Source: Magnetospirillum sp. SS-4
GTDB lineage: Bacteria > Pseudomonadota > Alphaproteobacteria > Rhodospirillales > Magnetospirillaceae
Assembly: GCF_902729425.1 (NCBI RefSeq)
Contig: NZ_CACVCH010000051.1
Coordinates: forward strand, 1-64,000
Direction of reading: 5' to 3'
DNA length: 64,000 nt
Each line of letters opens with the position of its first letter. The first letter of the stretch is position 1. The position numbers were made by a program, and so were the translations under genes. The notes below the pieces were generated by a model, which was not told where the DNA came from, made no database searches, and saw nothing but the letters and a program-made list of their open reading frames with translations. Positions 1-64,000 of the stretch are shown piece by piece.

Positions 1-67
1 CACAAACCGCCTTCAGAGGGAATCCCTTGGATGATTCTGCTCAGGCTGAAACCGCTCTAAATATTTT

Positions 68-838
68 TTAGGGCTTCAGCAGCCTTGGGATCACTTTTTT
101 GTAGGATATGTGTGTTTCACCCAAGTGAACTCCGTGCAAAATCTTATCAATGTCAAAAACATCAATGTAGTATGCGTTGCATAAGTCGCCATAAATTCCA
201 GCCCTTACCACCATACCAGAGAGTGCATTCTTGGTAACATTAAATACAGGAGATCCGCTAACTCCCGTGAGTGAAGAAAATTAATGACTTTCAAATCTAG
301 CAATCGCATGGCGAAGGGTAGTGTCACTTGTTTCTGGGCCGCTGTCTTGCATTTCAAGACAACAATAAACAGGGGCTATTTTTCCATCTATAATTGAGCT
401 TTTTTCCTTTAAGGCTCCGTATACAAATATTTTATCTCGAATGGAGCTTGTCGCGATAGTGCCGCTATTAAATATATAGGCTGTGCCATCGAAAAAATTT
501 GCATCTACGTCATCGCGAAAAGCCACCACGACCACATCGACTATGTCAGAGTCCTTTGCCTCTTCCTCCGGTGAGGTTATATAATAAATTTCACTAATTC
601 CGGCAATTTTGTTGCCATGTTTTCTGTTCGTTATGTTAAGTTCCGCCCAGACAAAATCTCCCCGTACATGGGCGCACGTTATGGCGTAGATTTTGTTGCA
701 ATAATTAACAATGAATCCTGTACCGCCATGGGTGGCGTAAGGCCATTCCTCGCATTCAGTATCAAAAAAAACAAAACGTACCGCCTCAATTATTTCCTGT
801 CGGATAAAAATACCAGATGGCAACATCTGATTGGGCAT
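68..838 (-). pseudogene. trypsin-like serine protease interrupted by one stop codon
   Basis: The reading frame runs from an ATG at 838 (GGAG seven bases upstream) for 185 codons, meets TAA at 281-283, then stays open for 70 more codons to TAA at 68-70. The N-terminal part shows the chymotrypsin-fold start GGTGFIV, the catalytic His in ITCAHV and a candidate Asp in the DSDIVDVVVV stretch. The part after the stop begins with LTGVSGSPVFN, the nucleophile Ser motif. The stop therefore removes the catalytic Ser and leaves an inactive product unless read through. Earlier in-frame starts (GTG 883, ATG 856) are possible. Codon use is AT-rich, unlike the neighbours, suggesting acquisition by transfer. 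Trypsin-like domains occur in phage-defence and island proteins, but the function here is unknown. A sequencing error cannot be excluded. Confidence 0.75.
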
Positions 839-915
839 GGCGGACTCCGAAAGCATAACAATAAGGGCTGGCAAAGTGCGCACCCTGCCAGCCCCGCCCC
901 TCAGAAGGGAAAACG

Positions 916-1122
916 TCAGTTTTCAACGGGCGCATCACGCATGGTGATTCGCTCGCTCACCCATTGATCCACCTCGGACAACAGCCACACGATGCGGCTG
1001 CAGCCAAGCCGTACCCGCTTGGGGAATTTGCCGGCCGTCTCCAGTCGCTGGATGTGCTGGGGTGAGCATGGGATGCCACAGACGGTCCGTAACTCCTTCT
1101 TCGACAAGAGCCGCTTTATCAA
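916..1122 (-). CDS. AlpA-family helix-turn-helix regulator, start disturbed
   Basis: The 68-residue product reads IKRLLSKKELRTVCGI, then IQRLETAGKFPKRVRLG and IVWLLSEVDQWVSERI, the standard layout of small AlpA/MerR-like HTH proteins that control excision or integrase genes in prophages and islands. In this frame only TTG (1122) can start it, and no Shine-Dalgarno sits at a useful distance. An ATG at 1132 has a perfect GGGAG seven bases upstream but lies one base out of frame. Removing one T from the TTT at 1121-1123 would join them into MTRLIKRLLSKKEL, a typical AlpA start. So the gene either uses a weak TTG start or carries a +1 frameshift. It is followed 77 bases downstream by the broken protease on the same strand. 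Confidence 0.7.
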   Translation of the reverse strand: MIKRLLSKKELRTVCGIPCSPQHIQRLETAGKFPKRVRLGCSRIVWLLSEVDQWVSERITMRDAPVEN

Positions 1123-1383
1123 ACCGAGTCATCGGATTTCTCCCTTGCGGGAGGCATCGCGACGCCTCGGTGGAAAAGCCGCACCGGATAGGCCGAAAAA
1201 GCGTATGCCTGTCGCGGACGGGAGTCGAGAGTTTCGCTCGCATTGGTCCATGCCCCGCCCCAGCTTAGGAGGCACAAACCAAGAACGGCAAACCTCGCCT
1301 CCGAGGTGCCCGGGGATTCGGGAGCGTTCCGCTATGCGCCCCGGATTTGAGTCGTGCCCCCGCTTGTGCCCCGAAGGCACTCC

Positions 1384-1423
1384 AAAAAGCATCAAGGCCC
1401 TGGCGGTTACCCGCCAGGGCCTT
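1384..1423 (-). terminator. Rho-independent terminator of tRNA-Lys
   Basis: A perfect 13-bp inverted repeat (1394-1406 and 1411-1423) with a 4-base loop lies nine bases beyond the tRNA 3' end. On the minus strand it is followed by a run of five T (1384-1388). Confidence 0.85.
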
Positions 1424-1431
1424 GAGAAATT

Positions 1432-1507
<76 letters not shown>

Positions 1508-1551
1508 GCAGTGCCTGCCATGGAGGCTGGAACCCCCCGGCAGAGGGCGGC

Positions 1552-1580
1552 TTTATATGTCGTTCGGACCGAGGGCGCAA
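1552..1580 (-). promoter_or_regulatory. sigma70-type promoter of tRNA-Lys
   Basis: On the minus strand TTGCGC (1580-1575) and TATAAA (1557-1552) are separated by exactly 17 bases, about 45 bases before the mature tRNA 5' end. Confidence 0.6.
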
Positions 1581-1620
1581 GGGGAAAATTCACGCCTCCG
1601 CGACGGCGTTCGTCTCCTCT

Positions 1621-1648
1621 TTGCAACCGGTCTCTCCCGGCGTACAAC
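1621..1648 (+). promoter_or_regulatory. candidate promoter of the TrpB-like gene
   Basis: TTGCAA (1621-1626) and TACAAC (1643-1648) are spaced 16 bases apart and end about 42 bases before the start codon at 1691. No other promoter candidate is visible in the 183-base gap. Confidence 0.4.
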
Positions 1649-1690
1649 TGCGGTCTGACAATACCCAGCCAAACCGGGGGAGCGTGGGAG

Positions 1691-3049
1691 ATGAGCGAGA
1701 GCACGAAGTATCTGCTGCCGGAGGACCGGCTGCCCAAGGCCTGGTACAACCTGAACGCCGACCTGCCGGTACCGGTGCCGCCGCCGCTTCATCCCGGCAC
1801 CGGCCAGCCCATCGGCCCTGACGACCTCGCCCCCATCTTTCCCATGGCGGTGATCGCCCAGGAGGTGACCACCGAACGCTGGGTCGAGATTCCCGAGCCG
1901 GTGCGCGACGTCTACAAGCTGTGGCGGCCGTCGCCGCTGGTCCGCGCCCGGCGGCTGGAAAAGGCGCTGGGCACCCCGGCCCGGATCTATTTCAAGTACG
2001 AGGGCGTCAGCCCGGCCGGCAGCCACAAGCCCAACACCTCGGTGCCGCAGGCCTTCTACAACAAGCAGGAAGGCGTCAAGCGGCTGTCGACCGAAACCGG
2101 CGCCGGCCAGTGGGGCTCGTCGCTGGCCTTCGCCGGCTCGCTGTTCGGGCTGGAGGTCGAGGTCTTCATGGTCAAGATTTCCTACAACCAGAAGCCCTAT
2201 CGCCGCGCCCTGATGGAAACCTACGGCGCCACCTGCGTCGCCAGTCCGTCGACTCTGACCAATGCCGGCCGCGCCATCCTGGAGAAGGACCCCGAGTCCA
2301 GCGGCTCGCTGGGCATCGCCATCTCGGAGGCGGTCGAGGTCGCCGCGTCGCGCGACGACACCAAATACGCGCTGGGCAGCGTGCTGAACCACGTCTGCCT
2401 GCACCAGACGGTGATCGGCGAGGAAGCGATGATGCAGATGGAGATGGCCGGCGACCAGCCCGACATCGTCATCGCCTGCACCGGCGGCGGCTCCAACTTC
2501 GCCGGCCTCGCCTTCCCCTATATCCGCGAGAACCTGAAGGGAGCCAAGGTCCGGGTGATCGGCGTCGAGCCGGCGTCGTGCCCGACCCTGACCAAGGGCG
2601 TCTACGCCTATGATTTCGGCGACACCGGCCACCTGACCCCGCTGGTCAAGATGCACACCCTGGGGTCCACCTTCATGCCGCCGGGCTCGCACGCCGGCGG
2701 GCTGCGCTATCACGGCATGGCCCCCATGGTCAGCCACGTCAAGGACCAGGGACTGATGGAGGCCAGGGCCTATCACCAGACCGAATGCTTCGCCGCCGCG
2801 GTGCAGTTCGCCCGCGCCGAGGGCATCGTGCCGGCGCCGGAATCGTCGCACGCCGTCAAGGCCGCCATCGACGAGGCCCTGCGGCTCAAGGCCGAGGGCA
2901 AGACCGAGACCATCTTGTTCAACCTGTCGGGACACGGCCATTTCGACATGCAGGCCTATACCGACTATTTCGCCGGCAACCTGAAGGACAATACCTACGA
3001 CCAGTCGGCGCTGGACGCCGCCCTGGCCGAATTGCCCAAGATCGGCTGA
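1691..3049 (+). CDS. trpB2: TrpB-like PLP enzyme (TrpB2 type)
   Basis: The 452-residue protein is a fold-type II pyridoxal-phosphate enzyme of the TrpB2 family, longer than canonical TrpB (~400) and lacking an adjacent trpA. TrpB2 enzymes condense indole or related donors with serine or phosphoserine; the in vivo substrate here is not evident. The PLP lysine is Lys113 in SPAGSHKPNTS. The ETGAGQWGSSLAF loop and the glycine-rich phosphate-binding CTGGGSNFAGL are intact. The ATG at 1691 follows GGGAG; the frame stays open further upstream through the tRNA region, but that extension has no coding character. The next gene is an asparagine synthase, so an amino-acid role fits. Confidence 0.9.
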   Translation: MSESTKYLLPEDRLPKAWYNLNADLPVPVPPPLHPGTGQPIGPDDLAPIFPMAVIAQEVTTERWVEIPEPVRDVYKLWRPSPLVRARRLEKALGTPARIYFKYEGVSPAGSHKPNTSVPQAFYNKQEGVKRLSTETGAGQWGSSLAFAGSLFGLEVEVFMVKISYNQKPYRRALMETYGATCVASPSTLTNAGRAILEKDPESSGSLGIAISEAVEVAASRDDTKYALGSVLNHVCLHQTVIGEEAMMQMEMAGDQPDIVIACTGGGSNFAGLAFPYIRENLKGAKVRVIGVEPASCPTLTKGVYAYDFGDTGHLTPLVKMHTLGSTFMPPGSHAGGLRYHGMAPMVSHVKDQGLMEARAYHQTECFAAAVQFARAEGIVPAPESSHAVKAAIDEALRLKAEGKTETILFNLSGHGHFDMQAYTDYFAGNLKDNTYDQSALDAALAELPKIG

Positions 3050-3057
3050 CCGGACAC

Positions 3058-3083
3058 GGGGGAGGACGGACCGGCCGTCCTCC
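3058..3083 (+). terminator. possible hairpin after the TrpB-like gene
   Basis: A 9-bp perfect stem (3061-3069 with 3075-3083) starts 11 bases after the stop codon. A pyrimidine-rich tract follows, but no run of T, so termination is uncertain. Confidence 0.3.
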
Positions 3084-3132
3084 TCCCCCCTCTCTCTTCC
3101 CCCCTTCCCAATTCCCTCCCGGAACGTCTCCC

Positions 3133-4890
3133 ATGTGCGGTATCGCCGGCCTGATGACCGTCAACGCCGCCCCCGACGAGGGCGTGCTCGACCGGCTGGC
3201 CGAGGCGCTGGCCCATCGCGGTCCCGACGGGCGCGGCCGTCACCTTTCCGGCAATGTCGCCATGGTGCAGAACCGTCTGTCCATCATCGACCTGGAAGGC
3301 GGCCGCCAGCCCATCGTCGACGGCGAGGGCCGGGCCATCGTCGCCAACGGCGAGGTCTACAACTACCTGGAACTGAAATCGGACATGCCGGGACAGGCGT
3401 TCGCCACCGGCTCGGACTGCGAACCGCCGCTGCACCTTTATGCCCACCGGGGAACCGGATTCGCCCGCAGCCTGCGCGGCATGTACGCCATCGCCATCCA
3501 CGACCCCGCCCGCGGACGGCTGGTGCTGACCCGCGACCCGTTCGGAATCAAGCCGCTCTATCTGGCGGAATCCCATCCCGGCCTGGCCTTCGCCTCGGAA
3601 CCGCAGGCGCTGGTCCGGGCCGGACTGGTCAAGCCGGAGATCGACCCCCGGGCGCGGGCCGAACTGCTGCAACTGCAATTCACCACCGGACAGGCCACTA
3701 TATTCAAAGGCATCCGCCGCATGGCGCCGGGCGAGACGGTGGTGGCCGAGCAGGGCTGCGTCCAGGACAGCCGCCGCCTTGCCGCCCTGCCGGCCGGCGC
3801 CCCCGAACCGGGCGGCATGGACGATCTGCTGGATCGCCTCGACGACGTCCTGACCGAATCGGTGGGCCTGCACCAGCGATCCGACGTGCCCTATGGCATG
3901 TTCCTGTCGGGCGGCATCGATTCCTCGGTGGTGCTGGCGCTGATGGCGCGGCTCAACCCTCGCGGGGTTCTGGCCTATACCGCCGGCTTTCCCGGAACCC
4001 AGGCCCATGACGAGCGCGAGCACGCCCGCGAACTGGCCCGCGCCACCGGCGCCCGCCATGTGGAGGTGGAATTCGGCGAGGCCGATTTCTGGTCGCTGCT
4101 GCCCCGCGTCGCCGCCTGCATGGACGACCCCGCCGCCGATTACGCCTGCCTTCCCACCTACAAGCTGGCCGCCGAGGCCGCCAAGGACGTCAAGGTCATC
4201 CTGTCGGGCGAGGGCGGCGACGAATTGTTCGCCGGCTATGGCCGCTATCGCCACGCCATGCGGCCGTGGCCGTTCGCCAAGCCCATGCGGCGGGGCGGCA
4301 CCTTCGACGGCCTGGACGTGCTGCGCGACGGCGTCGCCCATGGCTGGCGCGACGGCATCCAGGCGGCGGAGCGGGCCGAGGCCGCCACCGGCCGCTCGGC
4401 GCTGCAACGGGCCCAGGCCGTCGATATCGCCGACTGGCTGCCCAACGACCTTCTGACCAAGGCCGACCGCTGCCTGATGGCCAACGGCATCGAGGGACGG
4501 GTCCCGTTCCTCGACCCGGTGGTCGCGGCCCTGGCCTTCCGCCTGCCTGACCATCTGAAGGTGCGCAAGGGGCTGGGCAAGTGGCTGCTGAGAAAATGGC
4601 TGGAAACCGCCCTGCCCGCCGCCCGCCCATTCGAAAGGAAGCGGGGATTCACCGTGCCGGTGGCGGAATGGATCGCCGCCCGCCCCGAGGTCGGGCAACT
4701 GGTCGCCGCCCAGCCCGGCATCGCCGAGATCTGCCGCCCCGGCCGGGTCGAGGCGCTGTTCCGGTCCGGCTCGAAGGATGCCGGCTTCGCCTGCTGGACC
4801 TTGCTGTTCTTCGCGTTGTGGCATAGGCGCCACATGCTCGGAAAGATGCCTCAAGGGGATGTTTTTTCCGAACTGGCTGATAAGGTATGA
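3133..4890 (+). CDS. asnB: asparagine synthase (glutamine-hydrolysing)
   Basis: The 585-residue product has the class II glutamine amidotransferase layout. Cys2 follows the initiator Met (MCGIAGL), where processing would expose the nucleophile, and HRGPDG and NGEVYNY follow. The second half is the ATP-pyrophosphatase synthetase domain with the PP-loop SGGIDSSVV near residue 260 and SGEGGDELFAGYGRY. It converts aspartate, glutamine and ATP to asparagine, or amidates another carboxylate as many AsnB paralogues do. The start is fixed by the required N-terminal Cys. The stop lies 26 bases before the next gene. This short AsnB-like form could serve a specialised amidation, so the exact substrate is less certain than the family. 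Confidence 0.9.
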   Translation: MCGIAGLMTVNAAPDEGVLDRLAEALAHRGPDGRGRHLSGNVAMVQNRLSIIDLEGGRQPIVDGEGRAIVANGEVYNYLELKSDMPGQAFATGSDCEPPLHLYAHRGTGFARSLRGMYAIAIHDPARGRLVLTRDPFGIKPLYLAESHPGLAFASEPQALVRAGLVKPEIDPRARAELLQLQFTTGQATIFKGIRRMAPGETVVAEQGCVQDSRRLAALPAGAPEPGGMDDLLDRLDDVLTESVGLHQRSDVPYGMFLSGGIDSSVVLALMARLNPRGVLAYTAGFPGTQAHDEREHARELARATGARHVEVEFGEADFWSLLPRVAACMDDPAADYACLPTYKLAAEAAKDVKVILSGEGGDELFAGYGRYRHAMRPWPFAKPMRRGGTFDGLDVLRDGVAHGWRDGIQAAERAEAATGRSALQRAQAVDIADWLPNDLLTKADRCLMANGIEGRVPFLDPVVAALAFRLPDHLKVRKGLGKWLLRKWLETALPAARPFERKRGFTVPVAEWIAARPEVGQLVAAQPGIAEICRPGRVEALFRSGSKDAGFACWTLLFFALWHRRHMLGKMPQGDVFSELADKV

Positions 4891-4916
4891 TCATCATCAG
4901 TCCGGCGGAGAGCCCG

Positions 4917-6242
4917 ATGACCTATGACCTGATCCTGCGCCACGGCGCCCTTGTCACCCCCAACGGCACCGAACGCGCCGACATCGGCGTGCGGGGCGGC
5001 CGCATCGCCACCATCGGCGACCTGACCCACGGCGTCACCGCCGAGGAGATCGACGCACGCGGCCTGACCGTGCTGCCCGGCGTCATCGACACCCAGGTCC
5101 ATTTCCGCGAGCCGGGACTGGAGCACAAGGAGGACCTGGCGTCCGGGACCGCCGGCGCCGCCCAGGGCGGCGTCGTCGCCGTCTTCGAGATGCCCAACAC
5201 CAAGCCGTCCACCACCACCGCCGAGGCCATCGCCGACAAGCTGGCCCGCGCCAGGGGCCGCGCCTGGGTCGACCATGCCTTCTTCCTGGGCGCCGCCGCC
5301 GACAACGTCGCCCGACTGGCCGAGTGGGAACGGATGCCCGGCTGCGCCGGCGTCAAGGTGTTCATGGGGTCCTCCACCGGCTCGCTGCTGGTGGCCGACG
5401 ACGAAACGCTGGAGGCGGTGCTGCGCCAGGGATTCAGGCGCGTCGCCGTTCATTGCGAGGACGAGGGCCGGCTGGCCGAGCGGAAGCATCTTGCCGACAA
5501 GGCCGGCCATCCCCGCGCCCACGACCAGTGGCGCGACGCCGAGACGGCGCTGCTGGCGACGCGGCGGCTGGTCCGGCTGGCGGAATCGGCGCGGCGGCGC
5601 GTCCATGTGCTGCACGTCACCACCGCCGAGGAGATGGCGTTCCTGTCCGAGCACAAGGACCTGGCCACGGTCGAGACCACGCCGCAGCACCTGACCCTGG
5701 CGGCGCCGGAATGCTACGAGCGGCTGGGCACCTACGCCCAGATGAATCCGCCCATCCGCGACGCCCGCCACCGCGACGCCCTGTGGCAGGCCATCGCCGA
5801 CGGCGTGGTGGACGTGCTGGGATCGGACCACGCGCCGCACACCCGCGACGAGAAGGACAAGCCCTATCCGCAAAGCCCGTCGGGCATGACCGGCGTCCAG
5901 ACCCTGGTTCCCCTCATGCTCGACCATGTCAAGCAAGGCCGCCTCAGCCTGGAACGCTTCATCGACCTGACCAGCGCCGGCCCGGCCCGCGTCTACAACA
6001 TCGCCGGCAAGGGCCGCATCGCCCTCGGCTACGACGCCGATTTCACCGTGGTCGACATGAAGGCGGAACGGACCATCACCAACGCCTGGATCGAAAGCCG
6101 CTGCGGCTGGACGCCGTTCGACGGCAAGCGGGTCACCGGCTGGCCGGTGGCGACCATCGTCAGGGGCCGCGTCGTGATGCGCGACGGCCAGTTGCTGGGC
6201 AGCCCGGCCGGCGAACCGGTCCGCTTCCAGGAGAGTCGGTAG
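4917..6242 (+). CDS. dihydroorotase / cyclic amidohydrolase family protein
   Basis: The 441-residue amidohydrolase-fold protein resembles class I dihydroorotase (pyrimidine synthesis: carbamoyl-aspartate to dihydroorotate). Recognisable elements are PGVIDTQVHFREPG, the lysine candidate for carboxylation in GVKVFMGSSTGS, VAVHCEDEG, VLHVTTAEE and the catalytic Asp in LGSDHAPH. The first residue of the usual metal-binding H-x-H is Gln60 here (Q-V-H), so one metal ligand is missing. Such variants exist in alphaproteobacteria and may have a different activity. The ATG at 4917 has GGAG six bases upstream and is preferred over the ATG at 4887, which overlaps the asnB stop and has no such site. A histidine kinase follows after four bases. 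Confidence 0.8.
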   Translation: MTYDLILRHGALVTPNGTERADIGVRGGRIATIGDLTHGVTAEEIDARGLTVLPGVIDTQVHFREPGLEHKEDLASGTAGAAQGGVVAVFEMPNTKPSTTTAEAIADKLARARGRAWVDHAFFLGAAADNVARLAEWERMPGCAGVKVFMGSSTGSLLVADDETLEAVLRQGFRRVAVHCEDEGRLAERKHLADKAGHPRAHDQWRDAETALLATRRLVRLAESARRRVHVLHVTTAEEMAFLSEHKDLATVETTPQHLTLAAPECYERLGTYAQMNPPIRDARHRDALWQAIADGVVDVLGSDHAPHTRDEKDKPYPQSPSGMTGVQTLVPLMLDHVKQGRLSLERFIDLTSAGPARVYNIAGKGRIALGYDADFTVVDMKAERTITNAWIESRCGWTPFDGKRVTGWPVATIVRGRVVMRDGQLLGSPAGEPVRFQESR

Positions 6243-6246
6243 CGGC

Positions 6247-8313
6247 ATGCCCCACCGCCTCACCAACCGCAGGCTGGTGATCGGGTTGCTGGGGGCGCTG
6301 CTGCTGGCGCTGTGGGGATTCGTCGCCTACTGGTCGTGGTCGCAACGCCAGCACGTCATGCAAACCAGCACGGTGCTGCTGGAACAGTTGACCAGCGCGG
6401 TCGAGGAACAGACCATCCGCCTGTTCAAGCAGGCGGAAATATCGCTGGAGGTCTCGCGGCTGTGGATGGGCGACCATCCCAACCTCGACCCGGGCGAGGC
6501 CCCCGCCTTCATCGCCCTGGTGGACCGGCTGCGCCTGATCTCGGAGGGATTGCTGGACCTGCGCATGGTCAACCGGGCGGGCGGTCTCCACTACATCCCC
6601 AAGCGCGGCCCCAGGCCGCTGGCCGATGTCAGCGACCGCGACTATTTCAAGGCCCAGTCCGACCCCACCAGCCGCGGCTTCTTCGTCGGCGATCCGGTGA
6701 TCAGCCGGGTTACCGGCAAGTGGGGCATTCCGGTCTCCATTCCCATCGACAAGGGCGGCGGCAACATCGGCGTGCTGTTCGCCGCCATGGAACTGGACCG
6801 CATCGCCCGCACCTTCGAGGCGGAACGCCTGAAGCCGGATGGCGCCATCTCGATCATGCGGACCGACGGCACCTTCCTGTTCCGGGTTCCGGCCGGACAG
6901 AACATCATCGGCCGTTCCATCGCCGGCACGCCGTCGTGGGACAACCATATTTCCGTGGCCTTGCGCGGCACCTACTACTCGGACGGCACCGCCGTCGGCA
7001 CGCCGCCCAAGCTGGTCTCGTTCGCGAGGCTGCGGGACTATCCGCTGTACGTCACCGTCACCGCCGAGGTCGAGGACCTCCTGCATCCCTGGCGGCGCGA
7101 AACCTATACCCTGGTGACGATGGCGGCCCTGGTCACCCTGGCCAGCATGGCCTTCGCCGCCTTCCTGCTGCGGGCCATGAAGGCGGAGGAACGCGCCCAG
7201 CGGGAAACCCAGCGCGCCCACCGCGACGCCGAGCTGATCCTGTCCTCGGCGGGCGAGGGAATCTGCGGCATCGATGCCGACGGCCGGGTCGGCTTCATCA
7301 ATCCAGCGGCCCGGCGGATGCTGGGCTGGGAACGCATAGACCCCATCGGCCGTTCACTGCACCAATCCATTCATCACAGCTATTCCGACGGCACCCCCTG
7401 CCACGAGACGGACTGCCCGGTCACCCTGACCCTGGCGGACGGCCAGACCCGCGAGATCGCCGGCGACACCTTCTGGCGAAACGACGGCAGCAATTTCCCG
7501 GTCGAGCTGATCGTTACCGGCGTCATCGACGAAAACGGCATCAACGGCGCCGTGCTGGTGTTCCGCGACATCACCCAGCGCCTGGAGACCGAGCACGCCT
7601 TGATGGCCCAGGCCGACGAGTTGGCCCGCTCCAACGCCGACCTTGAACAGTTCGCCTACGTGGCCTCCCACGACCTGCGTGAACCGCTGCGGCAGGTTGC
7701 CAGCTATGTCTCGCTGCTGGAACGGCGCTACGGCGAGCGGCTGGACGAGGACGGCATCGAATTCATCCGTTTCGCCCGCGACGGCGCCAAGCGCATGAAC
7801 CAGTTGATCATCGACCTGCTCGAATTCTCGCGCATCGGCCACCAGTCCCAGGCAGAGGAGACGGTTCCGCTGGACGACGCGGTGGATCAGGCCATCTCGA
7901 ATCTGGCGCCGCATATCGCCGAATCCGCCGCGTCGGTCGAGCGGAGCAACCACCTGCCGGTCATCCGCGCCGTTCGGGAAGACATGATCCGGCTGTTTCA
8001 GAACCTGATCGGCAACGCCCTGAAATACCGCGACTCAACCCGTTCGCCGGTGGTGCGGATCAGCGCGCGCCTGGAGGAAACCGACTGGGTGATCGAGGTT
8101 TCCGACAATGGCATCGGCATCTCGCCCGAATATCACGACAAGATTTTCGGAATCTTCCAGCGCCTGCATACCCGCGACAAGTTCGACGGCACCGGCATCG
8201 GGCTGGCCATCTGCAAGAAGATCATCGAACGCCTGGGCGGCCGCATCCGGCTCCACTCCATTCCGGGCCAGGGCAGCAGCTTCCACATCGTCCTGCCCCG
8301 GACCCTGGCTTGA
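6247..8313 (+). CDS. membrane sensor histidine kinase with periplasmic sensor and PAS domain
   Basis: The 688 residues run: TM1 (about 9-29), a ~255-residue periplasmic region of dCache type (it contains DVSDRDYFKAQ and GFFVGDPV), TM2 (about 286-306), a PAS domain (about 325-445), a short coiled linker, HisKA with phospho-acceptor His475 in YVASHDLREPL, and HATPase_c with NLIGNALKYRD, DNGIGISPEY and GTGIGLAICKKI. It autophosphorylates on ligand binding; the ligand is unknown. The HisKA/ATPase type is the phytochrome-like subgroup. No response regulator is adjacent, so its partner is elsewhere. It starts four bases after the dihydroorotase-like gene and is probably co-transcribed. Confidence 0.88.
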   Translation: MPHRLTNRRLVIGLLGALLLALWGFVAYWSWSQRQHVMQTSTVLLEQLTSAVEEQTIRLFKQAEISLEVSRLWMGDHPNLDPGEAPAFIALVDRLRLISEGLLDLRMVNRAGGLHYIPKRGPRPLADVSDRDYFKAQSDPTSRGFFVGDPVISRVTGKWGIPVSIPIDKGGGNIGVLFAAMELDRIARTFEAERLKPDGAISIMRTDGTFLFRVPAGQNIIGRSIAGTPSWDNHISVALRGTYYSDGTAVGTPPKLVSFARLRDYPLYVTVTAEVEDLLHPWRRETYTLVTMAALVTLASMAFAAFLLRAMKAEERAQRETQRAHRDAELILSSAGEGICGIDADGRVGFINPAARRMLGWERIDPIGRSLHQSIHHSYSDGTPCHETDCPVTLTLADGQTREIAGDTFWRNDGSNFPVELIVTGVIDENGINGAVLVFRDITQRLETEHALMAQADELARSNADLEQFAYVASHDLREPLRQVASYVSLLERRYGERLDEDGIEFIRFARDGAKRMNQLIIDLLEFSRIGHQSQAEETVPLDDAVDQAISNLAPHIAESAASVERSNHLPVIRAVREDMIRLFQNLIGNALKYRDSTRSPVVRISARLEETDWVIEVSDNGIGISPEYHDKIFGIFQRLHTRDKFDGTGIGLAICKKIIERLGGRIRLHSIPGQGSSFHIVLPRTLA

Positions 8314-8380
8314 TCGCCATCAAGCGCTTCATCCCCGCCGAAGGGTAGACTCGGACCATCTCATTCGGGAAGAGGCCATC

Positions 8381-8686
8381 ATGATCACCGAGGACGACAT
8401 CTTCGAGGCGCTGCGCCAGGTCATCGACCCCGATATCGGCGTCAACATCGTCGATCTCGGGCTGGTGGAACGGGTCGCCATCGCGCCCGAGGGCATCTAT
8501 GTCGACCTGATCATGACGACGCCGGCCTGCCCGCAAAGCGGCTACATCGCCGACGAATCGGAACGGGCGGTGCGAAGCGCCTGCAAGGACGCGCATCCGG
8601 TCAGCGTCCAGGTGGTGGACTCGCCGTTCTGGCAGCCCGACCGCATGTCGGACTCCGCCAAGAAGATCATGGGCTGGCCCGGCTGA
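8381..8686 (+). CDS. DUF59/MIP18-family Fe-S assembly factor
   Basis: This 101-residue protein is a complete MIP18-like domain: IFEALRQVIDPDIGVNIVDLGLV at the start and MTTPACPQSGYI with the conserved Cys in the middle. Relatives (SufT, PaaD-like) help mature iron-sulfur or other metal centres. It overlaps the start of the next membrane-protein gene by one base (TGATG), so the two are translationally coupled. In other bacteria a similar pairing sits with nitrogen-oxide genes, but none are here. Confidence 0.82.
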   Translation: MITEDDIFEALRQVIDPDIGVNIVDLGLVERVAIAPEGIYVDLIMTTPACPQSGYIADESERAVRSACKDAHPVSVQVVDSPFWQPDRMSDSAKKIMGWPG

Positions 8687-9756
8687 TGCCCGCAAGCCCG
8701 ACCATGAGGCGACTTCCCCTGCTGGCCGCCGGCGGCGTGTCCCTGATCGCCGGCATGATCGCCGGCGAGGGCCGCCTGGGCTGGCCGGTGGGATCGGGCG
8801 ACCTGATGGCGGCGCATGGCCCGCTGATGGTGTGCGGCTTCTTCGGAACCGTCATCGGTCTGGAACGCGCCGTCGCCCTGGGCAAACCCTGGGGATACAT
8901 GGCGCCCGCCGCCACCGCCCTTGGCGGCATCGCCCTGATGGCGGGCTTTTTCCAGGCCGGCGCCCTGGCCCAAAGCCTGGGAAGCCTGGTCTTTGTCCTG
9001 ATGAGCCTGGCGGTACTGGTCCGCCAGCGCGAGGTGTTCACCGCCGTGCTGAGCCTGGGCGGCGCCTGCTGGCTGATCGGCAACCTGCTGTGGCTGGCCG
9101 GCGCCCCGCCATCTGAGGTGGTGCCGCTATGGGCCGGATTCCTGGTTCTGACCATCGCCGGCGAGCGGCTGGAGCTGTCGCGCTTCCTGCCGCCATGGCG
9201 GTGGCGCACCCCGACCCTGCTGCCGGTTCTCGCGCTGCTGCTGGCCGGATGCGGCACGGCGGCGGCGGGCATGGCGGCAGCCTGGACCCTGTTCGGCCTG
9301 GGGCTGGTGCTGCTGACCCTGTGGTGCCTCAGGAACGACGTGGTCCGCCGCACCATCCGCCAGCCCGGCCTGACCCGCTATGTCGCCGTCTGCCTGCTGT
9401 CGGGCTACGGCTGGGCGGCGGTATCCGGCCTGCTGATGCTTGGCCTGGGATTGGGGGAAGGCGGCCCGCGGGCTGATGCCGCCCTGCATTCCCTGTTCGT
9501 CGGCTTCGTCTTCGCCATGGTGTTCGGCCACGCCCCGGTGATCCTGCCGGCGGTGCTGCGGGTGGCGGTGCCCTACAGGCCATGGTTCTACGGCCCGCTG
9601 ATCTTGCTGCACGCCTCGCTGATCCTGCGGCTGGCGGGCGATCTCGCCGACCTTCACGCGGTCAGGCAGTGGGGCGGTCTGGCCAATGCGGCCGCCATCG
9701 TCGTATTCATCCTGACCATGCTGGCGACGGTGATCCGGGCGCGAAAGCCCGGATGA
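8686..9756 (+). CDS. multi-pass membrane protein, NnrS-like
   Basis: The 356 residues are almost entirely hydrophobic, with ten or more predicted membrane helices. Conserved-looking polar points are the HGPLMVCGFFGTVIGLERAV segment near residue 45, the GHAPVILPAVLR segment near residue 285 and a His in the following helix (LLHASLIL). His residues inside helices recall NnrS-type haem/copper proteins linked to nitric-oxide stress, but I cannot confirm membership. It is coupled to the upstream DUF59 gene by a one-base overlap. There is no signal peptide beyond the first helix. Confidence 0.55.
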   Translation: MPASPTMRRLPLLAAGGVSLIAGMIAGEGRLGWPVGSGDLMAAHGPLMVCGFFGTVIGLERAVALGKPWGYMAPAATALGGIALMAGFFQAGALAQSLGSLVFVLMSLAVLVRQREVFTAVLSLGGACWLIGNLLWLAGAPPSEVVPLWAGFLVLTIAGERLELSRFLPPWRWRTPTLLPVLALLLAGCGTAAAGMAAAWTLFGLGLVLLTLWCLRNDVVRRTIRQPGLTRYVAVCLLSGYGWAAVSGLLMLGLGLGEGGPRADAALHSLFVGFVFAMVFGHAPVILPAVLRVAVPYRPWFYGPLILLHASLILRLAGDLADLHAVRQWGGLANAAAIVVFILTMLATVIRARKPG

Positions 9757-9831
9757 ATTTTTGACCGGGCCACCTCGGCGTCCTGCCCCATGCTCACCAT
9801 ATCGGAACGAGAGCGAGTCAAGGAGGACGCC

Positions 9832-10227
9832 ATGGCCGACAAGGTGGTGAAAAGCGATGCGGAATGGCGGGCGCTGCTGACGCCGGAGCAATACGCCGTC
9901 GCCCGCAGGAAGGCCACCGAGCCGCCGTACAGCGGCGCCTATTGCGGCACCGACACCCCCGGCACCTATGCCTGCGTCGCCTGCGGCCAGGAACTGTTCG
10001 CCTCGGAGGCCAAGTTCCATTCCGGCTGCGGCTGGCCCAGTTTCACCCGGCCGCTTTCGGCCAAGGCGGTGGCGGAGGAGGCGGACTTCTCCCACGGCAT
10101 GAGCCGCACCGAGGTTCTGTGCGCCCGCTGCGACGCCCATCTCGGGCACGTGTTCGACGATGGCCCCGCCCCCGGCGGACTGCGCTACTGCATCAACTCG
10201 CTGGCGCTGACCTTGAAGCCGAGGTGA
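9832..10227 (+). CDS. msrB: peptide-methionine (R)-S-oxide reductase
   Basis: The 131-residue MsrB repairs methionine-R-sulfoxide in proteins. Zinc ligands are Cys48/Cys51 (CVAC) and Cys97/Cys100 (CARC). The catalytic Cys120 lies in GGLRYCINS. HSGCGWPSF and HLGHVF are also present. The start at 9832 is set by AAGGAGG six to twelve bases upstream; an earlier in-frame ATG (9790) lacks such a site and adds an atypical leader. It converges on the amidase gene with 15 bases between stops. Confidence 0.95.
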   Translation: MADKVVKSDAEWRALLTPEQYAVARRKATEPPYSGAYCGTDTPGTYACVACGQELFASEAKFHSGCGWPSFTRPLSAKAVAEEADFSHGMSRTEVLCARCDAHLGHVFDDGPAPGGLRYCINSLALTLKPR

Positions 10228-10242
10228 CCCCTTCCGATGGCG

Positions 10243-11418
10243 TCAGACCCGGCCGATTTGCCGGGCAAGCGCCAGCAGCATGGCGTCGCCGCCACGCGGA
10301 CCGATCAGCGACAGCCCGACCGGCAGCCCATCGGCCTTGCACAGCGGCAGGCTGATCTGCGGACAGCCGGCCATGCCGGCGATGGCGGTCAGGCTGACCA
10401 TGCGGGTCCGAATGTCCCACAGCACCGAGCGCGGGCTGTGAACCGGCGGCGCGGTGACCGGCGTGGTCGGCAGCACCAGCACGGCATTGCCGGCCAGGGC
10501 GTCCAGCACCCACCGCCTGGCCCGCAGGCGAAAGCCGCGGGCGGCCGAGACGGTACGGTTGGAGACGCGGGCGCCGCGCAGGAAATTATCCGCTACCTCG
10601 AAGCCGAGGCGGGGATTGGACAGGTTGATCCATTCGCCGAAGGTCTCCCAGGCTTCGCGCCCCTGGATGGCGTTCTGGTGCTCCACCCAATCGGCCAGCG
10701 GCACCGGCGAGACACGGGTGCCGCGAACGATCGTCCCCACCGCGTCCCTGATGCGGGGCAGAGCCGCCTCGAAGGCGGCGGCGACCGACGGGTCCGAGGC
10801 CTCCAGCGCGTCTTCCAGCACCACCGCCTTGGCCGGATGGGAATCCTTGACCTTCTTGCGCAGCAGCACCTCGCCCATCCTGGCCAGGACGGCGGGATCG
10901 TCGGCCATCAGGCCGACGACGTCGAAGGTGTTGGACTGGCAGATGACGCCGTCGGCGGGAATGGCGCCCAGGGTCGGACGCAGGCCGTAAATGCCGCAGA
11001 ACGAGGCCGGCACCCGGGTCGAGCCGGCGGTGTCGGTGCCCAGCGCCATGTCGCACAGGCCGCCGGCCACCGCCGCCGCCGATCCGCTGCTGGAGCCGCC
11101 GGGAACATGACCGGGGGCGCGGGGATTGTCGGGGGTTCCGTAATGGGCGTTGTCGCCGAAAATGCCGCGGCTCAATTCGTCGGTGATGGTCTTGCCCACC
11201 AGGCGTGCGCCGGATTCCAGCAAGGAGGCCACCGCCCAGGCGGTATGTCCGGCCGGTTCGGCCAGCCGCCGCCAGTCGGGATTGCCGGCGCCGGTGACAT
11301 AGCCGGCGACATCGAACACATCCTTGGCGGCGAAGGTGAGGCCGGCGAGCGGACCCGACTTGGCGCCATCGATATAGACGTCGCCTCCCAGGGCGAAGGC
11401 GTTCAACGGATCATGCAT
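10243..11418 (-). CDS. amidase-signature family hydrolase
   Basis: The 391-residue enzyme carries the Ser-cisSer-Lys triad of the amidase signature family: Lys32 in LTFAAKD, the glycine/serine-rich GGSSSGSAAAVAGGL, and the nucleophile Ser in GTDTAGSTRVPAS. It is shorter than typical GatA (~480) and lacks GatBC neighbours, so it is a stand-alone amidase, resembling indoleacetamide-hydrolase-like proteins; the substrate is unknown. ATG 11418 is the first Met before homology begins; an extension to 11484 looks non-coding. It is transcribed away from the large TPR gene across a 152-base gap. Confidence 0.85.
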   Translation of the reverse strand: MHDPLNAFALGGDVYIDGAKSGPLAGLTFAAKDVFDVAGYVTGAGNPDWRRLAEPAGHTAWAVASLLESGARLVGKTITDELSRGIFGDNAHYGTPDNPRAPGHVPGGSSSGSAAAVAGGLCDMALGTDTAGSTRVPASFCGIYGLRPTLGAIPADGVICQSNTFDVVGLMADDPAVLARMGEVLLRKKVKDSHPAKAVVLEDALEASDPSVAAAFEAALPRIRDAVGTIVRGTRVSPVPLADWVEHQNAIQGREAWETFGEWINLSNPRLGFEVADNFLRGARVSNRTVSAARGFRLRARRWVLDALAGNAVLVLPTTPVTAPPVHSPRSVLWDIRTRMVSLTAIAGMAGCPQISLPLCKADGLPVGLSLIGPRGGDAMLLALARQIGRV

Positions 11419-11570
11419 GGCGATGCCCCTCACAAGGACGCGACGCGATCTGGAGCCTGGAGGGAGACCAAATCGCATCGACAACGGTGGATGGCAAAAT
11501 AGCCGGAGCCGGTGTCCCGGTCCAGCGGATTGGACTTGATTAAGTACGGCCGGCGGGTTTGACTTTTCCC

Positions 11571-14500
11571 ATGAACGACGACCAAGCCCTTGATGTCGGA
11601 ATCGCGAGTCCCGGGGATCCGTCCGCCGCCGAAATCGCCGCCCTGCTCGACGAGGCGGGGCTGGCCCTGCGCACCGGCGACGTCGACGCGGCGATAAGGG
11701 CCTATGCCAGGGTGATCAGGATCGATCCCGGCCATGTGGAGGCCCGGCTGGCCATGGCCCGTATCCGCCTGCGGTCGGGTGAACTTCACCGGGCACTGGA
11801 AAGCTGCCTCGCCATTCTGGAGATCGATCCCCGCCACATCGGCGCCCGCCTGGAAACCGCCGAGGCGTTGCGGCGCCTGGGACGGTCCGAGGACGCCCAC
11901 GCCATCCACGACCTGCTGCTGAACGAACAGCCGGAATCCCCCTATGCCTGGACCGGGCTGGCCGGATTGCTGGCCGACGAGGGACACGCCGCCGCCGCCG
12001 AGGCCTGCCTGCGCCGCGCCCTGGCGCTGAAGCCGACCCATGTGGCGGCGGTCGCCGCCCTCGCCGGGCTGCGGGACCGCCGCCGCGACCATGTCGCCGC
12101 CATCGAACTCTGGCACGACGCCATCGACCTCGACCCCGATGCCCCCGGGCATCATGCCGGCTTGGCCCGCTCGCTGATGGCGCTGGGGCGGCTGGACGAG
12201 GCGGCCTTGCGGCTCGACCGCGCCCTTGCCCTGGACGGCGAGCATATGGAGGCGCGACTGGCCCGTGCGGACCTCCGGCTGCTGGCCGGCCGCGAGGAGG
12301 ATTGGCGCGAGGATGCCGAGTGGCGCTGGCTGCGCCCCGGACACCAGCGCCCCCGCCTGCCCGGCGCGGCCTGGACCGGACAGGACGCGCCGGGAACCCT
12401 GCTGCTGCTCCATGCCGAGGACGACCTGTCCGACGCCATCCGGCTGCTGCGCCACCTGCCCCTGCTGACCGGACGCGGCTTTCGCATCGCCCTGATGGTT
12501 CCGCCGGCCATGACGTCGCTGGCCGGCGATCTCGGCGGGGTGGAGCGGGTGCTGCGGCTGGACCGGCCGGTGCCCCTCGACCTGGAGGCCGATTTCCACG
12601 CGGCCCTGGCCGACCTGCCGCACCTGACCGGACTGCCGCCGTCATCGCTACCCGAATCGCCATGGCTGGAGGCGGCGAAGCGGCGGCGACGGCCGATCCT
12701 GGCGCCCCCAGACGCCGTGCTGCGGGTCGGCCTGGCCTGGGAGGGCGGCATTCCGTTTCCGCTGCTGCTGCCGCTGTCGGAATGCCCGGGGGTGGTGCTG
12801 TTCGCCCTGGAGTTCGGCTCCGATCCGTCCGCCGCCGCCACCCTGGCCGATCCGTCGCTGGTCACCGACCTCGGCCCCGCCATCGCCGACCTGGCCGATC
12901 TGGCCGGCCGCGTCGCCGAACTCGACCTGGTGGTCGCCGCCGATTGTCCCACCGCCCATCTGGCCGCAGCCCTGGGCAAGCCCGTCTTGCTGCTGCTGCC
13001 CGTGGATTGCCATCCTCGCTGGACCCGAAACCGCGAGACCTCGGCCTGGTATCCGGGGATGCGGCTGTTCCGCCAGGATACGGACGACGACTGGCGGCCG
13101 GTGATCGCGCGGGTCGCGGCCGAATTGCGGCGGCGGACCGAAGAGCGGCGCCGGGAACGGACGGAACTCCGCGCCGCCCATGCCGGCCCGGAGGCGGCGC
13201 AGCGGGCCTTGCTCGCCGCCCATCTGCGGCCGGACGACCTGCTGGTGGACATCGAGAGCGGCGAGAACGGCGGCTTCATCCCCGAGCGGAACGATCTGCG
13301 CATCCTGGCGCTGGAGCCCAATCCCGCCGCCGCCGCCCGCCTGCGGCAGGCCATGGCGGAACGGCCCGGGGTCGAGGTGGCGGACGCCGCCCTGGGCCGG
13401 AACGGCGTTCCGGTCCTGGTGTCGAGGGTCGGACGGTGCGGCGGCCGCCGGGTGTTTCCGCTGCCGCCCGGCATTCCCGGCACCACCGTCACCGTCACCC
13501 TGGCCTCGCTGCTGGACGGACGCCCCGACCTCGCCGGCCGACGGCTGGTGCTGCGGCTGGGACAGGCCGGCTGGGATTCCGACATTCTGGCCGGGCTGGA
13601 CCGATACCGCCCCGCCGTGATGACGTTCCGGCACGTCCCCGGCGCCGATGCCGCCGAACAACTGGCCCAGGCCGGATTCTCGCTGTGGCGGTTCCCGACC
13701 GGAACCGCGTTCGGGCCGGTGGTTCCCTTCACCGGCGAGGCGGGAATCGTCCTGGCGCTGCGCACCGGCGAAGTGCTCCCCGCCGCCCATTACGGCCCCG
13801 CCGCCCTTCCGCCCTCGCCCGAGGACGTGGCCGCCGCCCACGCCGAGGCCGAACGGCTGACCGGAGAAGGGCTGGCCCATCAGGCGGCGCGGCGCCTGGG
13901 CGAGACCGCCGCCGCCTATGCCGGGGCGTTGATGAACGATCCCTTCGCCACCGCCGCCAACGCCAACAAGGGCGTGCTGATGCACATGGCCGGACGGCGC
14001 GAGGCCGCGATCTCCTGCTATCGCCGCGCCCTGGTCCGCGCCGCCAACCCGGCGGTGGCGACGAATCTGGGCACCGCCCTGCGCGAACTGCGCCGGCATG
14101 ACGAGGCCGATGCCGCCATCGCCATGGCGTCGGCGGCCCTGCCGGATTCGCCTGATCGCCTCTATGATCTGGCGCTGCTGCGCCGCGATCAGGGACGCCT
14201 TGCCGATGCCGCCGACCTGCTGCGCCGGATTGGCGATTCCCGCCCCGGCGCCGCCTGGACCCTGGCCCAGATATTGGTCGCCGCCGGAGAAACCGCCGAG
14301 GGTTTCGCCTTATTCCGCCACCGCCCCGCCCCACCACCGCCGTCGCCGGATATTCCGGCCTGGCAGGGCGAGGACCTGTCGGCCCGGTCGGTGCTGGTGC
14401 ATCAGGATTGCGACGACGCCGACGCCATCCTGCTGGCCCGCTTCATTCCGCAACTGGCCGGACGCGGCGGCCTGACGACGCTGGTCTGCCAGCCCGGCCT

Positions 14501-15155
14501 GATGCCGCTGATGGAGGATCTGTCCGGGGTCGAGCGCGTAACCGGCGACGACGGCCCATTTCCGATCTGCGACCTGCGCGCCGGACTGACCGACCTGCCG
14601 CGCCTGTTGGCCGGCGGCGGGACGCCCCGGCTGGCCTGCCCGCCCTATCTGTTCCTGCCGGCCGGATTGCGGCCCCGCCGCCCGGCCCGCGACGAACGGC
14701 TGCGGGTGGGATTGTCCTGGGGAGGACGTCCGGCGGGGCGCGGCTGTTTCCTCGCCGACCTGCTGGCCCTGGCCGCCGACCCCGACCTGGCGCTGGTGGC
14801 GCTGGGCGACGAGGCCGAGATCAGGCCGGCCATCCGGGCAGCCGGCGCCCGTTCGCTGGTGGAACGGCCGATTCCGGCGCCGGCCGATCTGGCGGAAACC
14901 GCCGCCGTCATCGCCGGGCTGAACGTGGTGGTGGGCGGCGACACCGCCGAGCTTCACCTCGCGGCGGCGCTGGGCAAGCCGGTGCGGCTGCTGCTGCCCG
15001 ACGCCTTCACCTGGCGCTGGCCACACGGACGCGACGATAGCCCGTGGTATCCAAGCGCCAGGGTGTTCCGCCAGTCCGCCGACGGGTCCTGGACCCACGC
15101 GATCGAACGGGTCAGAGCGACGCTCCAGGTCCTGATGGCGAAAAAGCGGGGATAG
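11571..15155 (+). CDS. giant TPR / glycosyltransferase-like / FkbM-like fusion protein
   Basis: The 1194-residue protein has a duplicated layout: TPR repeats (about 15-240), a glycosyltransferase-like domain (about 273-520), a methyltransferase-like middle (about 537-723), TPR repeats (about 770-905) and a second glycosyltransferase-like domain (about 937-1190). The two GT-like domains end with near-copies: LAAALGKPVLLLLP followed by W-x-R-N-R-E-T-S-x-W-Y-P, and LAAALGKPVRLLLP followed by W-P-H-G-R-D-D-S-P-W-Y-P, each closing with RLFRQ or RVFRQ. The middle (DLLVDIESGENGGFIPE, LALEPNPAAAARL) looks like an FkbM-type SAM fold with a degenerate glycine motif. TPR-GT proteins modify surface glycans or flagellin in relatives. 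No signal peptide or TM is seen. The start is ATG 11571; a TTG at 11559 is an alternative. Confidence 0.75.
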   Translation: MNDDQALDVGIASPGDPSAAEIAALLDEAGLALRTGDVDAAIRAYARVIRIDPGHVEARLAMARIRLRSGELHRALESCLAILEIDPRHIGARLETAEALRRLGRSEDAHAIHDLLLNEQPESPYAWTGLAGLLADEGHAAAAEACLRRALALKPTHVAAVAALAGLRDRRRDHVAAIELWHDAIDLDPDAPGHHAGLARSLMALGRLDEAALRLDRALALDGEHMEARLARADLRLLAGREEDWREDAEWRWLRPGHQRPRLPGAAWTGQDAPGTLLLLHAEDDLSDAIRLLRHLPLLTGRGFRIALMVPPAMTSLAGDLGGVERVLRLDRPVPLDLEADFHAALADLPHLTGLPPSSLPESPWLEAAKRRRRPILAPPDAVLRVGLAWEGGIPFPLLLPLSECPGVVLFALEFGSDPSAAATLADPSLVTDLGPAIADLADLAGRVAELDLVVAADCPTAHLAAALGKPVLLLLPVDCHPRWTRNRETSAWYPGMRLFRQDTDDDWRPVIARVAAELRRRTEERRRERTELRAAHAGPEAAQRALLAAHLRPDDLLVDIESGENGGFIPERNDLRILALEPNPAAAARLRQAMAERPGVEVADAALGRNGVPVLVSRVGRCGGRRVFPLPPGIPGTTVTVTLASLLDGRPDLAGRRLVLRLGQAGWDSDILAGLDRYRPAVMTFRHVPGADAAEQLAQAGFSLWRFPTGTAFGPVVPFTGEAGIVLALRTGEVLPAAHYGPAALPPSPEDVAAAHAEAERLTGEGLAHQAARRLGETAAAYAGALMNDPFATAANANKGVLMHMAGRREAAISCYRRALVRAANPAVATNLGTALRELRRHDEADAAIAMASAALPDSPDRLYDLALLRRDQGRLADAADLLRRIGDSRPGAAWTLAQILVAAGETAEGFALFRHRPAPPPPSPDIPAWQGEDLSARSVLVHQDCDDADAILLARFIPQLAGRGGLTTLVCQPGLMPLMEDLSGVERVTGDDGPFPICDLRAGLTDLPRLLAGGGTPRLACPPYLFLPAGLRPRRPARDERLRVGLSWGGRPAGRGCFLADLLALAADPDLALVALGDEAEIRPAIRAAGARSLVERPIPAPADLAETAAVIAGLNVVVGGDTAELHLAAALGKPVRLLLPDAFTWRWPHGRDDSPWYPSARVFRQSADGSWTHAIERVRATLQVLMAKKRG

Positions 15156-15190
15156 CCCCGCTTCCGCCGCCGCGCGTCAGCTTCCTGGGG

Positions 15191-15688
15191 TCAGAACGGA
15201 ATTTCATCATCCATGTCCGGCGGGGGTTCCCACCCCTGGCCGCCGCCGCCCTGGCGTCCGCCGCCACCGCCGCCGGAATCGCGACCGCCGCCATAGCCAC
15301 CGCCGCCACCACCACCGCCACCGCCGCCGCCGCCGTCACGGCCGCCCAGCAGGGTCAGTTCGCCCTTGAAGCGGCCGATCACCACCTCGGTGGAATACTT
15401 CTCCTGCCCGGACTGGTCGGTCCACTTGCGGGTTTGCAGGGCGCCTTCCACATAGACCGAGCTGCCCTTCTTCAGATAACGCTCGGCGATGTCGGCCAGA
15501 TTGGGATTGAAGATCACCACCCGGTGCCACTCGGTCTTTTCCTTGCGCTCGCCGGTGGCGCGGTCCTTCCAGGACTCGGAGGTCGCGATATTGAGATTGA
15601 CGATCTTGGAGCCGTCCTGCGAGGTGCGCACCTCGGGATCGCGCCCCAGATTTCCGAGCAGAATGACCTTGTTGACGCTGCCGGCCAT
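15191..15688 (-). CDS. ssb: single-stranded DNA-binding protein
   Basis: The 165-residue SSB has an N-terminal OB fold ([18 protein letters not shown], residues 4-21, to about 110), a glycine-rich flexible linker (about 118-150, including an uninterrupted run of about 14 Gly) and the acidic tip ending DDEIPF that recruits replication and repair partners. It protects ssDNA during replication and recombination. Length and tip are normal for the family. It lies 69 bases downstream of the 138-residue unknown gene on the same strand. Confidence 0.97.
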
Positions 15689-15757
15689 GGCGCTGTCGCT
15701 CCCCTTTGAGAAAAATCAGGGGCGGATCGTACTGCAAGCCGATGGTCCGAGAAAGGA

Positions 15758-16174
15758 CTAATGCTTGGCCTTGGACGCCGCCGCCGGCAGCATGCGGCCC
15801 AGCAGCGATCCCAGCGCCTTGACATAGGCCGAGGCGCCGCTGCGGTGCATGCGCAGGTTGACCTCGATACCCCTGGCGAGGCGAAAGCCCAGCAGGACGT
15901 GTTCCTCGTCGGCCTCGGGCCGCACCGTCCAGCGGTCGACCTGCATCACCGGCGCGGCGGAGCCCTGCCTGGGCTCGCCCACGTCCGACAGCCGGCCGGC
16001 CTGCTCCAGCCACGACGACAGAATGGCCAGTTGGTCCAGCGGCAGGATCACCACGCTTTCCTCGCCGGCCTCGTCCAGCAGCACCAGACGAACCGCCTCT
16101 CCGGTATCGGAGGTCCGGGCCGACACCACCCGCTCCGCCGTGATCACCTTCTTCATCGCCGGTCCAGCCATCAT
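15758..16174 (-). CDS. hypothetical protein coupled to indolepyruvate oxidoreductase
   Basis: This 138-residue soluble protein has no family I recognise. It has alternating beta-rich stretches (VVSARTSDTGEAVRLVLLD, ESVVILPLDQLAILSSWL) and a basic C-terminal tail with a helical segment. There are no cysteines, TM segments or signal peptide. Its ATG overlaps the stop of the upstream 1144-residue oxidoreductase (ATGA, 16171-16174), so it is translated with it. A possible in-frame start at MKKVITAE, six codons later, cannot be excluded. Confidence 0.6.
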   Translation of the reverse strand: MMAGPAMKKVITAERVVSARTSDTGEAVRLVLLDEAGEESVVILPLDQLAILSSWLEQAGRLSDVGEPRQGSAAPVMQVDRWTVRPEADEEHVLLGFRLARGIEVNLRMHRSGASAYVKALGSLLGRMLPAAASKAKH

Positions 16175-19100
16175 CCGCCAGTGATGGAAGGATACACCTT
16201 CCGCGACAGCTCCGCCATGCGGGCCTGGACCTCGGCCGCCGCCCGGACCTTGATGGGGCCGAAGCCCCGGATCTGGCGGGGAAGCGAGGCGATCTCGACC
16301 GCAATCGAGTGGTTGGCCGGACCAAGGGTCTTCAGCACCGCCTCAATCGCCGCCTCGAACTCGCCGATCAGGGCGCGTTCCAACCGGCGCTCGGCGGTCC
16401 GGCCGAACGGGTCGAACGGGGTGCCGCGCAGCACCTTGAGACGGGCCAGCAGCGGCATCAGCCGCAGCATCCACGGGCCGAAGCGGCGCTTCCTGGCCGA
16501 CATCAGCGGTGGCGCCAGATGGATTTCCAGACGCTCCCAATCCTCGAACTGCTCCTTCAGCGAGTCGAGAAAGGCGCCGTCGGAATACAGCCGCGCCACC
16601 TCGTACTCGTCCTTGTAGCTCATCAGCTTGGCGAGCGAGCGTGCCACCGCCTCGGTCAGGTCCTCGGAATGGGGCGCCGCCCGGTGCTCGGCCTCGCGGA
16701 CCCGATCCACCATCCGGCGGAAGCGGGCGGCATAGGCGGCATTCTGGTAAGCGGTCAGGTGCGCCATCCGGCGTTCGACCAGTTCATCCAGGGTCACGGA
16801 CAGCCGGCGATGATCGGACGGGCCGGCCGGCGGCAAGGCGAGGCGTTCCACCGCGACCAGATCCACGGCGGCGCGGCGGCCCCACAGGAAGGCCTGCCGA
16901 TTGAACTCCACCTTGGCCCCATTCAGCTCGATGGCCCGCAGGATGGCCTCCTCCGACAGCGGCAGGCCGCCCTTCTGCCAGGAATAGCCCACCAGGAACA
17001 TGTTGGTGGCCAGAGCATCGCCCATCAGGGCGGTGGCAAGACGGGTGGCATCGAGAAACTCCACGTTCCCCCCCACTTGCTCGCGGATGGTGTCATGCAT
17101 GGTCCGGCCTGGAAACGCCAGGTCGGGGGCATGGGTGAAGCTGGCCGGCATGGACTGGTGATCGTTGACCACCGCCAGCGAATGGCCGGGCTTCAGCTTG
17201 GACAAGGTCTCGAAACCGGCCGCCACCACCATGTCGCAGGCCAGCAGCAGGCGCGCCTGCCCCGAGGCGATGCGCACCGCGTGCAGTTGGGCCGGGTCGG
17301 CGCAGATGCGGACATGGCTCATCACCGCGCCGTTCTTCTGGGCCAGCCCGGTCTGGTCCAGCGAGGTGACACCCAGGCCCTCCAGATGGGCGGCCATGCC
17401 GAGAATCTCGGCGATGGTGACGATGCCGGTGCCGCCGATGCCGGTCACCACGATGCCGAACGGCTCGACCGCCTGGGGCAGGACGGGGCTGGGCAGGGGC
17501 GGGAAGGATTGCCCGCCCAGTCCGGCGGCATGATGCAGGCGCCCCCCCTTGACCGAGACGAAGCTGGGGCAGAACCCCTTGACGCAGCTGAAGTCCTTAT
17601 TGCACGACGACTGGTCGATGGCGCGCTTGCGGCCCCATTCCGTCTCCACCGGCACCACGGCGACGCAATTGGACTGGACGCCGCAATCGCCGCAGCCCTC
17701 GCACACCCGCTCGTTGATGACGATGCGCTCGGGCGGGTCGGGCATCAGGCCGCGCTTTCTGCGGCGGCGCTTCTCGGCGGCGCAGGTCTGGTCGTAGATC
17801 AGCACCGAGACGCCGGTCACCTCGCGCAGTTCGCGCTGAAGGGCGTCGAGCCCGTCGCGATGATGAAAGCTGGTTCCGGGCGGAAAGCCGGCATCGGTCG
17901 GATACTTGCCGGGGTCGTCGCTGACCACGGCGATGCGGGCGACACCCTCGGCGCGGACCTGGGCGGCCATGGCGGCGACGCTGAAGGCGGATTCGGCCGG
18001 CTGGCCGCCGGTCATGGCGACGGCGTCGTTATAAAGGATCTTGTAGGTGACGTTGACCTTGGCGGCGATGGCGGCGCGGATGGCCAGCGAGCCGGAATGG
18101 GTATAGGTGCCGTCGCCCAGATTCTGGAACATGTGGCGACGGCTGGTGAACGGCGCTTGGCCGATCCAGGTGGCGCCCTCGCCGCCCATGTGGGTATAGG
18201 TCAGGGTGTCGCGGTCCATCCAGGTGGCCATGAAGTGGCAACCGATACCGGCCATGGCGTGGCTGCCCTCGGGAACGTTGGTCGAGGTGTTGTGCGGGCA
18301 GCCGGCGCAGAAATAGGGAATGCGGTTGAAGCCCTGGGGCACCGCCGCCAGTTGGCGATCCTTGGCGTCCAGCCAGTCCAGCCGCTTCTTGATGGTGAGC
18401 GAGGTGTAGAATCGGCCGATACGCGCCGCGATGACACGGGCGATCCGGGCGGGGGTCAGCTCGGCGGTCGCGGGCAGCATCCAGGCGCCGGCCTCGTCGA
18501 GTTTGCCGACGACGCGGGGACGCACGTCTTCCCGCCAATTGTAGAGCTGGGCCTTCAGTTGCTCCTCGATGACCGGGCGCTTTTCCTCGACCACCAGGAT
18601 CTCCTCCAGACCCTCGGCGAAGGCGCGGATGCCGTCCTGCTCCAGCGGCCAGCTCATGCCCACCTTGTAGAGGCGGATGCCGATCTCGGCGGCGTGGCGC
18701 AGATCGATGCCCAGATCGGCCAGGGCCTGCAACACGTCCAGATACGACTTGCCGGTGGTGCAGATGCCGAAGCGCGGTTCGGGCGAATCGATCACCACCC
18801 GGTCGATGCGGTTGGCCCGAGCGAAGGCCAGCGCCGCCGGGATGCGGTGGCGCATCAGCAATTCTTCCTGTTCCAGGAATCGATGCGGCCAGCGGATGGA
18901 CAGGCCGCCTTCCGGCAAGGTGAAATCCTCCGGCGTGACGAAGCTCTGGCGCCACGGGTCGATTTCCACCGAGGCCGAACTTTCCACTGTCTCGGAAATG
19001 GCCTTCATGCCCACCCACAGGCCCGAATAGCGCGACAACGCCCAGCCGAACAGGCCGAAATCCAGCAATTCCTGAACACCGGCCGGGTTGAGCACCGGCA

Positions 19101-19605
19101 TCTGCGCCGCCATGAAGACGTGCTCGCTCTGATGGGCCAGGGTGGACGACTTGGCGCCGTGGTCGTCGCCGGCCAGCACCAGCACGCCGCCATGGCGGGC
19201 GCTGCCGGCCGAATTGCCGTGCTTGAACACATCGACGGCCTGATCGACGCCCGGTCCCTTGCCGTACCACATGGCGAAGATTCCATCGCGCTCGGCGCCG
19301 GGAAACAGCCCGATCTGCTGGCTGCCCCAGATCGCGGTGGCGGCCAGATTCTCGTTCAGACCGGGCTGGAAGCGGATGTGGTGGCGGGCAAGATGCGGCT
19401 CGGCCCGCCACAATTCCCGATCCAGCCCGCCCAGCGGAGAACCGCGATAGCCCGAGACGAAGCCGGCGGTATTCAATCCGGCGGCCTGATCACGCAACCG
19501 CTGCAACATGGGAAGCCGCACCAGCGCCTGGATGCCGGACAGGAACACCCGGCCCCGGTCCTGAAGATACTTGTCGTCGAGCGAGATGGTGGTGGAGACG
19601 GTCAT
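16171..19605 (-). CDS. indolepyruvate:ferredoxin oxidoreductase, one-polypeptide type
   Basis: The 1144-residue protein fuses the alpha (pyruvate-oxidoreductase/TPP) and gamma parts of 2-oxoacid:ferredoxin oxidoreductases, the layout found in proteobacteria. The N-terminus has GFVSGYRGSPLGGLD; the TPP half has HAMAGIGCHFMATW and TYTHMGGEGATW; the Fe-S region has CEGCGDCGVQSNC followed by further Cys; the gamma half has VTGIGGTGIVTIAEIL. It oxidatively decarboxylates aryl-pyruvates (indolepyruvate, phenylpyruvate) to acyl-CoA. ATG 19605 follows a GAGAGAGG site; the open frame upstream has a non-homologous leader. A second, unrelated-architecture enzyme (iorAB) lies at 46263-48766. Confidence 0.9.
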   Translation of the reverse strand: MTVSTTISLDDKYLQDRGRVFLSGIQALVRLPMLQRLRDQAAGLNTAGFVSGYRGSPLGGLDRELWRAEPHLARHHIRFQPGLNENLAATAIWGSQQIGLFPGAERDGIFAMWYGKGPGVDQAVDVFKHGNSAGSARHGGVLVLAGDDHGAKSSTLAHQSEHVFMAAQMPVLNPAGVQELLDFGLFGWALSRYSGLWVGMKAISETVESSASVEIDPWRQSFVTPEDFTLPEGGLSIRWPHRFLEQEELLMRHRIPAALAFARANRIDRVVIDSPEPRFGICTTGKSYLDVLQALADLGIDLRHAAEIGIRLYKVGMSWPLEQDGIRAFAEGLEEILVVEEKRPVIEEQLKAQLYNWREDVRPRVVGKLDEAGAWMLPATAELTPARIARVIAARIGRFYTSLTIKKRLDWLDAKDRQLAAVPQGFNRIPYFCAGCPHNTSTNVPEGSHAMAGIGCHFMATWMDRDTLTYTHMGGEGATWIGQAPFTSRRHMFQNLGDGTYTHSGSLAIRAAIAAKVNVTYKILYNDAVAMTGGQPAESAFSVAAMAAQVRAEGVARIAVVSDDPGKYPTDAGFPPGTSFHHRDGLDALQRELREVTGVSVLIYDQTCAAEKRRRRKRGLMPDPPERIVINERVCEGCGDCGVQSNCVAVVPVETEWGRKRAIDQSSCNKDFSCVKGFCPSFVSVKGGRLHHAAGLGGQSFPPLPSPVLPQAVEPFGIVVTGIGGTGIVTIAEILGMAAHLEGLGVTSLDQTGLAQKNGAVMSHVRICADPAQLHAVRIASGQARLLLACDMVVAAGFETLSKLKPGHSLAVVNDHQSMPASFTHAPDLAFPGRTMHDTIREQVGGNVEFLDATRLATALMGDALATNMFLVGYSWQKGGLPLSEEAILRAIELNGAKVEFNRQAFLWGRRAAVDLVAVERLALPPAGPSDHRRLSVTLDELVERRMAHLTAYQNAAYAARFRRMVDRVREAEHRAAPHSEDLTEAVARSLAKLMSYKDEYEVARLYSDGAFLDSLKEQFEDWERLEIHLAPPLMSARKRRFGPWMLRLMPLLARLKVLRGTPFDPFGRTAERRLERALIGEFEAAIEAVLKTLGPANHSIAVEIASLPRQIRGFGPIKVRAAAEVQARMAELSRKVYPSITGG

Positions 19606-19804
19606 GGCGGAGCCTCTCTCTTTCCCCATCATACAAGTGGTGACGCCGGCGTTCACGCAAAGATGGCCGGGTGAAATAGCAACGAATGCTTGCCGGGGCG
19701 GGCGCGGCGGCAAGGAAATTGCCGAATCATGACGAAAGACGGGGGATGATTTCCAGGACGGTTCAAGTTATATGGAAGCGGCTTGGAACAAGGGGTTCTC
19801 GCGC

Positions 19805-20788
19805 ATGACCGTTCTCGTTACCGGTGCCGCCGGCTTCATCGGCTTCCACACCTGCCTGCGCCTGCTGGCGCGTGGCGAGACCGTGGTCGGAATCGACAAC
19901 CTGAACCCCTATTACGACGTGGCGCTGAAGGAATTGCGGTTGTCGCATCTGGGGCGGAATCCGGGATTCGCCTTCGTCAACGCCGACATTGCCGACCGCG
20001 AGGCCATGGCCCAGGTCGCGCGCGCCCACCCCGGGATCACCGATTACATCAACCTGGCGGCCCAGGCCGGGGTGCGCCATTCGCTGAGCGCGCCGTTCGA
20101 CTACACCCACTCCAACATCCAGGGACACCTGACGATGCTGGAGATGGCCCGCCATTCGGACAAGTGCCGCCATTTCGTCTACGCCAGTTCGTCCTCGGTC
20201 TACGGCGCCAACACCAAGCTGCCGTTCTCGGTGGAGGACCGGGTCGACACTCCCATCTCGCTCTATGCCGCCACCAAGCGGGCCGGCGAACTGATGAGCC
20301 ATTCCTACAGCCACCTGTTCCGAATCCCGACCACCGGCCTGCGCTTCTTCACCGTCTACGGCCCGTGGGGCCGGCCCGACATGGCCGCCTACCTGTTCGC
20401 CAAGGCCATCATCGCCGGCGAGCCGATCCGGGTGTTCAACAACGGCGACATGCGCCGCGACTTCACCTTCATCGACGACATCGTCTCGGGCGTGATCGGC
20501 GTGCTGGACAACCCGCCGGTCGACGACGGCGTCAAGCCGCCCTGCCACCTCTACAATATCGGCAACAACAAGTCGGAACAGCTGATGGATTTCATCGGCC
20601 TGATCGAGGAATCGCTGGGCCGCAAGGCGGTCTACGCCTTCGAACCCATGCAGGCCGGCGACGTCAAGGAGACCGCCGCCGACATTTCCGCCATCCAGCG
20701 CGACGTCGGCTTCGCGCCGACCACGCCGATCAGCATCGGCGTCCCCGCCTTCATCCGCTGGTTCAAGGAATACCACGGCCTCGGTTGA
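19805..20788 (+). CDS. NAD-dependent sugar-nucleotide epimerase (UDP-glucuronate 4-epimerase type)
   Basis: The 327-residue extended SDR begins with the NAD-binding TGAAGFIGFHT and has the catalytic Tyr-x3-Lys in SLYAATKRAGE after the Ser-rich VYASSSSVYG. Other marks are YGPWGRPDM and MRRDFTFIDDIV. This pattern matches CapI/Lpl-type UDP-glucuronate 4-epimerases that supply UDP-galacturonate for surface polysaccharide. The start at 19805 gives the standard Rossmann start; an in-frame ATG 11 codons earlier is possible. It is divergent from the oxidoreductase gene. The 199-base gap before it shows no clear promoter. Confidence 0.85.
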   Translation: MTVLVTGAAGFIGFHTCLRLLARGETVVGIDNLNPYYDVALKELRLSHLGRNPGFAFVNADIADREAMAQVARAHPGITDYINLAAQAGVRHSLSAPFDYTHSNIQGHLTMLEMARHSDKCRHFVYASSSSVYGANTKLPFSVEDRVDTPISLYAATKRAGELMSHSYSHLFRIPTTGLRFFTVYGPWGRPDMAAYLFAKAIIAGEPIRVFNNGDMRRDFTFIDDIVSGVIGVLDNPPVDDGVKPPCHLYNIGNNKSEQLMDFIGLIEESLGRKAVYAFEPMQAGDVKETAADISAIQRDVGFAPTTPISIGVPAFIRWFKEYHGLG

Positions 20789-20901
20789 CGCCTTCGACCA
20801 GCCCCCCATATGGATAAGGGAGTCCTCAAAAACCTGTATTGAGGGAAATTGAATTCAGGTTATCATAATCATCTTAAGCATGACCGTCGAGGGAGGCTGG
20901 G

Positions 20902-22383
20902 ATGGCGGGATTGTCGACAAGTATCTGGCTACGTCTGGCCCAGTCCATCGGATTGATGGGCGAGGACGGACGGACGGCCAGACCCTCCGCCCCCGGCAGT
21001 GGAAAAGCTCCCGCCGCCGTCAGGCCGTCCCACGCCATCGAGAGCACCGCCACCAGACTTCAGGAAATGCTTGAGGCCGATCCCGGCCTGAAGGCCCGGC
21101 TGCACATCGTCTCGCTGGCGGAATTCCGCGATTCGGTGGGCGACAAGTGGCCGCGTTTGGCCACCAAGGTCGGCATCATCGTCGAACAGGTGATCCGCCG
21201 CCATGTCGGCCAAGGCAATCCGTTCTGCCAGGAAGGCGACGACAGCTGGATTCTGGCATTTCCCACCCTTTCCAACGAGGAGGCCCGCCGCCGCACTCAG
21301 ATCATCGTCGAGGATCTGGGGCGCCATCTGTTCGGCGAGAAGACCGGGGCCGGCGACAGGCCGCTGGCGGTCGCGGCCGAGGTCGCGGTGGCCGACGTGG
21401 TGTCCGAGGACGGCGAACTGAACTCGGCCCATGTGCGCAGCGCGGTGGACGACCGGCGGACGGGCGGCGCACGCAACACCGTATCGGACAGCGACAATCT
21501 GTGGCGGCCCATCGAACGGCCGGAACAGGCCAGGAAGAAAGAGGAAGCGGCCTGGGAGGTGATGGAACCGGCCAATCCCAGGAAGACTCCGGCGTTCGAC
21601 CCCGGCATGGCGCCTTCCATGCCGGCGGGCGCCCGGCTGTCGCTGGTATGGCGGCCCACCTGGGTGGCGGCGGGCGAGGCGATTTCCGCCTACAGCGCCC
21701 GCGTGGTGCGCATCGATCATGAAGGGGCCGAACCCATCGAGGGATGCCGCGCCTATCCCCCCGATGATCCGAAATCGGCCCTGACCCTGGACCGCTTCAT
21801 CGTCTCCAACGCGGTGCGCGATATCGTCGCCGCCAGCCGCAGCGGCAATCCCGAGGTCGAGCAATCGTCGATCATCATCCCGCTCAGCTGGTCGTCGCTG
21901 TCGTCGGAACAGCGGGGATCGGTGATCATTCCATTCTCCGAACTGACCCAGCAGACCCGCAACAGCCGCCTGATCATCGAAATCTTCAACATCCCCGACG
22001 GAACGTCGACCCCGGAGCTGGAGGCGGTGGTGAGCTATCTGCGCTCGCTCTGCCGCGAGGTGCTGGTGCGGACCCGCATCTCGGCCAAGCTCAGTTCGCT
22101 GGCGGCCGAGATCGGCGTCTCCATGGTCGGACTCGATCTGTCGGAACTGCGGCCGGAAGAAAAGATGGACGACGAGAATCTGCTGGCCGCCATGGAGCGG
22201 ATTCACGAAGCCACCACCAGGGACGGCATCGGCTGCTATCTGTGGAGCGCGCGGCGGCGGCGGGTGATCGGCGGACTGGTCCAGAGCGGCTTCGAGATGG
22301 TCAACGGCCCCGGCCTGATGAAGGATATCGGCCGGCCGGCCATCGTGGTGCCGGCGCCGCGCGCCCGTTTCGTCGCGGCATAG
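20902..22383 (+). CDS. hypothetical protein, possible degenerate signalling domains
   Basis: The 493-residue soluble protein has a good start (GAGGGAGG upstream of ATG 20902) but no family I can name. Residues about 50-190 are mixed alpha/beta, with GDDSWILAFP at the place a GGDEF-like turn might occupy. Residues about 190-235 are charged and probably disordered. Residues about 240-493 alternate strands and helices (SSIIIPLSWSSL, LIIEIFNIPDG, VSMVGLDLSEL) in a way that recalls a barrel such as a degenerate EAL fold, without EAL catalytic residues. The AT-rich 113-base gap before it has TTGAGG (20839) and TATCAT (20861) spaced 16, a possible promoter. It converges on pxpB. Confidence 0.55.
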   Translation: MAGLSTSIWLRLAQSIGLMGEDGRTARPSAPGSGKAPAAVRPSHAIESTATRLQEMLEADPGLKARLHIVSLAEFRDSVGDKWPRLATKVGIIVEQVIRRHVGQGNPFCQEGDDSWILAFPTLSNEEARRRTQIIVEDLGRHLFGEKTGAGDRPLAVAAEVAVADVVSEDGELNSAHVRSAVDDRRTGGARNTVSDSDNLWRPIERPEQARKKEEAAWEVMEPANPRKTPAFDPGMAPSMPAGARLSLVWRPTWVAAGEAISAYSARVVRIDHEGAEPIEGCRAYPPDDPKSALTLDRFIVSNAVRDIVAASRSGNPEVEQSSIIIPLSWSSLSSEQRGSVIIPFSELTQQTRNSRLIIEIFNIPDGTSTPELEAVVSYLRSLCREVLVRTRISAKLSSLAAEIGVSMVGLDLSELRPEEKMDDENLLAAMERIHEATTRDGIGCYLWSARRRRVIGGLVQSGFEMVNGPGLMKDIGRPAIVVPAPRARFVAA

Positions 22384-22395
22384 CCTCTCTTCCCC

Positions 22396-23013
22396 CTACC
22401 CCACGATGAATTCCACCTGGTCGCCGGCCGCCAGCAGCGCCGGCGGTTGCCGGGTCTGGTCGAACAGGACGACCCCGGCCGTTCCCAGCAGGTGCCAGCC
22501 GCCGGGGCTTTCCCACGGATAGATGGCGGTCATGTCGTCGGCGATGGCGACCGATCCGGCCGGAACCCGCAGACGCGGCTCGGCCCGGCGGGGAATGCGC
22601 AGGCGGGAGTCCAACCCGCCCAGATAGGCGAATCCCGGCATGAATCCCAGCATCAGCACGCTATAGCGCGTTCCGCCATGCAAGGCGATGACCTCATCGA
22701 CCGACAATCCGGCGGCGGCGGCGACGGCGCCCAGGTCGGGGCCGTCATAACGCACCGCTATCCGCCACAGCCGCCCTGCGGCCGGCTCGGCGCCACCGAC
22801 GCCGCTCGCTCGCTCGCGGACCGCCGCCTCGACCGCGTCACGGCTGGCGCGGGCGGGATCGAAGCAGACCAGCAGCGACGACAGTCCCGGCACCGTCTCG
22901 ATCAGACCCGGCACCGGCGGACCATGGCGGAGCGCGACACGCAATGCCGCAACCGCGGCATTATCGTCCAGTTCGATACTGAAGGCGGTATCGCCCACAT
23001 CCCTGACGCGCAT
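22396..23013 (-). CDS. pxpB: 5-oxoprolinase subunit PxpB (KipI-type)
   Basis: The 205-residue protein matches the PxpB/KipI family: LMLGFMPGFAYLGGLD, PAGSVAIADDMTAIYPWESPGGW and the terminal AGDQVEFI are diagnostic. With PxpA and PxpC it hydrolyses 5-oxoproline to glutamate. Neither partner lies in this window, so it is a lone copy here; in most bacteria the three genes are adjacent. ATG 23013 is chosen because GGAGG precedes it by 8 bases; an ATG five codons earlier abuts the same GGAGG with no spacing. Confidence 0.85.
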   Translation of the reverse strand: MRVRDVGDTAFSIELDDNAAVAALRVALRHGPPVPGLIETVPGLSSLLVCFDPARASRDAVEAAVRERASGVGGAEPAAGRLWRIAVRYDGPDLGAVAAAAGLSVDEVIALHGGTRYSVLMLGFMPGFAYLGGLDSRLRIPRRAEPRLRVPAGSVAIADDMTAIYPWESPGGWHLLGTAGVVLFDQTRQPPALLAAGDQVEFIVG

Positions 23014-23037
23014 GCTTCCATCCTCCACCGGACGGCA

Positions 23038-23277
23038 TCATACCTTCAAGGCGGCCTTGAGGCGGCGATCCTTTTTGATCGCCGCCTCGCGCCGCAGCGC
23101 GTCGCCATGGGTCATCGGCCCCTCCACGAGCACCAGACGCCACGGACCGCGCCCGCGGGTGAACTTCGCCCCGGTTCCGGCATTGTGCCGCCGCAGGCGA
23201 TCCTCGACGTCCAGCGCTATGCCGGTATAGGCGATGCCGCCGGCATTGAGCAGGACATAGACGTGCCAGCCGGTCAA
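23038..23277 (-). CDS. GIY-YIG domain nuclease-like protein (UPF0213 type)
   Basis: The small 79-residue protein shows the full GIY-YIG core: VYVLLN, AYTGIALDVEDRLRRHNAG, FTRGRGPWRLV and a C-terminal REAAIKKD helix. Family members are predicted DNA endonucleases of unclear role. The only workable start is TTG 23277, which overlaps the stop of the upstream CoA-ligase gene (TTGA). It is thus the last gene of the catabolic operon by position, although its function seems unrelated. Confidence 0.75.
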   Translation of the reverse strand: MTGWHVYVLLNAGGIAYTGIALDVEDRLRRHNAGTGAKFTRGRGPWRLVLVEGPMTHGDALRREAAIKKDRRLKAALKV

Positions 23278-24929
23278 AGCGTCCTGAGGCGGAAGCGCTG
23301 GATCTTGCCGGTCTGGGTCTTGGGCAGGACCTCCAGGAACTGGATGTCGCGGGGATATTTGTAGGGCGCGATGGCGGCCTTGACGAAGTTCTGAATCTCC
23401 TCGGCCAGGACCTCGCTGGCCTGGGACGGATTGTTCAAGACGATGCAGGCGCGCACGATATTGCCGCGCGCCTCGTCGGGCACGCCGACCACCGCGCATT
23501 CGAATACCTTGGGATGCTCCAGGATCACCCGTTCCACCTCCTGGGCCGAGATGTTGTAGCCCGACGAGATGATCATGTCGTCGGAACGGTCGACGTACCA
23601 GAACCAACCGTCCTCGTCCTCCTCCATGATATCGCCGGTGACGTTCCAGCCATTCCTGACGAAGGCGGCCTGGCGCGCCTCGTCGTCGAGATAGCGGCAG
23701 CCGGTCGGCCCCCGCACCGCCAGCCGGCCGCGATGGCCGGGCGGCAGCGGATTGTCGTCCTCGTCCAGGATGCAGGCGGAATAGCCCGGCACCGGCCGGC
23801 CGGTGGCGCCTTCCTTGGGAATGCCCGGCGGCTGGGCGATGAAGTGGGTCAGCATCTCGGTCATGCCGATGCCGTTGACCAGCTTCACCCCGGTGACCCG
23901 CAGCCAGTCGTCGTACAGCTTCTGGCGCAGATGCTCGCCGGCCGAGGAACACTTGCGCAAGGACGAGATGTCGTAGCGCTCGATGATCTGAAGCATGGCG
24001 TGGAAGGCGGTGGGAACGGCGTAGAGGCTGGTGCAGCGGTAGCGCTGAATCGCCCCCAGGATCAGTTCCGGCGTCGGCTTGGCCACCAGCACCGCCGTGG
24101 CGCGGTAACGCAGCGGATAGGTGAGGAATGCCGCCAGCCCGTAGGTGAAGGCGAAGGACGGCGAGCCGACGATGATTTCGTCGGGTTCGACGGTGTAGCT
24201 TTGCGGCCAGCAATCGCACACCGCCAGGACATCGCGGTGGAAATGCATGGCGCCCTTGGGATTGCCGGTGGTGCCCGAGGTAAACGTGATCACCGCCACG
24301 TCGTCGGCCGCCGTGTCCACATTGACGAACCCGGCCGCCTTGGCGTCGGCACGGTGGTCAAGGTCGGCGTCGCCATCGCCGAGCGCGGTGAAATAGGCCA
24401 CATGCTCCAACTCCGGAACCTGGGCGCGGGTCAATTCCATCTCCTCGGCCAGGGAGGACTCGCACAGGGCGATCCTGATGCGGGCCTTCTCGACCAGATA
24501 GCTCAGTTCCTTGGCGCGCAGCAGCGACATGCTCATGACGCAGATGCCGCCGGCCTTCAGCACCGCCAGCCAGCAGGCCGCCACCATGGGGGTGTTGCCC
24601 GAGCGCATCAGCACCCGGTTGCCGGGCTTCAGGCCGTAATCCTCGACCAGCACGCGGGCGATGCGCTCGGCGCGATCCAGCAGATGGGCGTAGCTCCAGG
24701 TGCCGTCGCCCTCGCCACCGGTGTGGAAATGGAATGCGGGCTTGGCGCCGAAGCCGTCGGCGACGGCGGAATCGATCAGCGACGCGGCGGCGTTGATACG
24801 GTCGGGATAGTCCCGCAGATGCGGGGCCGAATAATCGAATACCGGCCACAGATCGGGAGACGGCAGCAGATCGCGGGCAAAGGTGTCCACATGGGCACTC
24901 GGCACCCCTCCGGGCAGGTTCTGGCTCAC
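23274..24929 (-). CDS. benzoate/2-aminobenzoate-type CoA ligase
   Basis: The 551-residue acyl-adenylate enzyme activates a carboxylate to its CoA thioester with ATP. The AMP-binding motif TFTSGTTGNPKGAMHFH, GIGMTEM, NVTGDIMEEDEDGWFWYVDRSDDMI and the catalytic Lys near the end in PKTQTGKIQRF are intact. The N-terminus (SAHVDTFARDLLP) and overall style match 2-aminobenzoate-CoA ligases. The gene starts at GTG 24929, overlapping the TetR stop (GTGA). It is coupled downstream to the GIY-YIG gene. It is expected to feed the dehydrogenase, crotonases and SDRs of the same operon; the true acid could be aromatic or alicyclic. Confidence 0.85.
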   Translation of the reverse strand: MSQNLPGGVPSAHVDTFARDLLPSPDLWPVFDYSAPHLRDYPDRINAAASLIDSAVADGFGAKPAFHFHTGGEGDGTWSYAHLLDRAERIARVLVEDYGLKPGNRVLMRSGNTPMVAACWLAVLKAGGICVMSMSLLRAKELSYLVEKARIRIALCESSLAEEMELTRAQVPELEHVAYFTALGDGDADLDHRADAKAAGFVNVDTAADDVAVITFTSGTTGNPKGAMHFHRDVLAVCDCWPQSYTVEPDEIIVGSPSFAFTYGLAAFLTYPLRYRATAVLVAKPTPELILGAIQRYRCTSLYAVPTAFHAMLQIIERYDISSLRKCSSAGEHLRQKLYDDWLRVTGVKLVNGIGMTEMLTHFIAQPPGIPKEGATGRPVPGYSACILDEDDNPLPPGHRGRLAVRGPTGCRYLDDEARQAAFVRNGWNVTGDIMEEDEDGWFWYVDRSDDMIISSGYNISAQEVERVILEHPKVFECAVVGVPDEARGNIVRACIVLNNPSQASEVLAEEIQNFVKAAIAPYKYPRDIQFLEVLPKTQTGKIQRFRLRTL

Positions 24930-25597
24930 GGCGCACTCTCCAGCTTGCTTTGATGACGGCGGCCCTTGGGGGTCAGCAGCGCCTGGGCGAAGAAATCGAA
25001 CCCCTCGCGGATATAGGATTCCAGGTCGCACAGCTCCTTCAGCCGCCAATGCTTCAACGCCCAGGAATGGGCGAAGGTGACCAGTTGATAGGTCACCAGT
25101 TCCACGTTGACGTCCCGCATCAGCCCGGCATTGACGCAATCCCTGAGGCAGGCGGCGATCATGTCGTTGGTTTCGATCTCGCAGGTCTTGATCAGTTCGC
25201 GGCGCTCGTCAGGCAGCGACTTGGTGGAGCGGTAGGCCAGCACGGTGGCCTCGCGCCGCTGGTCCACCACCCGGCAATAGGCGCCGATGGCCGCCCAGAA
25301 CCTCTCCAGCGGATCGGTACGGCCCTGCAACGCCGCCGGAATCTCGCGCTTGTAGGATTCCAGCACGCTGAGCAGGACCAGCAGCAGGACGTCCTCCTTG
25401 TCGGTGACGTACTGGTAGATCAGGCCGGCGCTGACCCCGGCCTTCCTGGCCACGTCCTGAATGGTGGTGCGATAGAATCCCTGAAGGGAGAACAGTTCGG
25501 TGGCCGCCGCCACGATCTGGCCGCGCCGACGCGCCACCAGATGCTCGTCGGTAACCTGCGACTTGACGTCATGGCCAAGGGCGGCGGGGTGCTCCAT
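24926..25597 (-). CDS. TetR-family regulator of the CoA catabolic operon
   Basis: The 223-residue regulator has an N-terminal HTH (IVAAATELFSLQGFYRTTIQDVARKAGVSAGLIYQYVTDKEDVL, about residues 28-71) and a ligand-binding helical C-terminus with the TetR_C pattern of acyl-CoA sensors. The gene is inside the operon: its ATG overlaps the stop of the upstream SDR by one base, and its stop overlaps the ligase GTG. It probably represses the operon through the twin palindromes at 30113-30147 and is released by a pathway CoA thioester; this is inferred from position and site type. Confidence 0.85.
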   Translation of the reverse strand: MEHPAALGHDVKSQVTDEHLVARRRGQIVAAATELFSLQGFYRTTIQDVARKAGVSAGLIYQYVTDKEDVLLLVLLSVLESYKREIPAALQGRTDPLERFWAAIGAYCRVVDQRREATVLAYRSTKSLPDERRELIKTCEIETNDMIAACLRDCVNAGLMRDVNVELVTYQLVTFAHSWALKHWRLKELCDLESYIREGFDFFAQALLTPKGRRHQSKLESAP

Positions 25598-26376
25598 CAC
25601 ATGATTTCTCCGCCGGCCACGGCGATGCTCTGGCCGGTGATGGCGCTTGATCCGGGCAGGCACAGCCAGCCCACCGCCTCGGCCACCTCGGCGGGCTGGA
25701 TCAGCCGCTTCTGGGGATTTGGCGCCACCAGATCGGCCAGGGCATCCTCGCGGGTGCGGCCGGTCTTGGCGACGATGTTGTCCAGCGTGGTCTCGACGAT
25801 ATCGGTCTCGGTATAGCCGGGACAGACGGCGTTGACCGTCACCGGCTTGGTCGCCAGTTCCTTGGCCAGGGCGCGGGTCAGACCGATCAGGCCGTGCTTG
25901 GCGGCGCAATAGGCGGTGCAATAGGCCAGACCGGTCAGGCCAGCGGTGGAGGCGACGTTGACCACCCTGCCCCACCCCGCCGCCAACATCATCGGAACCG
26001 CCGCCTTGGCGCACAGAAAGGCGCCGGTCAGGTCGGTGCGCATGATGTCGTCCCACATGGCGAGGTCGGTCCGGGCGAACGGAGCCGCCTGGGCGATGCC
26101 GGCATTGTTGACCAGGATGGCGACGGGGCCGAACGACCCGGCCGCCTGGGCGAAGCCGGCCTCGATGGCGGCGGCGGCGGAGACATCCATGGACACCGCC
26201 TGGACGCGGCCCAGCGCCGACAAGGTGGTGACGGCGCCCGCCAGCCGCCCGGCATCGCGGCCGGTGATGGTGACGTCGGCGCCGAGGCTCAGCAGTTGCC
26301 GGGCGATGGCGGCGCCGATGCCGCGCCCGCCGCCGGTGACCAGGGCGTGACGCCCCGCAAGCGGCTTATCGGCCAT
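25597..26376 (-). CDS. short-chain dehydrogenase/reductase
   Basis: The 259-residue classical SDR has the cofactor motif [14 protein letters not shown], catalytic Ser in VASTAGL and Tyr-x3-Lys in YCAAKHG. The closing GQSIAVAGG is typical of 3-hydroxyacyl-CoA dehydrogenases of this group. Its start overlaps the acyl-CoA dehydrogenase end by 11 bases and its stop overlaps the TetR start. A role as 3-hydroxyacyl-CoA dehydrogenase in beta-oxidation of the operon substrate fits. Confidence 0.85.
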
Positions 26377-27556
26377 TCTTGTATTCCTCGAACACCTTGG
26401 CGGCGATCACCAGCTTCTGGACCTCGCTGGTGCCCTCGTAGATGCGCAGCGCCCGGATTTCGCGGTACAGCTTCTCGACGGTGATGCCGCTGACCACGCC
26501 GAGGCCGCCCCACAGCTGCACCGCCTTGTCGATGACCTCCTGGGCCTGGTCGGTGGCGAACAGCTTGGCCATCGAGGCCTCTCGCGTCACCCGTCCGCCC
26601 TTGACGTCCTTGGTCCAGGCGGAGCGGTAGATCAGCAGGGCGGCGGCGTCGATGGCCACCGCCATCTCGGCGATCTTGGCCTGGGTCAGCTGGTAATCGG
26701 CCAGCTTGGTGCCGAACACGACGCGGTCCAGCGTCCGCGCCAGGGCTTCCTCCAGGGCGCGGCGGGCGAAGCCCAGGGCGGCGGCGCCGACGGTGGTGCG
26801 GAACACGTCCAGCACCGACATGGCGATCTTGAAGCCCTCGCCGGGCTGTCCCAGCATGTTGGCGGCCGGAACCCGCATGGTCTCGAACTTGAGCGAGCCC
26901 AGCGGGTGCGGCGCGATGACGTCGATGCGGGCCGAAACGCTGAGGCCCGGCGTCGAGGCGTCAACCACGAAGGCGGCGAGGTTCTTCGCCCCGGTGGCGT
27001 CGCCGATGCGGGCGAATACGGTGTAGAAATCGGCGAGGCCGGCATTGGAAATCCAGGTCTTGCCGCCGTTGATGACGTAATGGTCGCCGTCCCTGACCGC
27101 CGTCGTGCTCATGTTGCCGACGTCGGAACCGGCGTCCACCTCGGAAATGGCGAAGGCGGCGATGGCCTCGCCCCGTCCCACCTTGGGCAGATAGCGGGCC
27201 TGCTGCTCGGCGTTGCCGAACAGGGTGATGGCGGCGCTGCCGAGACCCTGCATGGCGAAGGCGAAATCGGCAAGGCCGGCGTGGCGGCCGAGAATCTCGC
27301 GGCCCAGGCAGATGGCGCGGACGTCGAAATCCCGGGCGCGGCCGCCATGGGCGGCGGGGACGCTGGCCGCCAGGAAACCGGCCTTGCCCAGTTCGCGGAC
27401 CAGGCGGCGCGCCGTCTCGTCCATGGCGTCTCCGTGCGCCTCGTCCTCGGGGCACAGCCGTTCAAGGTTGGCCGTGGCCCAGGCTTCCAGGTCGCGGGCG
27501 AAGTCCCGGTGGGTCTGGTCGAGGAAGGGCCAGTCGAGGAACGAGGTGTCAGACAT
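26366..27556 (-). CDS. acyl-CoA dehydrogenase
   Basis: The 396-residue flavoprotein has all acyl-CoA dehydrogenase marks: [53 protein letters not shown] and the catalytic Glu in [12 protein letters not shown]. It would introduce the alpha-beta double bond in an acyl- or cyclohexanecarboxyl-CoA, passing electrons to ETF. The start MSDTSFLDW (27556) is chosen because the open frame before it crosses the intergenic palindromic repeat. Confidence 0.92.
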
Positions 27557-27574
27557 GGTATCGGTTCCATTCTG

Positions 27575-27686
27575 CCCCTCTCCCGCAAGCGGGAGAGGGT
27601 GGTGAGCGTCAGCGAACCGGGTGAGGAAGCTCACCCTCCCACCGCTTCGCGGCGGGTCCCTCCCTCTCCCGCATGTGGGAGAGGGA
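27575..27686. repeat. intergenic palindromic mosaic element
   Basis: Two copies of the stem CCCTCTCCCGC, each paired with its complement across a 2-base loop (27576-27599 and 27662-27685, the second with one G-T pair), flank a smaller hairpin (27619-27636). The unit fills the only long gap inside the catabolic operon. Such stems are familiar from alphaproteobacterial repeat families. Confidence 0.75.
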
Positions 27687-27695
27687 GAACAGGCG

Positions 27696-28514
27696 TCAGT
27701 TGCCTTCGAACTTCGGCGACTGCTTGTTGGCGAACGCCACGTAGGCGCGTTCGAAGTCCTTGGTCTGCATGCAGATGGCCTGAGCCTGGGCCTCGGCCTC
27801 GATGCATTCGCCGAGACCGGAATTCCACTCCTGCCACAGCATCTTCTTGGTCATGGCGTGACCGAAGGTCGGGCCGTCGGCCAGCGACTTGGCCAGCTTG
27901 GTGGCGGCGTCCAGCACCTCTTCCGACGAATGCAGCGAGTTGTAGAAGCCGACGCGCTCGGCCTCCTCGCCGCCCATGGCGCGGCCGGTATAAAGCAGCT
28001 CGGCGGCGCGGGACAGGCCGATCAGGCGGGGCAGCAGGGTGCAGGCGCCCATGTCGGCGCCGGCGAGGCCGACGCGGACGAACAGGAACGCCACCTTGGA
28101 CTTGGCGGTGCCGAGACGGATGTCCGAGGCGCAGGCCAGCATGGTGCCGGCGCCGGCGCAGACGCCGTCGATGGCCGAGATGATCGGCTGCGGCGCGTTG
28201 CGCATGGCGCGCACCGCGTCGCCGGTCATGCGGGTGAACTCCAGCAGGCCGGGCATGTCCATCTTGGTCAGCGGCCCGATGATCTCGTGCACGTCGCCGC
28301 CCGAGCAGTAATTGCCGCCGGCCCCGGTGACCACCACCGCCTTGACGTCGTCGGCATAGACCAGGTTCTCGAACAGGTCGCGCAGCTCGCCGTAGGAGTC
28401 GAACGTCAGCGGGTTCTTCTTGTCGGGGCGGTTCAGCGTCAGGGTCGCGACCTTGCCGTCGACCGTCCAATCGAAATGCTGGGCCTTGTACTCGGCGGCC
28501 TTGAACTTACGCAT
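27696..28514 (-). CDS. crotonase-family protein lacking both canonical Glu residues
   Basis: The 272-residue protein has the crotonase fold marks [11 protein letters not shown] and the oxyanion-hole segments [13 protein letters not shown] and [13 protein letters not shown]. Where true enoyl-CoA hydratases carry two catalytic Glu, this protein has Met (GAGTML) and Val (LFVRVGL). An Asp in the following [10 protein letters not shown] segment is a candidate catalytic residue. It is therefore a hydratase variant, hydrolase or other crotonase activity rather than a standard hydratase. It sits mid-operon after the BadH-like SDR, with 40 bases between them. Confidence 0.8.
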
Positions 28515-28554
28515 GTGAAATCTCCTTGTATACGATTCGGGTCGCGAAGGGGGC

Positions 28555-29301
28555 TCAGCCCACCATGGTGATGCCGCCGTTGACGCTCAGCACCTGACCG
28601 GTGATGTAATCGGCGCGGTTGCTGGCCAGGAAGACGATGCCGTCGGCCACTTCCTGCGGCTTGCCGAAGCGGCGCATGGGAATGACCTTCAGGAAGGCTT
28701 CCAGGAACTTTTCCGGCTCGGACTTCAGCAGGGGGGTGTCGGTCGGGCCGGGGCAGATGGCGTTGACGGTGATGTTGTAGCGGGCGCCTTCGCGGGCCAG
28801 CGACTTGGAGAACGCGATCAGGCCGCCCTTGGCCGCCGAATAGACGCTCTCGCCCAGCGATCCGACACGGCCGGCGTCGGACGACACGTTGACGATCTTG
28901 CCGCCCTTGGCGGCGATCATCGACGGAAAGAAGGCGCGGATCAGCTCGATCGGGCCGTTCAGGTTCAGGTTCATCACCTTGGCGATGAAGGCATCGTCAT
29001 TGTCGACGAACGGCTGGATGTGGCCCCAGCCGGCGACGTTGCACAGCACGTCGAGACGGCCCTTGGTCGCCAGGACGTGGTCGCGCACGGCGGCGATGTT
29101 GGCCTTGTCGGTGACGTCCAGGCGGACGAACTCGGCCTTGCCGCCCTTGGCGCGGATGTCGGCCGCGGCGGCCTCGCCGGCATCGGCGTTGATGTCGGCG
29201 ATCAGGACGTCGCCGCCCAGTTCGGCGATGGTCCGCACCGCGCACAGGCCGATACCGGACGCACCGCCGGTGACCAGCGCCACCTTATCCTTGAAGTTCA
29301 T
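28555..29301 (-). CDS. SDR resembling 2-hydroxycyclohexanecarboxyl-CoA dehydrogenase (BadH)
   Basis: The 248-residue SDR has [10 protein letters not shown], the Ser/Tyr/Lys catalytic set ([10 protein letters not shown], then YSAAKGG) and the C-terminal run [10 protein letters not shown] followed by [14 protein letters not shown]. From memory this matches BadH of the cyclohexanecarboxylate/benzoate pathway closely in style. It would oxidise a ring hydroxyacyl-CoA to the ketone before ring cleavage. It lies between the two crotonase genes. Confidence 0.82.
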
Positions 29302-29325
29302 GAGATTGGCTCCTTGATGAAGAAT

Positions 29326-30099
<774 letters not shown>

Positions 30100-30112
30100 C
30101 GCACCCTCAAAC

Positions 30113-30147
30113 TGAATGGTCATTCATTATGGCTGAATGTTCATTCA
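30113..30147 (-). promoter_or_regulatory. two tandem TetR-type operators upstream of the catabolic operon
   Basis: Two perfect palindromes of the form TGAATG-N2-CATTCA lie at 30113-30126 and 30134-30147, centre to centre 21 bases (two helical turns). They sit 14 bases upstream of the first operon start codon, a position fitting repression. The TetR encoded at 24926-25597 is the natural binder. Confidence 0.7.
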
Positions 30148-30277
30148 TTTTAACCGGCATGTCAATGCCTGTTTACGGCGGCGGGATGGAGGAAATCGGG
30201 TCCACGTCGAAATTCCCACCCTAGGAGGCCATGGCCTGAGTTACAATGCGCCCTCCCCTCAGGAGCGGCTGACCGAC

Positions 30278-30955
30278 ATGGACGACACCACCATCCAGGC
30301 CTATGCCCGCGTCCTGTCCCGGGTGGCGATGGTCTATCACTGCACGCTGGAGGAGCACGGCGCCACCGCCCCCGGCGTGGCGTGGCGCGACGACATCTAC
30401 CAGCATCGGGGGTTCGAGCGCCTGACGTCGGGGATCGACCGGCGGCGGCCGGTCACGGTCAACGACGTCGGCTGCGGCTATGGCGCGCTATTCGGCTATC
30501 TCGATCGCCATTTCACGCTGGCCGGCTATTGCGGCACCGACATCTGCGAGGCGATGATCGAGGCCGCCGGGCGGCGGGTCCAGGATCCCCGCGCCCGCTT
30601 CGCCCAGAACGCCATGCCGATGGCGGCGGCCGACTGGTCCATCGCCAGCGGCACCTTCAACCTGTCGGCCGGGACCGACGGCCTTTTATGGCGGAAAATC
30701 GTCGAGGACGTGCTGAGGGAGATGGCCCGGCTGTCCCGAATCGGCTTCGCCGTCAGCATGCTGCGCCCCGACGGCGCCAGCGAGTTCCTGTGGGGGTCGG
30801 AACCCGAGCCATGGCTGCGGTTCTGCCACGCCCAGCCGGGCGGGTGGAAGCTGACCATCGATGACGCCCCGGACGAGCCGGAATGGCGGCTGATCGCCGT
30901 CCGCGCCCCCGCTCACATGGGAACGCCCTCGGGCGATTCGCTGCCGGTCCGGTAG
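30278..30955 (+). CDS. class I SAM-dependent methyltransferase-like protein
   Basis: The 225-residue protein shows the SAM-binding motif I NDVGCGYGALFGYL with acidic motif II in GTDICEAMIE. Substrate unknown. ATG 30278 is preceded at 12 bases by AGGAG, rather far; no better start exists before the fold. Its 3' end overlaps the thioesterase gene on the opposite strand by 43 bases. It diverges from the catabolic operon across the operator region and could share its control. Confidence 0.7.
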   Translation: MDDTTIQAYARVLSRVAMVYHCTLEEHGATAPGVAWRDDIYQHRGFERLTSGIDRRRPVTVNDVGCGYGALFGYLDRHFTLAGYCGTDICEAMIEAAGRRVQDPRARFAQNAMPMAAADWSIASGTFNLSAGTDGLLWRKIVEDVLREMARLSRIGFAVSMLRPDGASEFLWGSEPEPWLRFCHAQPGGWKLTIDDAPDEPEWRLIAVRAPAHMGTPSGDSLPVR

Positions 30956-31344
30956 CGGAAGCTGCCTTCGCCCATGGCGATCAGGACGCCGGCCTCGTCC
31001 AGCACCTCGGCGGTACAAAAGACGATGCGGCTGCCGCCGGCCTTGCGGCGGCCGATGGCGCGGATCAGGCCATGGCGGGCCTGTCCGGTGAACGACGTGG
31101 TCAGTTGCAGCGTCACCACCCGCCTTACCCGGCCGGGATAGGGACAGAAGGTGGCGGCGAAGCCGCAGGCGGTGTCGATCAGGGTCGCCACCACTCCGCC
31201 ATGGACGAAGCCGGCGCGGTTGCAGTGGCGGCGCTCCACCGCCAGTTCCAGCAGGGAATGCCCCTCGGACCATTCGGCGAGGCGATAGCCCAGCAAGTCC
31301 TGGAAGCCGGAAGGCGGTTCGCCGCCAAGAAGATCGTGGGTCAT
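30913..31344 (-). CDS. PaaI-type hotdog thioesterase
   Basis: The 143-residue hotdog-fold protein carries the motif NRAGFVHGGVVATLIDTACGFAA (about residues 42-64), the HGG turn of PaaI-like thioesterases that hydrolyse aromatic or ring-derived acyl-CoAs. These release stalled CoA from hybrid aromatic pathways, which suits the CoA operon next to it. It overlaps the methyltransferase gene tail to tail. Confidence 0.85.
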   Translation of the reverse strand: MTHDLLGGEPPSGFQDLLGYRLAEWSEGHSLLELAVERRHCNRAGFVHGGVVATLIDTACGFAATFCPYPGRVRRVVTLQLTTSFTGQARHGLIRAIGRRKAGGSRIVFCTAEVLDEAGVLIAMGEGSFRYRTGSESPEGVPM

Positions 31345-31402
31345 GGGCGCGTCCGGAAATTTGATTTGTCAGGGGACGTAAGCACGACATAGCCTGCCCT
31401 GG

Positions 31403-31441
31403 CCCCAGGCCGGCGAAAACGCATCTTTCGCCGGCCTGGGG
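31403..31441. repeat. perfect 16-bp inverted repeat in a divergent gap
   Basis: Arms 31403-31418 and 31426-31441 match perfectly with a 7-base loop. No T run follows on either strand, so it is not a standard terminator for either divergent gene. Confidence 0.8.
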
Positions 31442-31463
31442 CACAAGCTTAACATTTTTGACA

Positions 31464-31531
31464 GTGCCGCGACTCCTGCAAATGGAAGTCACGTTTCAGC
31501 CGATGTTATTCGTTTGCAGGAATCACGGCAC
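31464..31531. repeat. long-range inverted repeat upstream of the HSL hydrolase
   Basis: Arms 31464-31479 and 31516-31531 match at 14 of 16 positions across a 36-base spacer. A TTGACA box (31458-31463) abuts the left arm, but no -10 element is visible at 16-18 bases. Confidence 0.6.
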
Positions 31532-31553
31532 GGGCAATCATCGGGGACGGATC

Positions 31554-32525
31554 ATGATCCAGTCGGGCAATCATTCCATCGGCGTTCCGGGCAAGGTCGA
31601 CGACGACGTCGCCTTCGTGCTGGCCAAGGCCGCCGAGCTGAGGCTGCCGCTGCTGGCCACCATGCCGCCGGCGGAGGCGCGCGCCGAATTCGCCCGCCGG
31701 CTGTCGCGCACCAATCCGCCGCCGCCCGAGGGAATCGAGGCCGAGACCATCGCCATCAATGGTCCAGGCGGTCCCCTGCCTATCCGCCTTTATCGCCCGG
31801 CGGGAGGAGCAACGGCAAAAGCCGCCCTGCTTTATTTCCACGGCGGCGGCTTCGTGGTCGGCGACCTGGACACCCACGACGCCATCTGCCGCGTCATCGC
31901 CGGGCGAAGCGGCTCGACGGTGGCGGCGGTGGATTACCGGCTGGGACCGGAACACCCCTATCCCGCCGCCATCGAGGACGGCGACGCCGCCTTGACCTGG
32001 GCGGCGTCGAGGCCGGCGGAACTGGGAGGCGACGGCGTCATCCTGGGGGTGGCGGGAGATTCGGCCGGCGGCACCCTGTCCGCCGTGATGGCGCTGCACG
32101 CCCGCGACAGGGGCATCGCCCTGGCGTTGCAGGCGCTGATCTATCCGGCGGTCGACCAGGGCGGCGACCATCCGTCGCGGCGAAGGCTGGCCGAGGGTTA
32201 CCTGCTGACCCAGGCCGACATCGACTGGTTCACCGCCCAGTATTTCGTCGGCCGGAGCGGCCCGGTGCTGGAGCCGGACGCCTCGCCGCTGCGCGCCGCC
32301 TCCCATGCCGGCCTCGCCCCCGCCCTGGTGCTGACCTGCGGATTCGATCCGCTGGCGGACGAGGGCAGGGCCTATGCCGAGGCGTTGAGGGCGGCGGGAG
32401 TTCCTGTGCGTTCGGTCTGCCTGGAAGGCGCCATCCACGGCTGCCTTGGGCTCGCCGCCTATCTGGAGTGCGGCCGGACCGCCCTGGACGAACTGTGCTC
32501 GGCCTGGAAGGCCGCCGCCGGATGA
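31554..32525 (+). CDS. HSL-family alpha/beta hydrolase (esterase)
   Basis: The 323-residue esterase has the oxyanion motif YFHGGGFVVGD and nucleophile Ser in VAGDSAGGTLS; Asp and His lie in FDPLADEG and GAIHGCLG. It is a type IV carboxylesterase with unknown substrate. The ATG at 31554 follows GGGGA; homology begins near there and the open frame upstream crosses the inverted repeats. It converges on the PYP-like gene with 4 bases between stops. Confidence 0.87.
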   Translation: MIQSGNHSIGVPGKVDDDVAFVLAKAAELRLPLLATMPPAEARAEFARRLSRTNPPPPEGIEAETIAINGPGGPLPIRLYRPAGGATAKAALLYFHGGGFVVGDLDTHDAICRVIAGRSGSTVAAVDYRLGPEHPYPAAIEDGDAALTWAASRPAELGGDGVILGVAGDSAGGTLSAVMALHARDRGIALALQALIYPAVDQGGDHPSRRRLAEGYLLTQADIDWFTAQYFVGRSGPVLEPDASPLRAASHAGLAPALVLTCGFDPLADEGRAYAEALRAAGVPVRSVCLEGAIHGCLGLAAYLECGRTALDELCSAWKAAAG

Positions 32526-32529
32526 AGGC

Positions 32530-32958
32530 TCAGGCGGCGGCGGCGGCGCGGCGCAACCGCTTGATGAACAGCCAGTAGGTGCCGAGGATCGGACTGACCT
32601 TCAGGTGAAGGCGAACCTTGTAGGCCAGACCGGCGACGGCGCAGTCGAACACCACGTTCAGCGAGCCGGCGGCGACGCCCTTGCGGAACTCGCCGGCCAC
32701 CATGGAACCACCGGCCCAGCGGGCCACGTCGGCAAAGAAACCCCGCCCGACCACCGACGGGCGGGACTCGCCGGTCTCGTCGGGCTCGGTATCGTTATAG
32801 GCCAGGATCTTGCCGTCGGCGGCCAGTTCAAGCGCGCCGAACGGCAGCCGCGCCACCTCGTCCGCCGAAAGGCCGGCGAGCGGATTGTCGGCGTCGCCTG
32901 ACTCGAAAGCGAAAACCGTCATGTTCCACGGACCCGCCTGGGTCGTCACCGTAGGCAT
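32530..32958 (-). CDS. photoactive-yellow-protein-like PAS protein without chromophore Cys
   Basis: The 142-residue protein aligns by eye without gaps to photoactive yellow protein through its core: LPFGALELAADGKILAYND, FFADVAR, FRKGVAAGSLN and YWLFIKRL. The pocket Tyr42 and Glu46 equivalents are present as Tyr54 and Glu58, and Thr62 matches Thr50. The residue matching the p-coumarate-binding Cys69 is Trp81, and Arg52 is replaced by Glu64. It therefore cannot bind the thioester chromophore in the known way and is likely a ligand- or protein-sensing PAS. It is divergent from the che operon (87-base gap), suggesting a chemosensory role. There is no TM or signal peptide. Confidence 0.75.
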   Translation of the reverse strand: MPTVTTQAGPWNMTVFAFESGDADNPLAGLSADEVARLPFGALELAADGKILAYNDTEPDETGESRPSVVGRGFFADVARWAGGSMVAGEFRKGVAAGSLNVVFDCAVAGLAYKVRLHLKVSPILGTYWLFIKRLRRAAAAA

Positions 32959-33045
32959 ATGTGACTTTCCGATAGCCCCTTACTAAGGCCTGGAATTTGC
33001 CGTATTATCCGCGTGCGGTCCACTGGTAACTTCGCGTGACGGATT

Positions 33046-33348
33046 ATGGATCTGAGAGAAAGCAACGGCAGGATCGAGATCGACCTGCCCGTTTTGATTG
33101 ACCTGCCCGCCTCGGCCGAGCTGCGCGACCTGCTGCTCGACGCGCTGGCCCGCGACGCCGCCTCGGACGTGGTCCTGAAGGCCCAGGCGGTCGAACGCAT
33201 GTCCACCGCCTGCGTCCAGGTGGTGCTGGCCGCCGCCGTCGGGTTCAGGGGAGCCGCCCGCCGCATGGAGATTGAGGGCGCCGGCCCGGCCGTTACCGAA
33301 ACCTTCACGCAGCTCGGCCTCGCCGCCGAGCTTCAGAAACTGATCTGA
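33046..33348 (+). CDS. STAS-domain protein of the chemosensory operon
   Basis: The 100-residue single STAS domain resembles anti-sigma-factor antagonists: VLKAQAVERMSTACVQVVLAAA carries candidate phospho-acceptors Ser53/Thr54. It is first in the che operon, 15 bases before cheY. Such proteins are common in che clusters of this kind but their role is unclear. The ribosome site is weak. Confidence 0.8.
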   Translation: MDLRESNGRIEIDLPVLIDLPASAELRDLLLDALARDAASDVVLKAQAVERMSTACVQVVLAAAVGFRGAARRMEIEGAGPAVTETFTQLGLAAELQKLI

Positions 33349-33363
33349 CATAAGGACAATGGA

Positions 33364-33729
33364 ATGGGAAAGTGCGTACTGGCCGTCGATGATTCCAAGA
33401 CCATGCGCGACATGGTGTCCTTCACCTTGCGCGGCGCCGGCTACACCGTGGTCGAGGCCGACAACGGCGTCAATGCGTTGAAGGTGCTGCCCGGACAGAA
33501 GGTCGACGTCATCATCACCGACGTCAATATGCCGGAAATGGACGGCATCACCCTGGTGCGCAAGATCAGGGCCATGCCCCAGCACGCGGGAACCCCCGTC
33601 CTGATCCTGACCACCGAAAGCGACCAGTCGAAGAAGGACGAGGGCCGCTCCGCCGGCGCCACCGGCTGGATCGTCAAGCCGTTCAGCCCGGACAAGCTGT
33701 TGCAGATCGTCGCCAAGGTCTGTCCGTAG
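33364..33729 (+). CDS. cheY: chemotaxis response regulator CheY
   Basis: The 121-residue single receiver domain has the acidic pair Asp9/Asp10, phospho-acceptor Asp53 (IITDVNMPEMDG), Thr83 and Lys105 (WIVKPF). It would carry the signal from CheA to the flagellar motor or act as a phosphate sink. It lies between the STAS gene and cheA in one operon. Confidence 0.95.
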   Translation: MGKCVLAVDDSKTMRDMVSFTLRGAGYTVVEADNGVNALKVLPGQKVDVIITDVNMPEMDGITLVRKIRAMPQHAGTPVLILTTESDQSKKDEGRSAGATGWIVKPFSPDKLLQIVAKVCP

Positions 33730-33772
33730 AATCGTGCCGGGGCCGTAAAATCGCGTTTGGGGGAACACGCGC

Positions 33773-35884
33773 ATGTCAGACGACCAGTCCTACGACCTGT
33801 CGCGTTTCAAGGCGACCTATTTCGAGGAATGCGCCGAACTGCTGGCGACGGCGGAGGAAACCATCGCCCGCCTCCAGGACGGCACCGGCAGCGCCGACGA
33901 CCTGAACGCCCTGTTCCGCTGCGTCCATTCCATCAAGGGCGGCGGCGGCGCCTTCGCCTTCGACGATCTCGTCCATTTCGCCCATGTGTTCGAGACCTCC
34001 ATGGACGCGCTGCGGTCGGGGCGGGCCGAACTGACCCCCCATGTGGCCGACATCCTGGTGCGCGGCAACGACACCCTGGGCGATTTCGTCCGCGCCGCCC
34101 AGGACGGCGTCACCCTGCCCGCCGATCACGGCAGCGAGGTCAAGGCGCATCTGGCCGCCATCATCAGCGGCGAGCCGGCGGCGCCCAAGGCCGCCGCTCC
34201 CGTTTCCGCCCCGCCGGCGGCGGCGGCGGGCTTCACCACCTGGACCATCCGCCTCGCCCCCGCACCCGGCATGCTGCGCACCGGCAACGATCCGCTGCTG
34301 ATGATCCGCGAACTGTCGGGGCTGGGCGAGATGAAGGTGGCGGCGGACCTGTCGCGCCTGCCCGCCCTGGCCGAGATGGACGCGCTGAACGCCTATCTGG
34401 CCTGGACCTTCACCCTGGTCACCGACAAGGGCAGGAACAGCATCGAGGAGGTGTTCGAGTTCGTCGCCGGCGATTCCGCCGATGTGACCATCGAGCAGAT
34501 CGGCAAGACGGTCGAGGCCGAGGATGGCGACGGCTGGGGCCTGTTCGCCCCCCTGCCCCCGGCTCCTGAGACCGCCCCCGCTCCTCCCGCCGCCGCCCCG
34601 GTCGCTGCCGCCCAGCCTCATCCCGCCGCCGCGAAGGGTGGCGGCGACGCCGGAGCCGCCGGCATCCACACCTCGTCCATCCGGGTCGATCTCGACCGGG
34701 TCGACCGTCTGGTCAACATGGTCGGCGAACTGGTCATCACCCAGGCCATGCTGGGCCAGCAGGCCAGCGGCTTTTCCATCGAATCCCATCCCGAGTTGGT
34801 CCAGGGCCTTCAGGAACTGTCGCACCACACCCGCGAGCTTCAGGAAAGCGTCATGGCGATTCGGGCGCAGCCGGTCAAGGCGCTGTTCTCCCGCGCGCCG
34901 CGCCTGGTCCGCGACCTGTCGGCCAAGCTGGGCAAGCAGGCCAAGCTGGTGATGAGCGGCGAGACCACCGAGGTGGACAAGACCGTCATCGAGCAATTGT
35001 CCGATCCGTTGACCCACCTGATCCGCAACTCGCTGGATCACGGCATCGAAATGCCGGAAGAGCGCATCGCCAACGGCAAGCCGGCCGAAGGAACCATCCA
35101 TCTGGCCGCCGAGCATCGTTCGGGCCGGGTCATCATCCAGGTGTCGGACGACGGCAAGGGCATCGACCGCAAGCGGGTGCTGGAAAAGGCGGTCGAGAAG
35201 GGGCTGGTGGAACGCGGCGCCCAGCTGACCGACGAACAGATCGACCAGATGATCTTCGCGCCCGGCTTTTCCACCGCCGCCCAGGTCTCGGACGTGTCGG
35301 GACGCGGCGTCGGCATGGACGTGGTCCGCCGCAACATCCAGGACGTCGGCGGCCGCGTCGTGGTGCAATCCACCCCCGGCCAGGGATCGCGCTTCATCTT
35401 GTCGCTGCCGCTGACGCTGGCGGTCATGGACGGCATGCTGGTGGCGGTCGGCAACCAGCGCTATGTCCTGCCGCTCACCAATATTGTCGAATCGCTGCGC
35501 CCGACACCGCAACAGGCCCGTACCCTGGTCAATGTCGGGGATGTCCTGACGCTGCGCGGCGACTATATCCGCCTGATCCGGCTCTATGATCTGTTCGGCA
35601 TCAGGAACGCCATCACCGAGACCACCCGCGGTCTGGTGGTTGTGGTGGAGACCGAGGGCGGCGACCGCATCGGCCTGCTGGTCGACGAATTGCTGGGCCA
35701 GCAGCAGGTGGTGATCAAAAGCCTGGATTCCAATTACCGGCCGGTCGAGGGCATCTCGGCCGCGACCATCCTGGGCGACGGCCGCGTCGCCCTGATCCTG
35801 GACGTCGGCGCGTTGCGCATCATGGGCGAGCGGCTGAACCGCGCCCAGGGCGAAGCCGCCATCGGCGCCCAGGCCGCCGAATAA
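33773..35884 (+). CDS. cheA: chemotaxis histidine kinase CheA
   Basis: The 703 residues contain P1/HPt with phospho-His52 (FRCVHSIKGGGGAF), a second adaptor-like region (about 158-260), a Pro/Ala-rich linker, the P3 dimerisation helices (SIRVDLDRVDRLVNMVGELV), the ATPase domain (LTHLIRNSLDHGIE, DDGKGID, GRGVGMDVV) and a CheW-like P5. It phosphorylates CheY and CheB under receptor control. All catalytic motifs are intact. It is co-transcribed with its neighbours. Confidence 0.96.
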   Translation: MSDDQSYDLSRFKATYFEECAELLATAEETIARLQDGTGSADDLNALFRCVHSIKGGGGAFAFDDLVHFAHVFETSMDALRSGRAELTPHVADILVRGNDTLGDFVRAAQDGVTLPADHGSEVKAHLAAIISGEPAAPKAAAPVSAPPAAAAGFTTWTIRLAPAPGMLRTGNDPLLMIRELSGLGEMKVAADLSRLPALAEMDALNAYLAWTFTLVTDKGRNSIEEVFEFVAGDSADVTIEQIGKTVEAEDGDGWGLFAPLPPAPETAPAPPAAAPVAAAQPHPAAAKGGGDAGAAGIHTSSIRVDLDRVDRLVNMVGELVITQAMLGQQASGFSIESHPELVQGLQELSHHTRELQESVMAIRAQPVKALFSRAPRLVRDLSAKLGKQAKLVMSGETTEVDKTVIEQLSDPLTHLIRNSLDHGIEMPEERIANGKPAEGTIHLAAEHRSGRVIIQVSDDGKGIDRKRVLEKAVEKGLVERGAQLTDEQIDQMIFAPGFSTAAQVSDVSGRGVGMDVVRRNIQDVGGRVVVQSTPGQGSRFILSLPLTLAVMDGMLVAVGNQRYVLPLTNIVESLRPTPQQARTLVNVGDVLTLRGDYIRLIRLYDLFGIRNAITETTRGLVVVVETEGGDRIGLLVDELLGQQQVVIKSLDSNYRPVEGISAATILGDGRVALILDVGALRIMGERLNRAQGEAAIGAQAAE

Positions 35885-35905
35885 GAGCTTCAGGGAGAGA
35901 TCGAC

Positions 35906-36367
35906 GTGTCCGACAGCACCATCCGACAGTTCATCTCGTTCACCATCGGCGACGAGGAATACGGCGTCGACATCATGGCGATCCGCGAGATCAAGGGCTG
36001 GACCGAAACCACCGCCCTGCCCAACGCCCCGGCCCACATGCGCGGCGTCATCAACCTGCGCGGCACCATCGTGCCGATCCTGGATCTGCGCGCCCGCTTC
36101 GGCCGTGGCGTCACCGACGCCAGCGCCCGCCACGTCATCATGGTGGTGGCGGTGGGCAGCCGGGTCGCCGGCATCCTGGTGGACGCGGTCGCCGACATCC
36201 TGGCGGTAGCCGCCGAATCCATCCAGCCGGTTCCCGCCCTGGAACACGCGGAATCCGGCTTCCTCACCGGACTGGTGACGGTGGAGGGGCGCATGGTCGC
36301 CCTGCTCGACCTCACCCACATCTTCGCCTTCGACGAAATGGACGCCGCCACCGAAGCGGCGGCCTGA
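35906..36367 (+). CDS. cheW: chemotaxis adaptor CheW
   Basis: The 153-residue CheW fold links CheA to receptors. It has [21 protein letters not shown] at the start and the [18 protein letters not shown] segment. It begins with GTG (35906) after CAGGGAGAG. It lies 21 bases after cheA and 43 bases before the receptor gene. Confidence 0.95.
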
Positions 36368-36410
36368 CCACATTCTCTTTTGCCCGCATCGGGCAGATTT
36401 GGGGGACGAC

Positions 36411-38846
36411 ATGATCAACTGGATGGCGCACTACAGGGTTGGCAGCCGCATCTTCGCCGGCTTCATCCTCGTGCTGGCGCTGCTCTGCGTGCTGGCCTAC
36501 ACCGGCTGGCACTCGCTGACCGGCACCACCGACCGGACCAAGACCTATATTCTCCATGCCGAGCAAGTCGAGGGCATCCTGCGCATCCAGACCCAAGTCG
36601 CCGACATGCGCCGCAACGTGCAGGTGTTCGGCTTCACCGGCGCCGAGGCAGCCCACAAGCAGGTGACCGACATCGGCACCCCCCTGGTCGGAGCGATCAA
36701 GTCCCTGCGCGATACCTTCCAGTCCGAAACCCGCCGCGAGGCGCTGGGCAAGATGGTCAAGCTGGCCGAGAACTATCTGGCCGATTTCAACAAGATGCGC
36801 GAGCTGCGCCAGAAGCGCGACGCCGCCATAGCCAACATGCGCGCCGCCGGCGCCACCGCCTTGGAGGCGCTGGAAAAGGGGCAGAACGCGCTGACCGCCA
36901 GCAACGACCATGTCGAGGCCCTGCAATTCAGCGAAATCCAGGTGGAACTGGGCCAGGCCCGCATCTTCGCCAACATCTACCTCACCGCGCCAACCGCCGA
37001 AGGAGCCCAAAGGGTCTTGAAGACCATCGGCGGCACCAAGGCCGCCACCGAGACGGCCTTGGGCAAGGCCAGCATCCCGGCGGTCCAGGCGGCGCTGAAG
37101 GAGGCGCTTGCCGCCCTCGTCCGCTACGAGACCGATTTCACCGTCATGGTCAAGGACGTGGAGGCGGCCGAGGCTCTGGTCAACGGCGTCATGCCCAGGC
37201 TGGCCGCCGAGTTCGCCGACCTTGCCGCCGGCGTCGCCGCGGATCTCGAAGCCTCCATGATCAAGGAATCCGCCGAGAACGCCGCCGCCAACGAGGCCGC
37301 CATCCGAATGCTGCTTACCGTTACCGTGTTCGCGCTGGCGCTTGGCGTCCTGTTCGCCTGGATGATCGCCCGCGGCATCACCGTGCCGATCGGCGACATG
37401 ACCGGGGCCATGAACCGTCTGGCCGGCGGCGACAATTCCGTCCAGGTGCCCGCCTTGGGCAACAAGGACGAAATCGGCGAGATGGCCAAGGCGGTGCAGG
37501 TGTTCAAGCAGAACGCCATCGACAAGCTCCGCATGGAGGCCGAGCAGAGGGCGGCCGAGGAGGCCCAACGCAAGGCCGAGGAGGAGCAGAGGAAACGCGA
37601 GGCCGCCATCGTCGCCGAGGTGGCCGAGGTCGCCAAGGCCGCCAGCAACGGCGATCTCGACCGCCGCATCGATCTCGACGGCAAGAACGGCTTCCTGCTC
37701 AACCTGTGCGAGGGCGTCAACAATCTGGTCAACCTGACCGGCGTGGCGCTGAAGGACGTGGCCGGCGTGCTGGCCGCCGTCGCCCGCGGCGATCTCACCC
37801 GGCGCATCACCAACGATTATGCCGGCGTATTCGGCCAGTTGAAGGGGGACGTCAACCTGACCGCCGACAAGCTGTCGGAGGTCGTGGGCAACATCAACGA
37901 GGCCACCGGCCAGATCACCAGCGCCGCCTCCGAGGTCGCCGCCGGCAGCCAGGACCTGTCGGAACGCTCGGAGCAGCAGGCCTCGGCGCTGGAGGAAACC
38001 GCCGCCTCCATGGAGGAGCTGGCCGCCACCGTCCGCCAGAACTCGGCCAACGCCCAGCAGGCCAACCAGCTGGCGGCCGGCGCCCGCGAGATCGCCGCCG
38101 GCGGCGGCCAGGTGGTGTCCGACGCCATTACCGCCATGGGCCGCATCGAGGGCAGCTCGCAGAAGATCGAGGACATCGTCGGCATGATCGACGAGATCGC
38201 CTTCCAGACAAACCTGCTGGCGCTGAACGCGGCGGTGGAGGCGGCCAGGGCCGGCGACGCCGGCAAGGGCTTCGCCGTGGTGGCGCAGGAGGTAAGGAAC
38301 CTCGCCCAGCGCTCGGCCCAGGCCTCGAAGGAGATCAAGGGCCTGATCGCCGAAAGCTCGTCCCAGGTCCGCTCCGGCGCCGATCTGGTCAAGGGCGCTG
38401 GCAAGACCCTGGAGGATATCCTGGGATCGGTGAAGCGGGTCGCCGACATTGTCGCCGAGATCGCGGCGGCCTCGGCCGAACAGGCCTCGGGCATCGATCA
38501 GGTCAATTCCGCCATCACCCAGATGGACGAGATGACCCAGCAGAACGCCGCCCTGGTCGAGGAAAGCACGGCGGCCGCCCATTCGCTGGAGGAACAGGCC
38601 CGTCATCTGGGGCAGGTGATGGCCTTCTTCAACACCGGAACCGAAGCCGCCGCCCCGCCGGCGCCGGCGCGCGACAAGCCGGCCACCCGGCCGGCGGCCA
38701 AGGCCCCGCCGGCCCGGACAGCCGTCAAGAAGCCGCAGCAGGCCAATTCCCATCTGGCCAAACTGCACCACAAGACCGAGGCGGCCTCTCCCTCGCCTTC
38801 CGCCGCCAAGACCACCGGCGACGGCGAGGACTGGGCCGAGTTCTGA
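36411..38846 (+). CDS. methyl-accepting chemotaxis protein with tandem HAMP and CheR-docking tail
   Basis: The 811-residue receptor has TM1 (about 14-34), a ~265-residue helical periplasmic sensor, TM2 (about 299-323), a HAMP domain, a charged coiled linker (about 380-405), a second HAMP-like unit (about 410-480) and the signalling helix pair. The hairpin tip is [34 protein letters not shown] Pro/Ala-rich tether (about 745-800) ends in DWAEF, which fits the xWxxF pentapeptide that docks CheR/CheB. Ligand unknown. ATG 36411 follows GGGGGA; a TTG four codons earlier is unlikely. Confidence 0.93.
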
Positions 38847-38859
38847 CCGGAGCGTCTAG

Positions 38860-38886
38860 CCCCCCTCCGACAAGGGCGGAGGGGGG
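38860..38886. repeat. perfect 10-bp hairpin between the receptor gene and cheR
   Basis: Arms 38860-38869 and 38877-38886 enclose a 7-base loop. No T run follows, so it more likely stabilises or processes the che mRNA than ends it. Confidence 0.55.
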
Positions 38887-38974
38887 ATTGCCCCGGTTCG
38901 TCATTGTCTGGTAGCACCAATCTGCTATGACATTAAACCGGTGGGAGGGATGTTCCCTCCAGGGTTCGGGATGG

Positions 38975-39829
38975 ATGGCCATCGCAGACAATCACGCCCA
39001 TCGGCACGAGTTCGACTTGGGAGACCGCGAGTTCCGCTTCCTGGCGACATTCCTGTCGCGGGAAACCGGCATCGTGCTGTCCGCCCACAAGCGCCAGATG
39101 GTATGCGGCCGGCTGGTGAAGCGGCTGCGCGCGCTCGGCATGCGCGACTTTTCCGAATATTGCGACATGCTGAACGGCCCCGGCGCCCATGCCGAGATCG
39201 AACACCTGGTCAACGCCATCACCACCAACATCACCAATTTTTTCCGCGAGCCGCATCATTTCGACCATCTGCGACGCGAGGTCCTGGAACCCCGCCTGAC
39301 CCAGATTCCCCGCCGTCCCCGCCTGCGCATCTGGTCGGCGGGCTGCTCGTCCGGCCAGGAGCCCTATTGCATCGCCATGATGGTGGCCGAGACCCTGAAG
39401 CCGCCGGAAGCCTGGGACGCCCTGATCCTCGCCACCGACATCGACACCAACATGCTGTCGCGGGGCGCCGCCGGCATCTACACCACCGAGACGGCCGAAC
39501 AGATCCCGGAAACCTACCGCAAGCGCTTCGTGCGCCGCATCGCCAACGATCCCGATCACGTCCAGATGGCCGACGAGTTGCGGCGGCTGATTCGCTTCAA
39601 GCGCCTCAACCTTCACGAGACATGGCCGATGAAGGGCTCGTTCGACGCCATTTTCTGTCGCAACGTCGCCATCTATTTCGACAAGCCGACACAAAGAAAT
39701 CTGTTCAACCGCTACGCCGACATGTTGGTCATAGGCGGAATGCTATACCTTGGTCATGCCGAATCGCTGATCGGCCTGACCGACCGTTTCGAGGTTTCCG
39801 ACAAGACTGTTTACAGGCGCATCCGATGA
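38975..39829 (+). CDS. cheR: chemotaxis protein methyltransferase CheR
   Basis: The 284-residue CheR methylates receptor glutamates. The N-terminal helical domain (FRFLATFLSRETGIVL) is followed by the SAM fold with RIWSAGCSSGQEPYCIAM, ATDIDTNML and FCRNVAIYF. ATG 38975 gives the family-typical start; an earlier in-frame ATG (38927) has no ribosome site. Its stop overlaps the cheD start (ATGA). Confidence 0.95.
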   Translation: MAIADNHAHRHEFDLGDREFRFLATFLSRETGIVLSAHKRQMVCGRLVKRLRALGMRDFSEYCDMLNGPGAHAEIEHLVNAITTNITNFFREPHHFDHLRREVLEPRLTQIPRRPRLRIWSAGCSSGQEPYCIAMMVAETLKPPEAWDALILATDIDTNMLSRGAAGIYTTETAEQIPETYRKRFVRRIANDPDHVQMADELRRLIRFKRLNLHETWPMKGSFDAIFCRNVAIYFDKPTQRNLFNRYADMLVIGGMLYLGHAESLIGLTDRFEVSDKTVYRRIR

Positions 39830-40464
39830 CCCAGGACCAGGTCTGGGGAGCCCAGGCGGACGAGGCAGAGCGCCGCCGCTGGTTCGACCCGACCTTCAAG
39901 ATCATGGCCGTCAAGGTCCTGCCGGGCGAGCATTACGTCTCGACCGCCGGGCAGGAAATGATCGTGACCGTGCTGGGCTCGTGCGTGTCCGCCTGCGTCT
40001 GGGAACCCCGTCTCAAGATCGGCGGCCTGAATCACTTCATGCTGCCGGAATCCAGCTCGAACGACCGGGCGCCGGTGGACAAGTCCATGCGCTACGGCAA
40101 CCACGCCATGGAAGAACTGATCAACGACCTGCTGCGGCGCGGCGCCCGGCGCGATTCCCTGGAAATCAAGGTGTTCGGCGGCGGCAACGTGGTCTCCAGC
40201 ATGAGCACGGGCGCCACCGTGCCCATCGGCGACCGCAATGCCGAATTCGTGCGGCGCTATCTGGACGACGAGGGGCTGCGCATCGCCGCCGCGGACCTGG
40301 GCGGCCAGCATCCGCGCCGCATCCATTTCTTTCCCCGCATCGGCAAGGTCATCCGCCTGTTCCTGAAGAAGGACGTGGAGCGCGCAGTGCTCAATCGCGA
40401 ACTCACCTACCGTTCCAAACTCAAGGACGTGCCGGTCGAAGGCGACGTCGAATTGTTCACCTGA
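39826..40464 (+). CDS. cheD: chemoreceptor glutamine deamidase CheD
   Basis: The 212-residue CheD deamidates receptor glutamines. The catalytic Cys lies in VTVLGSCVSACVWEP and the His in GGLNHFMLP; KVFGGGNVV and NAEFVRRYLDDEG complete the fold. It overlaps cheR by four bases and lies eight bases before cheB. Confidence 0.95.
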   Translation: MTQDQVWGAQADEAERRRWFDPTFKIMAVKVLPGEHYVSTAGQEMIVTVLGSCVSACVWEPRLKIGGLNHFMLPESSSNDRAPVDKSMRYGNHAMEELINDLLRRGARRDSLEIKVFGGGNVVSSMSTGATVPIGDRNAEFVRRYLDDEGLRIAAADLGGQHPRRIHFFPRIGKVIRLFLKKDVERAVLNRELTYRSKLKDVPVEGDVELFT

Positions 40465-40472
40465 GACCCGCC

Positions 40473-41513
40473 ATGGCGAAAATCCGTGTCCTCATCGTCG
40501 ACGATTCCGCCCTCATGCGTCAGGTGCTGTCGTCGATCCTGTCCTCCGATCCGGGCATCGAGGTGGTCGGCACCGCCCCCGATCCCCTGGTGGCGCGGGA
40601 AAAGATCAAGGCCCTCAATCCCGACGTGATGACCCTGGACGTCGAGATGCCGGGCATGGACGGCATCGCCTTCCTCGAAAAGGTGATGACGCTGCGCCCG
40701 ATGCCGGTGGTGATGGTCTCGTCGCTGACCGAAAAGGGCGCCGAGGTCACCGTGCGCGCCATGGAGCTGGGCGCGGTCGACGTGTTCTGCAAGCCGGCCG
40801 ACGCCGCCTCCGGCGGTTTTACCGCCCACGGGCCGGAACTGATCGAGAAGGTCAAGGCCGCCGCCGCCTCCAGGGTCAGGGCGCTGGTCAATCACGGCCG
40901 CCGCCCGGCGACGGCGCTGTCGGTGACCCAGATCTACAAATCCACCGACCGGCTGGTGGCCATCGGGTCCAGCACCGGCGGCGTCGAGGCGTTGCGCGAC
41001 ATCATCCTGGCCCTGCCCCCCGACGCGCCGCCCATCGTCGTCGCCCAGCACATTCCGCCGCGCTTCTCCACCAGCTTCGCCGAGCGACTGGACGGGCTGG
41101 CGGCGGTGCGGGTCAAGGAGGCCGCCGACGGCGAGCGCATCCTGGCCGGTCATGTCTATATCGCCCCCGGCGACCGCCATCTGATGGTGAAGCGCTCGGG
41201 CGCCGCCCTGATGACCCGGACCCATGACGGCCCGCTGGTGAGCGGCCACAAGCCCAGCGTCGACGTGCTGTTCCAATCGGTGGCCGATATCTGCGGCTCC
41301 AACGCGGTGGGGGTGATCCTGACCGGCATGGGCCGCGACGGCGCCGAGGGCTTGCTGTCCATGCGCCAGGCCGGGGCCGAGACCATCGGCCAGGACGAAT
41401 CCTCGTGCGTCGTCTACGGCATGCCCAAGGCCGCCAAGGATCTGGGGGGCGTGGCCCGCGAACTGGCGCTGCCCCGCATCGCCGACGAGATTCTGAGACT
41501 ATGCCGCGCATAG
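40473..41513 (+). CDS. cheB: chemotaxis methylesterase/deamidase CheB
   Basis: The 346-residue CheB has an N-terminal receiver (Asp10/Asp11, phospho-Asp56 in MTLDVEMPGMDG) and a C-terminal methylesterase with Ser in AIGSSTGGVEAL, His in VAQHIPPRFS and Asp in LTGMGRDGAEG. It removes methyl groups from receptors when phosphorylated by CheA. Confidence 0.96.
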   Translation: MAKIRVLIVDDSALMRQVLSSILSSDPGIEVVGTAPDPLVAREKIKALNPDVMTLDVEMPGMDGIAFLEKVMTLRPMPVVMVSSLTEKGAEVTVRAMELGAVDVFCKPADAASGGFTAHGPELIEKVKAAAASRVRALVNHGRRPATALSVTQIYKSTDRLVAIGSSTGGVEALRDIILALPPDAPPIVVAQHIPPRFSTSFAERLDGLAAVRVKEAADGERILAGHVYIAPGDRHLMVKRSGAALMTRTHDGPLVSGHKPSVDVLFQSVADICGSNAVGVILTGMGRDGAEGLLSMRQAGAETIGQDESSCVVYGMPKAAKDLGGVARELALPRIADEILRLCRA

Positions 41514-41595
41514 GCAGGATCACCCGCAAGCAATGTATTGATGCCATCCCTCCGATACGTGACACTGAGGGCCGGGGATATTGGGGAAAACCTTC

Positions 41596-42105
41596 ATGAC
41601 CGAATACAGCGCCACCCAAGCCGACCTGCTGGAATTGCTCGCCCGCTGGCGGGCCTTCTCCGAATTGCAGCAGAACGCCTTCGCCTTCCTGGCGGCCGAG
41701 GCCATCGCCACCGGCCAGGAATTCGAGAATTCGACCGAGGGCGCGGCCGGCATTCTCAGCCGCATGGGCGACGCCTCGGTGGTTCTGGACCCGGCACAGA
41801 TTCAGGCCGAGACCTTCAGCGTGGTTCATCGCCTCCAGGCCGCCGACCGGTCGCGCCAGGGGCTGGAGCAGGTGGCGTCGGTGCTGGAGACCCTGCGCCG
41901 CCTGGAAGCCGAACTGGCTGAACGCGGCGGCGGCGACCTCGCCCTGCCCGACGTCACCCCCACCGCCACCGAATGGATCGACCAGTTGGGCGAATGCGTG
42001 ACCCTGGCCGACTGGCGCAAGCGCTTCAACGAGGCCCTGCACGGCCGCGACCCCGGCCCGCGCAACCCGGCCCCGGCCGACGACGGCGACGACGAATTGT
42101 TCTGA
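41596..42105 (+). CDS. hypothetical helical protein in the chemosensory operon
   Basis: The 169-residue protein is predicted mostly helical (DLLELLARWRAFSELQQNAFAFLAAEAIATGQEFE; VLETLRRLEAELAERG), with a Pro-rich acidic tail ending DDGDDELF. The length and an acidic C-terminal tail loosely recall CheY-phosphatases such as CheZ, but no CheZ catalytic motif is seen. It is coupled to the ParA-like gene by TGATG. Its position after cheB points to chemosensory signalling or array placement. ATG 41596 lies within a poorly marked start. Confidence 0.6.
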   Translation: MTEYSATQADLLELLARWRAFSELQQNAFAFLAAEAIATGQEFENSTEGAAGILSRMGDASVVLDPAQIQAETFSVVHRLQAADRSRQGLEQVASVLETLRRLEAELAERGGGDLALPDVTPTATEWIDQLGECVTLADWRKRFNEALHGRDPGPRNPAPADDGDDELF

Positions 42106-43253
42106 TGCCGCCCCCGCCCACCCCCCGGCCGCCGGTCATGGTGGCGGTGTTCAATCAGAAGGGCGGGGTCGCCAAGACCACCACGTCATGCAATCTGGCG
42201 GTCTGCCTGAGGGCGTTCGGGTATCACGTCCTGCTGGTTGACCTGGATACCCAGGGCAACGCCACCGGCAGCTTCGGCTTCACGCCGCTGCCCGCCACCG
42301 GTTCGTTCGAGGTGATCACCGGTCGCGCCAAGGCCGCCGACATCGCCCTCGACACCCCCTATCCCGGCCTGTGGCTGCTGCCCGCCACCACCAGCCTGCG
42401 CGACGACACCCACATGCTGGCCCATGCCGGCCGGCGGCGAGGACTGCTGGAAGCCCGCCTCGCCGATACCGGCGTCGACGTGGTGATCGTCGATTGCCCG
42501 CCCGCCCTGGCCGCCGCCACCGCCACCGCCCTGGCCTCGGCCTCGGTGGTGCTGCTGCCGGTCCGCCCCGACCCCTTCGCCCATGAAGGGCTGGTCAACA
42601 CCTGGTACGAGATCAAGCGGTTCCGCGAGACCATCAACGGCCGCCTGGGCGTCGCCGGAATCTTGATGACCATGTCGGGCTCGGAGCCGGCCGGCGACGA
42701 CGTCGCCCGCGTCATCCGCGCCGAATTCGGCGACCATGTCTACGCCACCGAGATCGCCACCGATCCCAAGGTGGCCGAAGCGGCGGGAATGGCGCTGCCG
42801 GTGGCGGTGCTCGACCCCGACGGCCCCGCCGGCCGCGCCTATGTCGACGCCACCCGCGAACTTCTGTTCCGTCTGGCCCGCCACGAACGTCCCGACCTTC
42901 TCCTGCCCGAGCCGCTGGCGGTGGAAACCGCCCTCAACCAATTGCGGGAATGGCGCGCCACCACCCATGCCGCCCTGCTGCGCGTTCCCGGCCGGGGCGA
43001 CGGCTGGGCCGGAACCGGAGCGGACGGACACGAGGATGCGGACACGGTTCCGGACGATTATTTCGGCCCGGTCCCCGCCACCGATCCATCGCCGCCGCCG
43101 CCGCGTCCGGGCCTCGGCCGGATGGCCGCCGCCCTGCTGGCCGGGCTGCTGGCGGGCATGGCGATCGAGGCCGGAACCGGAATCCTGTCGGGAATTCTTG
43201 GCCGGAGCGCGGGGGACGCGGCCGTCAGATATACTGGCCCGAATCCACCTTGA
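42105..43253 (+). CDS. ParA/MinD-family ATPase in the che operon, with hydrophobic C-terminus
   Basis: The 382-residue protein has the deviant Walker A FNQKGGVAKTTTS (signature Lys19, Lys24), LLVDLDTQGNATG and VIVDCPP, as in ParA. ParA homologues in che clusters (PpfA, ParC) position chemosensory arrays or cytoplasmic clusters. Unusually it carries a ~65-residue Pro/Asp-rich linker and then a hydrophobic Ala/Leu/Gly segment (about 340-366) that could be a membrane helix. Its 3' end overlaps the opposite-strand SDR gene by 29 bases. Confidence 0.85.
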   Translation: MPPPPTPRPPVMVAVFNQKGGVAKTTTSCNLAVCLRAFGYHVLLVDLDTQGNATGSFGFTPLPATGSFEVITGRAKAADIALDTPYPGLWLLPATTSLRDDTHMLAHAGRRRGLLEARLADTGVDVVIVDCPPALAAATATALASASVVLLPVRPDPFAHEGLVNTWYEIKRFRETINGRLGVAGILMTMSGSEPAGDDVARVIRAEFGDHVYATEIATDPKVAEAAGMALPVAVLDPDGPAGRAYVDATRELLFRLARHERPDLLLPEPLAVETALNQLREWRATTHAALLRVPGRGDGWAGTGADGHEDADTVPDDYFGPVPATDPSPPPPRPGLGRMAAALLAGLLAGMAIEAGTGILSGILGRSAGDAAVRYTGPNPP

Positions 43254-43932
43254 TGACCTCGCCGGTGATGCAGCGCGCCGCGTCCGACAGCAGGAACAGC
43301 ACCGCGTTAGCGATGTCGCCGGTATCGGGCAGGATGTTCAGCGCCGCCTCGGCCAGGGCCTTGTCGCGGAACTGCTGGTCCAGCTTCAGCGTCATCTCGG
43401 TGAGCACCATGCCCGGCGCCACCGCGTTGCAGGTGACGCCCTTGCCGCCCAGTTCCTTGGCGGCGCTCTTGGTCAGGCCGACCATGCCGGCCTTGGAGGC
43501 CGCGTAATTTCCCTGGCCGACCTTGCCCCGGAGGCCGTTGATGGATATCATGTTGACGATGCGGCCAATACCGGCCTGAACCATGCCGGGGCCGGCCGCC
43601 CGTATGGTGTTGAAGGCGCTGGTCAGATTGACGTCGATCACCGAGCGCCATTCGTCGTCACTCATCTTGAGAAGCGTGCGGTCCCGCGTGATGCCGGCAT
43701 TGTTCACCAGAAGAGTCACGGGTTTGCCGATGGCCGCGAAGGCCGCGTTGACGCTGGCCGAATCGGACACGTCCACCGCGTGGGCGGTCATGCCGGCCGG
43801 AAGCTCCCCGACCTCGCGGTCGAACACATGGACCTCGGCGCCGCCCGCCGCCAGACCGGTGGCGATGGTGAGACCGATGCCCCGCATTCCGCCGGTGACG
43901 ACGGCGACGCGACCTGGAAATTCCCACTTCAT
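43225..43932 (-). CDS. short-chain dehydrogenase (FabG/PhaB-like)
   Basis: The 235-residue SDR has VTGGMRGIGLT, NNAGITRDRTLLKM and MISINGL followed by Tyr-x3-Lys in YAASKAG. The NNAGITRD segment is typical of 3-oxoacyl-ACP or acetoacetyl-CoA reductases. Its role is unknown because no fatty-acid or PHB genes are adjacent. It diverges from the GNAT gene across a 153-base control region. Confidence 0.83.
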   Translation of the reverse strand: MKWEFPGRVAVVTGGMRGIGLTIATGLAAGGAEVHVFDREVGELPAGMTAHAVDVSDSASVNAAFAAIGKPVTLLVNNAGITRDRTLLKMSDDEWRSVIDVNLTSAFNTIRAAGPGMVQAGIGRIVNMISINGLRGKVGQGNYAASKAGMVGLTKSAAKELGGKGVTCNAVAPGMVLTEMTLKLDQQFRDKALAEAALNILPDTGDIANAVLFLLSDAARCITGEVIKVDSGQYI

Positions 43933-43944
43933 ACCAACCCCCTC

Positions 43945-43981
43945 TTGACCATCTGGTGTATTTCGGTATTATCGTACCGAA
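43945..43981 (+). promoter_or_regulatory. promoter overlapped by a palindrome, upstream of the GNAT gene
   Basis: TTGACC (43945-43950) and TATTAT (43967-43972) are 16 bases apart on the plus strand. The palindrome TTCGGTA-N6-TACCGAA (43962-43981) covers the -10 element, so a bound regulator would block transcription. Confidence 0.5.
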
Positions 43982-44085
43982 TTATTCATTTAACAGGGTA
44001 CCGCCCACCTGGGGCAGCCGTCAAGAGCCGGCACCGCGAAATCCCAGGGATTCGGACCCAAGAGCCCGGGAGGTTCGCGAGTTCC

Positions 44086-45066
44086 ATGAGCACCACTATC
44101 CGCGACATCACTAGCGCCGACATCGAACGGGTGATCGACTTCGATCGCCGCCTCACCGGGTCCGCGCGCCGCAATTACCACGAGAAGCGGATGGCCGCCG
44201 CCAACGCCGAGCCCGCCAGCTTCATCACCATCGCCGCCTTCGACGGCCAGACCCTTCAGGGCTATGCCTTCGCCCACGTCCTGGACGGCGAGTTCGGCGG
44301 CGCCGGCCCCGTCGGCGTGATGGAAACCATCGGAGTCGACCCCGACCTGCGCGGCAACGGCCTCGGCCGCAAGCTGATGGCCGCCGTCGAGGACGCCCTG
44401 CGCAAGCGCGGCATCAAGGAAATCGTCACTCAGGCCGACTGGACCGAACACCCCATCACCCGCTTCTTCCAGTCGGCGGGCTTTGAACTGGCGCCGCGTC
44501 TGGTGCTGGAGCGCGCCACCGGCAACACCTCCGATTTCGACGCCCCCCTGGCCCAGCAGGTCAGGGACAGCGACGAGGTCGACCTGTCCGATCCGTCGGG
44601 CGACGATTTCGCGGCCCTGTCGCGTGACCGGGTGCCCGTGCGTTCGCTGACCGAAGCCGACTTCCCCTTCATCGTCTCCATCGACCGCAAGGTGATGCGC
44701 CGCGACCGTTCCGGGTACTACAAGCGCAAGATCAGCGAAGTCACCAAGGAAACCGGCGTTCGCGTCTCGCTGGTGGCCGAGGTTGACGGCCTGTTCGCCG
44801 GCTTCGTCATGGCCCGGACCGAATACGGCGAGTTCGGTCGCGCCCATGCCACCGCCATCCTGGACACCATTGGCGTCGACCCCGCCAATGCCGGCCAGAA
44901 TGTCGGCCGGGCCCTGATGAGCCAGCTTCTGACCAATCTGTCGTCGCTGGGTGTGGAAAAGGTGCAGACCCAGGTCGCCTGGAACAGCTTCGAACTGCTC
45001 CAGTTCCTGGCCCGCTGCGGCTTCACCCCGTCCCAGCGCCTCAGCTTCTGGCGTCGCCTGGACTAG
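44086..45066 (+). CDS. tandem GNAT acetyltransferase
   Basis: The 326-residue protein holds two GNAT domains (about 4-150 and 183-326). The acetyl-CoA loop is DPDLRGNGLGRKL in the first and DPANAGQNVGRAL in the second, so the first looks canonical and the second slightly degenerate. Substrate unknown; similar double-GNAT proteins occur near aromatic-degradation genes. GGGAGG lies 12 bases before the ATG. It is followed by a clear terminator. Confidence 0.83.
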   Translation: MSTTIRDITSADIERVIDFDRRLTGSARRNYHEKRMAAANAEPASFITIAAFDGQTLQGYAFAHVLDGEFGGAGPVGVMETIGVDPDLRGNGLGRKLMAAVEDALRKRGIKEIVTQADWTEHPITRFFQSAGFELAPRLVLERATGNTSDFDAPLAQQVRDSDEVDLSDPSGDDFAALSRDRVPVRSLTEADFPFIVSIDRKVMRRDRSGYYKRKISEVTKETGVRVSLVAEVDGLFAGFVMARTEYGEFGRAHATAILDTIGVDPANAGQNVGRALMSQLLTNLSSLGVEKVQTQVAWNSFELLQFLARCGFTPSQRLSFWRRLD

Positions 45067-45123
45067 GAGCACCCTCGGCGGGTCGTCGTCCCCCCCCCCC
45101 TCTTCTTCGACGATCCGCGGATC

Positions 45124-45163
45124 GGGGCCGGAGATAGCGATATCTCCGGCCCCAACTCTTTTA
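45124..45163 (+). terminator. Rho-independent terminator after the GNAT gene
   Basis: A perfect 13-bp stem (45124-45136 and 45141-45153) with loop GCGA is followed by AACTCTTTTA. It lies 57 bases after the stop codon. Confidence 0.8.
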
Positions 45164-45205
45164 TATATTGACAAGATCATTCATACATCCCCGCTATAGC
45201 TCACC

Positions 45206-46120
45206 ATGGACCTGCGCCAACTCCGCTATTTCCTCGGCATCGTCGAACAGGGGTCGCTGACCAAGGCGGCCGAGGTTCTGCGCGTCGCCCAGCCGGCGCT
45301 GAGCCTGCATCTGCGCAAGCTGGAGGAGGAATTCGGCTGCCCGCTGGTCCACCGCACCGCCCGCGGCGTGGTGCCGACCGAAAGCGGCCAGCGCCTGGCG
45401 TTGCGCGCCGCCTCGCTGGTGGAGCAGGTCGCCGGTCTGCGTGACGAGATCCGGGGGTTGGAGGCCGCCCCCAGCGGCCCCGCCATCATCGGCATTCCGA
45501 CCTCGCTGGGGCCGGTGCTGACCGTGCCGCTGGCGCTGGAGGTCCGCCGCCGCTTTCCCGCCATCCATCTCCGCGTGGTCGAAGGGCTGTCCGGCCACAT
45601 GCTTGAATGGGTGCTGTCCGGCCAGGTGGACATGGCGCTGGTGTTCGGCGCCGAACCGCCGCCGGGCCTCGCCGCCCGCCTGGTCGCCCGCGAAAGGCTG
45701 GGGCTGGTGGCGGCCAGGGAGTCCGCCATCGCCGCCGGACGGGACAGCATCGATCTGGCCGAGGTCCTGAACCTGCCCCTGATCCTGCCCGGCCTGCCCC
45801 ACGGCGTCCGCGCCGAGGTCGAGCGCGCCGCCCTGGCCGAACGCGCCGGCCTCGACGTGGTGATGGAGATCGACGCGCTGGAGCAGATCAAGGCGCTGGT
45901 GGCGGCGGGAGCCGGCTATACCGTGTTGTCCGAGCGCTATGCCGGCTTTGGTCCCGAGGCGCACAAGCTGGCCTGCGTTCCCATCGTCAATCCCGAGATC
46001 GAGCGGACCATCTCGCTGGCCCATGCCTCGGACCGGCCGTTGTCCATCGCGGCGCGCACCGTCCACGCCATCGCTCTCGATCACCTCGACCGCCTGACCC
46101 AGGATGGCCGCTGGGCCTGA
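45206..46120 (+). CDS. LysR-family transcriptional regulator
   Basis: The 304-residue regulator has the N-terminal winged HTH (LRYFLGIVEQGSLTKAAEVLRVAQPALSLHLRKLEEEFG, residues 6-44) and a periplasmic-binding-like effector domain. The next gene set, iorAB on the same strand, may be its target. TTGACA (45168) and TATAGC (45195) precede it but are spaced 21 bases, so the promoter is uncertain. The ATG has no Shine-Dalgarno, so a leaderless or weakly translated message is possible. Confidence 0.88.
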   Translation: MDLRQLRYFLGIVEQGSLTKAAEVLRVAQPALSLHLRKLEEEFGCPLVHRTARGVVPTESGQRLALRAASLVEQVAGLRDEIRGLEAAPSGPAIIGIPTSLGPVLTVPLALEVRRRFPAIHLRVVEGLSGHMLEWVLSGQVDMALVFGAEPPPGLAARLVARERLGLVAARESAIAAGRDSIDLAEVLNLPLILPGLPHGVRAEVERAALAERAGLDVVMEIDALEQIKALVAAGAGYTVLSERYAGFGPEAHKLACVPIVNPEIERTISLAHASDRPLSIAARTVHAIALDHLDRLTQDGRWA

Positions 46121-46188
46121 CGCGATGATGGATTTCGCCTGCGCATTCCGCTTCCGCTCGCAGGGGGGAGGATGATAGCTTCTAGCCC

Positions 46189-46228
46189 TTCCGCCGGGGT
46201 CGAAGAGCCATCCCGCGCACCGGCGGAA
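46189..46228. repeat. inverted repeat upstream of iorA
   Basis: Perfect 9-base arms TTCCGCCGG (46189-46197) and CCGGCGGAA (46220-46228) are separated by 22 bases in the 142-base gap between the LysR gene and iorA. It may be a regulator site or an mRNA stem. Confidence 0.45.
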
Positions 46229-46262
46229 ACGTTTCCAAGGATGAGAGGTTAAGGAGCTTTCC

Positions 46263-48134
46263 ATGTCCGCTGCCGTCCAGGCGAAGCCGCAATCCCGTCT
46301 TCTTTTGTCAGGCAACGACGCCATCGCCCGTGGCGTCTGGGAGGCCGGCGCCAAGGTCGCCGCCGCCTATCCCGGCACGCCGTCCACCGAAATTCTGGAA
46401 AGCCTCTCCCTCTACCCGGATCTGTACGCCGAGTGGTCGGTCAACGAGAAGGTGGCGCTGGAGGTTGCCATCGGCGGCTCCATGTCCGGCGCCCGTTCGT
46501 TCTGCGCCATGAAGCATGTGGGCCTGAACGTCGCCTCCGACGCCTTCATGACCGTCACCGTCGCCGGCGTGATCGGCGGCCTGGTGATCGCGGTGGCCGA
46601 CGACGTCGGGCTGTCCTCGTCGCAGAACGAGCAGGATTCCCGCTACTGGGGCCGCTTCGGCCATGTGCCGGTCCTGGAGCCGGCCGATTCCCAGGAAGCC
46701 TACGAGATGGCGAAATTCGCCTTCGAGCTGTCCGAGGCCTACAACACCCCCGTCATCTTGCGCCTCACCACCCGCGTCTGCCACGTCAAGGCGGTGGTGC
46801 AGGTGGGCGAGCGCCAGCCGGTCGCCATCGCCGGCTTCAAGCCCGACGCCCGGCGCTGGGTGATGACCCCGGCCAACGCCAAGGGCCGCCTGCCCGAGCA
46901 GATCGCCCGCGAGGGCAAGCTTCAGGCCCTGGCCGAGGCCTCGCCGTTCAACATCCTGGAGACCGGCTCCGACCGGCGCGTCGGCTTCGTCACCTCCGGT
47001 CCCTCCTACATGCATCTGCGGGAATGCTTCCCCGACGCACCGGTCCTCAAGCTGGGCTTCACCTATCCGGTGCCCATGGCCCTGGTGGAAAAGCTGGCCG
47101 ACCAGGTGGACCAGGTGGTGGTGGTCGAGGAGACCGAGCCGCTGATGGAACAGGAAATCCGTGCCGCCGGCATCCGGAACCTGCATGGCAAGGATCTGCT
47201 GCCCCGCCTGGGCGAGCTGACCCCCAACGTCCTGATTCCGGCCATCAACGGCTTCCTGGGCGATCCCATTCCGCCCAGCACCACCTACCCGAAGTTCGAT
47301 CCGTTCCCCCGGCCGCCGACCATGTGCGCCGCCTGCCCCCACATGGGGGTCTATTACTCGCTGGCCCGCCTGCGCAAGAAGGTGCAGATTTCCGGCGACA
47401 TCGGCTGCTATACCCTGGGTGCTGGCCATCCGTGGAACGCGCTCGACACCACCATCTCCATGGGCGCGTCCATGGGCATCGCCCTCGGCATGGACAAGGC
47501 CCGCTCGGAAGAGACCAAGGACAAGGCCGTCATCGCCGTGATCGGCGATTCCACCTTCCTGCACATGGGCATGCAGGGCCTGCTGGATATCGTCTACAAC
47601 CGCGGCAACGTCACCGTCATGCTGCTGGACAACCGCACCACCGGCATGACCGGCGGCCAGAACCACGCCGGCACCGGCAAGGGGCTGAAGGGCGACGACA
47701 CTCCCCGCGTCGATTTTGTCCGGCTGGTCGAAGCCCTGGGCGTCAAGCCGGAACGCATCCACAAGATCGATCCCTACAAGCTGCCGCTGGTGTTCAAGAC
47801 CATCAAGCAGGAGATCGAGATTCCCGAGGTGTCGGTGATCATCACCGACCAGCCCTGCGTGCTGTCCGAGTTCTATGTCAAGATCACCCCGTACAAGGTG
47901 GTCGACGACGACTGCACCGGCTGCGGCAACTGCATCAACGTCGGCTGTCCGGCCATCACCGTCAAGCGCTCGGAATCCAAGGTCCGCGCCGACGGCAAGG
48001 TCAACGAGCTGAAATTCACCACCATCGACACCGCCATGTGCACCGGCTGCCACATGTGCGTGGAATCGTGCGGCCCCAACGCCATCGTCCAGGCTCCGCG
48101 CGCCGCCGCCGTCATCCCCGGGGAGCAACTCTGA
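46263..48134 (+). CDS. iorA: indolepyruvate:ferredoxin oxidoreductase subunit alpha
   Basis: The 623-residue TPP enzyme subunit decarboxylates aryl-pyruvates. Features: AAAYPGTPSTEI near the start, the TPP-binding GDIGCYTLG and GDSTFLHMGMQGL regions, and a C-terminal two-cluster ferredoxin domain (CTGCGNCINVGCP and CTGCHMCVESCGP). AAGGAG lies six bases before the ATG. Its stop overlaps the iorB ATG. The layout is the archaeal/anaerobe type, unlike the one-chain enzyme at 16171-19605. Confidence 0.94.
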   Translation: MSAAVQAKPQSRLLLSGNDAIARGVWEAGAKVAAAYPGTPSTEILESLSLYPDLYAEWSVNEKVALEVAIGGSMSGARSFCAMKHVGLNVASDAFMTVTVAGVIGGLVIAVADDVGLSSSQNEQDSRYWGRFGHVPVLEPADSQEAYEMAKFAFELSEAYNTPVILRLTTRVCHVKAVVQVGERQPVAIAGFKPDARRWVMTPANAKGRLPEQIAREGKLQALAEASPFNILETGSDRRVGFVTSGPSYMHLRECFPDAPVLKLGFTYPVPMALVEKLADQVDQVVVVEETEPLMEQEIRAAGIRNLHGKDLLPRLGELTPNVLIPAINGFLGDPIPPSTTYPKFDPFPRPPTMCAACPHMGVYYSLARLRKKVQISGDIGCYTLGAGHPWNALDTTISMGASMGIALGMDKARSEETKDKAVIAVIGDSTFLHMGMQGLLDIVYNRGNVTVMLLDNRTTGMTGGQNHAGTGKGLKGDDTPRVDFVRLVEALGVKPERIHKIDPYKLPLVFKTIKQEIEIPEVSVIITDQPCVLSEFYVKITPYKVVDDDCTGCGNCINVGCPAITVKRSESKVRADGKVNELKFTTIDTAMCTGCHMCVESCGPNAIVQAPRAAAVIPGEQL

Positions 48135-48766
48135 TGAGCGACATCATCACCAACATCCTGGTCTGCGGCACCGGCGGCCAGGGCGTCATGACCGCCGCCG
48201 AGATTCTGGCCCAGACCGCCATCACCAAGGGATTCGACTGCAAGAAGTCCGAGGTGGCCGGCATGGCCCAGCGGGGCGGCGTCGTCACCAGCCATGTCCG
48301 CTTCGGCAAGCGGGTGTGGTCGCCGGTGATCACCCCGGGCACCGCCGATATCCTGGTGGCGTTCGAGGTGGCGGAAGGCTCGCGCTGGGCCGACATGCTG
48401 CGTCCCGGCGGCATCGCCATGGTCAACACCATCCGGCTGGTGCCGCCCATCGTCTCCATGGGCCTGTTCAAGTACCCCGACGATCCGGTGGCGCAGATGC
48501 GGGCCGCCGGCGTCACCGTCTACGACTTCGATGCCGGCGCCATCGCCCGGCAGTTGGGCGACCTGAAGCTGATCAACACCATCATGCTGGGGGCGATCGC
48601 CGATTACCTGCCCTTCCCCGCCACCGAGTTGGAAGAGCAGATCGTCGGCCGCTTCCGCCAGCGCAAGCCGGCCATGGTCGAGGTCAACCAGAAGGCGTTC
48701 GAGGCCGGCCGTGCCGCCGCCCGCGCGCGGGCGGCCGAGGAGCAATCCGCCGCCGTCAATTCGTAA
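48134..48766 (+). CDS. iorB: indolepyruvate:ferredoxin oxidoreductase subunit beta
   Basis: The 210-residue gamma-type 2-oxoacid oxidoreductase subunit has ILVCGTGGQGVMTAAEIL, then the conserved SEVAGMAQRGGVVTSHVR. It completes the IorAB complex, which feeds electrons to ferredoxin and yields aryl-acetyl-CoA. It is coupled to iorA by a one-base overlap. Confidence 0.94.
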   Translation: MSDIITNILVCGTGGQGVMTAAEILAQTAITKGFDCKKSEVAGMAQRGGVVTSHVRFGKRVWSPVITPGTADILVAFEVAEGSRWADMLRPGGIAMVNTIRLVPPIVSMGLFKYPDDPVAQMRAAGVTVYDFDAGAIARQLGDLKLINTIMLGAIADYLPFPATELEEQIVGRFRQRKPAMVEVNQKAFEAGRAAARARAAEEQSAAVNS

Positions 48767-48914
48767 CAAGGGCTTCCCCCTTGGAAGGCGCACGCTTTCC
48801 GAGGGGAAAACCTTGCCGCGACAACGCCGTCCTCCGTTCCTCCCTTTGGCTTTCCGCCGCATTCTGCTAGGGTCGATGGTCTGGGGAAAGGCCGTCATCC
48901 TGGGAGTCCGCCTG

Positions 48915-49325
48915 ATGCAACCTTCGATCGATCTCGGCGCGCTGAAGATCCTGATCATCGATGATCAGGAATTCGTCCGGACCATCGTCAAGAAGATGTT
49001 GCTTCAGATCGGAATCGGTTCCGTGGTGGAAGCCCATGACGGGACCTCCGGTCTGGACATGGCCGAACGGGAACGGCCCGACGTGGTGGTCTGCGACGTG
49101 CAGATGCGCCCGGTGGACGGCTTCGGGTTCGTCGAGGCCCTGCGCGGCCAGCCCCACGGCCGGGCCATGCCCGTCATCATGCTGACCGCCCATACCGACG
49201 CGGCCACCATCGGCAAAGCCAAGGAACTGGAGGTCAACGCCTTCCTGGCCAAGCCGGTGCTGCCGCCCGCCCTAAAGGACAAGATCACCCTGGTCATGGC
49301 CGAGGCCCGCAAGACGGCCGGCTGA
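48915..49325 (+). CDS. single-domain response regulator
   Basis: The 136-residue receiver has IIDDQEFVRTIVKKML, phospho-Asp in VVVCDVQMRPVDG and Lys in FLAKPVLPP. No output domain and no adjacent kinase, so it may be a CheY-like messenger or phosphate sink. ATG 48915 has GGGAG nine bases upstream; ATG 48876, in frame, would add 13 residues. Confidence 0.85.
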   Translation: MQPSIDLGALKILIIDDQEFVRTIVKKMLLQIGIGSVVEAHDGTSGLDMAERERPDVVVCDVQMRPVDGFGFVEALRGQPHGRAMPVIMLTAHTDAATIGKAKELEVNAFLAKPVLPPALKDKITLVMAEARKTAG

Positions 49326-49348
49326 GGAGCGCTCGCGGCCCCGGCCCT

Positions 49349-50002
49349 TCACCCCCAGCGCCGCTCCGGCCGCTTGAGACGGGTTGCCAGGAAGCCCAGG
49401 GGATTGTCGCACCGGATCGCCCCTTCCAGGCGCTCGCGCAGTTTGGGCAGGTTGCGCACGTCGTTGAGCCGCCGCCGCAGGAAAGCCCAACTCTCGGCGG
49501 AATCCTCCGAGGCGTCGTCCAGCCAGTACAGCAGGGTCGACGAATAGACGGCGCCGAGGGTGACGCGCTTGGTGTACCACGAAAAATCATGCGACTGGTC
49601 GCCCACCGCCAGCCAGATGGCATCGGTGGTCCCCCAGGTCAGACGCGCCGCCAGGGGAAGGTTGCCCGGCAGCGCCAGCAACGACGCGGCGCGGCGGATC
49701 GCCTCGCGGTGGTCGCTCCAGCGTTCCAGCCGCAGGCGAACGGCCAGGAACACCCTCTCGCCCAGCCCCCGGGGACCATCCGGGCCGGCGGCCTCAAGGT
49801 CGGAAACCATGGCGCGGTCGGCCAGGGCGACCAAGTGCGCCACCGCCTCGACGGCACCGCCGGGAAACAGGCGATCCGGCAAGGTGGCGTCAAGATCGAG
49901 GTCACGGGCCGCCGCCGCCAGCGCCGACCGGCTCCAGCCGTCGAAAGCCGCATGGGGCAGCATCGCCGTCACCAGGGCGTCCTTCAGTCCTTCGGCATCC
50001 AT
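49349..50002 (-). CDS. COQ9-family ubiquinone biosynthesis protein
   Basis: The 217-residue protein matches the COQ9 family, which binds lipid and assists COQ7-type hydroxylation in ubiquinone synthesis. The N-terminal TetR-like helices (AMLPHAAFDGWSRSALAAAARDL) and C-terminal AIWLAVGDQSHDFSWYTKRVTLGAVYSSTLLYWLDD are diagnostic. COQ9 beside rpsU is a common alphaproteobacterial arrangement. It is divergent from rpsU. Confidence 0.9.
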   Translation of the reverse strand: MDAEGLKDALVTAMLPHAAFDGWSRSALAAAARDLDLDATLPDRLFPGGAVEAVAHLVALADRAMVSDLEAAGPDGPRGLGERVFLAVRLRLERWSDHREAIRRAASLLALPGNLPLAARLTWGTTDAIWLAVGDQSHDFSWYTKRVTLGAVYSSTLLYWLDDASEDSAESWAFLRRRLNDVRNLPKLRERLEGAIRCDNPLGFLATRLKRPERRWG

Positions 50003-50070
50003 TCCCGCATCCCCTGCCTTGGTTTCCTGAATAATCTTCTACATCTTGTCGGCTATTGCAGCCTAGCCCC

Positions 50071-50099
50071 TTCACAAGCGCCCCGCCCTGTGCTATCAC
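50071..50099 (+). promoter_or_regulatory. candidate promoter of rpsU
   Basis: TTCACA (50071-50076) and an extended -10 TGC-TATCAC (50091-50099) are spaced 17 bases in the 166-base divergent gap before rpsU. Confidence 0.45.
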
Positions 50100-50168
50100 C
50101 CTGCTTCCCGGACGGTAGGAATGCCGTGCGAAGGGGACTTTTTCAGCGTAGAGGAGCGGTGGCGCAAC

Positions 50169-50372
50169 GTGCAAGTTCTCGTTCGTGACAACAATGTCGA
50201 TCAGGCCCTGAAGGCGCTCAAGAAGAAGATGCAGCGTGAGGGGGTTTTCCGCGAGATGAAGCTTCGTCGTAATTACGAGAAGCCGTCCGAGCGCCGCGCC
50301 CGTGAGAAGGCCGAGGCCGTTCGCCGCGCCCGCAAGCTGGAGCGCAAGCGCCTGGAGCGTGAAGGCTTCTAG
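50169..50372 (+). CDS. rpsU: 30S ribosomal protein S21
   Basis: The 67-residue basic protein is S21 throughout: [24 protein letters not shown] and [16 protein letters not shown]. It helps initiation on the 30S subunit. The start is GTG 50169, matching family length; upstream in-frame ATG would add 16 atypical residues. GAGGAG lies about 13 bases upstream. A terminator follows. Confidence 0.96.
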
Positions 50373-50401
50373 CCTCACCCGCCTCGCACGTCTTACGCCA
50401 G

Positions 50402-50431
50402 AGCGTCACGACACGGGTCGTGGCGCTTTTT
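50402..50431 (+). terminator. Rho-independent terminator of rpsU
   Basis: An 11-bp stem (50402-50412 with 50417-50427, one mismatched or T-G pair) is followed by TTTTT (50427-50431), 30 bases after the stop codon and before the convergent regulator gene ends. Confidence 0.8.
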
Positions 50432-50442
50432 GGCGTTTCCGC

Positions 50443-51840
50443 CTATACTCCCCCGTTCTCCCACCCCTGCCTCTTGCGATAGAGGGTGGAGGGACTGACG
50501 CCCAGATGGGCGGCCGCGCGGGGAATGTTGCCGTCGCATTGGCCGATGGCGGCCTCGATGATCTCCTTTTCCTGAACCCATAGAGGACGCAGCACATCGG
50601 CCACCGGCGGCGGCGGATCGGGCGGCGACGGCGGGGCCAGGGCGGCGCAGCGCGGCCGGGGCGGCGCCCGGTCCAGCAGCGGCGGCAACATATTGGGAGT
50701 GACCGTGACGCCGTCGTGCAGCACCACGACGCTGCGGATGACGTTCTCCAGCTGACGGACGTTGCCCGGCCAGCCATAGGCCAGCAGCGTCTCGCGGACC
50801 GCTGGCGACAGGCTGGCGAAGCCCCGTCCTTCCTCCTTGGCGAAGCGCTGGAGAAATATCTCGGCCAGATCGAGCACATCCCCCTCCCGGTCGCGCAACG
50901 GCGGCATGTGGATCGGAATGACGTGAAGCCGGTAGTACAGATCCTCGCGGAACCGGCCAGAACGCACGTCGTCCAGCGGATCGCGGTTGGTGGCGCAGAC
51001 GAAGCGGACGTCGGCCTCCTCCGGCCGGTTGCCGCCGACCTTCTGGAACATCCCGGTCTGAATGAAGCGCAGCAGCTTGCTCTGGAGATTGATGTCCATC
51101 TCGCAGATCTCGTCCAGGAACAAGGTGCCGCCGCGGGCCTGGGCGGCGGCGCCGTCGCGGTCCGAAGTGGCGCCGGTGAAGGCCCCCTTCACATGACCGA
51201 AGATTTCGCTCTCGATCAGATCCCTGGGGATGGCGGCGCAATTGAGGGCGATGAACGGCCGCTTGGCGCGCGGCCCCTGGCGATGAATCGCCTCGGCGCA
51301 CAATTCCTTGCCGGTGCCCGATTCGCCGGTGATGAAGACCGAGGCCCGGCTGGAGGCGGCGGCCTCGACAATGCGATAGACCGCCTGCATGGCCAGCGAC
51401 GAACCGATGATGCCGTGACAGCATTTGCGGTCGATCTGTTCGCGGTAGGTGGTGACGATCCGTTCCAGCCGGCCCCGCTCCAGCGCATTGCGGACCGTAA
51501 TCAGCAGGCGGTCGCGGGTGAACGGCTTGACCAGGAAGTCGTAGGCCCCCAGGCGCATGGCCTCGATCGCCACCTGGATCGAGCCTTGGGCGGTGATCAC
51601 GATCACGGTGGACGGAATGGCATCCCCGGCGATGCGCCGCAGGATGTCCATGCCGTTCATGTCGGGCAGGCCGAGATCCAGCAGCACCACGTCGGGCGGA
51701 TCGCCGGTGACGACGTCCAGGGCCGCCTGTCCGGTCCCGACCACGGACAGGTCCCATTCGCTCGACCGCATGTACTCGGCGTAGGTGTAGGACAGCGATG
51801 GACTGTCCTCAACGATCAGAAGTCTTGACCGGGACACCAT
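50443..51840 (-). CDS. sigma54-dependent response regulator, LuxO/NtrC type
   Basis: The 465-residue activator has a receiver (phospho-Asp in VVLLDLGLPDMNG; Lys in FLVKPF), an AAA+ domain with Walker A GESGTGKE, the sigma54-contacting GAFTGA loop, Walker B GGTLFLDEI and a FIS-type HTH (GNIPRAAAHLGVSPSTLYRKRQ). The linker CHGIIGSSLAMQAVYRIVE recalls LuxO. It activates sigma54 promoters when phosphorylated. No kinase is adjacent. Two ATGs in a row (51843, 51840) follow GGGAGGA; the second has better spacing. Confidence 0.9.
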   Translation of the reverse strand: MVSRSRLLIVEDSPSLSYTYAEYMRSSEWDLSVVGTGQAALDVVTGDPPDVVLLDLGLPDMNGMDILRRIAGDAIPSTVIVITAQGSIQVAIEAMRLGAYDFLVKPFTRDRLLITVRNALERGRLERIVTTYREQIDRKCCHGIIGSSLAMQAVYRIVEAAASSRASVFITGESGTGKELCAEAIHRQGPRAKRPFIALNCAAIPRDLIESEIFGHVKGAFTGATSDRDGAAAQARGGTLFLDEICEMDINLQSKLLRFIQTGMFQKVGGNRPEEADVRFVCATNRDPLDDVRSGRFREDLYYRLHVIPIHMPPLRDREGDVLDLAEIFLQRFAKEEGRGFASLSPAVRETLLAYGWPGNVRQLENVIRSVVVLHDGVTVTPNMLPPLLDRAPPRPRCAALAPPSPPDPPPPVADVLRPLWVQEKEIIEAAIGQCDGNIPRAAAHLGVSPSTLYRKRQGWENGGV

Positions 51841-51987
51841 CATTCCTCCCTGGCTCACCGGGTGATCATGCCCCAATCGGCACGGCCCGACCAGGGACTC
51901 GACGTGGACGCTCCCATGAATTGGCTCTGGTTGCCCCAATGTTCCTGTGATAGGGTGCCAACCTCATCATCGGATCGCATCCCCGCC

Positions 51988-53361
51988 TTGGCCAGGTCAT
52001 CCTCCCAGTTCGTCTGTCAGGAATGCGGCGCCGTCACCCACAAATGGGCCGGCAAGTGCGAAGCCTGCGGCGCCTGGAACTCCATCGTCGAGGAAGCGGC
52101 GCGCGAGGAAATTCCCAAGGGATTGTCGGCCGCCAAGGGGCGCAGGATCGAATTCGTGGCGCTGGAGGGAAACTCGCCCCCCCTGCCCCGCATGTCCACC
52201 GGCATCGGCGAACTGGACCGGGTGTGCGGCGGCGGTCTGGTGCCGGGGTCATGCCTGCTGGTGGGCGGCGATCCCGGCATCGGCAAGTCGACCCTGCTGC
52301 TTCAGGCCACCGCCGGACTGTCGGCCATTGCCCGGGTCGCCTACATCTCGGGCGAGGAGGCGGTGGACCAGGTGCGCATGCGCGCCGCCCGGCTGGGTCA
52401 CGCCAAGGCCAAGGTGGCGCTGGCCTCGGCCACCAGCCTGCGCGACATTCTCGCCTCGCTGGACGGGCCGGAGCCCCCCCAGGCGGTGGTGATCGATTCC
52501 ATTCAGACCGTCTATGCCGACAACATCGAATCGGCGCCGGGCACCGTCAGCCAGGTGCGCGCCTGCTCGGCCGAGCTGATCCGCCTGGCCAAGCGGCGCG
52601 GCTTCGTGCTGTTCCTGGTCGGGCACGTCACCAAGGACGGCCAGATCGCCGGCCCCCGCGTGCTGGAGCACATGGTGGACACCGTGCTGTATTTCGAGGG
52701 AGATCGCGGCCACCAGTTCCGCATCCTGCGCGCCACCAAGAACCGGTTCGGCGCCACCGACGAGATCGGGGTGTTCGAGATGACCGAGCGCGGCCTGACC
52801 GAGGTCGCCAATCCGTCGGCGCTGTTCCTGGCCGAACGCCGCGGCAACGTCACCGGCTCGTGCGTGTTCGCCGGCATGGAGGGAACCCGGCCGATGCTGG
52901 TGGAAATCCAGGCCCTGGTGGCTCCCAGCACCCTGTCCAGCCCACGCCGCGCCGTGGTCGGCTGGGACGCCAACCGCCTGTCCATGGTGATGGCGGTCCT
53001 CGACGCCCGCTGTGGGCTTGCTTTGTCCGGAAATGACGTTTATTTGAACGTCGCCGGCGGCTTGCGGATCAACGAGCCCGCCGCCGATCTCGCGGTCGCG
53101 GCCGCCTTGGTCTCGTCCGCCTCGGACGTGCCGGTCCCCGCCGACATGGTGGTGTTCGGCGAGATCGGCCTGTCGGGCGAGGTACGGGCGGTGGCCCAGG
53201 CCGACACCCGCCTGAAGGAAGCCGCCAAGCTGGGTTTCGCCCAGGCGCTGGTGCCGTCGCGCCCGCGCAAGGACAAGGGAGCCGGAGGGGGCGTGGGATC
53301 GCTGTCGGTCCGCTCCATCGGCCATTTGCAGGATTTGCTGGGCCTGTTCCGGCAAGAGTGA
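51988..53361 (+). CDS. radA: DNA repair protein RadA
   Basis: The 457-residue RadA/Sms promotes branch migration in recombination. It has the zinc motif CQECGAVTHKWAGKCEACG, Walker A GDPGIGKSTLLLQ, the RadA-specific KNRFGATDEIGVFEM and a C-terminal Lon-like domain (GGLRINEPAADLAVAAALVSS). The start is TTG 51988, which gives MARSSSQFVCQECG, the usual RadA N-terminus; the in-frame ATG 51862 would add 42 residues of unlike sequence. Confidence 0.95.
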   Translation: MARSSSQFVCQECGAVTHKWAGKCEACGAWNSIVEEAAREEIPKGLSAAKGRRIEFVALEGNSPPLPRMSTGIGELDRVCGGGLVPGSCLLVGGDPGIGKSTLLLQATAGLSAIARVAYISGEEAVDQVRMRAARLGHAKAKVALASATSLRDILASLDGPEPPQAVVIDSIQTVYADNIESAPGTVSQVRACSAELIRLAKRRGFVLFLVGHVTKDGQIAGPRVLEHMVDTVLYFEGDRGHQFRILRATKNRFGATDEIGVFEMTERGLTEVANPSALFLAERRGNVTGSCVFAGMEGTRPMLVEIQALVAPSTLSSPRRAVVGWDANRLSMVMAVLDARCGLALSGNDVYLNVAGGLRINEPAADLAVAAALVSSASDVPVPADMVVFGEIGLSGEVRAVAQADTRLKEAAKLGFAQALVPSRPRKDKGAGGGVGSLSVRSIGHLQDLLGLFRQE

Positions 53362-53397
53362 CATCGTCGGGCCGATCAAGGACAAACGGACGAGGGC

Positions 53398-54096
53398 ATG
53401 GGGAACCTGAACATCACCGCCGTGGACGTCGTCGTGGCCGTGGTGCTGCTCGGCTCGGCGGGATTCGCCTTCCTGCGCGGCTTCGTCCACGAGGTGCTGT
53501 CCATCACCTCGTGGGTCGGCGCCGTCTTCGCCACCCTTTACGGCTTTTCCCATGCCCAGCCCCTCTTCCGCGAGCATATCGGCGCCGCCTGGGCCGCCGA
53601 CGCCGCCGCCGGCGCCACCTTGTTCCTGGTGACCCTGCTGGTGCTGTCGATGCTGACCAAGCGGGTGTCGGACAGCGTCCGGCGCAGCGCGCTCAACAGC
53701 GTCGATTCCTCGCTGGGCTTCGTCTTCGGCCTGGCACGCGGCGCCGTCCTGATGTCGCTGGCCTATCTGTCGGCGGCCTGGCTGTTCGACACTCCGGAAC
53801 AGCAGCCGTCCTGGCTGGCCGAATCGCGGACCCGCCCGTGGCTGGAACGCGGCGCCGGCCTGCTGCAAGGCCTCGCTCCCGCCGGCTTCGGCAAGGCCGA
53901 GGCGGCCGCCCGCGAGGCCTCGGCCGAGACCCGTCAGCTGTTGGAAGCGGAAAAGACCTTCCAGAAATTCGTCGCGCCGCAACCGGCCCAGCCCTTGCAG
54001 CCCGCCGACAAGGCCGCCCCCCCGCCCGGCGGCAAGGCCGGCTATGATTCAGAAAGCCGCTCCCAGATGGAACGGCTGATCCGCAGCAATCAGTAG
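53398..54096 (+). CDS. cvpA: CvpA family membrane protein
   Basis: The 232-residue protein has four predicted membrane helices (about 8-28, 33-52, 65-85, 103-128) and LRGFVHEVLSITSWVGA and NSVDSSLGFVFGLARGAVLM, the CvpA pattern, then an Ala/Pro-rich cytoplasmic tail. It lies 11 bases before purF, as in many proteobacteria, where it was first noted for colicin V export; its function is unsettled. Confidence 0.9.
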   Translation: MGNLNITAVDVVVAVVLLGSAGFAFLRGFVHEVLSITSWVGAVFATLYGFSHAQPLFREHIGAAWAADAAAGATLFLVTLLVLSMLTKRVSDSVRRSALNSVDSSLGFVFGLARGAVLMSLAYLSAAWLFDTPEQQPSWLAESRTRPWLERGAGLLQGLAPAGFGKAEAAAREASAETRQLLEAEKTFQKFVAPQPAQPLQPADKAAPPPGGKAGYDSESRSQMERLIRSNQ

Positions 54097-54107
54097 GACA
54101 TGCCTCA

Positions 54108-55568
54108 ATGCTGACCACCAACCCGTTCGACGACGACCACCTGCGCGAGGAATGCGGCGTCTTCGGCATCTTCGGCCACCCCGAGGCGGCGGCGCATGTG
54201 GCGCTCGGCCTGCACGCCCTTCAGCATCGCGGCCAGGAGGCGGCCGGCATCGTCGCCTTCGACGGGGTCCAGTTCCACAACCACCGCGGCCTCGGCCACG
54301 TGGAGGATAATTTCGGCAGCGAATCGGTCATCCGCAAGCTGAAGGGAAGCATGGCGGTCGGCCATGTCCGCTATTCCACCACCGGCGAAACCCTGCTGCG
54401 CAACGTCCAGCCGCTGTTCGCCGAGATGGAGTTCGGCGGCCTGGCGCTGGGCCACAACGGCAATCTGACCAACGCCATGGCGTTGCGCCGCCAGCTGGTG
54501 CGGCGTGGCTGCCTGTTCCAGTCCACCACCGACACCGAGGTGATCATCCACCTGATCGCCATCAGCCTCTACGCCACCGTCGAGGACCGCCTGATCGACG
54601 CCCTGCGCCAGATCGAGGGCGCCTATTCCCTGGTCGCCGCCACCCCCAACTCGGTGATCGGGGTGCGCGACCCATTGGGCATCCGGCCGCTGTGCCTGGG
54701 CAAGCTGGATCGCGGCTGGATACTGGCCTCGGAATCCTGCGCGCTCGACATCATCGGCGCCGAATTCGTCCGCGACGTCGAGCCGGGCGAGATCGTCATC
54801 CTGTCGGCCGAGGGCATCCGCTCGCTGAAGCCGTTCGTCAAGACGGCCAGCCGGTTCTGCATCTTCGAGTACATCTATTTCGCCCGTCCCGATTCCGTGG
54901 TGGAAGGCACCAGCGTCTACGAAGCCAGGAAGCGCATCGGCGCCGAACTGGCCCGCGAAAGCCGGGTCAGCGCCGACGTGGTGGTGCCGGTGCCCGATTC
55001 CGGGGTTCCCGCCGCCATCGGCTTTGCCGCCACCGCCAAGATTCCGTTCGAACTGGGCATCATCCGCAACCACTATGTGGGCCGCACCTTCATCCAGCCC
55101 ACCGACAGCGTGCGGCACACCGGCGTCAAGATGAAGCACAACGCCAACCGCGCCATGCTGGCCGGCAAGCGGGTGATCCTGGTCGACGATTCCATCGTGC
55201 GCGGCACCACGTCGCGCAAGATCGTCGAGATGGTGCGCCAGGCCGGCGCCACCGAGGTGCACATGCGCATATCCAGCCCGCCCACCACCCATTCCTGCTA
55301 TTTCGGCATCGACACCCCCGAACGCGACAAGCTGCTGGCGGCGCGCTACGACGTGGACGGCATGGCCAAGCTGATCGGAGTGGACTCGCTGGCCTTCATC
55401 TCCATCGACGGCCTGTACCGCGCCGTGGGCGAACCGGGCCGCAACGCCGGACAGCCGCAGTTCTGCGACGCCTGCTTCACCGGCGACTATCCGGTGGTTC
55501 CCACCGATTACCTGGCCGGCGGCGGCGACCCGAAGCAGTTTTCCCTGCTGACCGAGGACAATTCCTGA
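54108..55568 (+). CDS. purF: amidophosphoribosyltransferase
   Basis: The 486-residue enzyme makes phosphoribosylamine from PRPP and glutamine, the first step of purine synthesis. The N-terminal nucleophile is Cys16 after a short propeptide (HLREECGVFGIFG); ALQHRGQEAAGI follows. The PRPP motif VILVDDSIVRGTT is intact. The Cys ligands typical of the Fe-S PurF type are plausible near CIFEY and CDACF. Its stop overlaps the SDR start. Confidence 0.96.
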   Translation: MLTTNPFDDDHLREECGVFGIFGHPEAAAHVALGLHALQHRGQEAAGIVAFDGVQFHNHRGLGHVEDNFGSESVIRKLKGSMAVGHVRYSTTGETLLRNVQPLFAEMEFGGLALGHNGNLTNAMALRRQLVRRGCLFQSTTDTEVIIHLIAISLYATVEDRLIDALRQIEGAYSLVAATPNSVIGVRDPLGIRPLCLGKLDRGWILASESCALDIIGAEFVRDVEPGEIVILSAEGIRSLKPFVKTASRFCIFEYIYFARPDSVVEGTSVYEARKRIGAELARESRVSADVVVPVPDSGVPAAIGFAATAKIPFELGIIRNHYVGRTFIQPTDSVRHTGVKMKHNANRAMLAGKRVILVDDSIVRGTTSRKIVEMVRQAGATEVHMRISSPPTTHSCYFGIDTPERDKLLAARYDVDGMAKLIGVDSLAFISIDGLYRAVGEPGRNAGQPQFCDACFTGDYPVVPTDYLAGGGDPKQFSLLTEDNS

Positions 55569-56284
55569 TGGCTGGCCTGCTGGACGGCCGCGTGGCGCTG
55601 GTCACCGGCGCCTCGCGCGGGATTGGCGCCGCCGTGCTCCGCCGTCTGGCGGCGGAGGGCGCCGAGATCGTCGCCATCGCCCGCACCCAGGGCGCGCTGG
55701 AGGAACTGGACGACGAGGTCCGGGCGGCCGGCGGCAGGCAACTGGTTCTGGTCCCCGACGACCTGCGCAAGCCCGGCCTGATCGAGCAGGTCGCCGCCGC
55801 CATCTTTCAACGCTGGGGCCGCCTCGACATCCTGATCGGCAATGCCGGCGCCATCGGCGGCGGCCTGTCGCCGGTGGCCCATCACGCCCCCGACGACTGG
55901 GACGAGGCTTTCGCCGTCAACCTCACCGCCAACTGGCGGCTGATCCGCGCCTGCGATCCGCTGCTGCGCATGGCCGAAGCCGGCCGCGCCGTCTTCACCA
56001 CCTCGGGGGCCGCCCGGGGGGTCCATCCCTATTGGGGGCCGTACGCCGCCAGCAAGGCCGCCCTGGAATCGATGGTGAGGACCTGGGCAGCCGAAGTCGC
56101 CAATATCACCGCGCTGCGCATCAACCTGCTGGACCCCGGCCCGGTGGCGACCCGCATGCGCGCCATCGCCTTTCCCGGCGAGGACCAGGGCAAGCTGACC
56201 CAGCCGGATCAGGTGGCCGAGGCCTTCCTGCCGCTGTGCCTGCCCGGCTGCTCCCGCCACGGCGAGATCGTCCCGTTCAGCTGA
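55568..56284 (+). CDS. short-chain dehydrogenase/reductase
   Basis: The 238-residue SDR has VTGASRGIGAAV, GNAGAIGGG, Ser in FTTSGAARG and Tyr-x3-Lys in PYAASKAALE. It is coupled to purF by TGATG. The substrate is unknown. Confidence 0.85.
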   Translation: MAGLLDGRVALVTGASRGIGAAVLRRLAAEGAEIVAIARTQGALEELDDEVRAAGGRQLVLVPDDLRKPGLIEQVAAAIFQRWGRLDILIGNAGAIGGGLSPVAHHAPDDWDEAFAVNLTANWRLIRACDPLLRMAEAGRAVFTTSGAARGVHPYWGPYAASKAALESMVRTWAAEVANITALRINLLDPGPVATRMRAIAFPGEDQGKLTQPDQVAEAFLPLCLPGCSRHGEIVPFS

Positions 56285-56372
56285 TTTCCACAATAACTCC
56301 GCCCTTGCGCCGCCGAGCGATGCCCGCTACCCTAACCACACAATCCTCTCGTATTTTTTCGGAGGCATTACA

Positions 56373-57584
56373 GTGCTGGATGGCCGGCGGGTCCTTCTCA
56401 TCATCTCCGGCGGCATCGCCGCGTATAAATCCCTGGAGTTGATTCGCCGCCTGAAGGACAAGGGCTGCGCCGTCCGCTGCATCCTCACCCGGGGCGGGGC
56501 CAATTTCGTCACGCCGCTGGCGGTGGCCGCCCTGTCGGGGGACAAGGTCTATCAGGAGACCTTCTCGCTGACCGACGAGGCCGAGATGGGCCATATCCGC
56601 CTGTCGCGCGAGGCCGATCTGGTGGTGGTGGCCCCGGCGACCGCCAATCTGCTGGCCAAGATGGCGGCCGGCATCGCCGACGATCTCGCCTCCACCGCCT
56701 TGCTGGCCACCGACAAGCCGGTGTTGGTGGCGCCCGCCATGAACACCATGATGTGGGACCACGCCGCCACCCGCGCCAACATGGCGGTTCTGGAGGGGCG
56801 CGGCATCAGCCGCATCGGCCCCAATTCCGGCGATCTGGCCTGCGGTGAGGTCGGCGGCGGCCGCATGGCCGAGCCGGCCGAGATTCTGGCCGCCATCGAG
56901 GCCCACCTGGGTGGCGGCGCCGGTCCGCTGGCCGGCAGGCGCGCCATCGTCACCAGCGGCCCGACGCACGAGCCCATCGATCCGGTGCGCTATATCGCCA
57001 ACCGCTCGTCAGGCAAGCAGGGCCACGCCATCGCCAGTGCCCTGGCCGCCCTGGGTGCCGAGGTCACCCTGGTCAGCGGCCCGGTGACGCTGCCCGATCC
57101 CGCCGGTCTCACGACGGTGCGGGTGGAAAGCGCCGCCGACATGCTGCGGGCGGTCGAGGCGGCCCTGCCCGCCGACATCGCGGTCTGCGCCGCCGCCGTG
57201 GCCGACTGGACCGTGGCCAACCGCTCCGGCGAGAAACGCAAGAAGAGTCCGGGCGCGCCGCCGCCGGTGATCGAGCTCACCCCCAATCCCGATATCCTGG
57301 CGACCCTGTCGAAGCCGGGACCGCGCCGTCCGCGTCTGGTGGTGGGATTCGCCGCCGAGACCGAAAAGCTGATGGAGCACGCCCGGGACAAGCTGGCCCG
57401 CAAGGGCTGCGACTGGATCGTCGCCAACGACGTCTCGGCCGGCAGCGGTACCTTCGGCGGCGATTCCAATGCCGTCCACGTCATCGATGCCTCGGCGGCT
57501 GAATCCTGGCCGCGCCTCGGCAAGGATGAAGTGGCCGCCCGGCTGGCCGCCCGCATCGCCGCCGCCCTGGAAGGTACCCCATGA
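56373..57584 (+). CDS. coaBC: bifunctional phosphopantothenoylcysteine decarboxylase/synthase
   Basis: The 403-residue CoaBC performs two steps of coenzyme A synthesis. The flavin-binding CoaC half has [13 protein letters not shown] and the flap Cys in [11 protein letters not shown]; the CoaB half has [23 protein letters not shown], the AAVADW motif and the KRKKS lysines. It begins with GTG 56373 after GGAGG. TTGCGC (56305) and TACCCT (56328), 17 apart, form a weak promoter candidate. Its stop overlaps the dut start. Confidence 0.95.
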
Positions 57585-58045
57585 CCAAGCCCGTAAGCGT
57601 GGCGCTGAAGCGCCTGGACCACGCCGCCGATTTGCCGCTTCCGGCCTACGAGACCGCCCACGCCGCCGGCATGGACCTGATGGCCTGCGTTCCCGCCGAC
57701 ATGGAGCTGGCCCCAGGCGGGCGCGCCCTGATTCCCACCGGATTCGCCATCGCCCTGCCCGAGGGCTTCGAGGCGCAGGTCCGCCCCCGCTCGGGCCTCG
57801 CCGCCAAGCACGGAATCACCGTGCTGAACGCGCCCGGCACCATCGACGCCGATTATCGCGGCGAGATCGGCGTCATCCTGATCAATCACGGCGACGTCGC
57901 CTTCGCCGTTCGGCGCGGCATGCGCATCGCCCAGATGGTGGTGGCTCCGGTCGCCCGCGTCACCTGGAACGAACAAGACAGCCTGGACGACACCGGGCGG
58001 GGAGCCGGCGGCTTCGGGTCCACCGGCACGGGGAAAAGGGGGTAG
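57581..58045 (+). CDS. dut: dUTP diphosphatase
   Basis: The 154-residue trimeric dUTPase converts dUTP to dUMP. Family motifs are in order: [46 protein letters not shown] and the C-terminal [11 protein letters not shown]. It overlaps coaBC by four bases, a frequent pairing. Confidence 0.96.
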
Positions 58046-58055
58046 GAATCTGACC

Positions 58056-58511
58056 ATGCTGCGGCCTTCCAAGAAGATGCTGTTCGCCATCGAGGCGGTG
58101 CTCGACATCGCCTACCACGCCGGCGGCGAGCCGGTTCAAAGCCGCGAGATCACCCGGCGCCAGGGCATTCCCCGCCGCTACCTGGAACAGACCCTGCAAC
58201 AGCTGGTCCGGGCCGGCGTGCTGACCGGCGTGCGCGGCCCCCGTGGCGGCTATCGCCTGGCGCGCGAGCGCCGCCGCATCTCGGTGGGCGAGATCGTCCG
58301 CGTGGTGCGCGCCCTGGAAACCGCCGAGGACCCCTATCAGGACATGCCGGCCTCGGAACTGGGCAAGCAGGTCATCCGCCCCATGTGGGGCGACCTGTCG
58401 GAAGAGATCATGTCCCGCCTGGACGCCATCACCGTCGACGATCTGTGCATGCGCGCCTACAAGGGCGGCATCCCCAGCGAAGCCCATCAGAAGCTGGATT
58501 TCATCATCTAG
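58056..58511 (+). CDS. Rrf2-family transcriptional regulator
   Basis: The 151-residue Rrf2 protein has the HTH and wing (SREITRRQGIPRRYLEQTLQQLVRAGVLTGVRGPRGGYRLARE, about residues 29-71). It lacks the three-Cys cluster-binding motif of IscR/NsrR; only one Cys occurs (near residue 131), so it is a cluster-free, CymR-like type. Placed 55 bases before cysK, it probably controls cysteine synthesis. Confidence 0.85.
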   Translation: MLRPSKKMLFAIEAVLDIAYHAGGEPVQSREITRRQGIPRRYLEQTLQQLVRAGVLTGVRGPRGGYRLARERRRISVGEIVRVVRALETAEDPYQDMPASELGKQVIRPMWGDLSEEIMSRLDAITVDDLCMRAYKGGIPSEAHQKLDFII

Positions 58512-58519
58512 CCCTGATA

Positions 58520-58547
58520 TTGTGTAATTATGAAATGAACTACACAA
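58520..58547 (+). promoter_or_regulatory. inverted repeat operator candidate before cysK
   Basis: TTGTGTA (58520-58526) and TACACAA (58541-58547) form a perfect 7-base inverted repeat with a 14-base AT-rich spacer in the 55-base gap between the Rrf2 gene and cysK. The regulator's own product is the likely ligand; no confident -35/-10 pair is separable from it. Confidence 0.5.
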
Positions 58548-58566
58548 AACACATGGAGTTTCCGGA

Positions 58567-59535
58567 ATGACCGCAGCAAGCGAGTCCAAGCCCGCCTTCC
58601 GCGGCAGGATCTACGACAGCATCATCGACACCATCGGCGCCACGCCGCTGGTGCGGTTCGGACGCCTGGCCGCCGAGGCCGGCGCCAAGGCCGAGATCGT
58701 CGGCAAGCTGGAATTCTTCAATCCCCTGGCCTCGGTCAAGGACCGCATCGGTTTCGCCATGATCGAGGCGGCCGAGGCGGCCGGCCAGTTGAAGCCCGGC
58801 GGCACCATCATCGAGCCGACCTCGGGCAATACCGGCATCGCGCTGGCCTTCGTCGCCGCCGCCAAGGGCTACAAGCTGGTCTTGTGCATGCCGGAAAGCA
58901 TGTCGCTGGAACGGCGCAAGATGCTGCAATTGCTGGGCGCCGAGATCGTGCTGACCCCGGCGTCGAAGGGCATGACCGGCGCGGTGCGCCAGGCCGAGGA
59001 ACTGGTGGCGGCGACGCCGGGCGCCGTCATGCCGCAGCAGTTCAAGAACGCCGCCAACCCCGCCATCCACGAACGCACCACCGCCGAGGAAATCTGGAAC
59101 GACACCGACGGCAAGGTGGACATCATCGTGTCGGGCGTCGGCACCGGCGGCACCATCTCCGGCATCGGCCATGTGCTGAAGGCCCGCAGGCCCGGCCTGC
59201 GCATGGTGGCGGTGGAGCCCGAGGACAGCCCGGTCCTGTCCGGCGGCGCCCCCGGCCCCCACAAGATCCAGGGCATCGGCGCCGGTTTCATCCCCGACAT
59301 CCTGGACAAGGGCGTCATCGACGAGATTCTTCAAATCGGCAACGAGACCGCCCTGATCACGGCGCGCAAGGCCGCCAGGCTGGAGGGCATTCCGGTCGGC
59401 ATCTCGTCGGGCGCCGCCATCGCCGCCGCGCTGGAACTGGGCACCCGTCCCGAGAACGCCGGCAAGCTGATCGTGGCGATCATCCCCAGCTTCGCCGAGC
59501 GCTATCTGTCCACCGCCCTGTTCGATCAGGTGTAG
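58567..59535 (+). CDS. cysK: cysteine synthase A (O-acetylserine sulfhydrylase)
   Basis: The 322-residue PLP enzyme makes cysteine from O-acetylserine and sulfide. The PLP Lys58 lies in ASVKDRIGF; the TSGNTG substrate loop, [10 protein letters not shown] phosphate loop and GISSGAA follow. It is the likely target of the upstream Rrf2 regulator. A palindromic repeat and moeB follow. Confidence 0.95.
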
Positions 59536-59540
59536 GCATC

Positions 59541-59627
59541 CATCCTTCGAGACGGCCCCAACGGGCCTCCTCAGGATGAGGAACATGGTCCCTCGTCCTG
59601 AGGCGCGAAGCCTCGAAGGACGAGGGT
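59541..59627. repeat. intergenic palindromic repeat between cysK and moeB
   Basis: The 87-base unit has arms reading CCTTCGAG and CTCAGGATGAGG, answered by CCTCGTCCTGAG and CTCGAAGG, so its halves fold on each other. The second half is itself palindromic. This type is widespread in alphaproteobacterial intergenic space. Confidence 0.75.
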
Positions 59628-59650
59628 ATCGACGTCGGAGTATCGTCATC

Positions 59651-60451
59651 ATGGACTTCACCGAGGAGCAGATTCACCGCTACGCCCGCCACATCATCCT
59701 GCCGGAGGTGGGCGGCATCGGTCAGGAAAAGCTGCTCGGATCAAGCGTGCTGGTGATCGGGGCCGGCGGGCTGGGCTCGCCGGTGATCCTCTACCTCGCC
59801 GCCGCCGGCGTCGGCACCATCGGCGTGGTCGACGACGACGACGTGGAACTGTCCAACCTGCAACGCCAGATCATCCATGCCACCTCGCGGGTGGGATCGG
59901 CCAAGGTGGACAGCGCCGCCCGAATCGTCGCCGACGTCAATCCCGATGTCCGGCTGGTGCCCATCCGCGCCCGGCTCGACAAGGACAACGCGCGGGCCAT
60001 CATCCGCGATTTCCAGGTGGTCGCCGACGGCTCCGACAACTTCCCCACCCGCTTCCTGGTCAACGACGCCTGCCGGCTGGAGGGAAAGACCCTGGTCTCG
60101 GCCGCCATCCTGCGCTTCGACGGCCAGTTGGCCACCTACAAGCCGGGCGGGCCGTGCTATCGCTGCATCTACCGCGAACCGCCGCCCGAGGGGCATATCC
60201 CCACCTGTTCCAGCGCCGGGGTGCTGGGCGCCATCGCCGGCACCATGGGCGCCATGCAGGCCACCGAGGTGCTGAAGGAATTGCTGGGCATCGGCGAATC
60301 GCTGTCGGGCAAGCTGGTGATCTACGACGCCTTGTCGGTGACCTTCCGCACGGTGCGGGTGCCGCGCGACCCCGGCTGCCCGCTGTGCGGCGACCATCCC
60401 ACCATCGCCGACCTGTCCGCCCACGGGAGCACCGCCAATGTCTGCGGCTGA
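59651..60451 (+). CDS. moeB: MoeB/ThiF-family adenylyltransferase
   Basis: The 266-residue E1-like protein adenylates the C-terminus of a small sulfur-carrier protein such as MoaD or ThiS. Marks: YARHIILPEVGGIGQEKL, VIGAGGLGSPV, SNLQRQIIH, DGSDNFPTR and zinc Cys pairs CYRC and CPLC. No rhodanese domain is attached. The partner could be MoaD, ThiS or a cysteine-synthesis carrier, the last being attractive next to cysK. Confidence 0.9.
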   Translation: MDFTEEQIHRYARHIILPEVGGIGQEKLLGSSVLVIGAGGLGSPVILYLAAAGVGTIGVVDDDDVELSNLQRQIIHATSRVGSAKVDSAARIVADVNPDVRLVPIRARLDKDNARAIIRDFQVVADGSDNFPTRFLVNDACRLEGKTLVSAAILRFDGQLATYKPGGPCYRCIYREPPPEGHIPTCSSAGVLGAIAGTMGAMQATEVLKELLGIGESLSGKLVIYDALSVTFRTVRVPRDPGCPLCGDHPTIADLSAHGSTANVCG

Positions 60452-60884
60452 GAAAACCAGTCCCGACAAACTGTCGATCGTGGTGTTCTCGGGCGAGTTC
60501 GACCGCATCCACTACGCCCTGGTGATGGCCGCCGCCGCCGTGGCGTCCAATACCCCCGTCACCCTGTTCTTCACCATGTGGGCCGGCCGGGCGCTGGAGG
60601 CGCCGCTCGCCGATGGCCGTCCGGCCTGGACCCGCCTCAAATGCTCGGACGGCCGGACCGCCATGGAGATGGATGACGGCTTCAAGGCCAGGGGGATCGG
60701 CAGTTTCGAGGACCTGCTGGAAGCCTGCGTCGCCCTGGGCGTCACCGTGATGGTCTGCGAGATGGGGGTCAAGGCGCTGGGTATGGACCCCGACGGCCTG
60801 CGCCCCGACGTCCCCATCGCCAGGGGCGGCGTCGTCACCTTCCTGGCCGACGCCTCCCGGACCGGGGCGATGCTGTTCGTCTGA
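60438..60884 (+). CDS. DsrE/DsrF-like family protein
   Basis: The 148-residue protein has the DsrE fold: LSIVVFSGEFDRIHYALVMAAAAVASNTPVTLFFTMWA at the start, a helical middle and CEMGVKALGMD with a candidate sulfur-handling Cys. DsrE2-type proteins move persulfide sulfur. It overlaps moeB by 14 bases, supporting a sulfur-transfer role with cysK and moeB. It converges on glgC. Confidence 0.8.
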   Translation: MSAAEKTSPDKLSIVVFSGEFDRIHYALVMAAAAVASNTPVTLFFTMWAGRALEAPLADGRPAWTRLKCSDGRTAMEMDDGFKARGIGSFEDLLEACVALGVTVMVCEMGVKALGMDPDGLRPDVPIARGGVVTFLADASRTGAMLFV

Positions 60885-60888
60885 TTCC

Positions 60889-62178
60889 CTACCCTTCCAG
60901 TTGCTTCAGCTTGGCGGCGGTGACCAGGGTGATGCCCTTCTCGGTGCGATGAAAGCGGGATGCGTCCAGCGCCGCGTCCTCGCCGACCACCAGTCCGGGC
61001 GGCACGACGCAGCCCTGATCGACGATGCAGCGCTTCAGGCGGGCATGGCGGCCGATGTCGCAGCCGGGCAGGACCAGGGTGTCTTCGACCACGCAATAGC
61101 TGTTGACCCGCACGTTGGAGAACAGCATCGAGCGCCGCACGATGGCGCCCGAGATGATGCAGCCGCCCGCTACCAGCGAATCCACCGCCATGCCGCGCCG
61201 GTGATCGGAATCGAACACGAACTTGGCCGGCGGTGATTGCGGCTGATCGGTCCAGATCGGCCAGTTCTCGTCATAGACGTTGAGAGCCGGGGTCACGGTG
61301 GTCAGGTCGATATTGGCTTCCCAATAGGCGTCGACGGTGCCGACATCGCGCCAGTAATGCTCGCGGGCGCCTTCGTGCATGACGCAGGAATGCTGGAAAT
61401 GATGGGCGATGACCCGGTGGCTTCCGACCAGGGCGGGGATCAGATCCTTGCCGAAATCGTGGCTGCTGTCGGGTTGGGCGGCGTCCTTGACCAGCAGGTC
61501 GAACAGCAATTGGGCGTTGAACATGTAGATGCCCATGCTGGCCAGGGCCAGATCGGGCCGTCCCGGCACCGGCTGGGGATTGGCGGGCTTCTCGTCGAAT
61601 CGGATGATGCGGTCGTCGTCGTCAACCGCCATGACGCCGAATCCCCGGGCGGTCTCCAGCGGCACCTCGATGCAGGCCACCGAAACGTCGGCGTGGCAGG
61701 CCAGATGCTGGGCCAGCATCCTGCCGTAATTCATCTTGTAGACGTGGTCGCCGGCCAGGACCAGGACGTGCTCGGGCCGGTGGGCGCGGATGATGTCCAG
61801 GTTCTGGTACACCGCGTCGGCGGTGCCCTTGTACCAGTTTTCGCCGACGGTGCGCTGTTGGGCCGGCAGCAATTCGATGAACTCGTTGAACTCGCCCCGG
61901 AGGAACCCCCAGCCGCGCTGGATATGCTGCAACAGCGAATGCGCCTTGTACTGGGTCAGGACGCCGATGCGGCGAATTCCGGAATTGATGCAGTTGGACA
62001 GGGTGAAGTCCATGATGCGGAACTTGCCGGCGAAGGGAATCGCCGGCTTGGCGTGCCAGTCGGTCAGTTCCATCAACCGCGAGCCGCGCCCGCCGGCCAG
62101 CACCAGGGCCAGCGTCCGCCGCAGCCGTTCGGTCACCTGGATGTCGATGCCTGTGCCCCTGTCCGACGGATCGTACAT
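60889..62178 (-). CDS. glgC: glucose-1-phosphate adenylyltransferase
   Basis: The 429-residue enzyme makes ADP-glucose, the first committed step of glycogen synthesis. Marks: LAGGRGSRLMELT, KPAIPFAGKFRIMDF, GTADAVYQN, LAGDHVYKMNY, and a C-terminal left-handed beta-helix. It is regulated allosterically in relatives. ATG 62178 follows GGAGG; the open frame before it looks non-coding. It is divergent from glgA across a 165-base gap. Confidence 0.95.
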   Translation of the reverse strand: MYDPSDRGTGIDIQVTERLRRTLALVLAGGRGSRLMELTDWHAKPAIPFAGKFRIMDFTLSNCINSGIRRIGVLTQYKAHSLLQHIQRGWGFLRGEFNEFIELLPAQQRTVGENWYKGTADAVYQNLDIIRAHRPEHVLVLAGDHVYKMNYGRMLAQHLACHADVSVACIEVPLETARGFGVMAVDDDDRIIRFDEKPANPQPVPGRPDLALASMGIYMFNAQLLFDLLVKDAAQPDSSHDFGKDLIPALVGSHRVIAHHFQHSCVMHEGAREHYWRDVGTVDAYWEANIDLTTVTPALNVYDENWPIWTDQPQSPPAKFVFDSDHRRGMAVDSLVAGGCIISGAIVRRSMLFSNVRVNSYCVVEDTLVLPGCDIGRHARLKRCIVDQGCVVPPGLVVGEDAALDASRFHRTEKGITLVTAAKLKQLEG

Positions 62179-62343
62179 CCCGGCCCTCCGTTGACTCTGC
62201 CTTAGCCCTTCCGACCGTGCCACAATCGGGACGGAGGCACAACCGCCCCTGGGGGCAGGGTCGGGCAACCCGCCGCTCGACCCCATGGTAAATACCGGAT
62301 AGTGTTGAGGCGGGAGATGGTCAACCTCCGACAGGGGTCCGAA

Positions 62344-63840
62344 ATGCGCGTGCTGTTCGCTTCCTCAGAGGTGTTCCCGCTGATCAAGACCGGCGGCCTC
62401 GCCGACGTGTCGGGCGCCTTGCCGGCAGCCCTGGCCGAGGCCGGGGCCGACATGCGCATCCTGCTGCCCGGCTATCCCCAGGCCATGGACGCGACCGAGG
62501 CCAAGCGCGAGGTCGGCTCGCTGGGCGACCCGCTCGCCATCGGGGCCGAGACCCGGCTGGTCTCGGGCAAGCTGCCGGAATCCGGCGTTCCGGTGTGGCT
62601 GATCGACTGCCCCGTCCTGTTCCAGCGCGACGGCGGCCCCTATCAGGACGGCCACGGCCGCGACTGGCCCGACAACGCGCTCCGCTTCGGGCTGCTGTCC
62701 AGGGTGGCGGCGCAGCTGTGCACCGACGGCAGCCCAGCCAAGTGGCGGCCGCAGATCCTGCATTGCAACGACTGGCAGACCGGGCTGGCTCCGGCCTATC
62801 TCCACGCATGGGAATTGCTGGCCCGGCCCGGCACCGTCTTCACCATCCACAACATCGCCTATCAGGGCCAGTTCCCACCCGAGATGGTGGCCCGGCTCGG
62901 CTTCCCGCCCGAGATGTACGCCATGGAGGGGCTGGAATATTACGACAGCCTGTCCTTCCTCAAGGGTGGCCTTTACTACAGCGACCGCCTGACCACGGTC
63001 AGCCCGCGCTACGCCAAGGAGATTCAGACTCCCGCCTTCGGCTGCGGCATCGAGGGATTGCTGTCCAGGCGGGCCACCGACCTCTGCGGCATCCTCAACG
63101 GGGCCGATTACGGCGTGTGGGACCCGGAATCGGATTCCCATCTGGCTCACCCCTTCAAGCCCGGCGACACCGCCGGCAAGGCCCGCAACAAGGCGGCCTT
63201 GCAAGAGGAACTGGGCCTCGCCCCCCTGCCCCAGGCGCCGCTGATGGTGATCGTCAGCCGGCTGAGCGATCACAAGGGCATGGACCTGGTGCTGGCGGCG
63301 CTGCCCGCCATTCTGGCCATGGGCGCCCAGGTGGCGCTGGTCGGCACCGGCGACCACCAGTTGGAGGATGGCTTCCGCGCCGCCGCCGCCGCCCACCCCG
63401 CCCAGGTGGCCGCCTGCATCGGCTATTCCGAGCAACTGGCGCACCGCATGATGGCCGGCGGCGACATCTTGCTGATGCCGTCACGGTTCGAGCCCTGCGG
63501 CCTGACCCAGTTCTACGCCTTCCGCTACGGCACCGTCCCGGTGGCCCATGCCACCGGCGGACTGGCCGACACCCTGGTGGACACCGGCTACGACACCCTG
63601 ATGACCGGCACCGCCAACGGATTCGTGTTCGAGCATTGCAACGCCGGCGCCTTCCAGTGGGCGGTGGAACGGGCGGTGGCGCTGCATGCCCGGCCGGACC
63701 AGTGGCGCAAGATCGTCAAGGCCTGCGTCGCCCAGGATTTCAGTTGGGGCCGTTCGGCGCTCCGCTATCTCGACCTCTACAAGTCGCTGGCCGGTACCGG
63801 CAAGGGGGGCGGCAACGGCAAGGGACGGGCCAAGGCATGA
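62344..63840 (+). CDS. glgA: glycogen synthase
   Basis: The 498-residue GT5 enzyme elongates glycogen from ADP-glucose. The ADP-glucose motif KTGGLADV (Lys15) and the C-terminal SRFEPCGLTQ and GTVPVAHATGGLADTV-like region are present (here TLVDT follows). The Gly/Lys-rich tail is unusual but short. Its stop overlaps the start of glk. Confidence 0.95.
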   Translation: MRVLFASSEVFPLIKTGGLADVSGALPAALAEAGADMRILLPGYPQAMDATEAKREVGSLGDPLAIGAETRLVSGKLPESGVPVWLIDCPVLFQRDGGPYQDGHGRDWPDNALRFGLLSRVAAQLCTDGSPAKWRPQILHCNDWQTGLAPAYLHAWELLARPGTVFTIHNIAYQGQFPPEMVARLGFPPEMYAMEGLEYYDSLSFLKGGLYYSDRLTTVSPRYAKEIQTPAFGCGIEGLLSRRATDLCGILNGADYGVWDPESDSHLAHPFKPGDTAGKARNKAALQEELGLAPLPQAPLMVIVSRLSDHKGMDLVLAALPAILAMGAQVALVGTGDHQLEDGFRAAAAAHPAQVAACIGYSEQLAHRMMAGGDILLMPSRFEPCGLTQFYAFRYGTVPVAHATGGLADTLVDTGYDTLMTGTANGFVFEHCNAGAFQWAVERAVALHARPDQWRKIVKACVAQDFSWGRSALRYLDLYKSLAGTGKGGGNGKGRAKA

Positions 63841-64000
63841 CATCCTCCGACATCGCCCTGGTCGCCGATATCGGCGGCACCCACGCCCGTTTCGCCCTGG
63901 TGGACGACGGCGAGGTTCTCGACCCGGTGCAATTGCGCTGTGCCGATTACGACGGCCCGGTCAGCGCCGCCAGGGCCTTCCTGACGACGCATTTTCCCAA
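63837..64000 (+). CDS. glk: glucokinase, N-terminal part (runs off the window)
   Basis: The first 54 codons are present, overlapping glgA by four bases. The N-terminal phosphate-1 motif LVADIGGTHARFALVDDG marks a ROK-unrelated, Glk-type glucokinase that phosphorylates glucose with ATP. The position beside glgA suits sugar storage and use. Confidence 0.85.
   Translation, partial: MTSSDIALVADIGGTHARFALVDDGEVLDPVQLRCADYDGPVSAARAFLTTHFP

Follow-up and report, generated by a model that had tools for sequence, protein, structure and literature searches.

The window, by which is meant the whole stretch of 64,000 nucleotides from Magnetospirillum sp. SS-4 that was analysed, carries a gene for a PYP-like protein (PYPL) that begins with an ATG start codon and is divergent from the gene cluster STAS-cheY-cheA-cheW-mcp-cheR-cheB (Table 1), so that the first-pass annotation, which was made from the sequence alone and placed the gene opposite a full che operon, was correct on this point. 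PYP is a textbook photoreceptor, and to our knowledge the signalling partners of PYPs are mostly unknown. A short element lies between the two divergent starts, and downstream of cheB follow an ORF of 127 aa and a gene for a ParA/MinD-like ATPase, possibly an array-positioning partner.

Table 1. Features of the PYPL locus in positions of the window; residues in brackets are the equivalents in H. halophila PYP.
Feature	Position	Strand	Evidence or conservation
PYPL, PYP-like single-domain PAS protein, 142 aa	32530..32958	(-)	ORF, TIGR02373, AF2, 24 orthologues
Codon of Cys106 (Tyr94)	32641..32643	(-)	Cys in 24/24 orthologues, 0/32 other PYP homologues
Codon of Trp81 (position of the chromophore Cys69)	32716..32718	(-)	Trp in 24/24 orthologues, 0/32 other PYP homologues
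Codon of Glu58 (Glu46)	32785..32787	(-)	Glu in 24/24 orthologues
Codon of Tyr54 (Tyr42)	32797..32799	(-)	Tyr in 22, His in 2 of 24 orthologues
29-bp element TGGACC-N7-GATAATACGNCAAATT, putative promoter/operator common to PYPL and the che genes	32994..33022	(-)	
STAS-domain protein, heading the che operon	33046..33348	(+)	PF13466, E=3.6e-12
CheY-like response regulator	33364..33729	(+)	PF00072, E=5.8e-30
CheA kinase	33773..35884	(+)	Hpt, H-kinase_dim, HATPase_c and CheW domains
CheW	35906..36367	(+)	PF01584, E=9.7e-39
Chemoreceptor with helical-bundle (HBM) sensor region, two HAMP-type matches (HAMP, HAMP_2) and an MCP signalling domain; PAS not matched	36399..38846	(+)	
CheR	38927..39829	(+)	PF01739, E=3.5e-63
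CheB	40380..41513	(+)	NF001965, 444.7 bits (cut-off 293); PF01339
ORF of 127 aa	41538..41921		no NCBIfam match
ParA/MinD-like ATPase	41973..43253		

PYPL matches the NCBIfam model TIGR02373 (photo_yellow) over residues 16-135 (E=1.3e-23), with a score of 83.4 bits that lies below the curated cut-off of 143.05, and a Pfam scan of the protein gave zero matches at E<=0.1. A sequence search of the PDB gave 33 matches, each of them to PYP, FAST or Ppr, the best at E=2.1e-23. Structure prediction, which the first-pass annotation had suggested as a check, yielded a PYP fold: the AF2 model, built from the window protein and 16 orthologues, has a pLDDT of 88.4 and a pTM of 0.84, and a Foldseek search with it placed PYP entries at the top (E=2.9e-9), with ranks 1-41 held by PYP, FAST or Ppr. 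The core of the model fits PYP without residues 1-25 (1odv) at a TMt of 0.76. The full-length superposition on PYP is poor (rmsd ~11 Å), and the model has a predicted N-terminal β hairpin with strands at residues 3-8 and 11-18. As for the residues by which PYPs are recognised, Tyr42 and Glu46 are both found in the window protein, and Cys69, which Xing et al. (2022) take as the mark of membership, is Trp throughout the PYPL clade (24/24). A spurious or chance ORF in GC-rich DNA is ruled out by the 24 orthologues, which include the window protein and share an identity of at least 43%, together with a dN/dS of 0.24.

The alignment of the window protein to H. halophila PYP is gap-free from residue 1 through 96 and pairs Tyr54 with Tyr42, Glu58 with Glu46, Thr62 with Thr50 and Trp81 with Cys69. 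The first-pass annotation had reported these pairs, and the replacement of the attachment Cys by Trp proved to extend to every orthologue. The match of Tyr54, Glu58 and Thr62 holds for the window protein but only in part for the clade, as Tyr42 is kept in 22/24 orthologues and Thr50 in 1/24, namely the window protein itself. A misalignment hiding Cys69 is ruled out, as the window protein has no gap near residue 69; moreover, the Trp stands at a constant distance after an FF motif in 24/24 orthologues, one of which (G130) is gapped just after it. In a comparison set of 32 other PYP homologues, of which 14 are near to and include H. halophila PYP and 18 are more distant (L159, a duplicate of L094, was removed before counting), 30 have Cys and two have Ser at position 69, and at position 94 there are 28 with Tyr, three with Phe and one with Val.

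Nine pocket residues of PYP have been published, and their retention among the orthologues is uneven: Glu46 and Phe62 are kept in 24/24, Ala67 in 23/24 and Tyr42 in 22/24, followed by Val66 (18/24), Pro68 (9/24) and Ile31 (2/24), and Cys69 and Phe96 are found in 0/24. Arg52 and Met100 are likewise kept in 0/24 orthologues, PYP positions 97-98 are deleted, and Gly29 and Trp119 of PYP are present in 24/24. The claim that the photoactive pocket was kept is hence correct for Glu46, Phe62, Ala67 and most of Tyr42, but not for Cys69, Phe96 and Ile31; as judged from the alignment, the pocket is only partly kept, with the phenol-holding end retained and the tail end rebuilt. Overall, PYPL is like PYP (TIGR02373; H. 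halophila, PDB 2phy) in its one-domain PAS fold, for which PYP is the best PDB match by both sequence and fold, and in the invariant or nearly invariant residues just named, and it is unlike PYP in the Trp at Cys69, the Cys at Tyr94, the lack of Phe96 and of positions 97-98, 12 extra N-terminal residues and a score short of the TIGR02373 cut-off.

Cys106, which stands where PYP has Tyr94, is the sole Cys of the window protein, and its equivalent is the sole Cys in 20/24 orthologues. Tyr94 in PYP is highly conserved and functionally sensitive (PMC12826048), and in FAST complexes the side chain of residue 94 bonds the imidazolone end of the ligand, with Tyr42 and Glu46 bonding its phenol (PMC9287381). 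By homology, the side chain of Cys106 is expected to point toward the cavity and Trp81 to lie within it, so we infer that the thiol of the clade sits at another side of the ligand tail than in other PYPs. The first-pass annotation, for which a Cys elsewhere in the pocket was to count against its reading, had overlooked Cys106; this objection half applies, because Cys106 is invariant and the ligand of FAST is touched by residue 94 (PMC9287381). Outside the pocket, two motifs are invariant in the clade, the N-terminal GPW(N/H)M, the invariance of which is to be read within the clade as the 32 comparison rows start at PYP residue 1, and SPI in the last hairpin, the letters of which occur singly in 6, 6 and 3 of the 32 other homologues. 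Altogether, 44 alignment columns hold one residue in at least 23/24 orthologues.

The Trp69 gene was found in 24 of the 55 genomes of the window's family and in 8/17 of its genus. Among the 16 hosts with named records, 11 are Magnetospirillum, Paramagnetospirillum or Phaeospirillum and the other five are MAGs under other labels; the hosts include P. marisnigri SP-1 and M. (Phaeospirillum) fulvum and molischianum, and G121 is presumably M. gryphiswaldense MSR-1. Outside the family, Trp69 was seen in none of the aligned PYP homologues from the order (317 genomes), from samples of the class (385 genomes), the phylum (398 genomes) and the class of G962 (312 genomes), or from plasmids. These alignments leave aside weak partial PAS matches (12 of which form the outgroup used below), the hits in G039 and G205 and second copies in G576 and G660, and for plasmids they take in 8/10 records of one search, one place each. 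Two family members, G113 (L027) and G104 (L028), have Cys69 homologues that are unlinked to PYPL's che operon, and that of G104 has Phe at 42 and Val at 94. In two genomes of one genus of the class, PYP domains in frames of ~900 aa (L144, L145) have Ser at 69 and Ala at 46 and form a second, separate Cys-less group.

A phylogeny of PYP-like proteins, also put forward in the first-pass annotation, recovers the Trp69 clade as a single group (support 100/100) on a stem branch of 1.18 changes per column. When the tree is rooted with 12 PAS domains (14/24 clade rows, the first 12 residues cut and the candidate L101 left out), the other PYPs do not all fall together opposite the clade in the best tree, but a grouping of them all is not rejected (AU p=0.135). 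Of the earlier statement that PYPL lost the chromophore Cys, the absence of Cys69 stands in 24/24 orthologues, but loss and original absence are both compatible with the AU result; the retained Tyr42 and Glu46 argue for loss of Cys69 over its never having been gained. The reading frame is open in 24/24 orthologues, and the median dN/dS is 0.24 with a maximum of 0.60 over 239/276 orthologue pairs, the 37 pairs without 0<dS<2 having been dropped. By this measure of substitution the PYPL clade is under purifying selection.

Linkage to che genes in related genomes, which the first-pass annotation had made the test of its proposal, was found without exception. In 24/24 loci, STAS and then cheY lie divergently beside PYPL, and the STAS protein accompanies the che operon in every one of them. 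cheA is on PYPL's contig in 22/24, the contigs of the remaining two (G136 and G126) ending just after cheY, and cheW, the chemoreceptor, cheR and cheB come next wherever the stretch is long enough. Across the family, STAS is present in 27/55 genomes, namely the 24 with PYPL as well as G112, G114 and G115, so that PYPL occurs in 24/27 genomes with STAS and in 0/28 without it, G104 and G113 among the latter. A CheA orthologue (E<=1e-150) was found in 26/55 genomes, that is, 23/24 PYPL genomes and again G112, G114 and G115; the PYPL genome outside this count is G110, in which the end of the contig truncates the copy. The linkage seems to be particular to the che genes, because the genes that flank PYPL on its other side in the window (MTase, 4HBT and AbH3) are matched in 0/28 loci compared, which comprise those of the 23 other PYPL genomes (three represented twice) and of two genomes without PYPL, some of these loci being short.

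The three genomes with STAS and without PYPL differ in layout. In G112, a weaker STAS and CheA lie on different contigs in a different arrangement. In G114 (L122) and G115 (L121), which belong to one genus, the operon is present and a receptor of 880 residues stands directly before STAS; that of G114, the only one of the two scanned, has three PAS stretches, so that the replacement by a PAS receptor counts as a single case. No PAS match was obtained for the operon receptor in the 11/24 genomes scanned, including the window, and the orthologues among these (10 scanned of 23) all have HAMP, HAMP_2 and MCPsignal, with an N-terminal region that matches HBM, 4HB or neither. Pfam finds two HAMP domains in the operon receptor, which has space for one more, and its best NCBIfam match is Aer2, below the cut-off. 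Going by the HAMP-rich receptor and the Aer2 match, the operon is perhaps a candidate for che class F7, the type of A. brasilense Che4 and M. gryphiswaldense cheOp4, which is marked by a 36-heptad receptor with several HAMP domains; an F7 receptor of Azospirillum has been described (PMC6759762).

The 29-bp element between the divergent starts is found with <=2 mismatches in 23/24 loci and is degenerate in G101. At <=3 mismatches, it occurs once, at the PYPL locus, in 8/8 genus genomes with the gene and is absent from 9/9 without it; hence no further site that would indicate a regulon was detected in the 17 genomes, and a reversed control pattern gave 0. The operon stretches of G114 and G115 lack the element (at least 6 mismatches), and a sigma-70 scan found nothing. 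The linkage of PYPL to the che operon could also reflect a promoter shared with an otherwise unrelated gene.

Precedents exist for PYP-fold and soluble PAS proteins in chemotaxis. PYPL is a one-domain PAS protein encoded beside a chemoreceptor without PAS and in this resembles CetB-CetA of C. jejuni and CetB2-CetA2 of M. gryphiswaldense (PMC12442639), the latter from the same host group, in which the soluble PAS protein CetB2 regulates the oxygen response with the receptor CetA2 through FAD (PMC12442639). The likeness has limits: the gene for PYPL's candidate receptor comes fifth in the divergent operon instead of adjoining that of PYPL, CetB2 is an FAD-binding PAS protein (PMC12442639) whereas PYPL has the PYP fold without a known cofactor, and the operon receptor in the window carries a sensor region itself and therefore need not require a partner in trans. 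PYPs of Leptospira adjoin sensor-less chemoreceptors and have been proposed to work in trans in the same manner (PMC9664959). Ppr of Rhodocista (Rhodospirillum) centenaria is another PYP-domain protein tied to chemotaxis, but is a multidomain fusion that contacts CheW through its kinase domain (PMC2993699). The Cys69-substituted PYPs and the PYP_like branch of Xing et al. (2022; PMC9664959) share with PYPL the missing attachment Cys and a presumed new function; the group treated there in detail comprises the PYP domains found in Ppr kinases of methylobacteria, a few of them Y42C/S50C variants (PMC9664959), from which PYPL, which has a single domain, W69/C94 and a che operon next to it, is set apart by the main-text description. 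Finally, FAST and nanoFAST have a PYP fold without Cys69 and with residue 94 replaced, and FAST is the best phmmer match of PYPL, but these are engineered, bind dyes non-covalently and carry Gly at 69 and Trp at 94 where PYPL has Trp and Cys.

With moderate confidence we take PYPL for a soluble sensor or adaptor that consists of a single PAS domain of PYP type, does without thioester-bound p-coumarate, whether it once used it or never did, and provides input to the adjacent che system. The observed basis at the level of sequence is the Trp69/Cys94 pair fixed in the clade, purifying selection, strict linkage and a locus-specific element. The parts of this reading differ in strength: PYPL is very probably not a p-coumarate photoreceptor and is likely a member of the adjacent che module, and the more specific role of a trans PAS input to the chemoreceptor or kinase, for which it is taken because of the CetB2-CetA2, Leptospira PYP and Ppr precedents, is a tentative assignment with somewhat under an even chance. 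More generally, PYPL is probably a sensor for swimming control that does not use the usual pigment. The first-pass annotation had seen in it a possible PYP-derived sensor that tunes chemotaxis, which is the best reading because the protein lacks Cys69, is fixed in the clade and is tied to one che operon, although loss of the Cys is one possibility beside its original absence.

Mechanistically, Trp81 would fill or line the place of the p-coumaroyl tail, and the pocket may be occupied by the protein itself or by a small non-covalent ligand held between Tyr54/Glu58 and Cys106. The signal would then be the state of Cys106 or such a ligand, and a change in the pocket, by oxidation or modification of Cys106 or by ligand binding, could alter the surface that bears GPW(N/H)M and SPI, two motifs that form a possible partner surface. 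By this route PYPL may act in trans on the PAS-less operon chemoreceptor, or on CheW/CheA, in the manner of CetB on CetA. Because of the lifestyle of the spirilla, redox or energy state is more likely as the signal than blue light.

Several other explanations deserve to be weighed against a PAS input of this kind. PYPL could be a redox or electrophile switch, with oxidation or nitrosylation of the pocket Cys106, or its pairing across two monomers, informing the che cluster of the redox state of the cell. Redox sensing was proposed by Xing et al. for methylobacterial PYPs without Cys69 and with new pocket cysteines (PMC9664959), and two of the che operons in M. gryphiswaldense have a part in aerotaxis (PMC12442639), of which the operon beside PYPL may or may not be one; Cys106 is moreover invariant and, in most orthologues, the sole Cys. 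However, a second conserved Cys is absent and an invariant buried Cys may be structural, which leaves a switch of this type rather doubtful. A ligand-free scaffold, with Trp81 plugging the cavity and the domain binding partners only, for instance in the placing or assembly of the receptor-CheA array or in joint work with the STAS protein, appears comparably doubtful: a large aromatic residue at the tail site in 24/24 orthologues, the invariant motifs outside the pocket and the predicted N-terminal hairpin, with a core that fits PYP (TMt 0.76) in a model that superposes poorly at full length (~11 Å), would suit it, but a plugged domain does not obviously need Glu46, Phe62, Ala67 and, in most members, Tyr42.

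That the pocket thiol has moved from 69 to 94, so that Cys106 carries a different covalent group or serves as a redox switch feeding the che cluster of these magnetic and purple spirilla, is unlikely on the present evidence; were it true, PYPL would be, within the literature searched, the first PYP-fold chemotaxis sensor that does not use light. Distinct from this is a photoreceptor that kept its chromophore, with p-coumarate or another phenolic acid on Cys106 or unbonded and its phenol gripped by Tyr54 and Glu58. FAST, a Cys69-less PYP that binds phenolic dyes, means that a missing Cys69 does not exclude a phenolic chromophore, and residue 94 of FAST bonds the ligand end away from the phenol (PMC9287381), where all 24 orthologues have Cys; Glu46 and Phe62, kept in 24/24, and Tyr42, kept in 22/24, point the same way. 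Nevertheless, such a photoreceptor is quite improbable, as Trp at 69 would occupy the space of the tail, Phe96, Arg52 and Met100 are kept in 0/24 and Thr50 in 1/24, positions 97-98 are deleted and two orthologues have His at 42. None of the 24 PYPL genomes has an aromatic amino acid lyase (PF00221), which is weak evidence against p-coumarate because 53/55 family genomes lack it, including G104 with its Cys69 homologue, and because tyrosine ammonia lyase is found in only 5% of pyp operons (PMC12826048); PF00221 is present in G113 and G133, the former being the one family genome whose PYP passes the TIGR02373 cut-off. A decaying PYP on its way to loss, which stays next to the che operon for no other reason than a common promoter, might account for the long stem branch (1.18 changes per column) and the joint absence of gene and STAS from 28/55 genomes, but is exceedingly improbable given a frame open in 24/24, a median dN/dS of 0.24 with a maximum of 0.60 and 44 columns with a single residue in at least 23/24 orthologues.

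PYPs with a substituted Cys69 have been reported in clades A and B and in the PYP_like branch, and for those of methylobacteria a shift to redox sensing was proposed (Xing et al., 2022; PMC9664959), hence the earlier description of PYPL as an unrecognised sensory class is too strong. The main text of that study contains no word beginning Magnetospirill, nor does PMC12826048, which analysed Cys69-bearing homologues, and neither the Trp69/Cys94 clade nor its che linkage is described among the matches listed in the literature searched, with subscription papers and supplements outside its range. A survey from 2019 counts the PYPs of MSR-1, SP-1, BB-1 and Phaeospirillum as photoreceptors (PMC6532209). 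In SP-1, two strains of P. fulvum and P. molischianum, the sole TIGR02373 match (E<=0.001) is the Trp69 protein, so light sensing by this protein is not to be taken for granted. The observation on PYPL is real and stronger than the first-pass annotation had stated, and its role in chemotaxis is a testable proposal: because this PYP without the chromophore Cys is fixed and tied to an operon, it points to the receptor, CheW, CheA and the STAS protein as candidate partners, in hosts that are open to genetic manipulation.
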